From positions 1 through 51,955 of IMG/VR virus record IMGVR_UViG_3300031825_000016: a DNA stretch of 51,955 nt, one strand, 5' to 3'. The notes under the pieces are model-generated. The model had not been told where the DNA came from. It worked only from the letters and a program-made list of their open reading frames with translations, and searched no databases. Shown piece after piece: positions 1-51,955 of the stretch. Within the stretch, counting starts at the first letter, position 1. Every line of letters begins with the position of its first letter. The position numbers and the translations under genes were made by a program. Origin of the DNA: a virus.

Positions 1-246
1 GCGCTAAGAGTCCGGTATATGGCTTGGTTTAACGGAGCAACGGAACTGGGGAGAAAAGCAATCACACAGCAAACTGGGAATTTGGTGTCTACTACTTATC
101 TATCACCCTTCGAGGCCAATGTAACTACTACCCATTTAGGGTGGTTTGGGGGCATTAAGTCCACGAGCGAAGCGGGTACGGGGGTCTTGGTAGACTATCA
201 AGCATATGCGAAAACCAAGACCTCGCTTGAGGCAATCCAGATAGAT
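1..246. repeat. Terminal overlap, left copy (contig circular)
   Basis: These 246 bases are repeated at 51710-51955 with one difference, C at 128 against T at 51837. The reading frame of the tail gene crosses the joint without interruption, so the simplest reading is a circular molecule with an assembly overlap. The unique length is then 51,709 bp. The mismatch changes a Thr codon to Ile and suggests sequence variation in the sampled population. Confidence 0.93.
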
Positions 247-270
247 AAAACCGATACCAAAGGGTGGTGA
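1..270 (+). CDS. Tail hub / minor tail protein, C-terminal part (continues from 50213)
   Basis: This is the last 89 codons of the gene that begins at 50213 and leaves the window at 51955. Base 1 is in phase: the residues ALRVRYM directly before the internal Met at 19 match those read at the right end. On the circle the protein is 588 residues. An annotator treating position 19 as a start would create a false 83-residue gene. The segment has no motif I recognise. It is followed after 4 bases by the next appendage gene, so the two are probably translationally coupled. Confidence 0.85.
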   Translation, partial: ALRVRYMAWFNGATELGRKAITQQTGNLVSTTYLSPFEANVTTTHLGWFGGIKSTSEAGTGVLVDYQAYAKTKTSLEAIQIDKTDTKGW

Positions 271-274
271 TAAT

Positions 275-1183
275 TTGCCATACACTAAAACAAGCTGGGA
301 CGAGGCAACCGCAATAACTCCTGCTAGGCTAAACCAATTGGAGACTCAAGCCGAGACTGTTGAGGGAGACACCCGGACACCGAACCAGGCTGCAGCTCCA
401 GCACCATCGGGCACGCTGGCGAGTATCCTAAGCTACTTTGCAACGCGAATCAAGTCAATAACAGGTAGGGCCAACTGGTATGATGCTCCGGATATTACAT
501 TAGCAAGCCTTAACGCTCATACCTCAAGACACGTCCCGGGTGGGGATGATGCACTGCCAACAGCTGCCCCTTCAGGCGGCTTAGGTACGTCTAACGTAGT
601 AGGCGTAAGCACGAGTTTCGCCCGAGCGGATCATGGACACCTGGCCTTTGACACTACGGCACCTGTAGCAGAGGCTATCGGATCTACCGTTTCGGTGGGG
701 GCAGCAAGCACAGCGGCTAGGCGAGACCATCGCCACGCGATGCCTGGTGCTGCAGACTTGCTAACGGCGATTAAAACCGTAGACGGAGCAGGAAGTGGAC
801 TAGACGCTGATACGGTAGATGGTTATGCTGCGAGCGCAGGTACACCTGCTAACTCCATACCTGTACGTGATAGTGCTGGACAAATTCCAATGCCAAATGG
901 TTATCCAATAGTTGACGCCGCTGCTTACACAAAAATACTGTCTGGAACCACTGTTGCAACAACTGATTCCAGCGGCAACGCAGTAATTAACATAGGGTAT
1001 GCCTCGGCCTACAACATAGTAGTGTTATCGGTTATAAACGGGGATACGGCCGCTTCTGGCGGCGCTGTAATTATTGGTGGGATCGTTGGTGCGGCCACCA
1101 ATAATTTTACCGTAAACACAAACCATATCGGTGGCGGCATTCGTCTAAACTGGATGGCGCGGGTTGACTGGAACCATGGCTAA
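275..1183 (+). CDS. Tail appendage/fibre-like protein with HxH motifs
   Basis: A 302-residue protein starting at TTG, with a GGGTGGTG ribosome binding site overlapping the end of the tail hub gene. The middle carries repeated His motifs of the kind that bind metal along the axis of trimeric phage fibres: HTSRH near residue 85, DHGHL near 120 and RDHRH near 150. Sequence between them is rich in Gly, Ala, Ser and Thr. The C-terminal third is small-residue beta-type sequence and may be a tip domain. Position after the tail hub and before other appendage genes fits a fibre or tip protein. The exact role is inferred. Confidence 0.7.
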   Translation: MPYTKTSWDEATAITPARLNQLETQAETVEGDTRTPNQAAAPAPSGTLASILSYFATRIKSITGRANWYDAPDITLASLNAHTSRHVPGGDDALPTAAPSGGLGTSNVVGVSTSFARADHGHLAFDTTAPVAEAIGSTVSVGAASTAARRDHRHAMPGAADLLTAIKTVDGAGSGLDADTVDGYAASAGTPANSIPVRDSAGQIPMPNGYPIVDAAAYTKILSGTTVATTDSSGNAVINIGYASAYNIVVLSVINGDTAASGGAVIIGGIVGAATNNFTVNTNHIGGGIRLNWMARVDWNHG

Positions 1184-1201
1184 AAATGGGGAGGGGTAAA
1201 A

Positions 1202-1435
1202 GTGTCAGTTAATCTACAGGTAACTATATCAGTACCTGGTCCATGCAAAGTATGCAGACAAATCGAAGGTACATTATTCGTCACAGACGGAGTTAACTTT
1301 GTTTATCTGTGTCCAACGCATGCGCAACAGGTGAAAAGTGGTTCGGCCTTGTTTAGCACCCTTACAAATACCTCCTACGCTGGCTGGGATGACATCGAGA
1401 TCCGAACTAAGCTGGAGATACTGCTTCAAAATTAA
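1202..1435 (+). CDS. Small cysteine/histidine protein in tail region
   Basis: 77 residues from a GTG start, with GGGGAGGGG just upstream. CKVC near residues 15-18 and a CPTH pair near residues 37-40 could form a single small zinc site. No family recognised. It lies between two appendage genes in the same direction, so it is probably a virion or assembly accessory, but nothing in the sequence proves this. Confidence 0.6.
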   Translation: MSVNLQVTISVPGPCKVCRQIEGTLFVTDGVNFVYLCPTHAQQVKSGSALFSTLTNTSYAGWDDIEIRTKLEILLQN

Positions 1436-1474
1436 GCCGACCAGTTATTCGCAATAGCCAAGGAGGAGATCTAG

Positions 1475-1957
1475 TTGGCATACAATACCAAAAACATAAA
1501 ACGGGATCAGGGTAATATTGGAATCCCGCAATATTACGACTCCGTGATAGATGACTACGTACCAGCCGAGGGATCTGATGGCGCCATTCACGTTAAGCTA
1601 ATAAGCCAGCTTCCCGCAGGAGCGACTCATTTCATTGTGCCCGCCACAAGTTTGGCTAACGCAGCGGGGGTTGCAACGGTTGCCGCTGTAACGGGCAAGC
1701 AGCATCACGTCATGGGCTATTTGGTTTGTATTCGCGGAGCTTCAGCAGGCAATGACATCCTGGTCACTCTCAAAGATGACACTACCGTAAAGCTCACTGA
1801 CGTCATCGGCAACGCTTCCCCCTCCGGCTCTGCTGCAGAGAAGGTCAGCTCTATGCCTATCTTGATTGGTACGGCAAGTAAAGATCTTTCGCTGAATGTC
1901 GGAGCTGGCGGTTCTGGCGTGATCTCTGAACTCACAGTTTGGGGCTACACGTTATGA
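1475..1957 (+). CDS. Predicted virion appendage protein, 160 aa
   Basis: Starts at TTG, 10 bases after a strong AAGGAGGAG. The first residues (AYNTKNIKRDQGN followed by IPQYYDSV) resemble small structural proteins seen in the tail appendage clusters of Firmicutes phages; this rests on memory of family style, not a search. The rest is Ala/Gly/Val-rich beta sequence with no Cys-rich or enzymatic motif. It may act as an adaptor or decoration of the tail tip. The downstream 480 bases are disturbed. Confidence 0.6.
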   Translation: MAYNTKNIKRDQGNIGIPQYYDSVIDDYVPAEGSDGAIHVKLISQLPAGATHFIVPATSLANAAGVATVAAVTGKQHHVMGYLVCIRGASAGNDILVTLKDDTTVKLTDVIGNASPSGSAAEKVSSMPILIGTASKDLSLNVGAGGSGVISELTVWGYTL

Positions 1958-2436
1958 AATCCAAGCACAGAAATTCGCGGAATGTATTTGCCCCGCTGGC
2001 GGCAGTTCCGGCTCGCTAACTACAACGGATACGGGGCAACCTTGGATAGTGAGAAACGGCTCATGGGCACGTGATGCTGACGGTTTCTATTTGTCTACAG
2101 GCGTTTCGTTACCCTGCTTATCGCAGGTGCGTCAATAGGCCTGCTTATACCCAATCCCATTTATATTGGGTATACCCATTGATACCGGAGTTTACGTCCG
2201 GCAGCGTTCCACAGCCACAGACCCGGAATCAGCCCACAGGCTTTACCATATATGGCCTGACTCGCCAGGCTACTCGACAGCACTTGCTGTCTAATCCTGA
2301 CTTTACCGACATGCTGTTGTCCCCCAGAGGCTTTCGCGTGAGGTTAGTCGGTTGTCTTACATCGCAACGCAGGAGCGATGATTTCTGTGAAATATATATG
2401 AAGCGCACAACGTGCGCACAAAGGGAGGAATAAATC
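1958..2436 (+). pseudogene. Disturbed 480-base stretch with tail-fibre-like frame fragments
   Basis: No convincing intact gene. In the frame running through 1955-2132 the translation includes DTGQPWIVRNGSWARDADGF, which looks like the start of a lectin-like fibre domain, but it has no start and ends at a stop near 2132. The frame then switches several times. A 120-residue ORF (2071-2433) covers part of it, but its composition is unlike the neighbours and it ends inside the next ribosome binding site. Short inverted repeats are common here: ACCCAAT/ATTGGGT, GCCTG/CAGGC, and a perfect GCGCAC-AAC-GTGCGC at 2403-2417 just before the next binding site. A decayed fibre domain gene is most likely; sequencing indels are an alternative. 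Confidence 0.5.
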
Positions 2437-2856
2437 ATGGCAACTACCGCAAAGTTATTTGGTCGCGCAATCGAAAAGGCGTTCAAGGGCGAAATCAACT
2501 GGGCCACTGGTGCAATTAAAGTCATGTTTACGTCCAGCGCATATGTCCCCGATCAGGACGCTCACCAATACAAATCCTCGGTAATCAACGAGATAACTGA
2601 CGCAGGCTACACGGTCCGGGGCTATGCCTTAGCCAATAAGGCGATCACTTACGATGCCGCGACCAATGTTACCAAGTTTGACGCCGACGACCAGAGCTTA
2701 CCCTCCCCGATTACTGCAGCCCGGGCAATCGTCTACCAAGATACCGGCAACGATGCCACCAGCCCACTAATCTGCTTCATCGACTTCGGGGTTGACACAA
2801 CCCTGAATATCCTACAATGGGATGCCGCGGGGATATTTACCCATACCGCAGCTTAA
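2437..2856 (+). CDS. Phage structural protein, 139 aa
   Basis: ATG start after AAAGGGAGGAATAAATC, a near ideal binding site. The protein begins ATTAKLFGRAIEKAFKG and has alternating hydrophobic beta-type sequence with no catalytic motif. Proteins of this size and style occur beside receptor-binding genes in many Bacillota phages and are generally unnamed virion components. A GCGCAC-AAC-GTGCGC hairpin lies directly upstream and could affect its translation. Function beyond virion component is not supported. Confidence 0.6.
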   Translation: MATTAKLFGRAIEKAFKGEINWATGAIKVMFTSSAYVPDQDAHQYKSSVINEITDAGYTVRGYALANKAITYDAATNVTKFDADDQSLPSPITAARAIVYQDTGNDATSPLICFIDFGVDTTLNILQWDAAGIFTHTAA

Positions 2857-2869
2857 GGGGGTGTAGACA

Positions 2870-5002
2870 TTGGGACTCTATAATACAATTCTAGCCATGG
2901 TGCCCCGCATTCCGGGAAGAACCACGGCTGTATTAGTAGACGAAGTAGATGCCAATCACCGAAACGGTACATTTGCCATCCCCTCAGGCGGCATAATCCT
3001 CCTGATGGATGAACACGACGCATCGGCTGGAGTAATGGCCATGACGGCTGCAGGAGCCACCTTTACGCGAGACACCACAGGTACCCCTGCGGCAGGGCAG
3101 TTTTACTACGACCCTGAACTCCGCAGAGTCATCTGTAACGCCACAGACGCGGGTAAAACGGTCAACAGCCTGCAGTATTATAGCCTGGGCGGGGTAGTGA
3201 GGGCCGCAACCCTGAACGACATCCTGGCCGCCGTACAGTCCATGGCCACCAATAAATCAGACGTCCTGCGGGTTGCCTCAAGCTTGAGCCTAACCGCTGC
3301 CAACGCCCCAGACTATGACCTCGCCATTGTAAACGATGGCACCAACCCCCCGACCTTTTATGTTAGCGACCGGGTAGACACATGGAATCAAACCGCAGGA
3401 AGCTCTGCCCCAGCAGCGGGCACGCTTGGGTTCACTGCCCAACCTGCGCTGGTTGCCAGTTCCGTAACTGGTGGTGGTTGGATTGTACAGTTTGCGTATC
3501 AAAACGATGGCAGTGCAAATCCGGTAACAATTGAACAGCAGCTTGTGTCAGGAGGGGCTTGGACGACCGTAACGCCAGTAGCAGCAGGAGCTGCTTGGAG
3601 AGTCACGGTAGCAGGGCAAGCACCCGGCAGCTATGCCCATAAGATTAGATTGTCGCAGGGTGCGTCCACCGTTACTAGTACAACAGCAGTTGTCGTCAAC
3701 CTCTCGGTTCCTGCGGCGACTGTCAATGTATCTAATGTAGCTATGTTAGCCGGGCAGGGAAGTATGAATGTTGCCGGGGTTGTTTCTGGAAGGGCCACCC
3801 AAGGCACCGTTACAAAACTCAGGTTTGTGTGCATGTTGGCTGCAGATGCAGACGAAGCTGCGGCTGTTACAGCAGGGCGGTACATAGACCTTGTCAGTCC
3901 GACTCTGGATGTCAATGGAAACTACTCAGCCAGCCTAAGTCCGTTGAGCATGGCGTACAGCGCGGCCTATACAGTTAAGGTGCAAGTGACTCAGTTAAGC
4001 GGTGACGGCATTACTTCGCAGGCTGGGAACTGGAGTGCAGGAGCGGCGATTTCCACACCTGCTGTGCCTGTAGTAACCGGGTTCGCCGTTACCCCCGGGA
4101 ACGCTCAAAACACCCTGTCTTGGAGCGCCTTGGGAACTGGGGAAACGGTTAATATTTACAGGTCTCTTACAGCAGGAGTTAAAGGCTCATTGCTTTATAG
4201 TGGTCTAACAGGAACGTCTAAGGTAGATCCTAGCTTAACTAACGGTACAACGTATTATTACACCGCTACAAGAGTGGTGGGTAGTACGGAATCGGCTGAT
4301 TCTGCTCAAGTTAGCGAAATGCCATCGGCCAATCTTACAGCTGGCACAGTCGTTTCGCTCACTGGTGGCAATATGACAGCATTGATTGGTAGCGAAAATG
4401 TATCATATCCTGCCTATATTACCCAAACTGCCGCTAGTACATTTAGGTTAAATTCTAATGTTAAAAATGGTACTACAGAATACATGGAGCTTACTAATTT
4501 ATCGAGTGGTCTTGTATCGGGAGCATATCTTGTTGATATTGATATTTCTGCATTTAGTTCTACGGATCTTAGAGATTGTTATGCAATATCAATTCGAGAT
4601 AATACAGTGGCTCCAACAAATGGAGATACCTACAACCAAAATTCTGGTGCTAGGAAGATAATGCTCCTGATTCGTAAAAATGGATCAAACTATGAGGCTT
4701 CTATTGGAAAAATTAATGCTACTGGCACATTGAAACAATGGGCTCCAGGAACAAGTACCTGGGTGAATTGGGGTGCGTACCCAACAGTCATTACACTTCC
4801 AACACGATTTAAAGTAGCAAAAGATGTATCGAATAATTACACAGTGACTATAGGTTCTGTGGTAGCAACAATAACAAGTGATTTGCGTAACCAAAGTTCG
4901 TCAGATTATATTATTGTTGGAGATCCGATTTATGACACAAATGATACATCTAAGAATTATGGCAACTCGGATATGACCATTGATGTTTATCAAGTTAAGT
5001 AA
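2870..5002 (+). CDS. Large modular tail/receptor-binding protein with FN3 domain
   Basis: 710 residues from TTG, with GGGGGTG upstream. Residues 1-160 look like a virion-attachment region. The middle has repeated Ig-like beta sequence, and a fibronectin type III domain is visible around residues 400-490 (key features: LSWSALG, VNIYRS, YYYTATRV). From about residue 490 (base 4330) base composition drops sharply to AT-rich, and the C-terminal 220 residues read as a different module, probably a carbohydrate-binding jelly-roll. The same AT-rich composition continues into the next gene. This supports recent exchange of the distal receptor-binding part. Confidence 0.7.
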   Translation: MGLYNTILAMVPRIPGRTTAVLVDEVDANHRNGTFAIPSGGIILLMDEHDASAGVMAMTAAGATFTRDTTGTPAAGQFYYDPELRRVICNATDAGKTVNSLQYYSLGGVVRAATLNDILAAVQSMATNKSDVLRVASSLSLTAANAPDYDLAIVNDGTNPPTFYVSDRVDTWNQTAGSSAPAAGTLGFTAQPALVASSVTGGGWIVQFAYQNDGSANPVTIEQQLVSGGAWTTVTPVAAGAAWRVTVAGQAPGSYAHKIRLSQGASTVTSTTAVVVNLSVPAATVNVSNVAMLAGQGSMNVAGVVSGRATQGTVTKLRFVCMLAADADEAAAVTAGRYIDLVSPTLDVNGNYSASLSPLSMAYSAAYTVKVQVTQLSGDGITSQAGNWSAGAAISTPAVPVVTGFAVTPGNAQNTLSWSALGTGETVNIYRSLTAGVKGSLLYSGLTGTSKVDPSLTNGTTYYYTATRVVGSTESADSAQVSEMPSANLTAGTVVSLTGGNMTALIGSENVSYPAYITQTAASTFRLNSNVKNGTTEYMELTNLSSGLVSGAYLVDIDISAFSSTDLRDCYAISIRDNTVAPTNGDTYNQNSGARKIMLLIRKNGSNYEASIGKINATGTLKQWAPGTSTWVNWGAYPTVITLPTRFKVAKDVSNNYTVTIGSVVATITSDLRNQSSSDYIIVGDPIYDTNDTSKNYGNSDMTIDVYQVK

Positions 5003-5035
5003 GGGAGGAAATTAATGGAATTGTAGGTGATATTT

Positions 5036-7894
5036 ATGTCATTTTTAAGAAAGACAAAAACAGTCATAAGTAATGGATCAAAAACAAACTTTCAGATGGG
5101 AAAACTCCGGTTGCATAAGGCAACCGGAGTTGATTCATCTGGTGGTACTAATGATTCCATTCAACATATTTATCTTGGAAACAATATAGATGACAATTTC
5201 TTTTGTGTTAGATTTTATGCACAGGACGGAATCACTCCATTAAAACACAGAAGGCTCAATGTGGCTTCCGGTGTCTCAGCGGATTTCATTGTTTTAATAC
5301 CTTCCATGCCCGCCGGTGGTCAGATTAGTATTTTTATTGATTATGCTATAAGCGGCTACTCGACCGAGAGTACAGACGAGACACTATTAAACATTAATGT
5401 AGATGGATTAAGATATTATCCTGAATTATATGATGCTCGAATAAATTGTGGGGAACCTAATATAAAATGGGATGCCACCGCAGGAAAGTTTAAACAATGG
5501 GGAGATGGCATACTTTATAACGCCAACGGTGGTGGCCCCTATGGAGCACCTTACAATGTATGGGTTGATGAATGGATAAGCCTTTTTTCCTCAGTTGATG
5601 GATTCACCTGGACTCTTGAAGGTGAAGTTGTACACCCAACAGATGGGGCACAGCGTCCTGGTATATATAGAGAAGATAACGGCACCGTTCACATGCTTGT
5701 TACTCCTTTCTATGACCCTACAAGACCTGGTGGAGGATTCGATTACTGGAGAAGTCCAAGCGGAAACCCAGGCACGTTTACATTAATACAAAAGAATGTA
5801 ATTTCCCCAGGTTCTACGGGTTCGTGGGATACAAATGCAGCAGGAAATGTTCACATTTATTATGAAAATAGTACATGGTACGTTCTTTATGAAGCTAGTA
5901 GCCCAAATAACAACTGGACAACAGGTATCGCTTCTGGCCCATCGTTAACACAATTAACTAAGTATAGCGGGAATCCAATATTATCAACGGCTAGTGGGCA
6001 ATCTTTTGGTGGCCCAGAAATGTATAAAATCAATGAGAAGTATTGTCTCTTTAGTCACGGATGGAAACCCGGAAATACTGCCGGTTCAACATTAGGTTTA
6101 TGGACTGCCGATAATATACTTGGACCATATAGTTGGCATTCTTGGCTGTTTCATAAACCTTTCCCCTATGGTTATGGTACGGGTGATTTATCCCAAGTAG
6201 GAGATGTAACCGTAACAGAAAAAGATGGAAAGACATATTTTTATTTTACTCAAAATATCAGCCAGTCAGTTCAGCCAGGAGAAACAGCTTTATCTCACAT
6301 GTCGCTGGTAACTTATGATGCACCATTATCTAGATTACTAGACCCTGTAATTACCACACACCGCAACGATGATCTTGTGGCTGAAGGTTGGGTGTTCGAT
6401 TCTGGGTATGGGGAGTATTCACCGGGGACTTGGAAAAGTGAAACAACTTATTTTCGAAAACGAACTATGAAAGATGCTACCCTGGCAGCACAAAGTCCTC
6501 CACACTATTATGTATCCGATATAATGCCCGTTGCTATTTGTGCTAAAACTGATTCTACGCATCAACTTAAAGTTAGAAAGCTAATAAATACCCCAAATGT
6601 TGAAAACACCTTTTATTCTTCTGCTAGGGCAGAACAAACTAATAAACGATTCATTCCTTTTCGGATTGATAAAGATAACACTGGCGGTATTTTAGCTGGT
6701 GTTGTCTTTGATTCTGATGGAAATTTGAAGTATTACAATGGTGCAGCATTAACCACAATCAAGGCTTATGTTGTAGGTACTTACTACAGTTTTAAGGCAA
6801 AGTGTCACACTTCTGGTTATGACCTGTATGTTGATGATTTTCAAACACCAGTGGCGACAAACATCCCTTATGCTTCAGCCTTTGCTCAACCTCAATACTT
6901 CTATGTTGAACAGGCTATGGGGGCAGAAGGGTATTTGGGATCACTCTATACTGTGCAGTATTCGGATGCGGCTACAGAGCCAACCTGGGGAGGAACAGGG
7001 ACTCCAAGCTCAACCCAAGCCGTCTACGACTCTTTAACCTACGACACAACGACCCTCGACCGCACCACGTCCCCCCTGGTGATACCACCAGCTGCATCCA
7101 CAGGCCAAGCATATGCTCCGACAGCCGCCAAGTCCGTAATGGTCCCTGTCGCTACCTCCGCAGGCCGAGCATTTGCACCCAAGGTAATATCCCCCGTTAC
7201 AGTCCCCGTGGCGACTTCGACAGGGCGGGCTTATGTCCCAGTGCCAGTAGGGGTTGTCAAAATACCCGTGGCCACCAGCACGGGACAGGCTAAAGCCCCA
7301 ACAGCTATTCGGATTGTGGCAGTACTAGCGGCAACCAGCACAGGCAGGGCAGTAGCGCCCATTGTAACGCTTCAGGTCAGCGTGATCCCTGCGGCGACAT
7401 CTACGGGGCGGGCAATACCACCAAGGTTGGTTGTGACGGTCAAGGTTCCCGCGGCGACGAGTACCGGCAGGGCTTACGCTCCCACGCTCAGCACCAAAGA
7501 CCACAAATCCCCGGTATTCAAATGGGTTGAGATGCCGGACAAATTGCAGTGGACAGAACTGCCAGACAAGCTTAAATGGGAGGTGATTGGCGAAATGATA
7601 TTCTATGTCGGCGATTACAAACCGGCTGAGATTAGAGTCAGTATGACAAGTGAATATCCGGACGAAACCTTCATATTGCTGAATGCTACTTACACCTGGA
7701 TTAAACCAGACGGAACCAAGGAAACCGGAACCGCAAGCATCGATGGTGATGTGCTTTATGTCTGGCTTAGGCCAACGCTCAAGGGGCATTTTCAGCCCTT
7801 GTTTTTTGAGGCAGAGGCTGTACTCAGCAAGAGCGGAACACAGAAAAGAGTATTCGGTCCAGTGCAAATCGACGTAAGAGAGGAGGCGGCATAA
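5036..7894 (+). CDS. Receptor-binding protein with GH43-like beta-propeller and Pro/Ala/Thr repeats
   Basis: About 952 residues. ATG 5036 is preferred to GTG 5027 because AGGTGA at 5025-5030 is well placed. Residues 1-130 resemble a DUF2341-type lectin domain. Residues about 140-430 look like a five-bladed propeller of the GH43/GH32 type: repeated blades with FSSVDGFTW, AGNVHIYYENSTWYVLYEA, SFGGPEMYK and DGKTYFYFTQN, and acidic residues near blade starts. Another beta domain follows to residue 645. Residues about 680-820 hold seven tandem repeats with core AATSTGRAYAP. A short C-terminal domain of about 130 residues ends the protein. It likely binds and perhaps cleaves a host surface polysaccharide; catalytic activity is inference. 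Bases 5036 to about 6960 are AT-rich, the remainder is not. Confidence 0.75.
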   Translation: MSFLRKTKTVISNGSKTNFQMGKLRLHKATGVDSSGGTNDSIQHIYLGNNIDDNFFCVRFYAQDGITPLKHRRLNVASGVSADFIVLIPSMPAGGQISIFIDYAISGYSTESTDETLLNINVDGLRYYPELYDARINCGEPNIKWDATAGKFKQWGDGILYNANGGGPYGAPYNVWVDEWISLFSSVDGFTWTLEGEVVHPTDGAQRPGIYREDNGTVHMLVTPFYDPTRPGGGFDYWRSPSGNPGTFTLIQKNVISPGSTGSWDTNAAGNVHIYYENSTWYVLYEASSPNNNWTTGIASGPSLTQLTKYSGNPILSTASGQSFGGPEMYKINEKYCLFSHGWKPGNTAGSTLGLWTADNILGPYSWHSWLFHKPFPYGYGTGDLSQVGDVTVTEKDGKTYFYFTQNISQSVQPGETALSHMSLVTYDAPLSRLLDPVITTHRNDDLVAEGWVFDSGYGEYSPGTWKSETTYFRKRTMKDATLAAQSPPHYYVSDIMPVAICAKTDSTHQLKVRKLINTPNVENTFYSSARAEQTNKRFIPFRIDKDNTGGILAGVVFDSDGNLKYYNGAALTTIKAYVVGTYYSFKAKCHTSGYDLYVDDFQTPVATNIPYASAFAQPQYFYVEQAMGAEGYLGSLYTVQYSDAATEPTWGGTGTPSSTQAVYDSLTYDTTTLDRTTSPLVIPPAASTGQAYAPTAAKSVMVPVATSAGRAFAPKVISPVTVPVATSTGRAYVPVPVGVVKIPVATSTGQAKAPTAIRIVAVLAATSTGRAVAPIVTLQVSVIPAATSTGRAIPPRLVVTVKVPAATSTGRAYAPTLSTKDHKSPVFKWVEMPDKLQWTELPDKLKWEVIGEMIFYVGDYKPAEIRVSMTSEYPDETFILLNATYTWIKPDGTKETGTASIDGDVLYVWLRPTLKGHFQPLFFEAEAVLSKSGTQKRVFGPVQIDVREEAA
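7069..7492 (+). repeat. Seven tandem ~60-base coding repeats
   Basis: Seven copies of a 19-21 codon unit with core VPVATSTGRAYAP encode a Pro/Ala/Thr/Val-rich stalk in the receptor-binding protein. The copies differ at the third codon position, so they are old or selected at protein level. They begin almost exactly where the AT-rich receptor-binding sequence ends, so the stalk may be the resident anchor onto which new binding heads are exchanged. Confidence 0.85.
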
Positions 7895-7962
7895 ACTGGC
7901 TGACTAGGTTGGCCTTTGTTTCCATCTTCCCGCCTTCCGGCGATTATGATACAATGATCAAG

Positions 7963-8094
7963 CCAGGGACTAGACCGGGGGTAGCTCCCTCGGTGACAAA
8001 CGGTTGCCCGCCGGTCCCTGGTACTTTGGGCAGCCCCATGGGCAAGGGTGCTATTGCACCTAACAAAAGACTTCGCTTTATGCGGGGTCTTTTT
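7963..8094 (+). ncRNA. Structured RNA with its own terminator, before lysis genes
   Basis: CCAGGGAC at 7963-7970 pairs with GTCCCTGG at 8014-8021. Inside it is a hairpin, ACCG-G-GGG-TAGCT-CCC-T-CGGT. Then come a perfect GGTGC-TATT-GCACC hairpin (8047-8060) and an intrinsic terminator at 8066-8094 (AAAGACTTCGC/GCGGGGTCTTT and a T run). A possible -10 box, TATGAT (7945-7950), lies just upstream but lacks a good -35. The 69-codon ORF over this stretch is unconvincing. It may be a small RNA or a leader controlling the lysis cassette. I do not recognise the family. Confidence 0.55.
8066..8094 (+). terminator. Intrinsic terminator after structural genes
   Basis: AAAGACTTCGC, loop TTTAT, GCGGGGTCTTT (11 pairs including two G-T), followed by TTG. 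It ends the structural transcript or the structured RNA 25 bases before the XhlA-like gene. Confidence 0.75.
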
Positions 8095-8118
8095 GTATTA
8101 CAGAAAGTAGGTGTTTAG

Positions 8119-8340
8119 GTGAGTGATGAACTAATCAAAATCGCACGACTAGAAGAAAAGGTTGATACACTAGAGCGACTTTACACCGCTGTCCAGAATG
8201 CGTTTAACGCGCGATTTGAAAAGCTGGAAGCCAAGTTAGACGAAGCGTTAAAGCGTCCATCTTGGTCAGTGGTGACTGTTGTCACTCTGCTTACCACCGT
8301 CACAGGCGGCCTAGTGGTGTATGTGCTAACAAAACATTAA
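8119..8340 (+). CDS. xhlA-like: XhlA-like hemolysin/holin accessory protein
   Basis: 73 residues from GTG. Residues 1-48 form a charged amphipathic coiled coil (ARLEEKVDTLERLY and FEKLEAKLDEALK), and residues 50-70 form one membrane span (VVTVVTLLTTVTGGLVVYVL). This order is that of the XhlA/hemolysin family, membrane proteins that act with holin and amidase in phage lysis. It opens the lysis cassette, 14 bases before the amidase. Family assignment is from architecture. Confidence 0.75.
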   Translation: MSDELIKIARLEEKVDTLERLYTAVQNAFNARFEKLEAKLDEALKRPSWSVVTVVTLLTTVTGGLVVYVLTKH

Positions 8341-8353
8341 AGGAGATGTTTTT

Positions 8354-9124
8354 ATGTCAATCTGCATTGACCCCGGGCATTCAGGCTCTGACCCTGGCGC
8401 AGTAGCCAACGGCCTACAGGAAAAAGATTTAACCCTGGCGATAAGCAAAAAGGTATTAGCCAGGCTTGACAGTTCAGCCTTCCCCACTCATACAGATGAT
8501 TCCTTCGTGGATCTCGATGTTCGCGCAGTTATTGCAAATAATGCAAAAGCTCAATACTTCTGCTCAATCCACATTAATGCCGGTGGAGGTACAGGTTTTG
8601 AGTCCTATGTCTTCGACGGCCCACACTCCCCCGAGACTGATCGGATCCGCGACATAATTCATTCGCATGTTGCCAAGGTTTTCGCAGCTCACGGACTGCC
8701 CGACAGGGGCAAGAAATCTGCCAACTTTGCTGTACTGCGTGAAACCGCTATGCCGGCTTGCCTGTTGGAGTTGGGTTTTATCGACAGTACACTGGATTCC
8801 TCATACCTCAGAACTGATTCCTTCCAGAATGAGCTTGCAGATGCCATTGCAACAGGGTTGAATGAAGCACTAGGGCAAACACCCGCACCTGCTCCCCAGG
8901 CCGTCCCTGCGCCCCCTCCTGTGGTTCATGTGCCATATCCCGGTTCCCTTATCCTAATAGGAAGCAGGGGAAACGCCGTGAAGATGATTCAAAGGGTTGT
9001 AGGCGTTAGGGATGATGGGATATTTGGGCCTGTAACTGATGGCGCAGTAAGACGTTGGCAGGATGCCCACGGACTTATTCCCGATGGTCAAGTGGGCCCA
9101 TTAACTTGGGCAAAAATGTTTTAA
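8354..9124 (+). CDS. Endolysin: N-acetylmuramoyl-L-alanine amidase (Amidase_3) with PG-binding domain
   Basis: 256 residues, ATG after AAAGGAGATG. Residues 1-178 form an Amidase_3 fold: zinc ligand His in DPGHSGSDPGA (residues 6-16), a second His in SIHINAG near 75 and catalytic Glu in LELGFID near 140. A Pro/Ala linker (residues 180-200) leads to a PG_binding_1 domain at 202-256 (GSRGNAVKMIQR, DDGIFGPVTDGAVRRWQ, DGQVGPLTWAKM). It cleaves the amide bond between MurNAc and the stem peptide at lysis. No signal peptide, so a holin is needed for export. Confidence 0.93.
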   Translation: MSICIDPGHSGSDPGAVANGLQEKDLTLAISKKVLARLDSSAFPTHTDDSFVDLDVRAVIANNAKAQYFCSIHINAGGGTGFESYVFDGPHSPETDRIRDIIHSHVAKVFAAHGLPDRGKKSANFAVLRETAMPACLLELGFIDSTLDSSYLRTDSFQNELADAIATGLNEALGQTPAPAPQAVPAPPPVVHVPYPGSLILIGSRGNAVKMIQRVVGVRDDGIFGPVTDGAVRRWQDAHGLIPDGQVGPLTWAKMF

Positions 9125-9145
9125 TTAAGAAAGGTGGAAAAACAA

Positions 9146-9502
9146 ATGGAACTCAAACACGATCTATTAACCAGTAAATACACAAAGGTTTACCATGAAC
9201 CTCCCGAAGAAATGAATTACAACGCTCCGCACTGCTTCTCTGTTTGCCGGGTTGAAGGTGACGAAAACCTTGCAGAGATCCATTTTCAAGAAGGTCCAAT
9301 AAAAGAATGTGGCGTGAATGGCGTCTGCAACGAGGACCTAATTGCAATGGTTATTACCCGCCTGGAGCATTTCCAAAAATCCCAGTTTTCCTGCCGAGAG
9401 AATGCCTTGGCAATTACCAAACTCGAAGAGGCGATGCTCTGGCTTCGCAAGCGTACCATGGGTCGTGAGAATCGCGGAGTCGAAGGAACTCATATTAAGT
9501 AA
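9146..9502 (+). CDS. Tad1/Acb2-like protein, candidate cyclic-nucleotide sponge (anti-Thoeris/anti-CBASS)
   Basis: 118 residues; ATG 9146 chosen over GTG 9134 because AAGGTGG is then 7 bases upstream. The N-terminal half is beta-type ([21 protein letters not shown]). The C-terminal half is a helical hairpin with [39 protein letters not shown] and [11 protein letters not shown]. To my recollection this signature matches phage proteins of the Tad1 type, which sequester signal nucleotides made by Thoeris and related systems; short homologues are often mislabelled as ABC ATPases. Placement among lysis genes is typical for a moron. Fold family fairly likely; ligand and target system are inference. 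Confidence 0.6.
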
Positions 9503-9516
9503 AGGAGAGTGATACC

Positions 9517-9846
9517 ATGTTAAACCGACTCAAAAACCCCGTTTTCCTGGCTGCGGCTATAGCCTTTCTTTATCAGTTCGCCAACTTCATTGCGAACCGT
9601 TACCTTGGGGTTGTGATTGATCCCAAGACTTGGCAGGAGTTTTTCAACCTGGTATTCTACATCATCATTGGTGCAGGGATTTATTCCAGCTACCAGTCTA
9701 ATTCCCCAACCTCTGCTGTTCCACCCGTAGTTCAACCGTTGATACCGCAGACCCCTAATATTAGTCCAACTACTCCATTTATTCCAGCGCATGGGCATGG
9801 GCCAGATTCGGCAGGGAGTCCAGCATTTGCTCGGCCTGAAGGATGA
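9517..9846 (+). CDS. Phi-LC3-type holin, out of frame with a PG-binding domain
   Basis: ATG after AAAGGAGAG. Residues 1-62 match small Gram-positive holins: NPVFLAAAIAFLYQFANF (membrane span 1), VIDPKTWQEFFNLVFYIIIGAGIY (span 2). A Pro-rich linker follows (residues 65-90). The reading frame then ends in 20 residues of out-of-frame sequence. One frame over, from about 9791 to 9958, the sequence encodes a clear PG_binding_1 domain. The intact protein was probably holin-linker-PG-binding, with a one-base indel near 9770-9790. The holin part should still work. Confidence 0.75.
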   Translation: MLNRLKNPVFLAAAIAFLYQFANFIANRYLGVVIDPKTWQEFFNLVFYIIIGAGIYSSYQSNSPTSAVPPVVQPLIPQTPNISPTTPFIPAHGHGPDSAGSPAFARPEG

Positions 9847-9958
9847 CGGTTTATTTGGCCCGGTTACCTGGGGGACTGTCATGCGGTTCCAAGCTGAGAA
9901 TGGCCTTGCCTCTGATGGGGTTGTGGGTCCAAATACGTGGGCGAGGTTGCTAGGCTAA
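9791..9958 (+). pseudogene. Peptidoglycan-binding domain, out of frame with holin
   Basis: From ATG 9791 the frame reads MGMGQIRQGVQHLLG, DDGLFGPVTWGTVMRFQ, SDGVVGPNTWARLLG and stops at 9956-9958. This is a complete 55-residue PG_binding_1 repeat, close to the one that ends the endolysin, so it may come from the same source. It is in the +1 frame relative to the holin. No binding site precedes ATG 9791, so independent translation is unlikely. Either a real frameshift separates it from the holin, a programmed shift joins it, or the assembly has an error. Confidence 0.7.
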
Positions 9959-9980
9959 ATTCCCAAGCGCTTGGGAATTT
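9957..9980. repeat. 24-bp perfect palindrome, copy 1 (core TCCCAAGCGCTTGGGA)
   Basis: A perfect palindrome of 24 bases (AAAT arm, core TCCCAAGCGCTTGGGA, ATTT arm) directly after the PG-binding stop. The same core occurs at 25399-25422 and 36896-36919. Copies 1 and 3 are each followed within a few bases by a Shine-Dalgarno sequence. It may be a DNA-binding site or a foldable element in the messenger. Confidence 0.85.
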
Positions 9981-9990
9981 GAAGGAAGGA

Positions 9991-10125
9991 GTGGAGATCC
10001 TTGAAAACCAGATTCATAAAAGCGAGTTGGCACTCAAATCCGCATACAACGATATTGGGGCGAAGGATGCCAAGGCTACAGCGGCAATCACGAAGCTGAG
10101 AACGTATTCCGTTTTCCGACTATGA
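9991..10125 (+). CDS. Small ORF, 44 aa, uncertain
   Basis: GTG 9991 follows AAGGAAGGA and gives a 44-residue helical, Lys/Ala-rich peptide (ILENQIHKSELALKSAYND and so on) ending at 10125, overlapping the next start. It could begin further left, but that would run through the palindrome. No family recognised. It may be a real small gene or just an open frame. Confidence 0.35.
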   Translation: MEILENQIHKSELALKSAYNDIGAKDAKATAAITKLRTYSVFRL

Positions 10126-10592
10126 TTGACATGAAAGATGCCAGTGCCAAGATGGACGAGCTTTACAAAGACCCAGAGAGTTGGCCGACTCACTGTAAGT
10201 ATTGCGGGGCTCCGGTAGCGGAAGATGATGCTAGAACATCCGCGGGTACTCTCCCAATCTTCGATAACGGTTGCGACCAGCTAGAGCCGGGGGATATGTA
10301 TTTTGCCCAAATGCACGAACCAGACGAGCCATGTTACTTCGCTGGCTGGGAGAATTGTGACGGTAAGCATCTTCACGTAGTTCTGCCTAACGGCGATCGC
10401 TGGGATGTCGATAGCAGGGCAAGTAACTGCACTATGCCAGAGGATAAGACCCACCGTTGCTGGGTTAGACACGGTGAGCCGCCAAATGTCCATGTAGACA
10501 AAAACGGAAACACTTGTCAGGCCGGTGCAGGATCCATTCTGTCGGGAGATTACCACGGATTCCTACACAATGGCGAATTAACGAGCTGTTAA
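10122..10592 (+). CDS. DUF6527-like protein, 156 aa
   Basis: ATG overlaps the stop of the small ORF before it. CKYCGAP near residue 22 suggests a zinc knuckle. The second half has the conserved pattern I associate with DUF6527: HLHVVLPNGDRWDVDSRASN, CTMPEDKTHRCWVRHGEPP and GAGSILSGDYHGFL. Many Cys and His residues fit metal binding. Function unknown; found in phages and mobile elements. It sits in the lysis/moron region and may be accessory rather than needed for lysis. Confidence 0.6.
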   Translation: MIDMKDASAKMDELYKDPESWPTHCKYCGAPVAEDDARTSAGTLPIFDNGCDQLEPGDMYFAQMHEPDEPCYFAGWENCDGKHLHVVLPNGDRWDVDSRASNCTMPEDKTHRCWVRHGEPPNVHVDKNGNTCQAGAGSILSGDYHGFLHNGELTSC

Positions 10593-10606
10593 AGGAGTGT
10601 TTATTT

Positions 10607-11029
10607 ATGCCACAAGACTTTTTTACTTTAGGATCCCTGGCCACGTTCGCCGGGTTGGTGCTGGCGGTGTACCTTATCGTGCTGTTTAGCAAGTCCTTCC
10701 TTAAATACCTGGTGAGTCTGGTTAGTAAGACAATCTTAGACGGGGATCTCGGGGATTTCGTGATCCAGCTCTACGCCGCTGTAGTGGCCCTGCTGATAAT
10801 GCTGCTTGTTGTGCAGGTGCAGGGCGTAGGGTTGGCTTTAATTAACGCCGTGCTGGTGGCTTTGGCTGCTACAGGGCTGCACGAGACTATTAAACGACCT
10901 ATTGTAGCAGGGCAGAAGGCAAGTCTAGTAGACAGTGCTGCTGAGATTGCTACATCTAACGCATCTACCGTACCGACCTCCACAGAGACCGCTTCGCCGC
11001 CCGCGACTCCAGCGCAGACAAATCAATAG
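10607..11029 (+). CDS. Multi-span membrane protein, holin-like, 140 aa
   Basis: ATG 10607 with AAAGGAGTG 10 bases upstream. An upstream in-frame start at 10514 would overlap the previous gene by 26 codons. Three hydrophobic spans: residues 9-32 (GSLATFAGLVLAVYLIVLF), about 55-75 (FVIQLYAAVVALLIMLLVVQ) and about 78-95 (GLALINAVLVALAATGL). A Ser/Thr/Pro/Ala-rich C-terminal tail follows. Size and position at the end of the lysis cassette suggest a second holin or antiholin. A strong terminator follows. Confidence 0.6.
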   Translation: MPQDFFTLGSLATFAGLVLAVYLIVLFSKSFLKYLVSLVSKTILDGDLGDFVIQLYAAVVALLIMLLVVQVQGVGLALINAVLVALAATGLHETIKRPIVAGQKASLVDSAAEIATSNASTVPTSTETASPPATPAQTNQ

Positions 11030-11047
11030 GCAACTGTATTAACCATG

Positions 11048-11078
11048 GCCTCTCCTTCGGGGGAGGCTTTTTTCTTTT
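11048..11078 (+). terminator. Strong intrinsic terminator, end of late operon
   Basis: GCCTCTCC, tetraloop TTCG, GGGGAGGC (8 pairs) followed by TTTTTTCTTTT. It closes the rightward late transcript before the leftward accessory genes. Confidence 0.92.
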
Positions 11079-11201
11079 GTCAAAGAACAGGTATATGTAA
11101 AGGGGAGATGTACGACTCCCTCGGTGTGGGATCCCGCGACTCCCAGGCTTGTCCCAGGAGTTTCGGCCTGCTCCCATCAGGCCATCGTCAGGCGGGGTTT
11201 A

Positions 11202-11348
11202 TTACTCGTGCCAACCTTTTTTGCTTCCTGTTCTTCTACATAATTCATTTTCGTACCATTCCAACGGATAGCCGCCACGAGGGGCACATCCATTTTTATA
11301 TGTCCATATGGCACAACGTAAATCGTCATTGGTCCAATTCTCAAACAT
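11202..11348 (-). CDS. Small protein, 48 aa
   Basis: On the minus strand ATG at 11348 follows AAAGGAACGAGAGG. The peptide begins MFENWTNDDLRCAIW and includes NGCAPRGGYPLEWYENEL and CRRTGSKKGW. Trp/Asn-rich start and GYPLEWYE are reminiscent of short uncharacterised phage peptides. No homologous family recognised. It lies downstream of and co-oriented with the 104-residue gene at 11406-11720 and may share its transcript. Stem-loop sequence (GGCCTG/CAGGCC) lies just beyond its stop. Confidence 0.55.
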   Translation of the reverse strand: MFENWTNDDLRCAIWTYKNGCAPRGGYPLEWYENELCRRTGSKKGWHE

Positions 11349-11405
11349 ACCTCTCGTTCCTTTCATCCTTTACACCGGGATTAGCCGCCCGGCTCGGCTT
11401 TGCGC

Positions 11406-11720
11406 TTATTCCGCAGTGTATGCTTGCCACTTCTTAGTAACTCTGCACTCAAGAATGTATCTACACTTTCCTTCGGAGTCATACACGAAGTACGGATGTT
11501 CTGTTCCAACACCTTTTAGGCTTTCCTTGATACTGTTCTTGTAGCGTTTGCCTTCTTCCAGGGCCTTGATGGCAGCGTCTACGTTCCCGGTTTTACGGGC
11601 TTCTGCTACCTGTCTTCCTCGTTCTTTTGCCCAGCGTTTCACGCTGATAAAGTAATCTGGATTAAGTCCTGTTCGAATACTCCAGCCAGTGGGGACATTT
11701 TTTCTAGTTAGCTTTTTCAT
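11406..11720 (-). CDS. Basic hypothetical protein, 104 aa
   Basis: Minus-strand gene with start ATG at 11720 and AAAGGGAGG upstream. Highly basic (first half MKKLTRKNVPTGW, KRWAKERGRQVAEARK) with a C-terminal YFVYDSEGKCRYILECR stretch. No motif named. It is divergent from the small ribbon-helix-helix regulator at 11853 and shares a 130-base control region with it, so it may be that regulator's target. It could be a nucleic-acid binding protein; this is only suggested by charge. Confidence 0.6.
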   Translation of the reverse strand: MKKLTRKNVPTGWSIRTGLNPDYFISVKRWAKERGRQVAEARKTGNVDAAIKALEEGKRYKNSIKESLKGVGTEHPYFVYDSEGKCRYILECRVTKKWQAYTAE

Positions 11721-11852
11721 GACTTCGGCCTCCCTTTAATCATCCTGTAGTTATAATATACCATGCTTTAAAATGCTTTACAATAGGTAATTTCGGGTAT
11801 TGCAAAATATTTTATAATGCCGTAAAATGTAAAGCGTAGGGAGTGTGATTTT
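11721..11852. promoter_or_regulatory. Divergent control region with ATGCTTTA repeats
   Basis: AT-rich intergenic region between two divergent genes. TGCTTTAAAA, TGCTTTACAA and, inverted, TGTAAAGCGT are three related sites (about 11764, 11774 and 11828). TATAAT at 11813-11818 is a plus-strand -10 candidate, and a TATATTATAA run near 11750-11760 serves the minus strand. Placement of the repeats around both -10 boxes suggests operators, probably for the RHH protein at 11853. Confidence 0.55.
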
Positions 11853-12020
11853 ATGGCAGGAAGACCACCTAAAGAAGACAAGAAAATAAGAGAGGCAATT
11901 TACTTTGAGCCAGAGCTATTGGCATGGCTTAAGGAAAATGCCTACAGGCAGAAGTGTACTGTAAGCGTAGTTGTAAATGTGCTAGTAGAAAAGGAGAGAA
12001 ATGCGGAGAACAAAAAATAA
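11853..12020 (+). CDS. Ribbon-helix-helix-like small regulator, 55 aa
   Basis: ATG at 11853 with TAGGGAGTG upstream. The protein starts AGRPPKEDKKIREAIYF and continues ELLAWLKENAYRQKCTVSVV before a charged end. A basic N-terminus, short beta strand (REAIYF), helix, turn (TVS) and second helix match the Arc/MetJ/CopG pattern of about 50 residues. Proteins of this type repress their own promoters; the three TGCTTTA-type sites upstream fit this. It could also be the antitoxin of a pair, but no obvious toxin is adjacent. Confidence 0.6.
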   Translation: MAGRPPKEDKKIREAIYFEPELLAWLKENAYRQKCTVSVVVNVLVEKERNAENKK

Positions 12021-12084
12021 AGCTGGAGTGATCTCCAGCTCTCTAAGCAACGCTGCACAGTTTTCAATGTGCGAAAAGAGTAAC

Positions 12085-12115
12085 CCCCCAACCCTAATCG
12101 GCTGGGGGCTTTTTG
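12085..12115 (+). terminator. Intrinsic terminator between convergent genes
   Basis: CCCCCA (12085-12090) pairs with TGGGGG (12103-12108), followed by CTTTTTG. It ends the small regulator transcript. The DUF4352 gene converges from the right with its stop at 12120, so the stem may serve both directions, though the minus-side T run is poor. A second hairpin, AGCTGGAG/CTCCAGCT, lies at 12022-12041. Confidence 0.75.
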
Positions 12116-12119
12116 CGTC

Positions 12120-12698
12120 TTAATCTACTTTTAATTCAATATCTTTGCCAGTCATCCCGCCGCGGGCCTTAAGTTTAAAGCCTTTGGCATCGGGCGGAAC
12201 ATCGAATACTACTTCACCAGATACGGACAGACCCGGGTTAATTTGCTTCAAGAACAGGCCCTCTTTATTATCGGCCATTGCAGCACTCTGCGCTTCTGTT
12301 GATGCTGTGAACTCGCGTCCCTTGTCGTCTATAAGTTTAAATAGGCTTCCGTCCATCGTGATGGCATCCTTCTGATTATTAGTGACCGTCAGCTTGACGA
12401 TTTTAAATATTCCAGAAGCCTTTGCAGTCATAAATTGATTCTTGCCGTATGTGGGCGCTGTTGAGCTGCCGGTGACTTGAAATTTAACGCTTGAAACTTC
12501 GCCTTGGTTGGAAAGTTCTTTCTTGGCTTCAGGCTGTTTGGCAGGCTCTGACTTAGTTGTGCTGGGGGCGGTTGATTCCGATGTGGTGGACTTTGATCCG
12601 CCACTGCTATTTGCAGCTACAGCGATAACTGCGATCACCACAATAACCCAAAACCACCAGCGCTTCCAGACTGACTTTTTAACTTTTTCTCCACTCAC
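12120..12698 (-). CDS. Membrane-anchored DUF4352 (Ig-like) protein
   Basis: 192 residues from GTG at 12698, with AAAGGAG upstream. A basic start and Trp-rich segment lead into one membrane span (residues 15-29, FWVIVVIAVIAVAANS). A Ser/Thr/Pro/Lys linker (30-65) follows, then an Ig-like beta domain (about 68-192) with KIVKLTVTNNQKDAITMDGS, DDKGREF and VSGEVVFDVP, the pattern of DUF4352. The domain should be outside the cell. Last gene of the leftward FtsK-containing module, separated by 230 bases. Surface-exposed lysogen factor or part of a transfer apparatus; unproven. Confidence 0.75.
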   Translation of the reverse strand: MSGEKVKKSVWKRWWFWVIVVIAVIAVAANSSGGSKSTTSESTAPSTTKSEPAKQPEAKKELSNQGEVSSVKFQVTGSSTAPTYGKNQFMTAKASGIFKIVKLTVTNNQKDAITMDGSLFKLIDDKGREFTASTEAQSAAMADNKEGLFLKQINPGLSVSGEVVFDVPPDAKGFKLKARGGMTGKDIELKVD

Positions 12699-12928
12699 TT
12701 GTTTCTACATCTCCTTTTTCTGAATTGTTTACAGTTTTACCATTTTCGCCAGCGATTGCCAAATTCCTGCTTTTGATCCCTCCCCCGGAACGTTCAGTGT
12801 CGCTGTCGCTCCCCTCACTCCCCCTTTCCTGTGGGCCAAATTCGTATGATAGCTAGAAAATTTGATGTTCACTCGTTCGTTAGAGCGAATGGCCCGGACT
12901 TGAGTCAACGAATAAGTCAGCGAACGGG

Positions 12929-13192
12929 TTACTTCCCAATTAGGCTATCGAGCCTTTGGTTGAATTTATCTACCTTTTCCACTGCGTTTTTAACCGGGGC
13001 CGTCTTTTGGTTTATCCAGACCTGGAGGTCATTGATGCCCTGCAAAAGCACTGATGCGCCCAGCAGTATGCCGACAAGCAAGGTCATCTTGGCCAGAGCC
13101 TTTCGGCCCATAGCATAACAGATTGTCTGGCCGATGAATACAGCGGCAATAGCCACCAGGATTTTGGCCGTAAACAGAACTATTCCGTTCAT
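12929..13192 (-). CDS. Small two-span membrane protein, 87 aa
   Basis: Starts ATG at 13192, 4 bases after the gene before it. Hydrophobic spans at residues 3-25 (GIVLFTAKILVAIAAVFIG) and 35-53 (MTLLVGILLGASVLLQGI). The remaining 30 residues are amphipathic (QKTAPVKNAVEKVDKFNQR), likely cytoplasmic or a coiled coil. No family recognised. Tight spacing with the FtsK and replication-relaxation genes suggests it anchors or forms part of that assembly. Confidence 0.65.
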   Translation of the reverse strand: MNGIVLFTAKILVAIAAVFIGQTICYAMGRKALAKMTLLVGILLGASVLLQGINDLQVWINQKTAPVKNAVEKVDKFNQRLDSLIGK

Positions 13193-13196
13193 TCTA

Positions 13197-13415
13197 TCAC
13201 CGTCCCAACGACAGGACTTTGTTCAAGATGCCAACGGCAAAGGTGATTACAAAGCTGATTCCCAATAGGTCCGTCAGAATGCCTGTGTATCGGGCCACTT
13301 TGGGGTTAAATACGCCGGCTACTTGAATTAAAATCCAACTCACCAAAGCTAGAACCGGGAACATCAGGACTATGCTGCCCTCTCCGCCGAATAGCTTGTT
13401 GAACAATCCTGACAT
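13197..13415 (-). CDS. Small two-span membrane protein, 72 aa
   Basis: Starts ATG at 13415, overlapping the stop of the replication-relaxation gene. Spans at residues 13-33 (GSIVLMFPVLALVSWILIQVA) and 46-66 (LTDLLGISFVITFAVGILNKV), with short basic ends. No family known to me. Two adjacent two-span proteins in an operon with a soluble FtsK-like ATPase recall small membrane partners of plasmid DNA translocases. That analogy is inference. Confidence 0.65.
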   Translation of the reverse strand: MSGLFNKLFGGEGSIVLMFPVLALVSWILIQVAGVFNPKVARYTGILTDLLGISFVITFAVGILNKVLSLGR

Positions 13416-14098
13416 TATGTCTTCGCCTCCTTGATTATTTCAGACAGTAGTTTGACCTCGAAGCGTAAATTGCTCCAGTTTTCCTCATGGATGTGGCGGA
13501 GGACCTTCTGTCGGTAGTTTTCCGTTAGGCAAGTTATTATCACCTTGGGGAACCTGCCAACATGCCTCCACCACCAGTGACCGCCAAGGGTGGTTTCCTG
13601 ACTCTCGAAGAGCTTGTTGTATTTCCTTATCTTGTCAAACTCGCCATGATCTGTTTCCCGTTCCATCTCGATGAAGTACCACCAGATTTCATTTGCCAGC
13701 TTACTTTGGATACCCACCAGGGCGTCGCATTCGAGTATGCCAAAGTCTTTGTGGCGTTCCCAAAGGTAAATCCTCTGGCCTGTGGTAAGCTGTTTCTCGA
13801 ACCATACATAGTGCCAGTTAACATCTACCAGGTGTTCCAACTGGGCGGGTTGTTTGCCGTCGTAATAGATGCTGGTGCTGTGGATACTGAACCGAACTGG
13901 GGCCTTGAGCTTCTTGCGGCCTACCAGTGACGAGAGCCTTGCCTGTGCCTTGCGGAGTCCGGTAGGGAAGGGGAAGTATAGGGTAGCTATTTGCTCAGTC
14001 GTAAGGGCCTTGTGGCGGGCAATGGCGTCAAGGATCCGTTTGTCTCTTTCAGCTCCATAGCGGACCAGGTTAAGCCCGCTTAAATTCGGGGCGTTCAA
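13415..14098 (-). CDS. Replication-relaxation family protein
   Basis: 227 residues, ATG at 14098, overlapping the end of the FtsK-like gene by 28 bases. The N-terminus (about 15-75) is a winged helix: RDKRILDAIARHKALTTEQIATLYF, then QARLSSLVGRKKLKAP. The remainder has LWERHKDFGILECDALVGI and WWYFIEMERET, the expected alpha/beta region of Replic_Relax proteins, which are found beside FtsK-like ATPases on plasmids and integrative elements. It probably binds element DNA, perhaps at an origin or transfer site. Activity unproven. Confidence 0.75.
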   Translation of the reverse strand: MNAPNLSGLNLVRYGAERDKRILDAIARHKALTTEQIATLYFPFPTGLRKAQARLSSLVGRKKLKAPVRFSIHSTSIYYDGKQPAQLEHLVDVNWHYVWFEKQLTTGQRIYLWERHKDFGILECDALVGIQSKLANEIWWYFIEMERETDHGEFDKIRKYNKLFESQETTLGGHWWWRHVGRFPKVIITCLTENYRQKVLRHIHEENWSNLRFEVKLLSEIIKEAKT

Positions 14099-15197
14099 TG
14101 TTAATCACTCCTTTCGATTGAGGGAGGTTTGCAACTTCCCGCCTTGCCTGTTTGATGTCGAAGAACATTGTCTTGACTATTTGGCTGGCGCCGTGCTGCC
14201 ATACCGCCAGACCTGCTACGGGGGTTCCGTCGGCCTTGGTGGGGAGGTTGCAGGCCAAATCGTTACCAAGGGCCATGTCTGAGGTGAATCGGTCGTTTAC
14301 CTTGAAGCATAGGCGCCCATTGAATAGATGGCGCATTTCGGTGAAGGATTCGCTCTTGAATAGCTTTGAGCTGCTTCGCTGGGTGGCTGCTAGGACAAAG
14401 AGTCCGGAACTGCGGCCCAAGAACAGGAGTCGGTGCAGTGCTTCGATTCCTTCCTGGTCCTGAAAGTCCGCCAGTTCATCCAGAATGACGCAGATAACCG
14501 GCATGTTCTCAGGGTGGGGATATTCCTGAATTTTGACCGCTTCATATTTCTCCAGTTCCAACTGCCGGCGGTCCATTTCCTCGTTGAGCTGCTGGAGCAA
14601 CTTCCGGGCAGTCACTTTATCCTGGGCCACAATGGCATGATTCTTAAGGTAGTCGTGTTCCCGCTTCGCTGTGTTGATGATAAAGGTCGCATAGCCTGCC
14701 TGGATACTACTCCATGCCCATTGGTGGATGATGTTTGACTTACCGCCGCCGACAGTTCCCACGCAAAGGATGTGGTAGATCCCATCGCCCAGATCAATCA
14801 CCACGGTTTTGCCTTTGGCGTTGTGACCGATAGGTAGCGGGGCGAACATCTTGCCGTGGTCTGCCGGGTTAAAGGCAAAGGGGATTTTGTCGGGGTGTTC
14901 GTAGGTACAGACGTCCATCCATATGGTTTTGCCCTTGTGTCTGAGTTCTATGGTTCCACCAGTCTGTTCTTCAAAATAATTTAACTTGCCTTCGACGTCC
15001 TTGGCACTGATCCCGGCTGGTAGAGTAAGGGCGAAGAACCAACCGTAGTCTGTTTTCCTCTTTTCGATGATTAGCGGGGTCTGATTGTATTTGGTTTCGA
15101 AGTTTAATGCTTCAAAGGTGTTTAGAAGCCTACCCTGGACTGTGAAGTTGTTCAGCTTGTGGCGGAGTATGTCACCAAACGTGGGACCCTTACCCAC
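14070..15197 (-). CDS. FtsK/HerA-type DNA translocase ATPase
   Basis: 375 residues, ATG at 15197 with AGGAGAGG upstream. Walker A GTVGGGKS lies near residue 150 and Walker B VICVILDELAD near 237. LAATQRSSSKLF and FNGRLCFKV follow, as in FtsK/SpoIIIE/TraB motors. There is no N-terminal membrane domain, so membrane attachment may come from the two small membrane proteins downstream. The gene begins the leftward operon. Such proteins move double-stranded DNA in plasmid and ICE transfer or partition. Phage genomes rarely need one, so this is a likely mobile-element cargo. Confidence 0.85.
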   Translation of the reverse strand: MGKGPTFGDILRHKLNNFTVQGRLLNTFEALNFETKYNQTPLIIEKRKTDYGWFFALTLPAGISAKDVEGKLNYFEEQTGGTIELRHKGKTIWMDVCTYEHPDKIPFAFNPADHGKMFAPLPIGHNAKGKTVVIDLGDGIYHILCVGTVGGGKSNIIHQWAWSSIQAGYATFIINTAKREHDYLKNHAIVAQDKVTARKLLQQLNEEMDRRQLELEKYEAVKIQEYPHPENMPVICVILDELADFQDQEGIEALHRLLFLGRSSGLFVLAATQRSSSKLFKSESFTEMRHLFNGRLCFKVNDRFTSDMALGNDLACNLPTKADGTPVAGLAVWQHGASQIVKTMFFDIKQARREVANLPQSKGVINIERPEFKRA

Positions 15198-15313
15198 TGA
15201 TTGTCACCTCTCCTTCGTTCACTCGTGTGGGAGATTTTGATTGTTGTAATTCTTATGTCCCGTAGGCCATAATATGCATAGTCCCCATATTTTTACTCAA
15301 AATAAAAGCCCAT

Positions 15314-15502
15314 CTATTTGATGGGCCAGATATAATCAGTTGGATATCCGGTGGCTTTGGATATTTTCTGTGCGGTTTCAAGGTAAACCTTAACCTGTTC
15401 GTTAATGATCCGACTTATATCACCTTGGCTTATGCCTGTCATTCGGGCTAAGTCTTTTTGCTTCCAACCGTTCTTATCCATTATTTCCTGTAAACGATTC
15501 AT
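15314..15502 (-). CDS. XRE-family HTH regulator, 62 aa
   Basis: ATG at 15502. The whole protein is one helix-turn-helix domain: LQEIMDKNGWKQKDLARMTG, ISQGDISRIINEQVKVYLET, AQKISKATGYPTDYIWP. This is the minimal Cro/C1 type size. Located directly upstream of the FtsK module in the same direction, it may regulate that module. Paired with a second, similar regulator 45 bases upstream. Confidence 0.8.
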   Translation of the reverse strand: MNRLQEIMDKNGWKQKDLARMTGISQGDISRIINEQVKVYLETAQKISKATGYPTDYIWPIK

Positions 15503-15547
15503 TCACATCACCAGGAAATATATTCCACAAACAACGGTGCAAATCCT

Positions 15548-15763
15548 CTAATTCTTAAAGTAATCCGGAAAGACATATTCTACCGGCTTTTTGAATGCCT
15601 TAGCTATTCTTGCGGCGGTTCTTAACTGTAGGTTGCCTGTGCCTGTGCGTTCATTTGCAATACGGTTTATCTGAGGTTGAGAGACTTGAGAGCGAAAGGA
15701 AAGCTCTTCTTGTGTCCAGTTGTATTGTTCGAGTAGTTCTTTAATACGATTCACCGAAACCAC
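15548..15763 (-). CDS. XRE-family HTH regulator, 71 aa
   Basis: Start at 15763. HTH residues: RIKELLEQYNWTQEELSFRS, VSQPQINRIANE, LQLRTAARIAKAFKKPVEYVF. Same organisation as the neighbouring 62-residue regulator but only moderately similar, so an old duplication or independent gain. It is divergent from a third XRE protein at 15933, and the 170 bases between them hold inverted repeats. Confidence 0.8.
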   Translation of the reverse strand: MVSVNRIKELLEQYNWTQEELSFRSQVSQPQINRIANERTGTGNLQLRTAARIAKAFKKPVEYVFPDYFKN

Positions 15764-15932
15764 CTATAATTAACGAATTAATAATAGCTTAATCATGGCA
15801 TTTTTTTACTTTCTTTCAATGCCCGTACAGGCATAATTTGTCGCAGAAAGACACCTTAACTGTAGACTTTTTTCACCTTACTTCGACAAAGGTTTGCGAG
15901 TATCCTGAATATAGACATCTTGGAGCAACATA
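15764..15932. promoter_or_regulatory. Divergent promoter/operator region between XRE genes
   Basis: ATGCC-CGTACA-GGCAT near 15819-15835 is an inverted repeat of operator type. ACTTCGACAAA near 15876 is repeated at 16137, ahead of the Spo0E-like gene, so one regulator may control both. TATAGA near 15912 is a possible plus-strand -10. Boundaries are approximate. Confidence 0.45.
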
Positions 15933-16130
15933 ATGATAACGGGCAAGAACATAATAAAATTGCGCCAGGCCAAAAACCTGACGCAAAAAGAATTAGCAGA
16001 AAGGGCCGATATAAGTTTAAGGTATCTTAAGAAAATTGAGGGTGGTCAATGTCCACGCCTGAAAACGTTAGTCAAGATTGCAAACGCACTTGAAGCTAAA
16101 ATTAACGACTTACTTGATGATGGAAAATAA
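15933..16130 (+). CDS. XRE-family HTH regulator, 65 aa
   Basis: ATG with TTGGAGC upstream. One HTH domain: NIIKLRQAKNLTQKELAERA, ISLRYLKKIEGGQCPRLKTL, VKIANALEAKINDLL. A lone HTH with no peptidase domain. It opens a rightward run with the Spo0E-like gene but lies before that gene's own operator. It could repress the divergent operon, act on itself, or bind the shared ACTTCGACAAA sites. Confidence 0.8.
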   Translation: MITGKNIIKLRQAKNLTQKELAERADISLRYLKKIEGGQCPRLKTLVKIANALEAKINDLLDDGK

Positions 16131-16161
16131 TTAGGCACTTCGACAAATTTCCCCTTACTTA

Positions 16162-16199
16162 TACAAACTTATGTTCTATAATACGAACATAAGTTTGTA
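16162..16199. promoter_or_regulatory. Double LexA/DinR-like operator around a TATAAT box
   Basis: TACAAACTTATGTTC (16162-16176) and GAACATAAGTTTGTA (16185-16199) are perfect 15-base inverted arms. The 8 bases between them contain TATAAT (16177-16182), so a bound repressor would cover the promoter. Each arm contains GAACATAAGTTT or its complement, close to the Gram-positive SOS box CGAACRNRYGTTYC. The Spo0E-like start lies 14 bases further. SOS control is inferred from this match. Confidence 0.75.
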
Positions 16200-16212
16200 A
16201 GGAGTGATTTTT

Positions 16213-16371
16213 GTGGGAAGGATCAGATTGCGAATTAAAATCGAGAAGAAGCGTAAGAGGATGCAAGACCTAAGCAATGCACTCGGCCTGACAGATCCGT
16301 CAGTGGTAAAGGTCAGCCAGCAGTTGGACGAGCTGCTGAATAATTATCGGCAACTAGGAAGGGTGGTGTAG
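16213..16371 (+). CDS. Spo0E-like aspartyl-phosphatase peptide, 52 aa
   Basis: GTG 16213, with AAGGAGTG just upstream. A basic N-terminus (MGRIRLRIKIEKKRKRM) is followed by two helices: QDLSNALGLTDPSVVKVSQQ and LDELLNNYRQL. The second contains VSQQLDELL, matching the Spo0E signature SQxLD. Spo0E proteins dephosphorylate Spo0A~P and block sporulation. Its operator looks SOS-type, so expression would rise on induction and could stop the host entering a spore. The SQxLD match is good; the physiological role is inference. Confidence 0.7.
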   Translation: MGRIRLRIKIEKKRKRMQDLSNALGLTDPSVVKVSQQLDELLNNYRQLGRVV

Positions 16372-16375
16372 CACG

Positions 16376-16606
16376 GTGGAAGAGGAAAGCAGGGTAACTG
16401 AACTAAAGGTGAGCCGGGACGATGGCGTGACATGGCAAAGGCGAAAGGTTAATATGGAGGATCTCAGCGAATCAGGCCTGCACCCGGGTGAAATGTTTCA
16501 GTACCAGGGTGAACGGTACTTGGTTGGTATGAGGGATGGTGAATTGGGGGTGGAGAAGGTGGAGAGGCCGGGAGTTAAAAAGAAGCCGGCAAGTAGGCGT
16601 AAATAA
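16376..16606 (+). CDS. Hypothetical protein, 76 aa, in SOS-type operon
   Basis: GTG start 4 bases after the Spo0E-like stop, with AAGGGTGGTG as binding site. The sequence is a small beta protein (VTELKVSRDDGVTWQRRKV, MFQYQGERYLVG) with a basic tail (KKKPASRRK). No family recognised. Co-transcription with the Spo0E-like gene is clear, so it probably acts during induction. Confidence 0.6.
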   Translation: MEEESRVTELKVSRDDGVTWQRRKVNMEDLSESGLHPGEMFQYQGERYLVGMRDGELGVEKVERPGVKKKPASRRK

Positions 16607-16607
16607 A

Positions 16608-16645
16608 GAAGGAAGTCCGCTCCCCAGCAAGAGACTCGGACTTCC
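16608..16645 (-). terminator. Hairpin after the Spo0E operon, minus-oriented T run
   Basis: GGAAGTCCG and CGGACTTCC form a nine-pair stem with a 17-base loop. On the plus strand it is followed by CCCC, not T residues. On the minus strand TTCTTTATTT follows. It could stop leftward transcription. Weak evidence. Confidence 0.35.
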
Positions 16646-16765
16646 CCGACACAAAACAACTCCGAAGAGCAGCTTTGTAATTCAATTATTCCAGATATTT
16701 GTTATTACGACAAGGGGTAAAATTTTCTTGAGATACAAAAGTAGAATAAGGAGATGTGGTTTGTA

Positions 16766-17044
16766 ATGACAGTTACTGAAGACATGCAACACGAACGGAT
16801 TTTTATGCTAACCAATGATAGCGTCACTACTATTCCTGAATACGGGCAAATGGAATCTAAGCTTCGAAGGCTTGGGCGGTTAATAATGGATGCTCTTGGC
16901 CCAGAACGATTGTTGTTTATTGAGTATGAACGGTTAATGTACTTAATGGAGGGATTGAATATAGAAAGCGCTTATGGAGCGGGTCTCACAGATGTACATG
17001 CCAACCAAAATGCCGACCAAATGATTTGCACCGCTTTAAAGTAA
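16766..17044 (+). CDS. Hypothetical protein, 92 aa
   Basis: AAGGAG at 16748-16753 serves either ATG 16754 (too close) or ATG 16766 (12 bases), so I choose 16766. The protein has QMESKLRRLGRLIMDALGPE and LFIEYERLMYLMEGLNIESAYGAG. Its shape (charged helix, then Tyr/Glu helix near the end) recalls short Bacillota phage proteins of unknown function. The last codons overlap the left arm repeats of attP. Confidence 0.55.
   Translation: MTVTEDMQHERIFMLTNDSVTTIPEYGQMESKLRRLGRLIMDALGPERLLFIEYERLMYLMEGLNIESAYGAGLTDVHANQNADQMICTALK
16999..17023 (+). repeat. attP left arm: tandem integrase arm-type sites
   Basis: TGCCAACCAAAA (16999-17010) followed directly by TGCCGACCAAATG (17011-17023). The same two motifs occur in tandem on the other side of the attP core at 17254-17276. 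Direct repeats on both sides of a core are the normal arm-site arrangement for a tyrosine integrase with an N-terminal arm-binding domain. Confidence 0.75.
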
Positions 17045-17155
17045 TTAAATCATCGCCTAATATTTGCGACAGCGCAACTTTATTGGCTAATGCAAACAGA
17101 TAGCAGACATGGGACATTAACGGCCTTCCGGTAAAGTTGCTTGCGTCGAAACAAA

Positions 17156-17205
17156 TTACCTTGGGGTGGTAGAGGCCGCACGTTCAAGTCGTGTCGCTCC
17201 GACCA
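17156..17205 (+). other. attP: attP core: 3' half of tRNA-Pro(GGG)
   Basis: The 50 bases fold as a tRNA from position 27 to the CCA end. The anticodon stem is TTACC/GGTAG (one T-G pair), with loop TTGGGGT, anticodon GGG and G37. A 5-base variable loop follows, then a T arm GCACG-TTCAAGT-CGTGT, 3' acceptor strand CGCTCCG, A73 and encoded CCA (17203-17205). The 5' half is absent. A C1-G72 acceptor end and GGG anticodon point to proline. On integration this segment would rebuild the host gene. Confidence 0.88.
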
Positions 17206-17230
17206 GTATTCATGCGGATCTTGAGATTTA

Positions 17231-17276
17231 TGGTCGGCAAAGGAAAATTAATATGCCGACCAAATGCCAACCAAAA
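17231..17276. repeat. attP right arm: integrase arm-type sites
   Basis: TGCCGACCAAA (17254-17264) and TGCCAACCAAAA (17265-17276) in tandem, plus an inverted copy, TGGTCGGCA (17231-17239). They match the left-arm sites at 16999-17023. Confidence 0.75.
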
Positions 17277-17302
17277 ATAAAAGACCATGAAATCTCATGG
17301 TC
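17271..17302 (-). terminator. Intrinsic terminator of the integrase gene
   Basis: GACCATGA (17283-17290) pairs with TCATGGTC (17295-17302). On the minus strand the stem is followed by TTTTATTTTTGG. It ends leftward transcription before attP. Confidence 0.85.
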
Positions 17303-17314
17303 TAAATCAATACC

Positions 17315-18445
17315 CTATTGTATCTGTTTTTGCTGGAGCTCAACAATCCTTTTGTTAATTTTCTCTTTCTTTTCAACTCCAAGGTGCTGATATGTCTCTT
17401 TTAAAACTCTAATATCGTGTCCTAGGCGCTCGGCTGCTAAATGATCTAGCACATCATTTTCATACAGCCAAGTCGCATGATAATGCCGAAGAAAGTGCAA
17501 ACGGGTCTTCGGTATTTTTTTTTCTCTAACCAGTTCGGCGAGGTAACTGGAATAACTGTCAGGGCGCATAGGGAAGATAAATTTATCTGCCTTATCCTTC
17601 TTATCAGTAATTTGAACTACCTGAGACTGAGACTCTTTTTTCTTCTTTTTCTTACGGAGCGTAAACCAATCCGGGTTGACCTGTTTTAATAGGTTCATCA
17701 GATAAGGCGCTGTTGCCACATCTCTTAGTCCGTTTTCTGACTTGGTCTTTTTGAGCTCATATTTGCCCTGATCGTTAATTACATAAGCTTCATCCACTCG
17801 AATCGTGCTGTTTTCAAAGTCCAAATCGTTCCACTTTAAGGCAAATATTTCCTCGCGCCGCAATCCACACCAGGCTGCCAGAAGGATAATAGGCTCATCC
17901 CTGGTGCCATTGACGGCATCGAGAATCTTTTTAAATGCTTCTTCATTTTTTGGCACAGTTGAATAATCAACTTTTTCTGCTTTGGGGAGCTTAAGATCAT
18001 TGAATGGGGACCTCTTTTTTAGCGCATCATAGAAAATCGGTCTTAGGCAAGACATAATTCGTCTTACACTCGTTGCTGATTGTTTAGCCAGTAAATCGTT
18101 CATCAGCTTCTTAAGATGCATTTCTCTTAAGTCTTTGAATTTCATTCGCTTAAAAAAGGGCTCATAGTAATTTTTGTGATAGCTCAAGTACAAAACATAA
18201 GTACTTGGGCTATATTTGTTTTTGTGAATTTCGAGCCAGGTTTTGATCCATTCGGAGATTCGATGATTATCAACGTTGGTTAAAGTTCCTTCTTCAATCA
18301 ATTGCTCTAACTCACGCACTGCTTTTTTAATTTCCTTTTCGCTGTGCTTGGTCACGTATTTGTTGATCTTCTTACCGTTTTCATCCCTCCCAACATAAAC
18401 CGTGGCTTGCCAGGTTCCATCTGCCCGTTTTCGAATGCTTGCCAT
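17315..18445 (-). CDS. int: Tyrosine site-specific integrase
   Basis: 376 residues. Residues 1-50 form an arm-binding domain (SIRKRADGTWQATVYVG). A SAM-like core-binding domain spans about 62-150. The catalytic domain has the first Arg in AAWCGLRREEIFAL (near 196), the His-x-x-Arg box in LHFLRHYHATW (near 316) and the nucleophile Tyr in KETYQHLG (near 350). It integrates and excises the phage at attP, which lies immediately downstream. The pair of tandem arm repeats around the tRNA-Pro core fits its N-terminal domain. Confidence 0.95.
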   Translation of the reverse strand: MASIRKRADGTWQATVYVGRDENGKKINKYVTKHSEKEIKKAVRELEQLIEEGTLTNVDNHRISEWIKTWLEIHKNKYSPSTYVLYLSYHKNYYEPFFKRMKFKDLREMHLKKLMNDLLAKQSATSVRRIMSCLRPIFYDALKKRSPFNDLKLPKAEKVDYSTVPKNEEAFKKILDAVNGTRDEPIILLAAWCGLRREEIFALKWNDLDFENSTIRVDEAYVINDQGKYELKKTKSENGLRDVATAPYLMNLLKQVNPDWFTLRKKKKKKESQSQVVQITDKKDKADKFIFPMRPDSYSSYLAELVREKKIPKTRLHFLRHYHATWLYENDVLDHLAAERLGHDIRVLKETYQHLGVEKKEKINKRIVELQQKQIQ

Positions 18446-18448
18446 TTA

Positions 18449-19096
18449 CTATCGCACCTCGCTGCTAAATCTTATTGCTTTTCCAATAATGGATATTTGT
18501 TTCATATCCTTCTTGGCAAAAACCAAATCTTTGTGGTTCGGGTTTTCGGCATGTAAGGTAATTGTGCCATCCCCTTTGTAAACCCGTTTTAGGGTAGCAT
18601 TCTCTCCATCTATCAAAACAGCAGCAATTTCCCCATTCTCGACGTCGGGCTGCTGGTGTATATATACGAGGTCACCATCGAGGATCCGAGCGTTCATCAT
18701 GGAATCGCCTTTTACACGGAGGCAAAAATCTGCCGGCATGTTCTCTGGAATAAAATCGTGACCTTCAACATTTTCTTGGGCCAGAATAGGAATGTCAGCA
18801 GCAATTACGCCAAGGATTGGGATTCGTTTAAAGGAAGGCATTTTGTCAACCTTTTCATATTTATCTCTTGTCCGGCACATTAAGAAATCTGTCGTAACGC
18901 CATAGAACTCGGCGATCTCTTCTACAAGTGAAAAGCTCTGAGGCCTATGGATGTTATTTTCATACTTTGAAACCATTGGCTTGCTTAGTGGCTTTGAATT
19001 CGGGAATTTCTTGTTCATCTCATGCGCGAATTCTTCTATCGTCATGTCATTCTCTTTACGAAGTCTAAATAACCGATCTCCAAATTGTTCCTTCAT
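18449..19096 (-). CDS. cI-like: LexA-like lysogeny repressor (HTH + S24 peptidase)
   Basis: 215 residues, 3 bases upstream of the integrase and co-oriented. Residues 1-70 form an XRE HTH (LFRLRKENDMTIEEFAHEM, PLSKPMVSKYENN). Residues about 90-215 form the S24 peptidase: Ser in RVKGDSMMNARI (near 130) and Lys in ATLKRVYKG (near 169). It should repress the rightward early promoter and undergo RecA-stimulated self-cleavage on DNA damage. Its promoter overlaps GTTGC/GCAAC sites in the 19097-19263 control region. Confidence 0.92.
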   Translation of the reverse strand: MKEQFGDRLFRLRKENDMTIEEFAHEMNKKFPNSKPLSKPMVSKYENNIHRPQSFSLVEEIAEFYGVTTDFLMCRTRDKYEKVDKMPSFKRIPILGVIAADIPILAQENVEGHDFIPENMPADFCLRVKGDSMMNARILDGDLVYIHQQPDVENGEIAAVLIDGENATLKRVYKGDGTITLHAENPNHKDLVFAKKDMKQISIIGKAIRFSSEVR

Positions 19097-19263
19097 TGGT
19101 CAACCCCTCGATTAAAATATATTTTAATTGATTATAACCTATAATATTACGCAGTTGCAACTATTTTATGTCTATTGTCGTAAAAAAGTTGTTGACAACG
19201 CAACGAGCCAAATTTATACTTAAATTAAAGTTTCGACATCGCAACAAAGGCGGAGGTGATAAG
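19097..19263. promoter_or_regulatory. Divergent lysogeny/early promoters with GCAAC operators
   Basis: Rightward: TTGACA, 17 bases, TATACT (about 19191-19219). Leftward (minus strand): TTGCAA, 17-18 bases, TATAAT (about 19158-19129). Sites of the type GTTGCAAC, ACGCAAC and TCGCAAC cluster at about 19152-19160, 19187-19203 and 19234-19246, and another lies at 19496-19505. They overlap both promoters, as expected for repressor and Cro. Confidence 0.8.
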
Positions 19264-19497
19264 ATGCATACTAAAAATAGAAGGGCATTGAAACATTACC
19301 CATATAAGAAGTTCAAAAGCATTCTAGTTGAGCGTGATATTAAGCAAAAATACCTTGCGGAACTCTTGAATTTAAGCCCAGTTACCATTAATCAGAAAAT
19401 TAATGGCACCCTTGAGTTTACTTATTCCGAAATTGAAACCATATGTGATGATTTGGAAATCTCTACGGAGGTTTTTCGCGGCCAAAAAGTTTCGTAA
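19264..19497 (+). CDS. cro-like: Cro-like HTH protein, 77 aa
   Basis: ATG 19264 chosen because GGCGGAGGTGATAAG precedes it; the longer frame from 19168 runs through the promoter. The HTH is FKSILVERDIKQKYLAELLN, LSPVTINQKINGTLEFT. It is the first gene of the rightward early operon, so a Cro role is likely. A further ACGCAAC site lies at its stop codon. Confidence 0.75.
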   Translation: MHTKNRRALKHYPYKKFKSILVERDIKQKYLAELLNLSPVTINQKINGTLEFTYSEIETICDDLEISTEVFRGQKVS

Positions 19498-19534
19498 ACG
19501 CAACTTTTACTTGTCAAATCACTACATAAAAACA

Positions 19535-19561
19535 GCCCCAGGTCACAAACCAGGGGCTTTG
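19535..19561 (+). terminator. Intrinsic terminator after cro
   Basis: GCCCC-A-GGT, loop CACAA, ACC-A-GGGGC, then TTT. The T run is short, so readthrough or antitermination into the early operon is possible. Confidence 0.55.
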
Positions 19562-19583
19562 GTATCAGGGAGGAGGTGACGCA

Positions 19584-19682
19584 ATGCAACAGCTGATCCA
19601 GCGCTACCGTGCCAGGCAGCGTGAGAAAAGGCTCAAGGCCCGCTGGGCAGAGTATTTCCGCTCTGGCGGGGTGATTAGGTAA
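19584..19682 (+). CDS. Small basic peptide, 32 aa
   Basis: ATG 7 bases after a near consensus GGGAGGAGGTG. The product is mostly a basic helix (LIQRYRARQREKRLKARWAEYF). The strong ribosome binding site and tight fit between terminator and the next gene support it being real. Function unknown. Confidence 0.5.
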   Translation: MQQLIQRYRARQREKRLKARWAEYFRSGGVIR

Positions 19683-19696
19683 AAGGAGGGAAATAG

Positions 19697-19900
19697 ATGC
19701 TCGAAAAACGCTGTAAGCACTGCGCCACGCGAAGCTTCTCAGCAGACACCCTTAGCCCATGGATCTGCCCTGGCTGCGGAGTAGATATCACCAGGGAGCC
19801 TGCACAAACACCCGACCAGCCTTGGGAGCCAACAGCCGAGGATTATCAGGCGGTGGACCGGGAGATAGCCGAGTTTGAGGAGGGGCTGAGAAAGGAGTGA
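19697..19900 (+). CDS. Zinc-ribbon protein, 67 aa
   Basis: ATG after AAAAGGAGGG. CKHC and CPGC (residues 6-9 and 24-27) make a zinc ribbon; a Pro/Asp/Glu-rich acidic tail follows. The segment SPWICPGCGVDITREP is nearly repeated by the 52-residue protein at 20855 (TPWFCPGCGLDISGEP), so the two are paralogues. Likely a small early regulator or host-takeover peptide; unproven. Confidence 0.65.
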   Translation: MLEKRCKHCATRSFSADTLSPWICPGCGVDITREPAQTPDQPWEPTAEDYQAVDREIAEFEEGLRKE

Positions 19901-19923
19901 TGCCATGCGGAAAGCAGGCAAAA

Positions 19924-19958
19924 CAAAAAGCCGCTAGTGGCTGACACCACTAAACGGC
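19924..19958 (-). terminator. Hairpin with minus-strand T run
   Basis: TAGTGG (19935-19940) pairs with CCACTA (19947-19952), extended by GCCG/CGGC. On the minus strand TTTTTGTTTT follows. It would stop leftward antisense transcription entering from the early operon. There is no minus-strand gene nearby. Confidence 0.45.
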
Positions 19959-20005
19959 CGAAACAAAACTACTTACTAACATTATACCACGGGAAGGGGA
20001 TAACT

Positions 20006-20098
20006 ATGAAACCTTTTTTGAGCTTTTCCGGGACGGTCAAGGAATTCCGGGTCTACCTCAAATTTCAGCGGATTTTAGCAAAAGCCCTGGAGCACTAA
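20006..20098 (+). CDS. Small peptide, 30 aa
   Basis: ATG 6 bases after GGGAAGGGG. The product is KPFLSFSGTVKEFRVY and a short basic helix ending LAKALEH. The next gene starts one base beyond its stop. Short but with a good binding site and coupling. Function unknown. Confidence 0.45.
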   Translation: MKPFLSFSGTVKEFRVYLKFQRILAKALEH

Positions 20099-20099
20099 G

Positions 20100-20402
20100 A
20101 TGGGGTGCTTATTTGAAACGCAGATCAACTACCACGCTCTAACCGTCTCGATCTTTACCGGTTGCCCGGCAGAACTGGCCTTTGAAAAGCTTCAGGCCGA
20201 GCATCCGGATGAAGTAAGGCGCCGGATCACAGAGACGGAACTCAAGGACATGAGAGCAATGAGAGCCCGGGGGAAAACGATCGAGGAAATAGCAGATACC
20301 TTCGGAGTCACCTGGAATCAAGTCTACGGGAAGTTGAGGGCAAGAAGATACAAGGCGGGTGACAGCAAATGCAGGCATCATGCTTTTGCGGACAAGCTGT
20401 AG
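20100..20402 (+). CDS. HTH-containing hypothetical protein, 100 aa
   Basis: ATG starts one base after the previous stop. The C-terminal half has a helix-turn-helix of resolvase/sigma style: TETELKDMRAMRARGKTIEEI, ADTFGVTWNQVYGKLRAR. The N-terminal half is unrecognised. It could be a DNA-binding early regulator. Its end overlaps the next gene by 34 bases. Confidence 0.55.
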   Translation: MGCLFETQINYHALTVSIFTGCPAELAFEKLQAEHPDEVRRRITETELKDMRAMRARGKTIEEIADTFGVTWNQVYGKLRARRYKAGDSKCRHHAFADKL

Positions 20403-20554
20403 TCTTCGCCGGCCGGCGCACGGCGGGCCGGTGCCCACGATGTCAGGCCAGATGGTGGAAGGACAAAACAGGGGTATGGGCTGCCTGCAAGGCCGGGATT
20501 GACTCCACAGAGACAGTTTTCACGCCTAAGCCCAAGAAGGGGGTGCCGAGATGA
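20369..20554 (+). CDS. Zinc-ribbon protein, 61 aa
   Basis: ATG inside the preceding gene. CFCGQ near residue 5 and CPRCQ near residue 22 form a compact zinc ribbon, followed by a basic Trp-rich stretch (ARWWKDKTGVW) and a Lys/Pro tail. One of several small Cys-paired proteins in this operon. Function unknown. Confidence 0.6.
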   Translation: MQASCFCGQAVVFAGRRTAGRCPRCQARWWKDKTGVWAACKAGIDSTETVFTPKPKKGVPR

Positions 20555-20913
20555 TACCACTAAAAGTCTTTTCAAAACAACCCGGTAAGCCAGCCGAACC
20601 TAGAGTTATCCCAAATGATTTAAAATCGCTTCAGGACGTTGTTGATGGCCCTATTGAGATAGTGTCACTAGGTTCTGGTATCTTGTTGATCTGCAATGGG
20701 GAAGGAAAGCTGGCGGGCATGGACCTGAATTTTGTTTACCAGGGTGAAATGATTGTCGGGCCAGTGCTGTTTGCCCGGAGGGGCAGAAACGGAGAATTAA
20801 TAAGTCTGAATCATAGCGACATCACGTTTATTCGGAAGATTTGCGAGGTGAAATATGGTAGAAAAATTTTGCCCTGTTTGCGGAAAGAAAAGCTATTCCA
20901 GCAGCGAGTATAA
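20551..20913 (+). CDS. DUF3846-like protein, 120 aa
   Basis: ATG overlaps the stop before it (ATGA). DLKSLQDVVDGPIEIVSLGS, GILLICNGEGKLAGMDLNF and MIVGPVLFARRGRNGELISL follow the DUF3846 pattern seen in many phage and mobile-element proteins. The last 20 residues overlap the next zinc-ribbon gene in another frame, so either stop region may be extended. Function unknown. Confidence 0.7.
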   Translation: MIPLKVFSKQPGKPAEPRVIPNDLKSLQDVVDGPIEIVSLGSGILLICNGEGKLAGMDLNFVYQGEMIVGPVLFARRGRNGELISLNHSDITFIRKICEVKYGRKILPCLRKEKLFQQRV

Positions 20914-21013
20914 TACCCCCTGGTTCTGCCCTGGTTGTGGGCTGGATATCTCCGGAGAGCCAGTTGCAGTCGCTACTATAAACGATCTTATGGAAGGCTC
21001 AGTACATGAATAA
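20855..21013 (+). CDS. Zinc-ribbon protein, 52 aa
   Basis: ATG with GAGGTGAA upstream, within the end of the DUF3846 gene. CPVC and CPGC pairs (residues 6-9 and 26-29) form a zinc ribbon, and TPWFCPGCGLDISGEPV is close to the 67-residue protein at 19697. It shares the ATGA-type overlap with the next gene. Probably a duplicated early regulator. Confidence 0.65.
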   Translation: MVEKFCPVCGKKSYSSSEYNTPWFCPGCGLDISGEPVAVATINDLMEGSVHE

Positions 21014-21404
21014 CCCAAATCATGGCGGGCTGTTTGCTCCCGGAGGCCCACAATTGGAAAGCCACATAGAGCCGACCCGAACCTTCGGGGCAAAGGTAGT
21101 AGATCTGGGGATTGAATTCAGCGACCCGCGTCCTGATCTGGACAGGCTTTACCACGATGGTGGGCTATGGGCCCAGCTGCTGGCCATATCTCACCGGAAA
21201 GACCCGATTCTAAGTGGAACGCTGCACGGCTTCCGCTGCCAGGGTACCAAGCTTGAAAAGGGATCAGGCGGCTATGTGATCCGGCCAGTGATTGGAGATG
21301 CGGCATGGCCAGACCAGAGAGCCTATGACAGGGACCGGGAACGATATCTGATACCGCATAGGGCCAGATTAACGGAATTGCTGGATGAATTGATTGACTG
21401 GTAA
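21006..21404 (+). CDS. Hypothetical protein, 132 aa
   Basis: ATG overlaps the previous stop. Sequence includes DRLYHDGGLWAQLLAISHRK, LSGTLHGFRCQGTKLEKGSG and RDRERYLIPHRARLTELLDEL. The last part is a charged helix. No family recognised. Strict overlaps on both sides place it in the early operon. Confidence 0.6.
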   Translation: MNNPNHGGLFAPGGPQLESHIEPTRTFGAKVVDLGIEFSDPRPDLDRLYHDGGLWAQLLAISHRKDPILSGTLHGFRCQGTKLEKGSGGYVIRPVIGDAAWPDQRAYDRDRERYLIPHRARLTELLDELIDW

Positions 21405-21414
21405 GGAGTGAAAT

Positions 21415-21609
21415 ATGTACAAGGTTGTGGACGCAATACCCGGGAACAGGGTGCTGAAGCAGACAAATTACCGCGACAAGGAGCTTAATAAGCGATCCGG
21501 CCAGTTTGACAGGCCGCTAATCCAAGTTGATATCGCGACTGGGTATGTGTCTGTTGATAGGCTGGAAGAGTCCCGAAACTGGAGGCGAGAAAGCCATGTC
21601 ACGAGTTGA
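21415..21609 (+). CDS. Hypothetical protein, 64 aa
   Basis: ATG 6 bases after AAGGAGTGAAAT. Basic and hydrophilic (KQTNYRDKELNKRSGQFDRP). Its end overlaps the next gene by 14 bases. No family recognised. Confidence 0.5.
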   Translation: MYKVVDAIPGNRVLKQTNYRDKELNKRSGQFDRPLIQVDIATGYVSVDRLEESRNWRRESHVTS

Positions 21610-22423
21610 TTTGATACGGAGCATGAAAGAAGAAATTCAAACGCTTGAACAGTTTGACGCTGTCGGCAGTACAGCATACGTTGCCATGCGGTATGGCGTT
21701 GATCATGGAGATGCTCACCTGTACCGCAAAGAACTGGAAAAACGAGTCGTGAAAAGGGAGGAAGAAAACGTTATGAGGCATGTAACTGGCGAATCGCTTG
21801 CTGCTGGCAAGCTAAAAGCAGACAAAATGAGAGCTGAGATAACGACCATTGAACAATTCCTGGATATTGGAACAGTTGCCAATTTAGCTAAGAAGTATGA
21901 CGTTGCTGTTTCAACCGCCCATGCCTGGCACAAAAAACTGACTGCAGATGCGAAGGCCAAAAGGCAGAAAAAAACAGCGGCTGCTCCCATCGAGACTGAA
22001 GCTGTTACCGAAACCACCGGAACCGTACCTAAAACTGCGGAAAGTGTACCCGAGACTGCAGAAAGCGTAACGAAAACAGCTGAATCTGTTACTACCGAAA
22101 CTCTTGAGCAATTTTTCGACACGGAGCCAGAGCCAGAGCTGCCAAAGGCTAGCGTTATGATTGAAAAGCCCGTACAGATTAGACCCACCACTGCCAGGGA
22201 AGAACTGGCCCTTGAACTGCTCAATTGTGTGGAGATAATCGTGTCAAATAGGCATAAGTTCGACCAGGCCAGCAGGATCAAGGAACACTTTGAATCTATT
22301 CGCGAGGCTCACCAGAACGCAATCGATACCTCTGCTTCTCCGGCTGATGTATTTTTACACAAGCGGGATCTTGAGATCATCAAGCAAATCGAAGCTGGCC
22401 TATTGGCCGCACTGGTTGCTTAA
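21596..22423 (+). CDS. Protein with duplicated HTH-like units and Thr/Glu repeats, 275 aa
   Basis: ATG 21596 chosen over 21527 because GGAGGCGAGAAAGCC precedes it. Two similar units, TLEQFDAVGSTAYVAMRYGV and TIEQFLDIGTVANLAKKYDV, each followed by a helix, look like degenerate HTH domains. Residues about 135-170 hold three or four repeats of the type TAESVPE/TAESVTK. The C-terminus has a helix-rich domain (ELALELLNCVEIIVSNRHK). Possibly a DNA-binding early regulator; not assigned to a family. Confidence 0.55.
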   Translation: MSRVDLIRSMKEEIQTLEQFDAVGSTAYVAMRYGVDHGDAHLYRKELEKRVVKREEENVMRHVTGESLAAGKLKADKMRAEITTIEQFLDIGTVANLAKKYDVAVSTAHAWHKKLTADAKAKRQKKTAAAPIETEAVTETTGTVPKTAESVPETAESVTKTAESVTTETLEQFFDTEPEPELPKASVMIEKPVQIRPTTAREELALELLNCVEIIVSNRHKFDQASRIKEHFESIREAHQNAIDTSASPADVFLHKRDLEIIKQIEAGLLAALVA

Positions 22424-22424
22424 G

Positions 22425-22652
22425 ATGACATTCCTCAGACTGCTGTTCCCCGAATTCTTCGACCACCTTAAGGCCTGCGGAGGCTGTACTGCTGATACTC
22501 GCGACAACTGCCCTTTCGAGCTCACCTGCGGCTATGTTGAGAGACGCGCAAAGCTGAAAGGAGAACACTGTGGCCCGGTTTTTGATCATCTTGCTATTCC
22601 TGACGCTGTGCTCGTTGAGAATAGCAATACCAAAGACCTCGCACACGGCTGA
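22425..22652 (+). CDS. Cysteine-rich hypothetical protein, 75 aa
   Basis: ATG directly after the preceding stop. CGGC, CPFELTC and C residues near 16-35 suggest one metal site. The second half overlaps the 3D-domain gene in another frame, so the true end is less certain. No family recognised. Confidence 0.45.
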   Translation: MTFLRLLFPEFFDHLKACGGCTADTRDNCPFELTCGYVERRAKLKGEHCGPVFDHLAIPDAVLVENSNTKDLAHG

Positions 22653-23010
22653 GCCTCCGCCAGCCGTACATGGGCCCGTAGTGCCAGCGACTACGGTTAG
22701 CAGGGGAGAGTCAGAGGTGCGGGCAGAGCGCAGGGTAATGAGGGTATCAGCGTACACTCCGCATGATCCGGGGATGAATGGTAAAGGGATTACAGCCAGC
22801 GGGAGACGGGCTCGGGAAGGGGTTACGATTGCAGCCCCTTCCGAGATCCCATTAGGGACTAAGCTTTACATTCCGGCACTGGGGCATGAGTACATTGTCG
22901 AGGATCGGGGCGGGGCTATCAAGGGGGACAAGCTGGACTTGTTTTTCGAAAACAGGAAAGATGCGTTGAAGTTCGGGGTACAGCGCCTTGAAGTAGAGAT
23001 TAGGGAGTGA
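22570..23010 (+). CDS. Secreted 3D-domain (RlpA-like) protein
   Basis: GTG with AAAGGAGAACACT upstream. Residues 1-22 form a signal peptide (ARFLIILLFLTLCSLRIA). Residues about 58-146 form a 3D domain: VSAYTPHDPGMNGKGITASG, GTKLYIPALGHEYIVEDRGG, DKLDLFF. The three Asp residues that name the family are present. Related proteins act on peptidoglycan. In an early operon it may remodel the wall or be a lysogen cargo. Confidence 0.85.
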   Translation: MARFLIILLFLTLCSLRIAIPKTSHTAEPPPAVHGPVVPATTVSRGESEVRAERRVMRVSAYTPHDPGMNGKGITASGRRAREGVTIAAPSEIPLGTKLYIPALGHEYIVEDRGGAIKGDKLDLFFENRKDALKFGVQRLEVEIRE

Positions 23011-23360
23011 TATTGGTGCAAAGAGCGTTAGATAAGCTAAAAGCCGAGATGGACTCGAGTAAAAATCCCTATGTGCAAGTAGTGGGTGCCTTCTTAGTGC
23101 AGCACCTGGGTAAAAACCATCAGGACGCCGAGAAAATTCTGGTTGCCGACAAGACTATCGCCAAGAGCCTTGATGCGATGAAGACGGAGGCTAGTAAGAA
23201 GAAGGTCGGGAATTGCGCTGTACTGACGGATGCCGAAGGATTCGGGGTTGTGCTGAAATACTTTGGGATTGAGGCCGCTGCAGATGTTCAAGTGCCGGCC
23301 GCACCAGTACCGAAACCTGCAGTTGAGTTTGATGTTAAACTCGAAGACTTCGGGCTGTAG
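23007..23360 (+). CDS. PcfK-like protein
   Basis: 117 residues from GTG, overlapping the previous stop. MKTEASKKKVGNCAVLTDAE and GFGVVLKYFGIEA match my memory of PcfK-like proteins. The family takes its name from a gene of enterococcal conjugative plasmid pCF10. It sits one small gene before a PcfJ-like gene, the usual pairing. Function unknown. Confidence 0.75.
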   Translation: MILVQRALDKLKAEMDSSKNPYVQVVGAFLVQHLGKNHQDAEKILVADKTIAKSLDAMKTEASKKKVGNCAVLTDAEGFGVVLKYFGIEAAADVQVPAAPVPKPAVEFDVKLEDFGL

Positions 23361-23373
23361 GGGGTGCGAGGGA

Positions 23374-23550
23374 ATGAACCGATGTGAGGACTGCGACAAG
23401 GTTTTATTCGAGCAAAGAATGCCCGTTACCGAAGTGTTTTGCCAGGCAAAGGGCAAAAGAAAGCTCAAGAGTTTAGCGCCTCGGGTGCAATTCAGCATGA
23501 AGGCCCCGGGATGGTGCCCGAATCCAAAAGGCGGTGGATCGGATGAATGA
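23374..23550 (+). CDS. Cysteine-containing small protein, 58 aa
   Basis: ATG with GGGTGCGAGGG upstream. CEDC near residue 4, a lone Cys near 24, and GWCPNP near 47 suggest one zinc site. It lies between PcfK and PcfJ and overlaps the latter by 8 bases. No family recognised. Confidence 0.55.
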   Translation: MNRCEDCDKVLFEQRMPVTEVFCQAKGKRKLKSLAPRVQFSMKAPGWCPNPKGGGSDE

Positions 23551-25105
23551 CCTACCTGATAAAGACTTCCTAGCCCACTTCCCTCCCAAGGTCAGCCAGG
23601 CCATGGTGGATTACGCCAGGGACGTTGCCTTTTCCTGGTCGCGGTACATCTTCACCAGACGCCAGGGGAAGCAGCAGTATGGTTACTGTACCCACTGCCA
23701 AAAGGAGTTCAAAACTGAAAAGCTAAAGCATAACGATAGAGTCAATTGTCCGGAGTGTGGGAGCAGCTGCCTGGTACGGTCCAGCGGGATAAGCCGTAAA
23801 AGGCTGATCGACGAAGCCTACTTTGTCTGGTACGACCGGTCCGGAGTAGACCCGAACACCATAGTCGCCACAGGGGTTTACGCAGTCCGGGACTACCGGG
23901 GCAATTATTACCGGGTTGAAATCCAGTTCGAGACTGCTGCCATGTACGTCTTCGAGCCGGGTAAGCCGAGGATGATTAAGCGGTCGGTATATTACTCCGA
24001 AGAAAAAGATTACTGCATGGTAGGCCGGTGGGAGAAGTGCAGATCAGTGTACTCAATCTTTAATCAAGGCCACATTGCAAATATTCCATCGACCTACACC
24101 CGAGACAGAATCAAAAAGCTCGTTCAGAGCACTCCATTCCAGTACAGTACCTGGGAGGAATACAACCACGAGGATATGACCAGATTCTTTGCCTTGTACG
24201 CCAAATCGCCCTGTATCGAGTATCTGACTAAATTGGGCATGACTGACCTGGTAGAGGCTAAGCTGAGAGGCTACAACACCATGGGGGCGATCAACTGGCG
24301 GGGGAAGACGCTGCTGAAGGTCCTGAAACTCAGCAAGCAGGAGTTCAACGAGATCCGGAAGCGGAAACTGCATGTCAGCTTTTTCTTACTTCACATCCTG
24401 CAGACCTCCCGGAAGCTGGGATGGGGGTTGAGTTTGGACGATGCTTTGGAAATTGAAGCTTGGGATTCTGGCTATGGCCATTATTTCAAGGACTTTGTAA
24501 AGCTGACAGTTTACGCTCCGGCAAAGAAAATCCTAGCTTATATGACCAAGCAGTACAAAAAGGACAAAAAGCAATATTACCAAAAAGCCAGTGTCCTCAT
24601 TACCTGGCGGGACTACATATCGGATGCCATAAAACTAGAGATGGATGTGACCTCAGAGCAGGTGCTATTCCCGAAAAGTGCCTGGAATGCTCATCAGAAC
24701 ACAATCAAACAGATACAAATCAAGGCGGATGAAGAGCTGAAACGCCAGGTCGCAGAGAGGAATGCCAAGCTAAAAAATTATCGGTTTAAATATAAAGGCC
24801 TGCTCATCCGGGCCGCGGCCACCGCTGATGAATTGATCGAAGAGGGTAAAGCACTGAACCATTGTGTCGGTGGATATGCGCGAAGACACGCCAATGGAGA
24901 ATGTACTATCTTGTTTATCCGCAAAGCTTCAGAACCTGACAAGCCTTTTTTTACGGTAGAAGTCAGAGGGGACCATATCGTGCAGATCCAAGGACATAGC
25001 AATAAACAGCAACCCACTGCGGATGTATGGGAGTTTGTCGAAGCCTTCAAGGCTCAGAAGCTGACCAAGAAAAAGCCCAAATCAAGAGTTAAGATCCCAG
25101 CGTAA
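23543..25105 (+). CDS. PcfJ-like protein
   Basis: About 520 residues; ATG 23543 preferred to GTG 23534. A zinc ribbon lies near residues 45-75 (CTHCQKEF, CPECGSSC). The PcfJ signature is near the C-terminus: GKALNHCVGGYARRHANGEC, ILFIRKASEPDKPFFTVEV, VQIQGHSNKQ. PcfJ and PcfK are paired on conjugative plasmids and many Bacillota phages. Biochemical role unknown; the zinc ribbon and catalytic-looking NHCVGG box suggest an enzyme acting on nucleic acid. Confidence 0.85.
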   Translation: MNDLPDKDFLAHFPPKVSQAMVDYARDVAFSWSRYIFTRRQGKQQYGYCTHCQKEFKTEKLKHNDRVNCPECGSSCLVRSSGISRKRLIDEAYFVWYDRSGVDPNTIVATGVYAVRDYRGNYYRVEIQFETAAMYVFEPGKPRMIKRSVYYSEEKDYCMVGRWEKCRSVYSIFNQGHIANIPSTYTRDRIKKLVQSTPFQYSTWEEYNHEDMTRFFALYAKSPCIEYLTKLGMTDLVEAKLRGYNTMGAINWRGKTLLKVLKLSKQEFNEIRKRKLHVSFFLLHILQTSRKLGWGLSLDDALEIEAWDSGYGHYFKDFVKLTVYAPAKKILAYMTKQYKKDKKQYYQKASVLITWRDYISDAIKLEMDVTSEQVLFPKSAWNAHQNTIKQIQIKADEELKRQVAERNAKLKNYRFKYKGLLIRAAATADELIEEGKALNHCVGGYARRHANGECTILFIRKASEPDKPFFTVEVRGDHIVQIQGHSNKQQPTADVWEFVEAFKAQKLTKKKPKSRVKIPA

Positions 25106-25117
25106 GGAGGAAAGAGC

Positions 25118-26137
25118 ATGAGTGAACTTGCGGCAACCTACGGTGAAATAGCAACGCGCACCCCAGCCACCATAGCGATCGAGATAAACAGCATCAAGGA
25201 CCAGGCAAAGAGGATACTGCTGTCCAGCTCAATCGAAATCGGCCGCCGGCTGGTTGAAGCCAAAACAATGATTCCCCACGGCGAATGGGGGATCTGGCTG
25301 GAAAAGTCTGTGGACTACAGCCAAAGCACCGCCAACAATCTAATGAAAATATTCCAGGAATACGGAGCTGATCAAATCTCTATTTTCGGGGCAGAACCAA
25401 AATCCCAAGCGCTTGGGAATTTGAGCTACACCCAGGCGGTTGCCCTGCTGGGGATCCCGGCTGAAGAACGGGAACAGTTTGTCGAGGAGAACGATCTGGA
25501 CAGCATGACCACCCGGGAGTTGCAGCAGGCGATTAAAGACCGGGACCAGGCCATTAAGGAAAAGGTAGAAATTGAAAAGCGGCTTGATAACACGAGAGAA
25601 GTTAACGCTCAAATCAGTGAGACCCTCCAAAAGGAGCGACAGACAAAAGAAACCTTATCCGCGAGTTATGACAGGCTCGAGAAAACAAACCATGAGCATT
25701 ACGAAACCGCTAAACGTCTTAAAAAAGAGCTTGAAGATGCCAAAGCTTCCGGAAATACGAATCAGACAACTTTCCTTCAGGAGCAACTTGAACAGGCTGA
25801 AGGGGAGCTGGCTAACTCTCTTAAAAAGATTGAGGACCTTGAACGTCAGCTAAAGGAGCCGGTTGAAGTTACAACGGCCAGCGAGATCATTGAGAAAGTG
25901 CCGGAGGAAGTTGAACGCGAACTCGAGGCGCTGCGGGCAAAAACCCGGGAGCTTGAAGCTAAAGCCGAAAAGCCGCAGAGCCCGGCTGATCGAAAATTTA
26001 GGATGCAGTTTGAATTGCTCGGGAAGGTATTTGGTGATCTACTTGGATCCCTGGGAGATGTCGAGGATCCGGAAGCCCGGGAGAAATACAAACATGCTGT
26101 GCTTGGGCTGATTGGCAAGATGGAGGAACGGCTATGA
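25118..26137 (+). CDS. DUF3102 protein with coiled coil
   Basis: 339 residues, ATG after AAGGAGGAAAGAGC. Residues 1-110 follow DUF3102: LLSSSIEIGRRLVEAKTMIP, HGEWGIWLEKSVDYSQSTAN, SYTQAVALLG. Residues about 130-280 form a long coiled coil. The DNA palindrome at 25399-25422 encodes KSQALGNL inside the DUF3102 part. Such proteins are common in phage replication operons; role unknown. Confidence 0.8.
   Translation: MSELAATYGEIATRTPATIAIEINSIKDQAKRILLSSSIEIGRRLVEAKTMIPHGEWGIWLEKSVDYSQSTANNLMKIFQEYGADQISIFGAEPKSQALGNLSYTQAVALLGIPAEEREQFVEENDLDSMTTRELQQAIKDRDQAIKEKVEIEKRLDNTREVNAQISETLQKERQTKETLSASYDRLEKTNHEHYETAKRLKKELEDAKASGNTNQTTFLQEQLEQAEGELANSLKKIEDLERQLKEPVEVTTASEIIEKVPEEVERELEALRAKTRELEAKAEKPQSPADRKFRMQFELLGKVFGDLLGSLGDVEDPEAREKYKHAVLGLIGKMEERL
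25399..25422. repeat. Palindrome copy 2, inside DUF3102 gene
   Basis: Core TCCCAAGCGCTTGGGA with A-rich and AATTT flanks; one mismatch in the 24-base window. Unlike copies 1 and 3 it lies within a coding sequence, where it reads KSQALGNL. Confidence 0.85.
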
Positions 26138-26445
26138 TCGGAGGTTTCCTGAGCAAATTCAGCTTCAGCTTCCCGAAGACAATTTTCGTAAGTCAGAACC
26201 TTGGCTCAACTCAGCTGAATCACATCGCTGGCGAATTCGAAGAAGCTAACACCGCCTACAAAGATTATGTTATTGGCGCTGAAAACATTGACCATTTTGC
26301 CGAGGAGGTTATGGACCTATACCACAGCACGGAGACTATGCTCCGGATCCTCGAAGAGCGGTATCGCGTCAACCTGAAAAAGCTGCAGATGCAAATCGTC
26401 CAGAAGAACAATAAGCGCAACTATTACGATTCTATGAAAGGGTGA
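26134..26445 (+). CDS. MazG-like nucleotide pyrophosphohydrolase
   Basis: 103 residues, ATG overlapping the DUF3102 stop. HIAGEFEEANTAYKDYV and HFAEEVMDLYHSTETMLRIL give the ExxE...ExxD arrangement of MazG-type enzymes, and QKNNKRNYYD resembles the usual end. It would hydrolyse nucleoside triphosphates to monophosphates and may counter stringent signalling or clear damaged nucleotides. Assignment by motif only. Confidence 0.65.
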   Translation: MIGGFLSKFSFSFPKTIFVSQNLGSTQLNHIAGEFEEANTAYKDYVIGAENIDHFAEEVMDLYHSTETMLRILEERYRVNLKKLQMQIVQKNNKRNYYDSMKG

Positions 26446-26450
26446 GTGGC

Positions 26451-27740
26451 ATGACTATTAAAATCAATAAGCTTGAAATTGAAAACGTTAAGCGTGTCAA
26501 AGCTGTAAAAATTGAGCCTACCGCCAACGGCCTGACTGTAGTCGGTGGTAAGAATAATCAAGGCAAAACATCGGTCCTGGATGCAATCGCCTGGGCACTA
26601 GGAGGTGAGAAATATCGTCCATCACAGGCCCAGAGGGACGGATCAGTTATCCCGCCTTCCCTGCACATGGTAATGAGTAACGGGCTTGTCATCGAGCGCA
26701 AGGGCAAAAACAGCGACCTGAAGGTGTTAGACCCCTCTGGCCGGAAGGGCGGCCAACAGCTGCTGAACGAGTTTGTGGAACAGCTGGCTTTGGACCTGCC
26801 GAAGTTCATACAGGCCAGTAACAAAGAAAAGGCTGAAACATTACTGAAGATCATCGGCGTGGGAGACAGGCTCTTCGAGCTGGAACGGCAAGAGCAAGAG
26901 CTGTACAACAGGCGACGCACAATCGGGCAGATTGCTGACCAGAAACAGAAATTTGCCAAAGAAATGCCTCATAATCCCGATGCGCCGAAAGAGCCCATAT
27001 CCGCATCAGAATTGATCAAGCAGCAGCAGGAAATCCTCGCCCGGAATGGTGACAACCAGCGGAAACGCCAAAGGCTGAGTAGCCTTGAGTCTGAGTTGAG
27101 CTCTCTCAATAGGCAAATTGATGAACTTCTCAAGTGCCATGCGATTCTCCTGGAGGATGTGGAAATCGCCCGCAAGTCAGCCCTTGACCTGCACGATGAA
27201 TCAACCGCGGAACTGGAGGCCAATATCACCAATATTGAAGCGATTAACCGGAAGGTTAGGGCCAACCTTGATAAGGACAAAGCTGAAGAAGATGCGGCGG
27301 ACTATGGCAACCAATACCTGGCGCTTTCGGACCAGATCGATAAAGTAAGGCAAGCGAAGACTGACCTGCTTCAGAGTGCTAATTTGCCGCTTCCTGGCCT
27401 TTCTGTAGTTGATGGGGAGTTGACCTACAACGGCAAGAAATGGGACTGCATGAGCGGCTCTGAGGAGCTTATAGTATCAACTGCCATCGTCCGGAAGCTG
27501 AATCCGAATTGCGGTTTTGTGTTGCTGGATAAATTGGAGCAAATGGATCTGGACACCTTGCAAGAGTTCGGCCAGTGGCTGGAAGCAGAAGGCCTGCAGG
27601 CTATCGCTACCAGGGTCAGCACCGGGGAGGAATGTTCGATTTTAATTCAAGACGGTTATGTAGTCGGAGCAGAGCAGCCCTCCGAGCAACCCGTCGAACA
27701 GCCGGTTGAACAGCCTAAATGGAAGGCAGGTGCATTTTGA
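26451..27740 (+). CDS. SbcC/RecF-like phage ATPase
   Basis: About 429 residues; ATG 26451 preferred to GTG 26442. Walker A GGKNNQGKTSVLDAI lies near residues 32-46, a coiled coil at about 140-310 (RQEQELYNRRRTIGQ, RQRLSSLESELSSLNRQIDE) and a Walker B-like CGFVLLDKLEQMDLDT near 350. Phage members sit with single-strand annealing or RecA-like genes and process DNA ends. A VEQP repeat precedes the C-terminus. Confidence 0.8.
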   Translation: MTIKINKLEIENVKRVKAVKIEPTANGLTVVGGKNNQGKTSVLDAIAWALGGEKYRPSQAQRDGSVIPPSLHMVMSNGLVIERKGKNSDLKVLDPSGRKGGQQLLNEFVEQLALDLPKFIQASNKEKAETLLKIIGVGDRLFELERQEQELYNRRRTIGQIADQKQKFAKEMPHNPDAPKEPISASELIKQQQEILARNGDNQRKRQRLSSLESELSSLNRQIDELLKCHAILLEDVEIARKSALDLHDESTAELEANITNIEAINRKVRANLDKDKAEEDAADYGNQYLALSDQIDKVRQAKTDLLQSANLPLPGLSVVDGELTYNGKKWDCMSGSEELIVSTAIVRKLNPNCGFVLLDKLEQMDLDTLQEFGQWLEAEGLQAIATRVSTGEECSILIQDGYVVGAEQPSEQPVEQPVEQPKWKAGAF

Positions 27741-28852
27741 TGCAAGGCACTGACGGTATTATCGAAAGCGCTCAGAAGGTCGTTGTATACGGGCCTGAAG
27801 GAATTGGAAAATCAACTTTCGCAATGCATTTTCCTAGGGCAAAGTTCTGCGATACCGAGGGCAGTACAAAGAAGTTGCCCGTTTCCCGGACTCCAAAGCC
27901 AAGTAGTTGGACCATGATTCTTGAACAGGTTCGCTATTATATCAGAAATCCCCATGAGATCGGAACCTTTATTATTGATACGGGAGATTGGGCAGAAAAA
28001 CTGTGCGTCAGAGAGCTATGCGCTACAAAGAAAAAGGACGGCATTGAAGACTTCGGATATGGAAAGGGTTACACCTACGCATCTGAGGAATTTGGTAAGC
28101 TACTAAACCTTCTGGAAGAACTTGTTGAGCGTGGCGTAAATGTTGTTATAACAGCCCATGCTCAGATGCGTAAATTCGAACAACCAGACGAAATGCCAAG
28201 CTATGACCGTTGGGAAATGAAAATGACAAAGCAGGTCTCCCCGATGGTGCGTGAATGGGCCGACATGGTGCTTTTTGCGAATTACAAGACTTATGTCGTT
28301 AAGGCTGAGGATAAAGACAAAAAGGGCAAAGCTCAGGGTGGCAAGCGGGTTATGCATACATGCCATCATCCTTGCTGGGATGCGAAGAACCGAGACAACT
28401 TAAAAGAGGAATTGCCGTTTGATTTTTCCGAGATCCAGCACTGTATTCCTGATATCAACGCTGATAAAAAGCAAAATATCGCTCCACCTTCTGCTCCTCC
28501 AGTACAAGCTGTAGTTAATCCTGGAACGCCAATGGAAGCGCAACAAGCTACAGTAACTGCACCTCCTACTCCTCTAACACCTACGACAACAGAACCGCCC
28601 AAAGCTGATCCACCCAAGGTAGAACCTACTCCTAATGACCTCTCAGTCGTTCCTAAGCCCCTGGCTGACTTGATGGGACCCAACGCTGTAACAGTGCAGG
28701 AGATTCAGCAGGTGGTGGCCAGCCGGGGTTACTATCCGGAAAATACCCCTATTGAAAACTATGATCCGGATTTTATTTCCGGGGTGTTGGTCGGGGCCTG
28801 GCCACAGGTTTTTCAAATGATCCAAGCAATAAGAGAAAATACACCATTTTAA
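27740..28852 (+). CDS. Sak4-like RecA-type ATPase (AAA_24)
   Basis: 370 residues; ATG 27740 overlaps the previous stop (TGATG) and is preferred to 27719. Walker A GPEGIGKST at residues 16-24, Walker B GTFIIDTGD near 73-81, VVITAHAQM near 136. The C-terminal third is Pro/Thr-rich and disordered, followed by a small helical end. Sak4-type proteins support annealing-based recombination together with a single-strand binding partner; the DUF669 gene downstream may fill that role. Confidence 0.8.
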   Translation: MQGTDGIIESAQKVVVYGPEGIGKSTFAMHFPRAKFCDTEGSTKKLPVSRTPKPSSWTMILEQVRYYIRNPHEIGTFIIDTGDWAEKLCVRELCATKKKDGIEDFGYGKGYTYASEEFGKLLNLLEELVERGVNVVITAHAQMRKFEQPDEMPSYDRWEMKMTKQVSPMVREWADMVLFANYKTYVVKAEDKDKKGKAQGGKRVMHTCHHPCWDAKNRDNLKEELPFDFSEIQHCIPDINADKKQNIAPPSAPPVQAVVNPGTPMEAQQATVTAPPTPLTPTTTEPPKADPPKVEPTPNDLSVVPKPLADLMGPNAVTVQEIQQVVASRGYYPENTPIENYDPDFISGVLVGAWPQVFQMIQAIRENTPF

Positions 28853-28870
28853 TTAAGGGGATGGTTGATT

Positions 28871-29770
28871 GTGTCTAAACAAATTTTAGTTACCCACTCA
28901 GACTTCGACGGCGCTGCCTGCGCTATCGTTTTTAAGACCTGGTTCCCGGAAGGCACCTGCTACAGTGAAAACTATGACACGGTAGACAACCGGCTCAGAG
29001 ACATTCTCCAAAATGATATACTCCCGGATCAATTATACATTGCGGATATTTCCCCCCAGGACGTAGAGGTAATTAGCCTGCTCACTTTCATCAATCAGAC
29101 AACTAATTGCAAGGTTCACCTTTTCGACCATCACAAAACGGCTATGGGACTCTGCGAGTACAGCTGGGCGATAAGGCTAGATAGTTCGAAATGCGGGGCG
29201 CTCCTGCTGTTTGACTGGATAATGAGGAACCGCATAGCATCCAGATTAACTGAAGACATCGAAAAATTGGTCTGGCACGCCAATGACTATGACCTTTGGA
29301 AGCACGAGGATCCGCATTCAAATACTCTGAACCAACTCCTGCGTTGCTTAGGATTTGATAGATTTGTAGAACGCTTTTACTGGAATTCTTCGCTGCAATT
29401 ATCAGAGGCAGAAGAACTACTTATCGAACTTGAACAGGAAAAGCAAGACCAATATATCCAGGAAGTAATGGAGCGATCAACTGAATGGTTCTCCGATTCC
29501 CAAGACCGGCCTTATGCTCTGTGCTTTGACGAGCAATATCATTCCCAGCTAGGACATGCGATTCTCGAAAATCAGGAGTTAGACGAGTGTGAGTATGTCG
29601 TAATGGTGGACCTTAAAGACCGGAGAGTCGGGCTTCGCAGCCGTAAAAATGGAGTTGATGTTTCGGAGATTGCAAAGCGGTACGGTGGAGGCGGCCACCA
29701 AGCTGCAGCAGGGTTTCAGCTTAGTCCGCTGATTATCGGAAAACTAAATACGCTTTTATTCGGAGAATAA
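28871..29770 (+). CDS. DHH/DHHA1 phosphoesterase
   Basis: About 299 residues; GTG 28871 preferred to TTG 28865 on distance from AAGGGG. Motifs: HSDFDGAACAIVF (10-22), IADISPQDVE (near 56), DHHKTAMG (near 86), NDYDLW (near 137). DHHA1 box RYGGGGHQAAAGF lies near 270. Such enzymes degrade short RNAs, pAp or cyclic dinucleotides with Mn2+. In an early phage operon with a Tad1-like gene elsewhere, a role against nucleotide-signal defence is possible but speculative. Confidence 0.9.
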   Translation: MSKQILVTHSDFDGAACAIVFKTWFPEGTCYSENYDTVDNRLRDILQNDILPDQLYIADISPQDVEVISLLTFINQTTNCKVHLFDHHKTAMGLCEYSWAIRLDSSKCGALLLFDWIMRNRIASRLTEDIEKLVWHANDYDLWKHEDPHSNTLNQLLRCLGFDRFVERFYWNSSLQLSEAEELLIELEQEKQDQYIQEVMERSTEWFSDSQDRPYALCFDEQYHSQLGHAILENQELDECEYVVMVDLKDRRVGLRSRKNGVDVSEIAKRYGGGGHQAAAGFQLSPLIIGKLNTLLFGE

Positions 29771-29799
29771 TCCAATTAAGAAAAGGGAGGATTTTTATT

Positions 29800-30246
29800 A
29801 TGAGCACTGGATATGAATTAGACTGGGACGGCCCAATTGAGAATGACGGACCGGAATTTATTACCTTACCGGAAGGCGATTATGACTTTGAGGTTATCGA
29901 GTTTGAACGCGGCAGGCATAATGGGAGCGATAAGCTGCCGCCCTGCAATAAGGCTGTTGTCCACATTAAGGTTCAAGGCGCCCAGGGTGTTACCGTTATC
30001 AAGCATCAACTGTTTCTGCACACCAACACAGAAGGACTGCTTTGTGCCTTCTTCACCGGTATCGGCCAACGGAAGAAAGGCGAAAAGGTCACGATGAATT
30101 GGAACGCTGTAGTTGGTGCAAGGGGCAGGGCAAAAGTTGGTATTCACAAATGGAATAACGATAAGGGCGAAGAATTTACCAAAAACGAAATCAAAAAGTT
30201 CTACGAGCCGGAAGAGAAAAAGGGCTTTGAGGCTGGGAGGTTTTAG
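29800..30246 (+). CDS. DUF669 protein, probable ssDNA-binding
   Basis: 148 residues, ATG after AAAAGGGAGG. ITLPEGDYDFEVIEFERGRH, NKAVVHIKVQG and NWNAVVGARGRAKVGIHKW match the DUF669 pattern, an OB-type protein often located beside Sak4-like ATPases and helicases. Acidic start and Phe-containing end (KKGFEAGRF) recall SSB-like tails. Likely single-strand binding partner of recombination and replication. Confidence 0.75.
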   Translation: MSTGYELDWDGPIENDGPEFITLPEGDYDFEVIEFERGRHNGSDKLPPCNKAVVHIKVQGAQGVTVIKHQLFLHTNTEGLLCAFFTGIGQRKKGEKVTMNWNAVVGARGRAKVGIHKWNNDKGEEFTKNEIKKFYEPEEKKGFEAGRF

Positions 30247-30248
30247 CC

Positions 30249-30887
30249 ATGCAGCTAAGGCCAAGTAGAAGGCTACGCAATGATTTAATTGGGCAAGAGT
30301 TCTGCTTCCTTACTGTTCTTAATCGCTCAGATGATCGTGGGGAGGGTATAAAGCCTGTTGTAAAATGGGACTGCCAATGCAAATGCGGCAAAATAATAGC
30401 CGTCAAAAGTGATGCTCTATTATCTGGCCATACAGTGAGTTGCGGATGCAAGAAAATAAAACATGGTTACTCTCACAAGGAGCGACTTTACCAAACATGG
30501 CAGAATATGCGGCGAAGGTGCTTGGATCCCAAGAATAGCAGGTGGGACCATTATGGCGGTAGAGGAATAACAATCTGTCAGGAATGGAGTGATTACAGTC
30601 GGTTTAGGCAATGGGCAATGGAAAACGGCTATACTAATGAGTTAACGATTGACCGCATTGACGTAAACGGCAACTACTGTCCCGGAAACTGTCGTTGGAG
30701 TGACGCAAAAACGCAAGCAAACAATGTTTCAAGAAATCGCATTTTTGAATATAACGGGGCTAAAATGACCATGTCTGAATTGGCTGATCATCTTGGTATT
30801 TCATATTCAGCGCTGCAGCACAGAATTGAAAGAGGTTGGAACATAGATGCCATTGCATCTACTCCGCAAAGGAGGATGAACGCTTAA
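30249..30887 (+). CDS. Homing-type HNH/AP2-like endonuclease
   Basis: 212 residues, ATG 2 bases after DUF669. Residues 38-60 hold a zinc finger (CQCKCGK, SCGCKK). YQTWQNMRRRCLDPKNSRW, HYGGRGITICQEWSDY, LTIDRIDVNGNYCPGNCRW is the usual catalytic region of free-standing phage HNH homing nucleases. The C-terminus has an HTH (MTMSELADHLGISYSALQHR). Its stop overlaps the start of a helicase gene that is broken at motif I 100 bases further on, suggesting that helicase as its target site. Confidence 0.8.
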   Translation: MQLRPSRRLRNDLIGQEFCFLTVLNRSDDRGEGIKPVVKWDCQCKCGKIIAVKSDALLSGHTVSCGCKKIKHGYSHKERLYQTWQNMRRRCLDPKNSRWDHYGGRGITICQEWSDYSRFRQWAMENGYTNELTIDRIDVNGNYCPGNCRWSDAKTQANNVSRNRIFEYNGAKMTMSELADHLGISYSALQHRIERGWNIDAIASTPQRRMNA

Positions 30888-32508
30888 TGAACCTTCGTCC
30901 GTATCAGATACAGGCCAAGGAGGCTATTCAAAATGAATGGCAGAAGGGAATATTGCGCACCCTGTTGGTTTTGCCAACAGGGTGCGGCTAACCGATAAAA
31001 CCATAGTTTTTGCTAAAGTCACAGAAGATTGTGTTCGTAACGGGGAACGAGTTCTTATACTCGCTCATCGAGGGGAACTATTAGACCAAGCAGCGGACAA
31101 GTTAAATAAGTCCACAGGGTTGGGATGTGCCGTTGAAAAAGCTGAGAATTCTTGCATGAATAGTTGGTACCGGGTAGTAGTTGGTAGCGTTCAGACTCTG
31201 ATGAGAGAAAGCCGTCTTAAGCAATTTGCATCAAACTTCTTTGATACGATTATTGTTGATGAATCTCACCATTGCCTGGCTGACAGCTATCAAAGGGTAT
31301 TAGGGCATTTCGACAAAGCCAAGGTTTTGGGGGTAACCGCAACTGCTGACAGATCAGATATGCGGAATCTTGGTGAATACTTCGAAACACTAGCCTACGA
31401 GTACACCTTACCGAAGGCTATCAAAGATGGCTTTTTAAGCCCGATTAAAGCCCAGACTATCCCATTAAAGCTTGACCTGACAGGTGTAGGCCAACAGGCA
31501 GGAGATTTTAAGGCAAGCGATCTAGGTTCGGCCCTTGATCCATACCTATACCAAATAGCTGATGAAATGGCCCGCTATTGCATGGATCGTAAAACGGTCG
31601 TATTCCTGCCCTTGGTCAAAACAAGCCAGAAATTTAGGGACATTTTAAACAGTAAGGGATTTTCTGCAGCTGAGGTTAATGGCGACAGCCAAGATCGGGC
31701 CCAGGTGCTTAAAGACTTCGACACTGGAAAATATAACGTCTTATGTAACAGCATGCTGTTGGTCGAAGGTTGGGATTGTCCCTCTGTAGATTGCATTGTA
31801 GTCCTCAGACCAACAAAGGTGCGCGGTCTTTATTCCCAGATGGTTGGACGCGGTACTAGGCTTTTCCCGACTAAGGACTACCTTCTACTGCTGGATTTCC
31901 TCTGGCACACAGAAAAACATGAACTATGTCATCCGGCCCACCTGATCTGCGAAAGCGCAGAAGTAGCCGAAAAGATGACAGAGAACATCGAAGAAGCCGG
32001 CTGCCCGGTAGACATCCAGGAAGCAGAAGTTAAGGCCAATGAGGATGCGGTCGCGGCCCGGGAAGAAGCATTAGCCAAACAACTTGCCGAAATGAAGCAC
32101 CGTAAGCGGAAGTTGGTGGATCCGCTGCAGTTCGAAATGAGCATCCAGGCAGAAGATCTGGCGGGATATGTCCCGAGCTTCGGATGGGAAATGGGACCAC
32201 CTTCTGATAAGCAGGTTCAGACGCTTGAAAAGCTGGGCATCTTCCCGGACGAAATCGAAAGCGCCGGCAAGGCTGCCAAATTGCTTGACAGGCTCGACAA
32301 ACGGCGCGGTGAAGGGCTTACTACACCTAAGCAGATTCGACTCCTGGAAGGCCGAGGATTCCAGCACGTGGGGGCATGGCAATTTGAGACAGCTAGGAAG
32401 CTAATAGATCGGATTGCGGCAAATGGCTGGCGGGTACCGCATGATATTAACCCGCACGAGTATAAACCAGAATACCGGCCAATGGTTGGTATTGATTGGG
32501 GGGCGTGA
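30887..32508 (+). pseudogene. SF2 helicase, frame broken in motif I
   Basis: ATG 30887 gives MNLRPYQIQAKEAIQNEWQK and LLVLPTGCG, then TAA at 30989-30991. Eight extra bases (30989-30996, TAACCGAT) separate this from the expected KTIVFAKVTED at 30997. Downstream the frame stays open to 32508 with motif II VDESHHC, motif III TATADRSD and motif VI QMVGRGTRLF. A 523-residue ORF from ATG 30937 exists but lacks motif I. Without the insertion the protein would be about 537 residues. Active helicase needs motif I, so either the gene is dead, the frame is restored in some way, or there is an assembly error. Confidence 0.8.
30956..30986 (+). repeat. Perfect 13-bp inverted repeat before the frame break
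   Basis: CGCACCCTGTTGG, loop TTTTG, CCAACAGGGTGCG. It ends 2 bases before the in-frame TAA. It encodes part of RTLLVLPTGCG, so part of the symmetry is imposed by protein sequence. Such a hairpin could cause polymerase slippage or mark a recombination or homing site. Confidence 0.85.
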
Positions 32509-32513
32509 AACTG

Positions 32514-32765
32514 ATGAAAAACTCATTAAGCGACTTACACAATCATTTGTTTGCTCAGTTAGAACGTTTGGGTGACGAAGATTTACAAGGAGATAAGCTG
32601 ACAGAGGAAATTGAGAGAGCGAAAGCCGTAACTTCTGTCGCCTCTCAAATCATAAATAACGGCAAATTAGTACTTGATGCTATAAAAACAGAATCCGATT
32701 ATCTGCGCGGTGATAACAAAAAAATGCCCGAGATGCTTCGCGAGTCATTCACGCAGGAGGGATAG
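32514..32765 (+). CDS. Hypothetical phage protein, 83 aa
   Basis: ATG 32514 chosen over 32496 on distance from GGGGGCG. KNSLSDLHNHLFAQLERLGD and EIERAKAVTSVASQIINNGK are highly helical and typical of a small protein common in Bacillota phage replication operons. No function assigned. Confidence 0.6.
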   Translation: MKNSLSDLHNHLFAQLERLGDEDLQGDKLTEEIERAKAVTSVASQIINNGKLVLDAIKTESDYLRGDNKKMPEMLRESFTQEG

Positions 32766-32767
32766 CT

Positions 32768-33376
32768 GTGCATCATTTTACGCCTGACCAGGCTGAATTT
32801 ATTAGAGAACACGTTGCCGGCCGCGGGAATCTTGAGCTGACGGATATGTTTAATGCCCGTTTTTGCTCAGCGTTATCCATTAATCAGATTAAAGCATACA
32901 AAAAGAATCACAATCTAAGCAGCGGTCTAAATGGTAGGTTCAACCTAGGGCGTGTACCACATAACAAAGGCAAAAAGGGAGTCGGCGGCTGGGAGCCTAC
33001 CCAATTCAAAAAGGGAAACAAACCTTGGAATTACCTGCCCGTTGGAACCGAAAGGGTTAACTCTGACGGATATGTAGATGTTAAAATTACTGATCCAAAG
33101 ACGTGGAAACAAAAGCACTTAATAATCTGGGAAGAGGCTAACGGGCCGATACCGAAAGGACACGTACTCATTTTCGGAGATGGAAACCCGAAAAATGTCA
33201 CACTTGAAAATCTCATCCTCGTTTCCCGGAAGCAGCTTGTCAGGTTGAATCAGAAAAATCTAATTCAAAACGACATTGAATTAACACGGTCAGGTATTAT
33301 CATTGCCGATATCTTTAACAAAATCGGCGAGAGAAAAAAGCAAAGAAAACGCCGTGAGGTAAGCCATGAGCAATGA
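32768..33376 (+). CDS. HNH endonuclease
   Basis: 202 residues from GTG. The N-terminus (TPDQAEFIREHVAG, SINQIKAYKKNHN) is an HTH-like DNA-recognition region. NKGKKGVGG and FKKGNKPWNYLPVGTERV precede the HNH core: KHLIIWEEANGPIPKGHVLIF, GNPKNVTLENLILVSR. This is the free-standing phage HNH type. Inserted between two replication genes, it is probably a selfish homing gene. Confidence 0.85.
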   Translation: MHHFTPDQAEFIREHVAGRGNLELTDMFNARFCSALSINQIKAYKKNHNLSSGLNGRFNLGRVPHNKGKKGVGGWEPTQFKKGNKPWNYLPVGTERVNSDGYVDVKITDPKTWKQKHLIIWEEANGPIPKGHVLIFGDGNPKNVTLENLILVSRKQLVRLNQKNLIQNDIELTRSGIIIADIFNKIGERKKQRKRREVSHEQ

Positions 33377-35600
33377 CAAGCAAACCGACCTCCGCGAACT
33401 ATTAAACCACATAGACCCCGCCATGCTCGACTATCAAGATTGGATTAATGTCGGCATGGGCCTCAAGGAAGCCGGTTATACCGCCGCGGACTGGGACGCC
33501 TGGTCACGGCGCGACTCAGCCAGGTACCACGCCGGCGAGTGCTTCAAAAAATGGGACAGCTTCCGGGGTGCTTCAAAACCGGTAACTGCCGGGACTATTG
33601 TCCAGATGGCCAAGGACCAGGGCTGGCACCCGGAATACGTCGCAAGGGAAAGCTATGAGCTTGAATGGGATGCCATTATCGGAAGCAAGGACGACCTGGT
33701 GGTTATCAATAAGAACTGGGTTGAAGGCAAGGAAGTCCTTGAGCCAGAAACATGGTCCCCAGCGAATCAGTTAGTCAAATACCTGGAGACATTGTTTGAA
33801 GCATCTGAGAATGTGGGCTATGTAACAGAGAGCTGGGAGAAGGATGGGAAACATCTGCCGACTAAGGGATGTTGGGACCGTACGGCCGGGGAGCTTATCC
33901 AGCAACTCAATAAGTGCAAGGGAGATATCGGCTCAGTCTTAGGCGATTGCAAGCCAGAGGTAGGGGCCTGGATCCGCTTTAACCCTCTCGATGGCAATGG
34001 TGTAAAGAATGAAAACGTGACCGATTTCCGGTATGCTCTGGTCGAATCTGACTATATGGACATTGACCATCAAAATGCCATTATCCGTGAGCTGGAACTG
34101 CCGGTTGCATGTATGGTCCATTCCGGAGGGAAGAGCCTGCACGCGATTGTTAGGATCGATGCCGGTAATTACGAAGAGTACCGGAAGCGGGTGGATTACC
34201 TTTACAACGTCTGCCAGAAAAATGGCCTGAAAATCGACAGTCAGAACCGTAACCCTTCTAGGCTTTCCCGGATGCCGGGCGTGATGCGCAATGGCCATAA
34301 GCAGTTCCTGGTGGACACCAACACCGGCAAAGAGTCTTGGCAGGAATGGCAGACGTGGATTGAGGGTGTCAATGATGATCTACCGGAACCGGAAAGCATG
34401 GAAAGCGCCTGGGACAACCTGCCGGAGCTGTCACCATCCCTGATCGACGGAGTGCTGCGCCAGGGGCATAAGATGCTCTTGGCAGGTCCATCTAAGGCAG
34501 GTAAGTCATTCTCCTTAATTGAGCTCTGCTGTGCCATCGCTGAGGGTAGAAAATGGCTCGACTGGAATTGTGCCAAAGGCAGGGTAATGTATGTCAACCT
34601 GGAGCTTGACAGGGCCAGCTGCCTGCACAGATTCAAGGATGTCTATACTGCGCTGCACTGGGAACCTAAGAGCCTGCACAACATCGATATCTGGAATCTA
34701 AGAGGTAAGAGCGTCCCCATGGACAAGCTGGCGCCCAAGCTTATCCGCCGGGCCGCCAAAAAGAATTACATCGCCATTATCATTGACCCGATTTACAAGG
34801 TTATCACTGGCGATGAAAACAGTGCAGATCAAATGGCCAACTTCTGTAATCAGTTTGACATGGTATGCCATGAGCTGAACGCTGCAGTGATCTACTGTCA
34901 CCACCACAGCAAGGGCAGCCAGGGCAGCAAGCGGAGCATGGATCGGGCTTCTGGCTCTGGTGTATTTGCCCGGGATCCAGATGCGCTGCTTGACCTGATA
35001 GAGCTTGATTTAAACACTGATCTCATTAAGCAGGAGGAGAATAAAGCCGTCTGCAAGGTGTGCGAAAGCTGGCTCAAGAAGCATGTGAGCTTTTGGGCTA
35101 ATGAAGTATCGCAGGACGATTTGTGCAGCGAGAAAGTGATGTTAGAGGCGTGCAAGCGTCTTATGGGGGCTGAGATCTATATAGCCATGCTGAAGGATGT
35201 CGATGCCGCCAGGAAGGCCGTACAGCAGCGCACAGCATGGAGGATTGAGGGGACGCTCAGGGAGTTCCCGAAATTCAACCCGGTAAATCTCTGGTTTGAC
35301 TACCCGGTACATCATGTGGATGAAGTTGGCAGCTTGAAAGATGTCGAGTCAGAAGGCGAGAAACCACCCTGGAAGAAAGCCATAGACAAGCGAAAACCCA
35401 AAGAGAAAAAGGAAAAAGACCGGAAAATATCACTCGAAAACGCAATAAATAGTTGCAATTTTGGAGAGCCGCCGACGATTCAAATGCTAGCTGAGTCTAT
35501 GGGAATTGCCGAAAGAACTGTTAGGGCAAGGGTGAAAGAGCATGGAGAATTTGAAGTCAGTCAAAATCTTGTCATCAAAAAAGCAGTGCAGAAAACGTAA
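33366..35600 (+). CDS. Replicative primase-helicase (RepA-like, AAA_25)
   Basis: 744 residues, ATG overlapping the HNH gene. Residues 1-90 follow the PriCT_2 type (DYQDWINVGMGLKEAGY, WDSFRG). The middle resembles an archaeo-eukaryotic primase-like region with DYMDIDHQNAI and VHSGGKSLHAIVRIDA. AAA_25 helicase: GPSKAGKSFSLIEL (near 373), IIIDPIYKVITGD (near 470), IYCHHHSKG. The C-terminus ends in an HTH (TIQMLAESMGIAERTVRARV) that may bind the iterons immediately downstream. Confidence 0.85.
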   Translation: MSNDKQTDLRELLNHIDPAMLDYQDWINVGMGLKEAGYTAADWDAWSRRDSARYHAGECFKKWDSFRGASKPVTAGTIVQMAKDQGWHPEYVARESYELEWDAIIGSKDDLVVINKNWVEGKEVLEPETWSPANQLVKYLETLFEASENVGYVTESWEKDGKHLPTKGCWDRTAGELIQQLNKCKGDIGSVLGDCKPEVGAWIRFNPLDGNGVKNENVTDFRYALVESDYMDIDHQNAIIRELELPVACMVHSGGKSLHAIVRIDAGNYEEYRKRVDYLYNVCQKNGLKIDSQNRNPSRLSRMPGVMRNGHKQFLVDTNTGKESWQEWQTWIEGVNDDLPEPESMESAWDNLPELSPSLIDGVLRQGHKMLLAGPSKAGKSFSLIELCCAIAEGRKWLDWNCAKGRVMYVNLELDRASCLHRFKDVYTALHWEPKSLHNIDIWNLRGKSVPMDKLAPKLIRRAAKKNYIAIIIDPIYKVITGDENSADQMANFCNQFDMVCHELNAAVIYCHHHSKGSQGSKRSMDRASGSGVFARDPDALLDLIELDLNTDLIKQEENKAVCKVCESWLKKHVSFWANEVSQDDLCSEKVMLEACKRLMGAEIYIAMLKDVDAARKAVQQRTAWRIEGTLREFPKFNPVNLWFDYPVHHVDEVGSLKDVESEGEKPPWKKAIDKRKPKEKKEKDRKISLENAINSCNFGEPPTIQMLAESMGIAERTVRARVKEHGEFEVSQNLVIKKAVQKT

Positions 35601-35779
35601 AATCTGCAATTCTGCACTGTGCAAAACGGTTGCAGAAAACATGTTTTTTACAATTCTGCACTCTGTAAACCTTCCTATATATGGATGGTTGCAGAAAACG
35701 TATTTTAAGTATTTTGCATGTTGCAGAAAACATGATTTAAGTTTTCTGCAACCGAGTGCAGATTTGGTTGCAGAAAACA
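35587..35779. repeat. Iteron cluster, probable replication origin
   Basis: Copies of TTGCAGAAAACA or close variants: 35587-35597, 35630-35643, 35689-35700, 35721-35734, 35768-35779, and one inverted at 35741-35752. Two copies of AATTCTGCACTNTG lie near 35609 and 35653. The stretch is AT-rich and directly follows the primase-helicase gene. This is the usual form of a phage origin recognised by its own initiator. Confidence 0.82.
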
Positions 35780-35820
35780 CTATCCTATAATTCCTTATTT
35801 CTGCAGCACTCACGCACGGG

Positions 35821-35892
35821 GTCACGGATGGGGTTACGTTGTCGTGCGTTTACGTGGCGCACGACGACAACCTCCCCTATCCATCCCGTGAC
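35821..35892. other. GC-rich cruciform-type sequence beside the origin
   Basis: Between the iterons and the next gene. GTTGTCGTGCG (35838-35848) pairs with CGCACGACGACAAC (35858-35871) with a 3-base bulge, and GTCACGG (35821-35827) pairs with CCGTGAC (35886-35892). A contrast to the AT-rich iterons. It may be an origin structure or an RNA leader for the following gene. No other feature is seen between 35780 and 35943. Confidence 0.5.
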
Positions 35893-35943
35893 AAGGGCAA
35901 ACCTGCAAGAGACCGAAAAACAAAAAAACGGAGGTAGAAAATA

Positions 35944-36501
35944 ATGGAAGCTCAAAAAAGCATAATCGCGGTTGAAGAGTTTGGCGGCAAGTACAAGATA
36001 AACGAAAATTACCGACCGATAGCAGCTGCACTGATATCAAAATTTCCTGAACTCATGTATGTTCCAGTGGACAACATTCTCTTTATCGAAAACATGGAGG
36101 ACAAGCGTAAGAAAAATAACGGCATCGTGTATGCCCAGATAAGCAAGATGCCTGGCAAGTGGGAGGAGATTATCTATCAGATTACCAAAAAGCAATTTGA
36201 GTACATGCTGGAGATTTTCAAGGAGAACACCGAAGGAATGAGCAGGGCGCAAATTACAGCACTCATTTATCACGAGCTAAAGCATATCCAGCTGGTCAGA
36301 TCAGATCAAGGACCTAAAATCGATATAGTCCGGCATGATGTAGAGGACTGGTTCAACATGGTTGAAAAGCTGGGAACAAACTGGGCCAGCACGAAGGGAT
36401 CAATACCAAATCTCTTGGATGAAGATGTTAACTGGGAGAGCATCGAGGGCCCGGCAAACCTTTTCCCTGCTGAAACATCCCTTAAGCTGGTGAAGTCGTG
36501 A
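35944..36501 (+). CDS. Putative phage metallopeptidase
   Basis: 185 residues, ATG after CGGAGGTAGAAAATA. ITALIYHELKHIQL (near 105-118) is a zincin HExxH-type motif with Leu-Lys in the middle. HDVEDW about 15 residues later may give the third ligand. Matches the putative phage metallopeptidase family in size and motif. Target unknown; such genes may cleave host regulators or defence proteins. Confidence 0.75.
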   Translation: MEAQKSIIAVEEFGGKYKINENYRPIAAALISKFPELMYVPVDNILFIENMEDKRKKNNGIVYAQISKMPGKWEEIIYQITKKQFEYMLEIFKENTEGMSRAQITALIYHELKHIQLVRSDQGPKIDIVRHDVEDWFNMVEKLGTNWASTKGSIPNLLDEDVNWESIEGPANLFPAETSLKLVKS

Positions 36502-36893
36502 AAACTGAATTCTTTATGGCTCTAGTGCCTCCAGAAACGACGCACCAGAATAAAGCAGTTCGAATTGTAAATGGCAAGCCTCTGTTCTATGAGCCGGCAG
36601 AACTTCAAGCAGCGCGATCTAAACTCCAGGCCCATCTGGCACAGCACATACCAGAGCAAAAGTATACAGGGGCTGTCAGGCTGGTAACCAAATGGTGCTT
36701 CCCGATTATTGGTAAGCATCAGGACGGTGAATATAAGACCACTAAGCCCGATACTGACAACATGGTCAAAATGCTAAAGGATGTCATGACGGACCTAGGA
36801 TATTGGACAGATGACGCAATTGTGGCCAGTGAGATTATTGAAAAGTTTTGGGCAAAGGTACCCGGGATCTATGTGGTCATTGAAGGTCTTTAG
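36498..36893 (+). CDS. rusA-like: RusA-type Holliday junction resolvase
   Basis: 131 residues, GTG overlapping the previous stop. KTTKPDTDNMVKMLKDVM (near 81-98) and YWTDDAIVASEIIEKFW (near 102-118) give the Asp residues of the RusA active site. It resolves four-way junctions and branched DNA before packaging. Last recognisable enzyme of the early operon. Confidence 0.92.
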   Translation: MKTEFFMALVPPETTHQNKAVRIVNGKPLFYEPAELQAARSKLQAHLAQHIPEQKYTGAVRLVTKWCFPIIGKHQDGEYKTTKPDTDNMVKMLKDVMTDLGYWTDDAIVASEIIEKFWAKVPGIYVVIEGL

Positions 36894-36895
36894 TG

Positions 36896-36919
36896 AAAAT
36901 CCCAAGCGCTTGGGATTTT
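36896..36919. repeat. 24-bp perfect palindrome, copy 3
   Basis: Core TCCCAAGCGCTTGGGA with AAAA and TTTT flanks, starting 2 bases after the RusA stop. AAAAGGAGCGG, the binding site of the next small gene, begins 1 base after it. Confidence 0.85.
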
Positions 36920-36936
36920 GAAAAGGAGCGGTAAGC

Positions 36937-37047
36937 ATGAGTGACAATCAAGAGCAAAAGCAAGTACCGGCAGATCGGTGTCCGGACTGCGGAGCAAGGC
37001 TGGTAACTTATAACAAAACGCTGTTATGCCCTAACTGCGATTGCTGA
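36937..37047 (+). CDS. Zinc-ribbon peptide, 36 aa
   Basis: ATG after AAAAGGAGCGGTAAGC. CPDCG (residues 15-19) and CPNCDC at the C-terminus make a minimal zinc ribbon. Function unknown. Confidence 0.55.
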   Translation: MSDNQEQKQVPADRCPDCGARLVTYNKTLLCPNCDC

Positions 37048-37094
37048 GGCTAATGAAAAGGGCCAGGGTGGCCCGGTAAAAGGTGGGAGTCGAT

Positions 37095-37196
37095 ATGGAG
37101 GAGCAGGGAAATATTTTCGGAGGCTGCTTAGTTGCACTGGCGATTGAATTGGCAGCGGCTGCAGTGATAATTGGCGTGATTTGGCTAGTAGCTTGA
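37095..37196 (+). CDS. Single-span membrane peptide, 33 aa
   Basis: ATG after AAAAGGTGGGAGTCGAT. GGCLVALAIELAAAAVIIGV then IWLVA spans the membrane once. Function unknown. The ArpU-like gene begins 15 bases further. Confidence 0.45.
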   Translation: MEEQGNIFGGCLVALAIELAAAAVIIGVIWLVA

Positions 37197-37210
37197 AGGA
37201 GGTGGCAGAT

Positions 37211-37726
37211 TTGGACGAAATAATCTCAAAAGCGATTTTTGCCACGACAGAACGGTGGCTGTATAATCTTAGTAAATGGCGGGCCGAGATAGTTGTCCTA
37301 CAGGAGCAGCTGAATGACCATACTGGCAAGGTGACTGTAGGTTATACTCAGGGTGGATCCGGAGGAGGCGGAACTGGTGATGGTACATTCGCCAGGGCAA
37401 CAGTTGTGCTGGAGGCAGAGGGAGAGCTACCGAGGCTTTTAACTAAAGCTCTAGTGATTGAGGCTGCGTTAAAATCTTTGCCAGATTCGTGGAGGAGACT
37501 GGTTGACCTAAAGTATATAAGTGGCTGGGACAACTCTTTGGTATGGTGTAATATGTCCATAAGCGAAGCAGAGTTTTATAGAGACCGCCGGGATGCCATC
37601 GCGCAGCTAAATGAAATCCTTTGGAAGGATTGGCTATTTAGGCAAGACGTAGAAGGTAAGGTCGTCAAAATTCGAGAGAAAATAGCCCGGGAATTAGCAA
37701 GAGATGAGCAGGTAAAAAAGGGCTAA
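37211..37726 (+). CDS. ArpU-like late transcription regulator
   Basis: 171 residues; TTG 37211 is preferred because GAAGGAGGTGG precedes it. The N-terminal region is helical, a Gly-rich linker (GGSGGGGTGDG near 47-57) follows, and residues about 80-140 resemble sigma region 4: LIEAALKSLPDSWRRLVDLKY (approximately), MSISEAEFYRDRRDAI. ArpU/RinA-family proteins activate late genes. The presumed late promoter lies directly downstream. Confidence 0.75.
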   Translation: MDEIISKAIFATTERWLYNLSKWRAEIVVLQEQLNDHTGKVTVGYTQGGSGGGGTGDGTFARATVVLEAEGELPRLLTKALVIEAALKSLPDSWRRLVDLKYISGWDNSLVWCNMSISEAEFYRDRRDAIAQLNEILWKDWLFRQDVEGKVVKIREKIARELARDEQVKKG

Positions 37727-37734
37727 AAAGTGCT

Positions 37735-37801
37735 TTGACAGAAAAATGATTGGATTTTGATAGGAATTTGACAGTACATCTTGACTTATAAGTAGTACAA
37801 T
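37735..37801 (+). promoter_or_regulatory. Late promoter region with TTGAC repeats
   Basis: TTGACA (37735-37740), TTGATA (37757-37762), TTGACA (37768-37773) and TTGACT (37781-37786) precede TACAAT (37796-37801). None has a 17-base spacing to TACAAT, so the promoter is probably activator-dependent, with the repeats as ArpU sites. Confidence 0.6.
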
Positions 37802-37841
37802 AGAGCTAGAGGCGACAATTACAAACAAGCGAATTGCTAAG

Positions 37842-37866
37842 GCTGCCATTTATGGGCGGCTTTTTT
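37842..37866 (+). terminator. Terminator in the late leader
   Basis: GCTGCC, loop ATTTATG, GGCGGC, then TTTTTT. It lies only 40 bases after the late promoter and ahead of all packaging and structural genes. Late transcription must read through it, so it may be an attenuator. Confidence 0.8.
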
Positions 37867-37889
37867 GTTTACCCAAATGAGGTGATGCC

Positions 37890-38048
37890 ATGAATCACTG
37901 TGCTGGCTGTGTGCGTGAGCCTAAGTGTAAACGCAAGGATAAAAACAAGGGCGAGTGCAAGGATAAACAGAAGCATGAGGACACTGCCAAGTTCAGGGCC
38001 TATGACCATATGATGCGTCAGAACAAAGGCATTGAAGGGCCGACGTAG
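37890..38048 (+). CDS. Cysteine/lysine-rich peptide, 52 aa
   Basis: ATG after ATGAGGTGATGCC. CAGC, C and C residues near 4-24 with many Lys residues (KCKRKDKNKGECKDKQK). First gene of the late operon. Family unknown; a nucleic-acid-binding role would fit the charge. Confidence 0.55.
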   Translation: MNHCAGCVREPKCKRKDKNKGECKDKQKHEDTAKFRAYDHMMRQNKGIEGPT

Positions 38049-38063
38049 ACGGGAGAGAATGAC

Positions 38064-38123
38064 ATGGTTGGACTATTACTAAGCATTGTGATCCTGCTTG
38101 TCTTGGCTGGAATAGATGGCTAG
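38064..38123 (+). CDS. Membrane micropeptide, 19 aa
   Basis: ATG after GGGAGAGAATGAC, encoding one hydrophobic span (VGLLLSIVILLVLAG). It overlaps the start of the HNH gene and may serve only as a coupling leader. Low certainty. Confidence 0.3.
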   Translation: MVGLLLSIVILLVLAGIDG

Positions 38124-38406
38124 AGAGTTTGCTAAGAAGTTTTACAAATCAAAGGCTTGGCAGAAGTGTAGAGATGCTTACTTCGATTCGAAGTTCGGGT
38201 TATGTGAACGGTGTCAAGGCGCAGGATTGATAGTCCATCACAAGGAGGCACTAACTCCTTTGAACATCAACGACCCGAACGTCACGTTGGACTGGGAGAA
38301 GATTGAACTGCTCTGTCAAGACTGTCATAACAAGGAGACCTTTGGGTCGGATGCTACGGCCGATGGGTTGACGTTCGATGCAGAAGGGAATCTTTTACAG
38401 CGATAG
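38116..38406 (+). CDS. HNH endonuclease, packaging-associated
   Basis: 96 residues. CERCQGAGLIVHHKEALTP (about 31-49), NPNVTLDWEKIELLCQDCHN-type core (about 56-75) gives the HNH motif with two zinc-binding Cys pairs. Genes of this type lie just before terminase in HK97-like cos phages and are needed with TerL for cos cleavage. Fits the cos candidate nearby. Confidence 0.9.
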   Translation: MAREFAKKFYKSKAWQKCRDAYFDSKFGLCERCQGAGLIVHHKEALTPLNINDPNVTLDWEKIELLCQDCHNKETFGSDATADGLTFDAEGNLLQR

Positions 38407-38421
38407 ATTGGAGTGTTAAAC

Positions 38422-38667
38422 TTGGTAAATAAAAAGAGTTGGAAAGAGTTTAGAGAATCGGGATTGCTTTGGTGGGCGAACATGGTGCTGCATACTTTCG
38501 GATGGGCTATTGTCTTTGAGATGGATAAGGGTGAGGTCACGGATGTCTATCCTGCAAGAGTTAAGTTCAGAGGCTTCTCTGAGAAGAACAACACCGAAGG
38601 ATATCAGGCGGTGTCGAAGTACTTGAAAGACAATGCCAAAGAATTGGAAAAGGAGTCACTGGAGTAA
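38422..38667 (+). CDS. Hypothetical protein, 81 aa
   Basis: TTG 38422 chosen (VNKKSWKEFRESGLLWWANM follows) with GGAG at 38410-38413. VYPARVKFRGF is followed by a charged helix. This protein recurs beside terminase genes of Bacillota phages in my memory. Function unknown. Confidence 0.6.
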   Translation: MVNKKSWKEFRESGLLWWANMVLHTFGWAIVFEMDKGEVTDVYPARVKFRGFSEKNNTEGYQAVSKYLKDNAKELEKESLE

Positions 38668-38784
38668 GCCATAGCCCCCCCCATTGTGTCAAAATCACAC
38701 ACAATTTAGGGACCGATGTGGGCAGCTCCAAAAAATACACAGGCCGCGCACATGACCCCCCTCCCCAAAAAGAGGTGATAACGC
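38668..38784. other. cos: Candidate cos region
   Basis: Non-coding, between the HNH-type gene cluster and the small terminase gene. C-runs at both ends (CCCCCCCC near 38676, GACCCCCCTCCCC near 38754), GGCCGCGCAC near 38743, and an inverted ATTGTGT/ACACAAT pair near 38686-38705. Position and composition fit a cos site with TerS-binding repeats. The cut position cannot be read from sequence. Confidence 0.5.
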
Positions 38785-39177
38785 ATGGATGAAGATGCAC
38801 TGAAAAAGGAAAAGTTAGCCAAGAAAAAGCGGATATCCAAAGAGGAAAGAAGACTTCGGGGGAGTTATGGAAAGATACCCGAAGAGCTGATGAAAGTGGC
38901 TGATGGCCTTATTCGTCGTGCTGCTTACATGCGGGTAACACTCGAAGACTACGAAGCGGACTTGGATGACAAAGGCTATGTGGAAATGTTTAGCCAGTCC
39001 GAGCGAACGGATCCTTACGAAAGAGAGCGCCCAGTGGCCCGGCTCTACAATACCATGAACAAAAACTACCAAAGCATAATCAAGCAGTTAGCGGATATGC
39101 TGCCCAAGGAGGCGTTGGCGCCCGGGAAAAAGGGTGATGTAGATGACGGCTTCGACGACTTTGCCGGAAACAAATAG
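38785..39177 (+). CDS. terS: Terminase small subunit
   Basis: 130 residues, ATG after AAAGAGGTGATAACGC. A basic start (KKEKLAKKKRISKEERRLRG) and helices KVADGLIRRAAYMRVTLEDY and RPVARLYNTMNKNYQSIIKQ. Size, helical character and placement before TerL support TerS. It overlaps TerL by 35 bases. Confidence 0.8.
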   Translation: MDEDALKKEKLAKKKRISKEERRLRGSYGKIPEELMKVADGLIRRAAYMRVTLEDYEADLDDKGYVEMFSQSERTDPYERERPVARLYNTMNKNYQSIIKQLADMLPKEALAPGKKGDVDDGFDDFAGNK

Positions 39178-40852
39178 CGTACAGCGCGATTGGTCAAACA
39201 ACCCCATTGTTGAATATTGGAACCAGATAATAACCGGGCAAGAAGTTGTCTCGCTAAAAGTCTACAAGGAATATAAAAAGCTTGTAAGCGATATCTTCAA
39301 TCCTCGGGATCAATGGGTTTATGACCCTAAAAAAGCCAGCCATGCCATTACCTTTATTGAAAAATACTGTAAGCACAGCAAAGGCAAATGGGGCGGAAAG
39401 CCTGTAATCCTGGAACTCTGGGAAAAAGCTTTAATCGCTGCTGCCTTTGGCTTTATAGATAAAAACACTGGACTTCGGAAATACACCGAGGTCCTTTTGA
39501 TTGTGGCTAGAAAGAACGGCAAGTCTACCCTGGCGGCCGCCGTTGGCCTGTATCTCCAGATTGCCGATGGTGAGCATGGGGCGGAAGTGTATGCAGTCGC
39601 AACTAAAAAAGACCAGGCTAAGATCATTTGGAAAGAAGCCAAGCGGATGGTCAGCAAGTCGCCTGTCCTTCGCAAGAGAATCAAGCCTCTGGTCGCTGAG
39701 TTAGTTGGTATTGGCAAGTATGCAGATTCGACCTTCATGCCCCTGGGCTCGGACAGCGATACCTTGGACGGCCTGAACGTTCACGGCGCACTGATGGACG
39801 AAATCCACGCCTGGAAGGACAAGAATCTTTATGACGTAATCTACGACGGCATGTCAGCCCGGGAACAGCCGATGCTCTTTGAAACCACAACAGCCGGCAC
39901 GGTCCGGGAGCTTGTCTATGATGAAAAGTACAGCTATGCCGCCAACGTCATCGAGGGCATAGAGGGATTCGAGGATGAAAGGCTGCTCCCGATAATCTAT
40001 GAACTGGATGACCGCAGCGAATGGACGGATCCTGCTTGCTGGAAGAAGGCCAACCCCGGGCTTGGGACCATAAAGGACCAGCAGAAGTTAGCCGAAAAAG
40101 TTGAGAAGGCAAAGCGGGTACCGGGACAGCTTAGCAATCTTCTGTGCAAGGACTTTAACATCCGGGACACTGTGGCTGGTAGCTGGCTGACCTTTGATGC
40201 AATTAATAACGAAGAGACCTTCACCATGGATGACATCCGGGATTGTTACGCCATCGGGGGCGCGGACTTATCTGCCACCACAGACTTAACCTGCGCGACA
40301 ATCTTGATTATGAAGCCCGGTAGCGAGAAAAAGTATGTCTTGCAAATGTACTTCCTTCCCGAGGAGCTTATTGAGCAACGAGCCAAGGAGGACAAGATCC
40401 CTTATGACAAATGGCGGGAGAGAGGGTTGCTTACAGCCTGTGAAGGGTTCCAGGTTAAATTTACAGACGTTACCGCGTGGTTCATGCAGATGGTTAATGA
40501 GTACGACATAAGGCCGCTATGGGTTTATTACGACAGAGCACTTGCGGGGTATTGGGTTGAAGATATGAAATCACAAGGTTTTGACATGATCAAATGTGCG
40601 CAAGGTGCCTTCACATTTAACCAGCCTATGCGATTAATGGAGGCAGACTTTAAAGCCAAGCTAATCAACTATAACAACAACCCGGTTCTGAAGTGGTGCC
40701 TTACAAATACCAGCGTAGAGCATGATAAGAACGATAATATCAGGCCTATAAAAGGCAGAAGTCAAAGACAAAGGGTTGATGGGACGTTCAGTTTGCTCGA
40801 TGCCTATGTGGGACTCTATGAAAAGATGGCTGATTACCAAGCCTTGATTTAA
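39143..40852 (+). CDS. terL: Terminase large subunit
   Basis: 569 residues. ATPase: Walker A VARKNGKST near 120-128, Walker B HGALMDEIHAW near 213, coupling motif FETTTAGT near 235. Nuclease: GGADLSATTDLT near 370, VYYDRA near 455, RPIKGRSQRQRVDG near 535. Terminase_1 (HK97-type). It packages DNA into the prohead and cuts at cos with TerS and the HNH protein. Confidence 0.95.
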   Translation: MTASTTLPETNSVQRDWSNNPIVEYWNQIITGQEVVSLKVYKEYKKLVSDIFNPRDQWVYDPKKASHAITFIEKYCKHSKGKWGGKPVILELWEKALIAAAFGFIDKNTGLRKYTEVLLIVARKNGKSTLAAAVGLYLQIADGEHGAEVYAVATKKDQAKIIWKEAKRMVSKSPVLRKRIKPLVAELVGIGKYADSTFMPLGSDSDTLDGLNVHGALMDEIHAWKDKNLYDVIYDGMSAREQPMLFETTTAGTVRELVYDEKYSYAANVIEGIEGFEDERLLPIIYELDDRSEWTDPACWKKANPGLGTIKDQQKLAEKVEKAKRVPGQLSNLLCKDFNIRDTVAGSWLTFDAINNEETFTMDDIRDCYAIGGADLSATTDLTCATILIMKPGSEKKYVLQMYFLPEELIEQRAKEDKIPYDKWRERGLLTACEGFQVKFTDVTAWFMQMVNEYDIRPLWVYYDRALAGYWVEDMKSQGFDMIKCAQGAFTFNQPMRLMEADFKAKLINYNNNPVLKWCLTNTSVEHDKNDNIRPIKGRSQRQRVDGTFSLLDAYVGLYEKMADYQALI

Positions 40853-40864
40853 GGGGGTGAGAAT

Positions 40865-42133
40865 TTGAGAGAAAAGCGCAGCCTTTTCCAAACTGTATTC
40901 GGTGTATTGCCGTGGGCGGGAAAACATTTTAGCCGCCTGCAGATGCTCAACGGATACTCCCCGACCTTCACGCCCTGGGGAGGAAAGCCCTATGAGGCGG
41001 ATGTTGTGCGGTCGGCTGTAGATGCCGTGGCCAGGAATGCAGCTAAGCTAAAGGCAAAGCATATTCGCCGCATCGGCAAGGACATAACTCCGATATCAGG
41101 GCAAGTAGAAAACTGTTTGCAGATCAGACCCAACCCGAACATGAATGCCTACGATTTTTTCTATAAGATGGTCACGACCCTGATGATTGACAACAATGCC
41201 TTTGCCTATCCGGTTTGGCAGGGGACACAACTTATTGCAATATGGCCTATTAACTGCACGATAGCTGAGTTCCTAGAGGACGATAGCGGGGAAATCTTTG
41301 TCAGGTTTTACTTCGGGGTGGGTAAACAAGCAATCCTGCCTTACAGCGAGGTCATTCACCTTAGGCGCCACTTCTATAAGGGGGATCTCACCGGCGAAAA
41401 CAACAATGCCATCAACAACACACTGGATGCGGTATTCACCTCAAACCAGGGCATAAGCCAGGCGATAAAATCCAGCGCAAATCTTCGAGGTATTATCAAG
41501 TACCAGGGCATGCTCAAGGACAAAGATATAACCGACAACCGGAACCGCTTTGTCAACGAGTTCATGACCGTCAATAATAACGGCGGCATAGCGGCCCTTG
41601 ATGCCAAGGCGGAATATAAAGAGCTTACGAATGACCCCAAGATAATCAATGCCCCCCAGATGAAGGAACTTCGGGATAACGTCTATCGCTACTTCGGAGT
41701 CAATGAAAAAATCATCATGGGTAACTACAACGAGGACGAATGGGATGCGTTTTATGAATCCACCATTGAGCCCCTGGCCGTGCAACTGTCCTTGGAATTC
41801 ACCTCGAAGCTATTTACCGAGCGAGAGCGGGGCCATGGGAACGAGATTGTATTTGAGTCGAACCGCTTGCAGTACGCCAGCATGAAGACCAAGGTCCTGA
41901 TGGTTGAAAAGATGGTGCCCATGGGCTTGTTGAGTACCAATGAGGCCCGGGAAATATTCAACCTCGCTCCGGTCGAGGGCGGGGAAAAGCGGATCATAAG
42001 CTTGAATTTTGTGGATGCCAACAAGGCTAATCAATACCAATTAGGAGAGGGGGACAATGGTAGTGGTGATGGAAACAACCAAGGAACTACGCCTACTGGA
42101 ACTGAGGGCGGTACAAACAGCACCGGACAGTAA
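40865..42133 (+). CDS. Portal protein (HK97 type)
   Basis: 422 residues from TTG with AAGGGGGTG upstream. VRSAVDAVARNAAKLKAKHI, LQIRPNPNMNAYDFFYKMV, NNAFAYP and YFGVNEKIIMGNYNEDEWD are the usual HK97 portal features. The C-terminus is Gly/Asn/Thr-rich and overlaps the protease gene by 77 bases. It forms the dodecameric vertex for packaging. Confidence 0.93.
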   Translation: MREKRSLFQTVFGVLPWAGKHFSRLQMLNGYSPTFTPWGGKPYEADVVRSAVDAVARNAAKLKAKHIRRIGKDITPISGQVENCLQIRPNPNMNAYDFFYKMVTTLMIDNNAFAYPVWQGTQLIAIWPINCTIAEFLEDDSGEIFVRFYFGVGKQAILPYSEVIHLRRHFYKGDLTGENNNAINNTLDAVFTSNQGISQAIKSSANLRGIIKYQGMLKDKDITDNRNRFVNEFMTVNNNGGIAALDAKAEYKELTNDPKIINAPQMKELRDNVYRYFGVNEKIIMGNYNEDEWDAFYESTIEPLAVQLSLEFTSKLFTERERGHGNEIVFESNRLQYASMKTKVLMVEKMVPMGLLSTNEAREIFNLAPVEGGEKRIISLNFVDANKANQYQLGEGDNGSGDGNNQGTTPTGTEGGTNSTGQ

Positions 42134-42959
42134 TGAAATGATCGTCGAAGGAAGGGCGATCGTTTTTAATTCTCCGACCGTGCTATGGGAGTATGACGGA
42201 ATCAAATATTACGAGGTTGTGGACTCGAAGGCCCTGGACGGTTGCGACATGTCGGATGTTGTATTTAGGTACAACCATTCTGAGGACGTCATGATCATGG
42301 CCAGGACCAGAAAAGGATCTCTGCAGTTAATTAAAGATGACATCGGGCTTAATATCAAGGCCAAGCTATTCGACATTGCACCAGCCCGAGACCTATACAC
42401 CCTGATCAAAGAGGGTGCCATTGACCAAATGAGCTTTTCCTTCGTTGTTGCGGAGGACAGTTATAACCAGGACACCCGGACCAGAACCATCTTGAAGTTC
42501 AAAAAACTGTATGATGTGGCTGCCGTGGATACGGGAGCCTATCAGGATACATCCATTTCCGCAAGGAGTTGGGCAAAGGCGGAGGCCGAGCGCGAGCACA
42601 AGGCGATGGAGGTCGCCGAATTGCGGAAACGGGTTGCCGAAAGGCGTGCACATCCACTCAATAAGAGGCAGGCGGCGGATACTACCTGTCCACATACCTG
42701 TTGTGTGATGTGCAAACAAGCAGACTGCAATCAACGAATGGATTGCTGCCAAGCCTGCATGATGAATTGCCAAGAGATGTGCCAGGAATGCGAACAGACT
42801 TGCAAAATGGGATGTTGCACGATGTGCCAGGCCCAATGCCAAACAGTATGTGCGGCATGTAGTAAGACTGACTGCTCTATGCACCAGGTAATGAGTGAGC
42901 GCAAAGCGCTGGAGAGCGCCGAGATCAGAAAGAAACTCATTGCCAAAACCTATCTTTAA
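42057..42959 (+). CDS. Prohead protease with 19-cysteine C-terminal domain
   Basis: 300 residues. ATG 42057 with GGAGAGGGGG upstream; ATG 42069 is possible. Residues 10-175 form an HK97-type S78 protease: MIVEGRAIVF, catalytic His in RYNHSED (near 74), Ser in MSFSFVV (near 126). Residues about 211-275 hold 19 Cys in 65, spaced C-C and 3-4 apart as along helices, with several His and Met. The last 25 residues are a normal charged helix. The enzyme should process the capsid N-terminus. The Cys-rich part is not a normal feature of this family and looks metal-binding. Confidence 0.9.
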   Translation: MVVVMETTKELRLLELRAVQTAPDSNEMIVEGRAIVFNSPTVLWEYDGIKYYEVVDSKALDGCDMSDVVFRYNHSEDVMIMARTRKGSLQLIKDDIGLNIKAKLFDIAPARDLYTLIKEGAIDQMSFSFVVAEDSYNQDTRTRTILKFKKLYDVAAVDTGAYQDTSISARSWAKAEAEREHKAMEVAELRKRVAERRAHPLNKRQAADTTCPHTCCVMCKQADCNQRMDCCQACMMNCQEMCQECEQTCKMGCCTMCQAQCQTVCAACSKTDCSMHQVMSERKALESAEIRKKLIAKTYL

Positions 42960-42978
42960 AAACGAAAGGGGTAAGACC

Positions 42979-44181
42979 ATGTACGAAAAGAGATTTACCG
43001 AAATTGCCGCCCGCAAGTTAGAGATCCGCGCCATGCTTGAGGGTAACGAGCAAGTTGATATGGACAAGATCACCAAGGAGCTCCAGGATCTTGAGGCTGA
43101 GGAAAAACAACTGCGAGCCCGGATTCAAAAAATCGAGGAACTGAGGGGTGGAACACCTGGTGCGGTACCGCCTGCAGGAACAGTACCCGGCACCACTCCT
43201 CCCGCTGGAGAATTCCGTTCTGTCGAAACCTTCGGGCAGCTCCCCGAGAATCGTGATGCCAAAACAAAGGAAGAGGCCGAGAAGCGCGGTAAGGCCCTCA
43301 AGGAAAATCGGTCCGTAACCATTGGCTCTTCCAGTGTCATCTCTCCCCGGCCCCAGGCCACCGATATTCGCCCCTACTTTAATCAGGTATCCAGCCTGAT
43401 TGACTTGGTGACCACCAGGACACTGCAAGGCGGCGAAAGCTTCAGGCAGCCATACCTTACCGGGTGGGGCACCGGAGATTATAAGACTGAGAGTACGGAC
43501 TACGCTGACTCCGATGTCACCTTCGACTATGCTGAAATGCTCAAGGCCAAAGTCACTGCCTACTCCGAAGATTCGGAAGAAGTTCTGAAATTACCATCCG
43601 CTGATTATGACGGTGAAGTTACCCGGGGCATAACCATCGCCTTGAGGAAGAAAATGACTCGCGAGATCTTGGTTGGTACCGGCGCAACGAATCACCTTGC
43701 TGGTATCTTCTCTGCCGCTGCCACCGCGATTGACGCCGCAACAGACATTGAGCTTATCGCCATCGATGAAACAACCCTGGACGACATCATCTATAGCTAT
43801 GGCGGCGACGAGAACGTCGAAGATGTTGCGGTCCTGGTCTTGAACAAGAAAGATCTGAAAGCCTTCGCAAAACTGCGTGATGCTGATGGCCAGCGGATCT
43901 ACAAGGTTGTCGCTAACGGCAACACCGGTACCATTGACGGAATTCCTTATGTCATCAACTCCGCTTGCAAGGCTGTAACCGATGTGTCTACGAACGCCGG
44001 GGAGTATGCCATGGCATACGGTCCCTTGTCCAATTACATGGTCACCCTCTTCGCAGACATCGATATCCAGCGGTCCACCGATTACAAATTCAAGCAGGGC
44101 ATGATCGCTCACAGGGGCTCCGTGTTCGCCGGCGGCAACGTGGTATCCAAGAACGGCTTCCTCCGTGTGAAGAAAGGTTAA
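42979..44181 (+). CDS. Major capsid protein (HK97 fold)
   Basis: 400 residues; ATG 42979 after GAAAGGGGTAAGACC, not the upstream start inside the protease gene. Residues 1-105 form a charged helical delta/scaffold region (AARKLEIRAMLEGNEQVDMD, LQDLEAEEKQLRARIQKIEE) and a Pro/Gly-rich linker, expected to be removed by the protease. Residues about 110-400 are the HK97 fold: VSSLIDLVTTRTLQGGESF, KMTREILVGTGATNHLAGI, DYKFKQGMIAHRGSVFAGGN. Confidence 0.93.
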   Translation: MYEKRFTEIAARKLEIRAMLEGNEQVDMDKITKELQDLEAEEKQLRARIQKIEELRGGTPGAVPPAGTVPGTTPPAGEFRSVETFGQLPENRDAKTKEEAEKRGKALKENRSVTIGSSSVISPRPQATDIRPYFNQVSSLIDLVTTRTLQGGESFRQPYLTGWGTGDYKTESTDYADSDVTFDYAEMLKAKVTAYSEDSEEVLKLPSADYDGEVTRGITIALRKKMTREILVGTGATNHLAGIFSAAATAIDAATDIELIAIDETTLDDIIYSYGGDENVEDVAVLVLNKKDLKAFAKLRDADGQRIYKVVANGNTGTIDGIPYVINSACKAVTDVSTNAGEYAMAYGPLSNYMVTLFADIDIQRSTDYKFKQGMIAHRGSVFAGGNVVSKNGFLRVKKG

Positions 44182-44192
44182 GGTGATCGCAC

Positions 44193-45125
44193 ATGAGAGT
44201 TGGATTTAACCCGAAGGGCGGGAACATCAAAACCGATGTTCCCGGTCTCTCTATTGACCGGGCCTTCCTGGCTCATTACCAGGTAGCTGCAGCTGATGCC
44301 GTGGCAGTCAGCGCAAACGGCGTGGCAGTAGCCAACCTGGGCGCCGCTACTCAAAGCAAAACGACTGGAATAACTAATCCGGCTGTCCCCAGGGCCCTGA
44401 GTATCGTCGGAAACGTCGCAGGGATAACGGGCGACGTGGTTGTCACCGGCAAAAATTTTGCCCTTGAAACAATCAGTGAGACTTTGGCCCTAAACGGCGT
44501 AACCACCGTCCAGGGGAGCAAGGCTTTCAAAGAGGTAGACAGCATCGCCTTGCCGGTCCAGGTCCACACGCCGGTAGCCCAGGTTGAAACCGCGACAGCC
44601 GTCGGTACAATATCCACCGCTGGGAACGCTGCTGTAGTGGTAACCGCTGCAGGAATGACTGGTTCGCCCAAAACCATCTCAGTCGCTGTGGCCCTTAGCG
44701 ACAACGCATCTGCGATAGCCGGTAAAATCAGGACAGCTCTTGCTGCTGATGTTGATGTAGCAGCCTTGTTTGTAGTGAGTGGCGCAACGGACAAAGTAAT
44801 TCTGACCGCCAAAACCCCGGCGGCCAACGACGCCACGCTGAACATCTCCATTGACAATGGGACTTGTGCGGGCATTACTACGGCTGCCAGTTCCGCCGAT
44901 ACGACCGCAGGTGTGCCGTATGATATCGTGTCGGTCGGTTTCAATGACAAGCTGGGCCTACCCTATAAGCTGGCGCACAACACCGTTCGGGACGCCTTCC
45001 TGAACAACGTCAAGGAAGGTACAACTCCGACGGTAACGGTCAGCACTACAGCCATCGAGAGCAACACCATTGACCTGAACAGTGCCTTAGACGGCCATGT
45101 AGTAGACGTTTACCTATACGTCTAG
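44193..45125 (+). CDS. Capsid decoration / head protein with Ig-like insert
   Basis: 310 residues. The outer parts (1-125 and 240-310) are beta-type with conserved VGFNPKGGNIKTDVPG and LGLPYKLAHNTVRDAF. Residues about 130-235 form an inserted repeat-like domain (TATAVGTISTAGNAAVVVTA, NASAIAGKIRTALAADVDVA) seen as a mobile domain in many phage structural proteins. Directly downstream of the capsid gene, so decoration or head-fibre protein is likely. Confidence 0.6.
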   Translation: MRVGFNPKGGNIKTDVPGLSIDRAFLAHYQVAAADAVAVSANGVAVANLGAATQSKTTGITNPAVPRALSIVGNVAGITGDVVVTGKNFALETISETLALNGVTTVQGSKAFKEVDSIALPVQVHTPVAQVETATAVGTISTAGNAAVVVTAAGMTGSPKTISVAVALSDNASAIAGKIRTALAADVDVAALFVVSGATDKVILTAKTPAANDATLNISIDNGTCAGITTAASSADTTAGVPYDIVSVGFNDKLGLPYKLAHNTVRDAFLNNVKEGTTPTVTVSTTAIESNTIDLNSALDGHVVDVYLYV

Positions 45126-45136
45126 GAGGAGAGGCC

Positions 45137-45643
45137 ATGGACTTGCTGCCATACGTTAAGCCGGCCCTGCGGATTACCGTGGACGCCTTTGACATTGAGA
45201 TTCAAGACTTGATAGACGCTGCCATGGCCGACCTCATTCTGGCCGGAGTGGCAGCAGACAAAGCGGTAGGGACGGACCCGTTGATAAAACGGGCCGTCAC
45301 CACTTACTGCAAGGCGAACTTTGGTTTTGACAATCCGGATGCCGACCGACTGCAGATGTCCTTCGACCTTCTTAAACGGCACCTAACCCTAGCGCAAGAC
45401 TATATCTGCCACGCCGTCACATTTATGGTCACGACTGGCGGGGTACCTGTTAAGGGTGCAAGCATTACCTTGAACGACGAAACCAAGGCATCTAATTCGC
45501 TTGGCGTTGCCGTGTTCAGTGTAATTGAATTGGAAGTAGACTTCGATTACATGATCACCAAGGACGGCTACATGGATTACAGTGGTTCGGTTTACGTCGA
45601 CGGGAATGAATCTGTGTTGGTGGTGATGGCCGATGTTGTTTAG
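45137..45643 (+). CDS. Head-tail connector (gp6-like) fused to Ig-like domain
   Basis: 168 residues. Residues 1-92 are a gp6-type adaptor (LLPYVKPALRITVDAFDIEI, DLIDAAMADLILAG, LIKRAVTTYCKANFG). Residues about 95-168 form a CarboxypepD_reg/Ig-like beta domain (GGVPVKGASITLNDETKASN, DGYMDYSGSVYVDGNESV). The adaptor joins portal and tail. The extra domain would project outward and may aid attachment. Confidence 0.75.
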   Translation: MDLLPYVKPALRITVDAFDIEIQDLIDAAMADLILAGVAADKAVGTDPLIKRAVTTYCKANFGFDNPDADRLQMSFDLLKRHLTLAQDYICHAVTFMVTTGGVPVKGASITLNDETKASNSLGVAVFSVIELEVDFDYMITKDGYMDYSGSVYVDGNESVLVVMADVV

Positions 45644-45938
45644 GGATGTAGTCGACCTTATTGCAGTAAGTAATTCCGAAAATGGTATGGGCGATATTAC
45701 CGAAGGAAAATTCAGTCGGCAAGTTTTTGCAAATAGAAAGTCCATTGGGCGAAATGAATTTTATCAAGCATTTGCAGTTGGGTTAAGGCCTGAGCTCACC
45801 TTTGAGGTTCGCGTTGCCGAATATCAGGGTGAAAGGAAGCTCTCCTATTCCGGAAAAGAGTACAACATCATCCGGACATACGACAAGAACGGGGAAATAA
45901 TCGAGCTCATCTGCTCCGGCTTGGTAAACAAGGAGTGA
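45633..45938 (+). CDS. Head closure / head-tail joining protein
   Basis: 101 residues, ATG overlapping the previous gene by 11 bases. ITEGKFSRQVFANRKSIGRN, LTFEVRVAEYQGERKLSYSG, YNIIRTYDKNGEIIELIC follow the Phage_H_T_join/gp16 pattern. It seals the packaged head. Confidence 0.8.
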   Translation: MLFRDVVDLIAVSNSENGMGDITEGKFSRQVFANRKSIGRNEFYQAFAVGLRPELTFEVRVAEYQGERKLSYSGKEYNIIRTYDKNGEIIELICSGLVNKE

Positions 45939-45942
45939 TCCT

Positions 45943-46392
45943 ATGGCTTCAGTTCCGAGCCCAATAAAGATCAAAAAAGATGGTGTCGAATACGTTTCGA
46001 AGGTTGACCGCGCAAAATACCTGATGGTTGAGCTTGAAAGGGCTGCCTTACGTGACGTGGGGAAGCTTATACGCCGAAGGGCCATGCAAGAAGCCCGAAA
46101 GCTAAGGGGCTTAAAAAAGGGCAAGAGGGTCCCGCATGCCTTTCAGTATTGGGTGCGAAAGCGAGATGCAGACTTGCAGGTAGGCATCAAGCACAATACA
46201 TGGTACGGCGTCTTACAGGAACTTGGTGACAGAAATCATCCCCAGAAAAGCATCCTGAGAAATGCAGCCTTTGATAACATCGATGAAATCCGGCGCATTG
46301 AGGGTATGTACCTCAAGGAGATCGAGGATGAGAACAGGGCACTTGGCTTGATTCAAGAGGACAATGAGGGGGAGAATCCGGACGATGATTGA
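45943..46392 (+). CDS. HK97 gp10-like tail completion protein
   Basis: 149 residues. VELERAALRDVGKLIRRRAM, QYWVRKRDADLQVGIKHNTW, YGVLQELGDRNHPQKSILRN are characteristic of the HK97 gp10 family. Acidic C-terminal tail. Overlaps the next gene. Confidence 0.85.
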   Translation: MASVPSPIKIKKDGVEYVSKVDRAKYLMVELERAALRDVGKLIRRRAMQEARKLRGLKKGKRVPHAFQYWVRKRDADLQVGIKHNTWYGVLQELGDRNHPQKSILRNAAFDNIDEIRRIEGMYLKEIEDENRALGLIQEDNEGENPDDD

Positions 46393-46774
46393 GCTAAGAA
46401 GGACATTGACCACATACTTAAAGTCCGTTCATCCCAGGGTATTCTTCCAAGTCGCTCCGGACGATGCCGTTTACCCTTATCTCGTCCTGGACTTCCCCAA
46501 TGATGCTCCTGACGGTGAAGGGCTAGAGGTTGTAGTGGTTGACATCGATGGCTGGGACGATGATACGGACACGACCGCCCTGGAAGCACTCATGGCCGCT
46601 GTTAATGGTAATGGCGACAGGGAAACCCCAACTGGATTAAACCATCGGACTTTAAAAACGGACACATTGGTGGCGTCTTTTTATATTGACAGGAAACTTC
46701 CACTCAGGGACACCGACCCGCGCTTAAGACGAAGGAAATATGTCTACCAGGCAAGGCTATTCGAAAGGACGTGA
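46385..46774 (+). CDS. Tail terminator protein
   Basis: 129 residues; ATG 46385 overlaps the previous stop. LTTYLKSVHPRVFFQVAPDD, YPYLVLDFP and VVDIDGWDDDTDTTALEALM, LASFYIDRKL-type beta strands fit the Gp11/minor tail U-type terminator. Position between gp10-like and tube genes supports this. Confidence 0.75.
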   Translation: MIELRRTLTTYLKSVHPRVFFQVAPDDAVYPYLVLDFPNDAPDGEGLEVVVVDIDGWDDDTDTTALEALMAAVNGNGDRETPTGLNHRTLKTDTLVASFYIDRKLPLRDTDPRLRRRKYVYQARLFERT

Positions 46775-46778
46775 TCAA

Positions 46779-47633
46779 ATGGGCGATTTGACTCAAGAGC
46801 AACTCGAAAATATACAGATTGACTACGGAATCATTTACGCCGATTACGGCGAAGTCACCCAAAAGCAACTTGGTCCCACTCGCGGAGGCGGCGAGTTTAA
46901 AGCCATTGGGAAGATTAAGGAAATTGAGGTTGATGGGATAAGGGGCAAGGCCAAGGGCCTGCAGTATTACGAGGAAATAAACGCCGCGCTGATTGTCAAG
47001 ATCCTTGATACAACCCTTGAAACTCTTGCACTGGCAATGCCCCATGCCGACCTTTCTGCGGGTGTCTTGAAAAACACCACGGGTGGAGTTATCATACCAG
47101 CCACCAAATACCTCAAAAACATAACCATGTTTGCCAAGGTTACTGGCGGTGGGTATAAGAAAATCACTCTTTATAACGCCATGAATGAAAACGACTTCCA
47201 GATGGCGGCAAAGCCCAAGGGTGAAAGCGAGATTGCGCTTGAGGTGTGGGCACATTGGGACCCGGCAAACCCGGTGGATCTGTACAAAATCGAAGACGTC
47301 GGCACCCTGACTACCGATACAACCAAGCCGACAGCAACCACAACCCCGGCTGATGCAGCGACTGGCGTAGTTGTATCCGCTAATCTGACCGCCCTGTTCA
47401 GCGAAGCCATTAGAACCGGAGACATCATTTCGGATAACTTCCTGCTGATCAAAGCTAGTGACGGAACTATCATAGCCGGGGCATTGACTTACGATGCCGG
47501 CACTCTGACAGCGACCTTTAACCCGACCTCGGACCTAAATGCACTCACCGCTTACATCTGGACTATTTCCAGAGTACGTGACAATGCTGGCAATGTAATG
47601 AATCCGAAGGTAGTTAATTTCACAACTGCCTAA
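46779..47633 (+). CDS. Major tail (tube) protein with C-terminal Big_5-like domain
   Basis: 284 residues; ATG 46779 after AAAGGACGTGATCAA. Residues 1-185 form the tube domain (GIIYADYGEVTQKQLGPTRG, GEFKAIGKIKEIEVDGIRGK, AALIVKILDTT). Residues about 190-284 are an Ig-like Big_5 domain (TKPTATTTPADAATGVVVSA, NLTALFSEAI, VRDNAGNVMNPKVVNF). The extra domain would decorate the tube surface. Confidence 0.85.
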   Translation: MGDLTQEQLENIQIDYGIIYADYGEVTQKQLGPTRGGGEFKAIGKIKEIEVDGIRGKAKGLQYYEEINAALIVKILDTTLETLALAMPHADLSAGVLKNTTGGVIIPATKYLKNITMFAKVTGGGYKKITLYNAMNENDFQMAAKPKGESEIALEVWAHWDPANPVDLYKIEDVGTLTTDTTKPTATTTPADAATGVVVSANLTALFSEAIRTGDIISDNFLLIKASDGTIIAGALTYDAGTLTATFNPTSDLNALTAYIWTISRVRDNAGNVMNPKVVNFTTA

Positions 47634-47640
47634 TACGACT

Positions 47641-47674
47641 GATGGGGCCAGGTGTTATCCCGGCCCCATCTTTT
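47641..47674 (+). terminator. Intrinsic terminator inside tail operon
   Basis: GATGGGGCC (47641-47649) pairs with GGCCCCATC (47662-47670), then TTTT. It follows the tube gene and would lower expression of chaperone and tape measure relative to tube. Confidence 0.8.
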
Positions 47675-47686
47675 AGGAGGATGTCC

Positions 47687-47980
47687 ATGTTAACAGTTAT
47701 ACAAGGAATCCGGCTCTCGGCAATCATCGATAAGCTGGATATTACAATAACGAATCCCAAGGGGACTGAAGACGAAGTCGGCGCCGATCTCATTATGCAG
47801 GTTGTTAAGAAGGCTCATAAGGCTGAGAAGGAAATATTCGCCTTTGTTGCCGATTCGACCAAATGTAGCATCGAGGAAGCTGAGAACGTTGACTTAATCG
47901 GGTTTATAAAAGGCCTCTTCTCGGATGCTTCGGTGGTAGATTTTTTCAAGTCTGCTGTCAACTCAAAGGCCCAAGGATAG
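47687..47980 (+). CDS. Tail assembly chaperone, first part (gpG-like)
   Basis: 97 residues; ATG 47687, 6 bases after AGGAGG. QGIRLSAIIDKLDITITNPK, AHKAEKEIFAFVADSTKCS, ENVDLIGFIKGLFSDASVVD. Position between tube and tape measure is that of the G chaperone. The stop TAG (47978-47980) is followed in the -1 frame by an open frame that continues to 48267. Confidence 0.7.
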   Translation: MLTVIQGIRLSAIIDKLDITITNPKGTEDEVGADLIMQVVKKAHKAEKEIFAFVADSTKCSIEEAENVDLIGFIKGLFSDASVVDFFKSAVNSKAQG

Positions 47981-48267
47981 TCGAACTGCTGTCCAAGGCC
48001 TATGATTTGGCGGCAATAATGGACCTGCCAATATCGGTTAGTTACATTTACCACGCCCTTGAAAAGGAACAAGAGACCACTGCCTGGGATCTGTGGAGTG
48101 GACTATATCCCCAGATGATGTTGGGATATATCAAGCCACAGGATTTTGCAGACTTCAAAAAAGACCTATTTGTCGAGGAAAAACAGGTATCCAAGAAAAC
48201 GCTTGAAGAGATCGAGTCGGAAATGATGGGCGTTGTCGCTGCTTACGAAAGGCAGGTGAGTGCTTAG
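47980..48267 (+). CDS. Tail assembly chaperone, second part (gpT-like), -1 frame
   Basis: From 47980 the frame reads VELLSKAYDLAAIMDLPISV, then SYIYHALEKEQETTAWDLWS. Start codons in this frame are poor (TTG 48007, ATG 48022, no good binding site), which suggests synthesis by -1 ribosomal frameshift from the gpG-like gene. The bases before the stop (TCAAAGGCCCAAGG) are not a classic slippery heptamer, so the mechanism is open. Acts with the G part in tape measure folding. Confidence 0.6.
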   Translation, partial: VELLSKAYDLAAIMDLPISVSYIYHALEKEQETTAWDLWSGLYPQMMLGYIKPQDFADFKKDLFVEEKQVSKKTLEEIESEMMGVVAAYERQVSA

Positions 48268-50196
48268 ATGGAAATCTTCCGCCTATTCGGGAGTGTCTTT
48301 GTAGATAATTCAAAAGCCAATGATGCCTTAGATAAGACAGATACAAAGAGTAAAGGCTTGGCGACCACTTTCGGCAACGTACGTGCCGCTATGGGGGCTG
48401 TTGGCCTCCTGGCTGCCGGATATCTCAAAGGAGCCATCGAGAGCGCCGCTAAGGCCGAGCAGACAAACACCAGGCTGAAGGATCTGATCGAGAACCAGGG
48501 GCAAAGCTGGGACAAGGCCAAAGGCAAGGTCGACGACTTTACCAAGGGTATCTTGAAAATGTCCACCTACTCCGGAGGCGAAGCGAAGGCGGCCCTTGTC
48601 GAGTTAACTTCCAAAGGGGTCAAGCTCAATGATGCCATGGGCATGCAGAACACCCTAGTTGATCTGGCGGCTGGTAAGAATATTGAACTATCTGAAGCCG
48701 CTGGCATCCTGTCCGATGCCTACAATGGCAAAACCCGTGCCCTAGTCGGCCTTGGATTAGCAACAAAAGAGGAAATTAAGCACGGAATTAGCTTTGACGA
48801 AGTTCAAAAGAGAATAAACGAGAGGTTTAACGGGGCTGCTGCTGGTCAGCTGAACACATACACCGGGCAAATGAAGCAGTTTACCAACAATTTAAACTCC
48901 TTGAAAACCTCTATCGGCCAGTACATCCTTCCTTATTTCATCCAAATATCCAAGCATCTAAACGACTTGGCCCAAAAGATAAATGGGATGGACCCCGGCA
49001 CCAAGAAACTGATAGCCAATGTGCTAGGCTTAACCGCAGTATTCGGCTCTCTGATCGGTGGGGCAGGGCTTCTTCAGAAGATAATGGGGGTCTTAGGCCC
49101 TGTGGTTTCTGGATTGGGGACTGTGATTGGGGGACTGAGCCTTCCGATCGTCGCAATCATCGGAGTAATTGTCCTGTTGGCCACTGCCTACGCCAAAAAC
49201 TGGGGCGGCATGAAGGATGTTACTGATAGCTTCATCAACACTACCATGAAGTTCTTAATGGATGCCTTTAACGAGGCAAGGACGTGGTTTGTTACCCATT
49301 GGCCAGAGATAAAGGCCACATTCGATATTGTTATGAATGCGGTTCAGACCGCGATCACCACGGTATTTGTCCCCATTTTAAAATTCATTCTCCAGCAGTT
49401 TGGTGTTGTAGTCGATTGGGTAAAACTGAACTGGCCGCTAATCCAAAATACCATAACGATTGTGATTAACACGGTCAAAGCCATTATCGTAACGGTTCTT
49501 AATGCAATTGCAGCCTTCTGGCAGGCCCACGGGCAAACCATTATGACCATCGTTAACGTCGTCTTTGATATTATCAAGACGACCATTAGCACTGTGCTGA
49601 ATGTCGTGTTCGGCATCATAAAAACAGTCATGCAGATAATCAATGGTGACTGGTCAGGGGCATGGAACACCCTGGTCAATACCGTTAAAACCCTCTTTGG
49701 TGGCGTTGGCAGGATTATACGGGACGTTCTTAGCGGCATTGGGGCTATCTTTGCCGACATTGCCAGAACCGCTATCCAATGGGGTGAAAACCTCATCATG
49801 GGCTTTATCAATGGCATTACCAATAAGCTAAACGCCATCAGAGATATAGCGCACAAGGTAACTAGCGAAGTGGCTAAATTTCTCGGCTTTAACAGCCCCG
49901 CTAAAGAGGGAGAGGGCCGCCACATCGTCACCTGGGGGCAAAACATGGTCAAGGGCTTTGTTGATGGCATGAATAAGGCCATGCCGAATATCAATATGAG
50001 CTTAAACAAGGCGCTGACAGCTCCGAACTTGGCTTTTTCTGGAGGTGGCCAAGCTATTCCTTCTTATGCCTTGGGGGGCAGGGGTTCTGCCCAAGTCGCA
50101 AATATTTTTGTAGAGCTGGATGGCCATACAATCGTCAAAGCCATCGGCCAACCCTTAGTTGACATTATTAGAGTTAAAACGGGCTTGAAGATTTAG
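48268..50196 (+). CDS. Tape measure protein
   Basis: 642 residues. FRLFGSVFVDNSKANDALDK at the start, hydrophobic central helices at about 255-310 (TKKLIANVLGLTAVFGSLIG, SLPIVAIIGVIVLLATAYAK) and long repetitive helices at about 350-470 with many Val/Ile/Thr. The C-terminal part has LGFNSPAKEGEGRHIVTWGQ, common in siphovirus tape measures. Length sets the tail at roughly 90-100 nm by the usual 1.5 angstrom per residue rule. No peptidase domain seen. Confidence 0.92.
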   Translation: MEIFRLFGSVFVDNSKANDALDKTDTKSKGLATTFGNVRAAMGAVGLLAAGYLKGAIESAAKAEQTNTRLKDLIENQGQSWDKAKGKVDDFTKGILKMSTYSGGEAKAALVELTSKGVKLNDAMGMQNTLVDLAAGKNIELSEAAGILSDAYNGKTRALVGLGLATKEEIKHGISFDEVQKRINERFNGAAAGQLNTYTGQMKQFTNNLNSLKTSIGQYILPYFIQISKHLNDLAQKINGMDPGTKKLIANVLGLTAVFGSLIGGAGLLQKIMGVLGPVVSGLGTVIGGLSLPIVAIIGVIVLLATAYAKNWGGMKDVTDSFINTTMKFLMDAFNEARTWFVTHWPEIKATFDIVMNAVQTAITTVFVPILKFILQQFGVVVDWVKLNWPLIQNTITIVINTVKAIIVTVLNAIAAFWQAHGQTIMTIVNVVFDIIKTTISTVLNVVFGIIKTVMQIINGDWSGAWNTLVNTVKTLFGGVGRIIRDVLSGIGAIFADIARTAIQWGENLIMGFINGITNKLNAIRDIAHKVTSEVAKFLGFNSPAKEGEGRHIVTWGQNMVKGFVDGMNKAMPNINMSLNKALTAPNLAFSGGGQAIPSYALGGRGSAQVANIFVELDGHTIVKAIGQPLVDIIRVKTGLKI

Positions 50197-50212
50197 GTGG
50201 TGGTGGCGGGAG

Positions 50213-51955
50213 ATGTTAGTTTCAATCGGCGGCACTTCAGTGCTAACCCAAAAGAACAGCATATCCATCGACGATGCAATCGAAGAACGGTCAACCGCAT
50301 CTTTTGTTGTGGTGGATGTAGATGGCTCCCAGCATTACCAAAAAGGCCAACAGATAACGATCCGGGGGGATGGCGGCGGGGTATTCGCCGGGGTTATTGA
50401 TACTGCAGTAGAAGCACGCATACCGAATCTCGGCGGCTTGTTCCATCAAATATCCGGGGTCGATTGGCACTATCTGTCCGATAAGCGTATCGTTGCTAAA
50501 GCCTACGCAAATACACTTGCAGGGGACATCGTGAGGGATCTAGTAGCCTCCTACCTGGCCGACGAAGGGATAACCCATACAGAATCCAGCTCTAGCTTTT
50601 TTGTGCTACCTTTTCTAGAAGTAGGCATGGATTATGCGGTAGATAGTATCCAAGACGGTCCCGCGATAATTGAGGCGGTCTTTAATTACGTGTCAGTTAC
50701 TACGGCGCTGGATTCACTGGCCGAGCGAACCGGTTTTTGGTGGTATATCGATAAGGATAAGATCCTGCATTTTAAGTCCCGCGCTACCTATATGGCCCCC
50801 TGGGCGTTGACGGATGATGAAATTTCAAATGGCAATGTTGCCAAAGGGTCATTAACCATTGAGCACGGAAATCCAAAGTACCGGAATCGGCAGTATATCA
50901 TTGGCGGCAAAGATATTACCGATTTACAAACGGAAATTAAAAAGGGAGATGGCAGCTCACAGTCTTTTGTCGTTGGGTTTCCGGTGGCCAAAGTTCCGAC
51001 CATAACAATAGACGGAGTGACACCCCAAACCGCGGGAATCCGGGGCGTGGACACGGGTAAGAATTGGTACTGGGCAAAAGGCGACAGCGTTATATCGCAA
51101 GAACAAGGCGCCACCCCATTAACGGCGTTACAAACACTGCACATCGTCTATCAAGGTGAGTTTAGTATTGTCGTAATAAGTCAGGACGGCGTTGCGGTTC
51201 AGGACAGGGTAACCCTTGAGGGCGGTACCGGATATGTTGAGGATGTAGCCAATGAGCCCAATATAACTACCAGAGAAGCAGCATTTCAAAGTGCATCGCA
51301 AAAGCTGTCCAGATATGGTGTAATCGGCCGGAAAATAAAATTCAAGACTCGAAAGGCTGGTCTCGCACCGGGACAACTACTACCCATAAATCTGTCGTTG
51401 CACAACTTAAATGATGCAGAAGCGCTAATCGAGTCCGTATCTATTAGCACCACTGATCCAATAGTTTGGTATACGATATCGGCGGTAGAGGGTCCGGTAA
51501 CAGGATCGTGGGCAAAACTGTTTTACGCCATGGCGACAAATAACCAGGCGTATATAGTACGCGAAAATATCAGCGAAGAACAGGTGCTGGTTACCCTAGG
51601 CACATTTTCAAAGACTTGGATTGAGGGCGAAAATCCAAACATCTTTAGGGCTGTCTTGCCTGGGGCTGCCTTATTCCCCGGAGCTTCAACTTATCCACAA
51701 TTTGACCAAGCGCTAAGAGTCCGGTATATGGCTTGGTTTAACGGAGCAACGGAACTGGGGAGAAAAGCAATCACACAGCAAACTGGGAATTTGGTGTCTA
51801 CTACTTATCTATCACCCTTCGAGGCCAATGTAACTATTACCCATTTAGGGTGGTTTGGGGGCATTAAGTCCACGAGCGAAGCGGGTACGGGGGTCTTGGT
51901 AGACTATCAAGCATATGCGAAAACCAAGACCTCGCTTGAGGCAATCCAGATAGAT
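50213..51955 (+). CDS. Tail hub / minor tail protein, N-terminal part (continues at 1)
   Basis: ATG 50213 lies 16 bases after the tape measure stop, with GGCGGGAG directly before it, so translation may be coupled. The frame runs to the window end and on to 270 across the joint: 588 residues in all. The N-terminus (LVSIGGTSVLTQKNSISIDD, GQQITIRGDGGGVFAGVIDT) resembles hub proteins of the gp27/gp44 kind. LAERTGFWWYIDKDKILHF (near 180) and KYRNRQYIIGGKD fit this group. It probably combines the distal-tail and hub roles, since no other candidate lies after the tape measure. Confidence 0.75.
   Translation, partial: MLVSIGGTSVLTQKNSISIDDAIEERSTASFVVVDVDGSQHYQKGQQITIRGDGGGVFAGVIDTAVEARIPNLGGLFHQISGVDWHYLSDKRIVAKAYANTLAGDIVRDLVASYLADEGITHTESSSSFFVLPFLEVGMDYAVDSIQDGPAIIEAVFNYVSVTTALDSLAERTGFWWYIDKDKILHFKSRATYMAPWALTDDEISNGNVAKGSLTIEHGNPKYRNRQYIIGGKDITDLQTEIKKGDGSSQSFVVGFPVAKVPTITIDGVTPQTAGIRGVDTGKNWYWAKGDSVISQEQGATPLTALQTLHIVYQGEFSIVVISQDGVAVQDRVTLEGGTGYVEDVANEPNITTREAAFQSASQKLSRYGVIGRKIKFKTRKAGLAPGQLLPINLSLHNLNDAEALIESVSISTTDPIVWYTISAVEGPVTGSWAKLFYAMATNNQAYIVRENISEEQVLVTLGTFSKTWIEGENPNIFRAVLPGAALFPGASTYPQFDQALRVRYMAWFNGATELGRKAITQQTGNLVSTTYLSPFEANVTITHLGWFGGIKSTSEAGTGVLVDYQAYAKTKTSLEAIQID
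51710..51955. repeat. Terminal overlap, right copy
   Basis: Same 246 bases as 1-246 except T at 51837 (C at 128). Confidence 0.93.

Follow-up and report, generated by a model that had tools for sequence, protein, structure and literature searches.

The prohead protease encoded in the window (the whole stretch of viral DNA analysed here, 51,955 nucleotides, IMG/VR record IMGVR_UViG_3300031825_000016) carries a core with 19 cysteines between two copies of its tail helix, and a distant clade of phages has a different cysteine-rich module at the same site. We propose, with a probability of roughly one half, that the insert is a metal-thiolate module binding Cu(I) or Zn, fused between the protease and its tail helix.

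The window encodes an intact HK97-type prohead protease

Family matches identify 42057-42959 as the open reading frame of an intact HK97-type (Peptidase_S78) prohead protease. PF04586 (Peptidase_S78) matched residues 23-171 with an E-value of 2.2e-30 and 106 bits (cut-off 21), PHROG 80 (head maturation protease) matched at 6e-42, and TIGR01543 matched at 1.9e-16, its 60.5 bits lying just above the cut-off of 59. H74 and S126, invariant over 74 homologues, fit the catalytic His and Ser of Peptidase_S78 and presumably play these roles. The full-length AlphaFold2 model, built with 74 sequences, showed a confident protease fold; Foldseek returned herpesvirus assembly proteases as its best PDB matches, with the KSHV protease first (E 7.6e-4) and T4 gp21 ranking lower. 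The gene order portal-protease-capsid is that of annotated prophages, and PF05065 matched residues 122-398 of the major capsid protein (2.6e-46). Relatives point to Bacillota as the host. The neighbourhood of the protease gene revealed no metal genes. An antisense ORF of 227 aa (42393-43076, minus strand) is open across the Cys-rich insert, probably by chance.

Other parts of the window were also annotated. The two ends of the window, positions 1-246 and 51710-51955, are identical over 246 bases except for a single mismatch (position 128); the genome is therefore probably circular or terminally redundant and about 51.7 kb long. An FtsK/SpoIIIE-type ATPase adjoins a Replication-relaxation protein (13415-15197, minus strand), as in conjugative or plasmid-like elements, and the same phage encodes an integrase (17315-18445). 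A PcfJ-like protein, of a family known from conjugative plasmids, lies at 23534-25105 (plus strand), and a DHH/DHHA1 family phosphoesterase-like protein lies in the replication region (28865-29770, plus strand).

Table 1. Features of the protease locus, with positions in the window.
Feature	Residues	Position	Strand	Basis or remark
Portal protein		40865..42133	+	Overlaps protease start; relatives L266-L270 adjoin S78 proteases
Prohead (head maturation) protease, 300 aa, stop included		42057..42959	+	PF04586, PHROG 80, TIGR01543
Peptidase_S78 catalytic domain	23-171	42123..42569	+	PF04586
Tail helix copy 1, KAEAEREHKAMEVAELRKRV	174-193	42576..42635	+	Aligns to the single tail helix of L206, L205, L126
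Linker	194-210	42636..42686	+	Without counterpart in near relatives
Cys-rich core (63 residues, 19 Cys)	211-273	42687..42875	+	Cys count and spacing
Predicted Cys-lined helix 1	224-249	42726..42803	+	AlphaFold2, insert alone and full length; Cys one-sided
Two 23-residue pseudo-repeats, common CCxxCxxxCxxxCxxC	229-251, 252-274	42741..42878	+	Little in common besides Cys
Predicted Cys-lined helix 2	255-270	42819..42866	+	AlphaFold2, insert alone and full length; Cys one-sided
Tail helix copy 2 and native C-terminus, ERKALESAEIRKKLIAKTYL	281-300	42897..42956	+	Aligns to L206 and others
Major capsid protein with N-terminal scaffold-like (delta) region		42979..44181	+	PF05065

A duplicated tail helix flanks the cysteine-rich core

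Near relatives of the window protease are 205-209 aa long, as against 300 aa in the window protein, and their last part is a charged tail helix with KTYL or a similar sequence at the very C-terminus; overall identity to the window protein is about 77-79% for L125/L001 and about 60% for L126/L002. Both KAEAEREHKAMEVAELRKRV, which precedes the Cys core, and ERKALESAEIRKKLIAKTYL, which follows it, aligned to the same tail helix of these relatives. The two copies scored 43 against each other, with a shuffle mean of 22 and none of 5000 shuffles scoring as high, and a helix around the first copy (residues 172-198) was present in the full-length model. The tail helix was thus duplicated, with the linker and the Cys core between the copies; the gain took place on the window's branch. 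The total gain, about 95 residues, exceeds the core alone because the tail helix, of about 20 residues, is duplicated on both sides of it. A preliminary description of this DNA had reported 19 Cys within about 65 residues at 42688-42885. The count was confirmed in residues 211-273 and the limits lie close to those in Table 1, but the gain as a whole is larger. Cys63 is the only cysteine of the protein outside the core.

The preliminary description had also raised the prospect of a spurious frame extension. Such a reading, be it a wrong frame or a chimeric assembly, draws on an insert that is unique at sequence level and comes from a single contig. Past the core, however, the reading frame runs into KTYL, the native C-terminus of the family, the gene that follows is intact and a comparable insert occurs in three independent contigs; we find an artefact hardly credible.

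The closest relatives, L001, L289 and L302, contain a partial, shorter duplication of the tail helix (KALDDA..KALDDA), which suggests that tail duplication predates the insert and that the tail was already prone to it. An expansion without Cys was seen in the L149/L150 protease, the 67-residue tail of which consists of charged-helix near-repeats (VERLRSELKEN...).

Cysteines of the core follow a helical spacing

Successive cysteines of the core are separated by gaps of 4 (seven times), 3 (five times), 1 (three times), 5 (twice) and 6 (once). The gap of 2 (CxC) is absent, and the lack of i,i+2 pairs was significant (p = 0.00045). Cys periodicity peaked at 94 degrees per residue (p ~0.0005 over all angles), a value in the helical range that none of 4000 shuffles matched. 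On both predicted long helices the cysteines were one-sided, with R = 0.79 (p = 0.0002) and R = 0.77 (p = 0.001), all taken at the best angle tried. These results uphold the earlier reading of a spacing that fits thiol-lined helices rather than zinc fingers. Extra Met and His had been noted as well: residues 210-277 contain 8 Met and 10 Gln, but only 2 His.

Apart from Cys, the two pseudo-repeats within the core have few residues in common, and synonymous differences occur in 3 of their 6 aligned Cys codon pairs. A search of the insert for a DNA-level tandem repeat detected none, indicating that it is not a recent DNA repeat expansion. Taken together, these observations suggest that the pattern is old or imported, and it looks maintained at the protein level.

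AlphaFold2 was run on the insert alone as a single sequence, with no alignment. The best of five models contained helices at residues 214-219, 224-249 and 255-270, with a mean pLDDT of 72 and core blocks at 80-86; the other four models had values of 51-63. The preliminary description would have been refuted by a predicted structure without clustered thiols; the single-sequence model, which is helical, did not refute it, although confidence was lower at full length: in the full-length model the insert pLDDT dropped to 46-67, and the second long helix ran into the C-terminal helix. Foldseek searches with the insert model found no relative in the PDB and nothing meaningful among viral structures. 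A helical hairpin, modelled with moderate confidence only, is a plausible rather than an established fold for the insert.

The insert has no match among known families

Searches with the window insert against viral contigs, phages, plasmids, PHROGs, NCBIfam, Pfam and the PDB yielded no credible match, although the BLAST low-complexity filter may hide matches in part of these searches. No Pfam or NCBIfam family, zinc fingers and metallothioneins included, was matched at E <= 10. In the PDB, the insert found no Csp and only a weak BAZ2A PHD finger (E 1.1, chance level). Desulfoscipio geothermicus carries a prophage protease related to that of the window, and 113 genomes of its class gave only matches at E 0.05-0.17, three of five with internal stop codons. 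A seven-Cys spacing pattern run over viral contigs mostly matched what looked like low-complexity repeats or out-of-frame poly-Cys and was discarded as uninformative.

Membership in the copper-storage (Csp/DUF326) family, with which the preliminary description had compared the insert, was not supported. Capture of a true member of this family from a host would account for the helical spacing and for a Cys count equal to that of BsCsp3 (19; PMC10155185), and the host of a close relative does encode a DUF326 protein. However, the PF03860 (DUF326) profile found nothing in the window even at E <= 10, hmmscan gave none either, and the pairwise score was not significant. Whereas the DUF326 protein of D. 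geothermicus, used as a positive control, reached Csp3 in the PDB at 1.2e-10, the insert reached no Csp. Its 63 residues with two long helices also contrast with the ~108-136 residues and four helices of Csp. Capture from a host is thus disfavoured as very improbable, and the resemblance to copper storage is one of analogy, not of membership, because the DUF326/Csp profile finds nothing.

An iron-sulfur cluster domain would fit the many cysteines and the origin of the relatives, mostly anaerobic Bacillota. Against it, no ferredoxin or other Fe-S family in Pfam or NCBIfam matched the insert, the helical spacing is continuous and 19 Cys lie far above the usual cluster motif, which leaves this domain type improbable.

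A second lineage gained a different cysteine-rich module at the same site

S78 proteases were gathered from viral contigs and GTDB genomes, and tails were read in roughly 390 ORFs, a number that includes many near-copies and repeats of one contig (one subset comprised 224 distinct tails). Bacillota phages are over-represented in this sample, as are relatives that short peptide patterns can retrieve. Nearly all tails had 0-2 Cys, and the window insert was absent from its close relatives. No further Cys-rich tails were found among host-genome prohead proteases and the best phage and plasmid matches. Among the surveyed homologues, only L321, L323 and L353 (IMG/VR contigs 3300028864_000101, 3300028678_000052 and 3300002022_000009), from a distant clade at ~31-33% identity, carry a comparable insert. 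The earlier view that usual prohead proteases lack an insert of this kind is thus nearly correct, with these three as the exceptions in the survey.

Their tails (...MDCNNCSCANCTRCCSSCSSSNC...RQC...) contain 9 Cys at the place matching the window insert, with the spacing CxxCxCxxCxxCCxxCxxxxC. This insert, in the same tail segment, looks unrelated to that of the window; it is Ser/Asn-rich, and a helical pattern is not evident by eye. A search of the PDB with the L321 insert gave NADH-quinone oxidoreductase subunit I at E 0.57, which is chance level. L322, a close relative of the three, has a plain tail. In a maximum-likelihood tree of the protease domains two changes were needed, the starred branches forcing two, and 0% of bootstrap trees permitted a single gain; Cys-rich inserts in this tail hence arose at least twice. 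All 9 Cys were kept in the three phages despite nearby substitutions and an adjoining length change. Per phage pair, the 9 Cys codons had 2-4 synonymous and 0 replacement changes, and the other 60-71 tail codons had 8-13 replacements. Replacement changes are confined to the other tail codons, so the cysteines are constrained in this lineage. Tree and codon comparisons thus showed that the lineage of L321, L323 and L353 acquired its own, different Cys-rich module at this site independently and that selection acts on the cysteines of that module. The different, non-helical-looking spacing means that the two inserts may not do the same thing. The independent gain suggests that metal binding or redox sensing at this place is useful to some phages.

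These data also bear on whether the tail is simply a permissive site for duplication and insertion, in which a Cys-rich segment with little function of its own is tolerated. In homologues that lack Cys inserts the tail measures anything between about 23 and 79 aa, near relatives have the partial duplication described above and the window insert is without homologue, all of which a passenger would explain. It would not explain the strong helical order of the window cysteines, the retention of Cys in L321, L323 and L353, or the gain of the same unusual composition twice independently. We therefore consider a tolerated passenger rather unlikely.

Proposed function of the insert

HK97-type head maturation is a textbook pathway, in which the protease is usually pictured as an enzyme and nothing more, which enters the prohead, makes its cuts and then digests itself. 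The bacterial cytoplasm is reducing, and in the host cytoplasm the 19 close thiols of the insert, together with Met, would hold soft metal ions in a thiolate cluster, with Cu(I) or Zn(II) as the likeliest ligated metals. In the proposed arrangement, a thiol-lined helical hairpin is fused between the catalytic domain and the terminal tail helix; the cluster would fold this hairpin and could link protease copies. It would act while the protease sits inside the prohead, so that packaging or timing of the protease would be affected rather than catalysis, and it would disappear when the protease digests itself. The HK97 protease cleaves the scaffold domain of the capsid protein before expansion (PMC3185693).

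Alternatively, oxidised thiols could form disulfides that lock or cross-link proteases in the prohead, making maturation depend on redox state and not on metal. Thiols so densely placed at i,i+3 and i,i+4 could pair inside one helix or from one helix to another, and the CC pairs and two independent gains would suit such a switch. A reducing bacterial cytoplasm speaks against it. In addition, Csp thiols, which are placed on helices in a similar way, stay free of disulfides (PMC10155185). A redox switch is in our opinion a possible but minor alternative to the metal-thiolate reading.

More tentatively still, the maturation protease of some phages may have acquired by fusion, twice independently at the same site, a thiol module that senses metal or redox state, so that the metal or redox state of the host would gate the passage from prohead to packaging-competent head; we regard this wider scheme as doubtful. 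No cysteine-rich prohead protease was found in the literature searched, and a thiol cluster in the protease, gained twice, would, if true, be an undescribed chemical input into head maturation in that literature. The insert would also offer a compact, naturally fused thiol-rich helical module, directly testable for metal binding.

Comparison with known systems

The window protein shares its catalytic domain, gene order and native C-terminal tail with HK97-family prohead proteases (Peptidase_S78, TIGR01543, PHROG 80), from which it differs by about 95 additional tail residues, 19 Cys and the duplicated tail helix. Like the L321, L323 and L353 proteases, it has a Cys-rich insert that separates the protease domain from the terminal tail helix; unlike theirs, which is Ser/Asn-rich with 9 Cys and of separate origin, its insert combines 19 Cys with helical spacing. 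Bacterial metallothioneins are likewise short Cys-dense modules, but the window insert has a helical Cys order instead of CxC-rich loops and no Pfam match. Csp1 and Csp3 (DUF326, PF03860) resemble it in their many cysteines, in Cys number and in helical spacing, whereas the insert has no profile, sequence or fold match to them, is half their length, is fused to a protease and has one short and two long predicted helices in place of a four-helix bundle. Csp3 proteins are thiol-lined helical bundles in which 16-19 reduced Cys fill with Cu(I) (PMC10155185), and by analogy they may be a useful model for how the window insert works.
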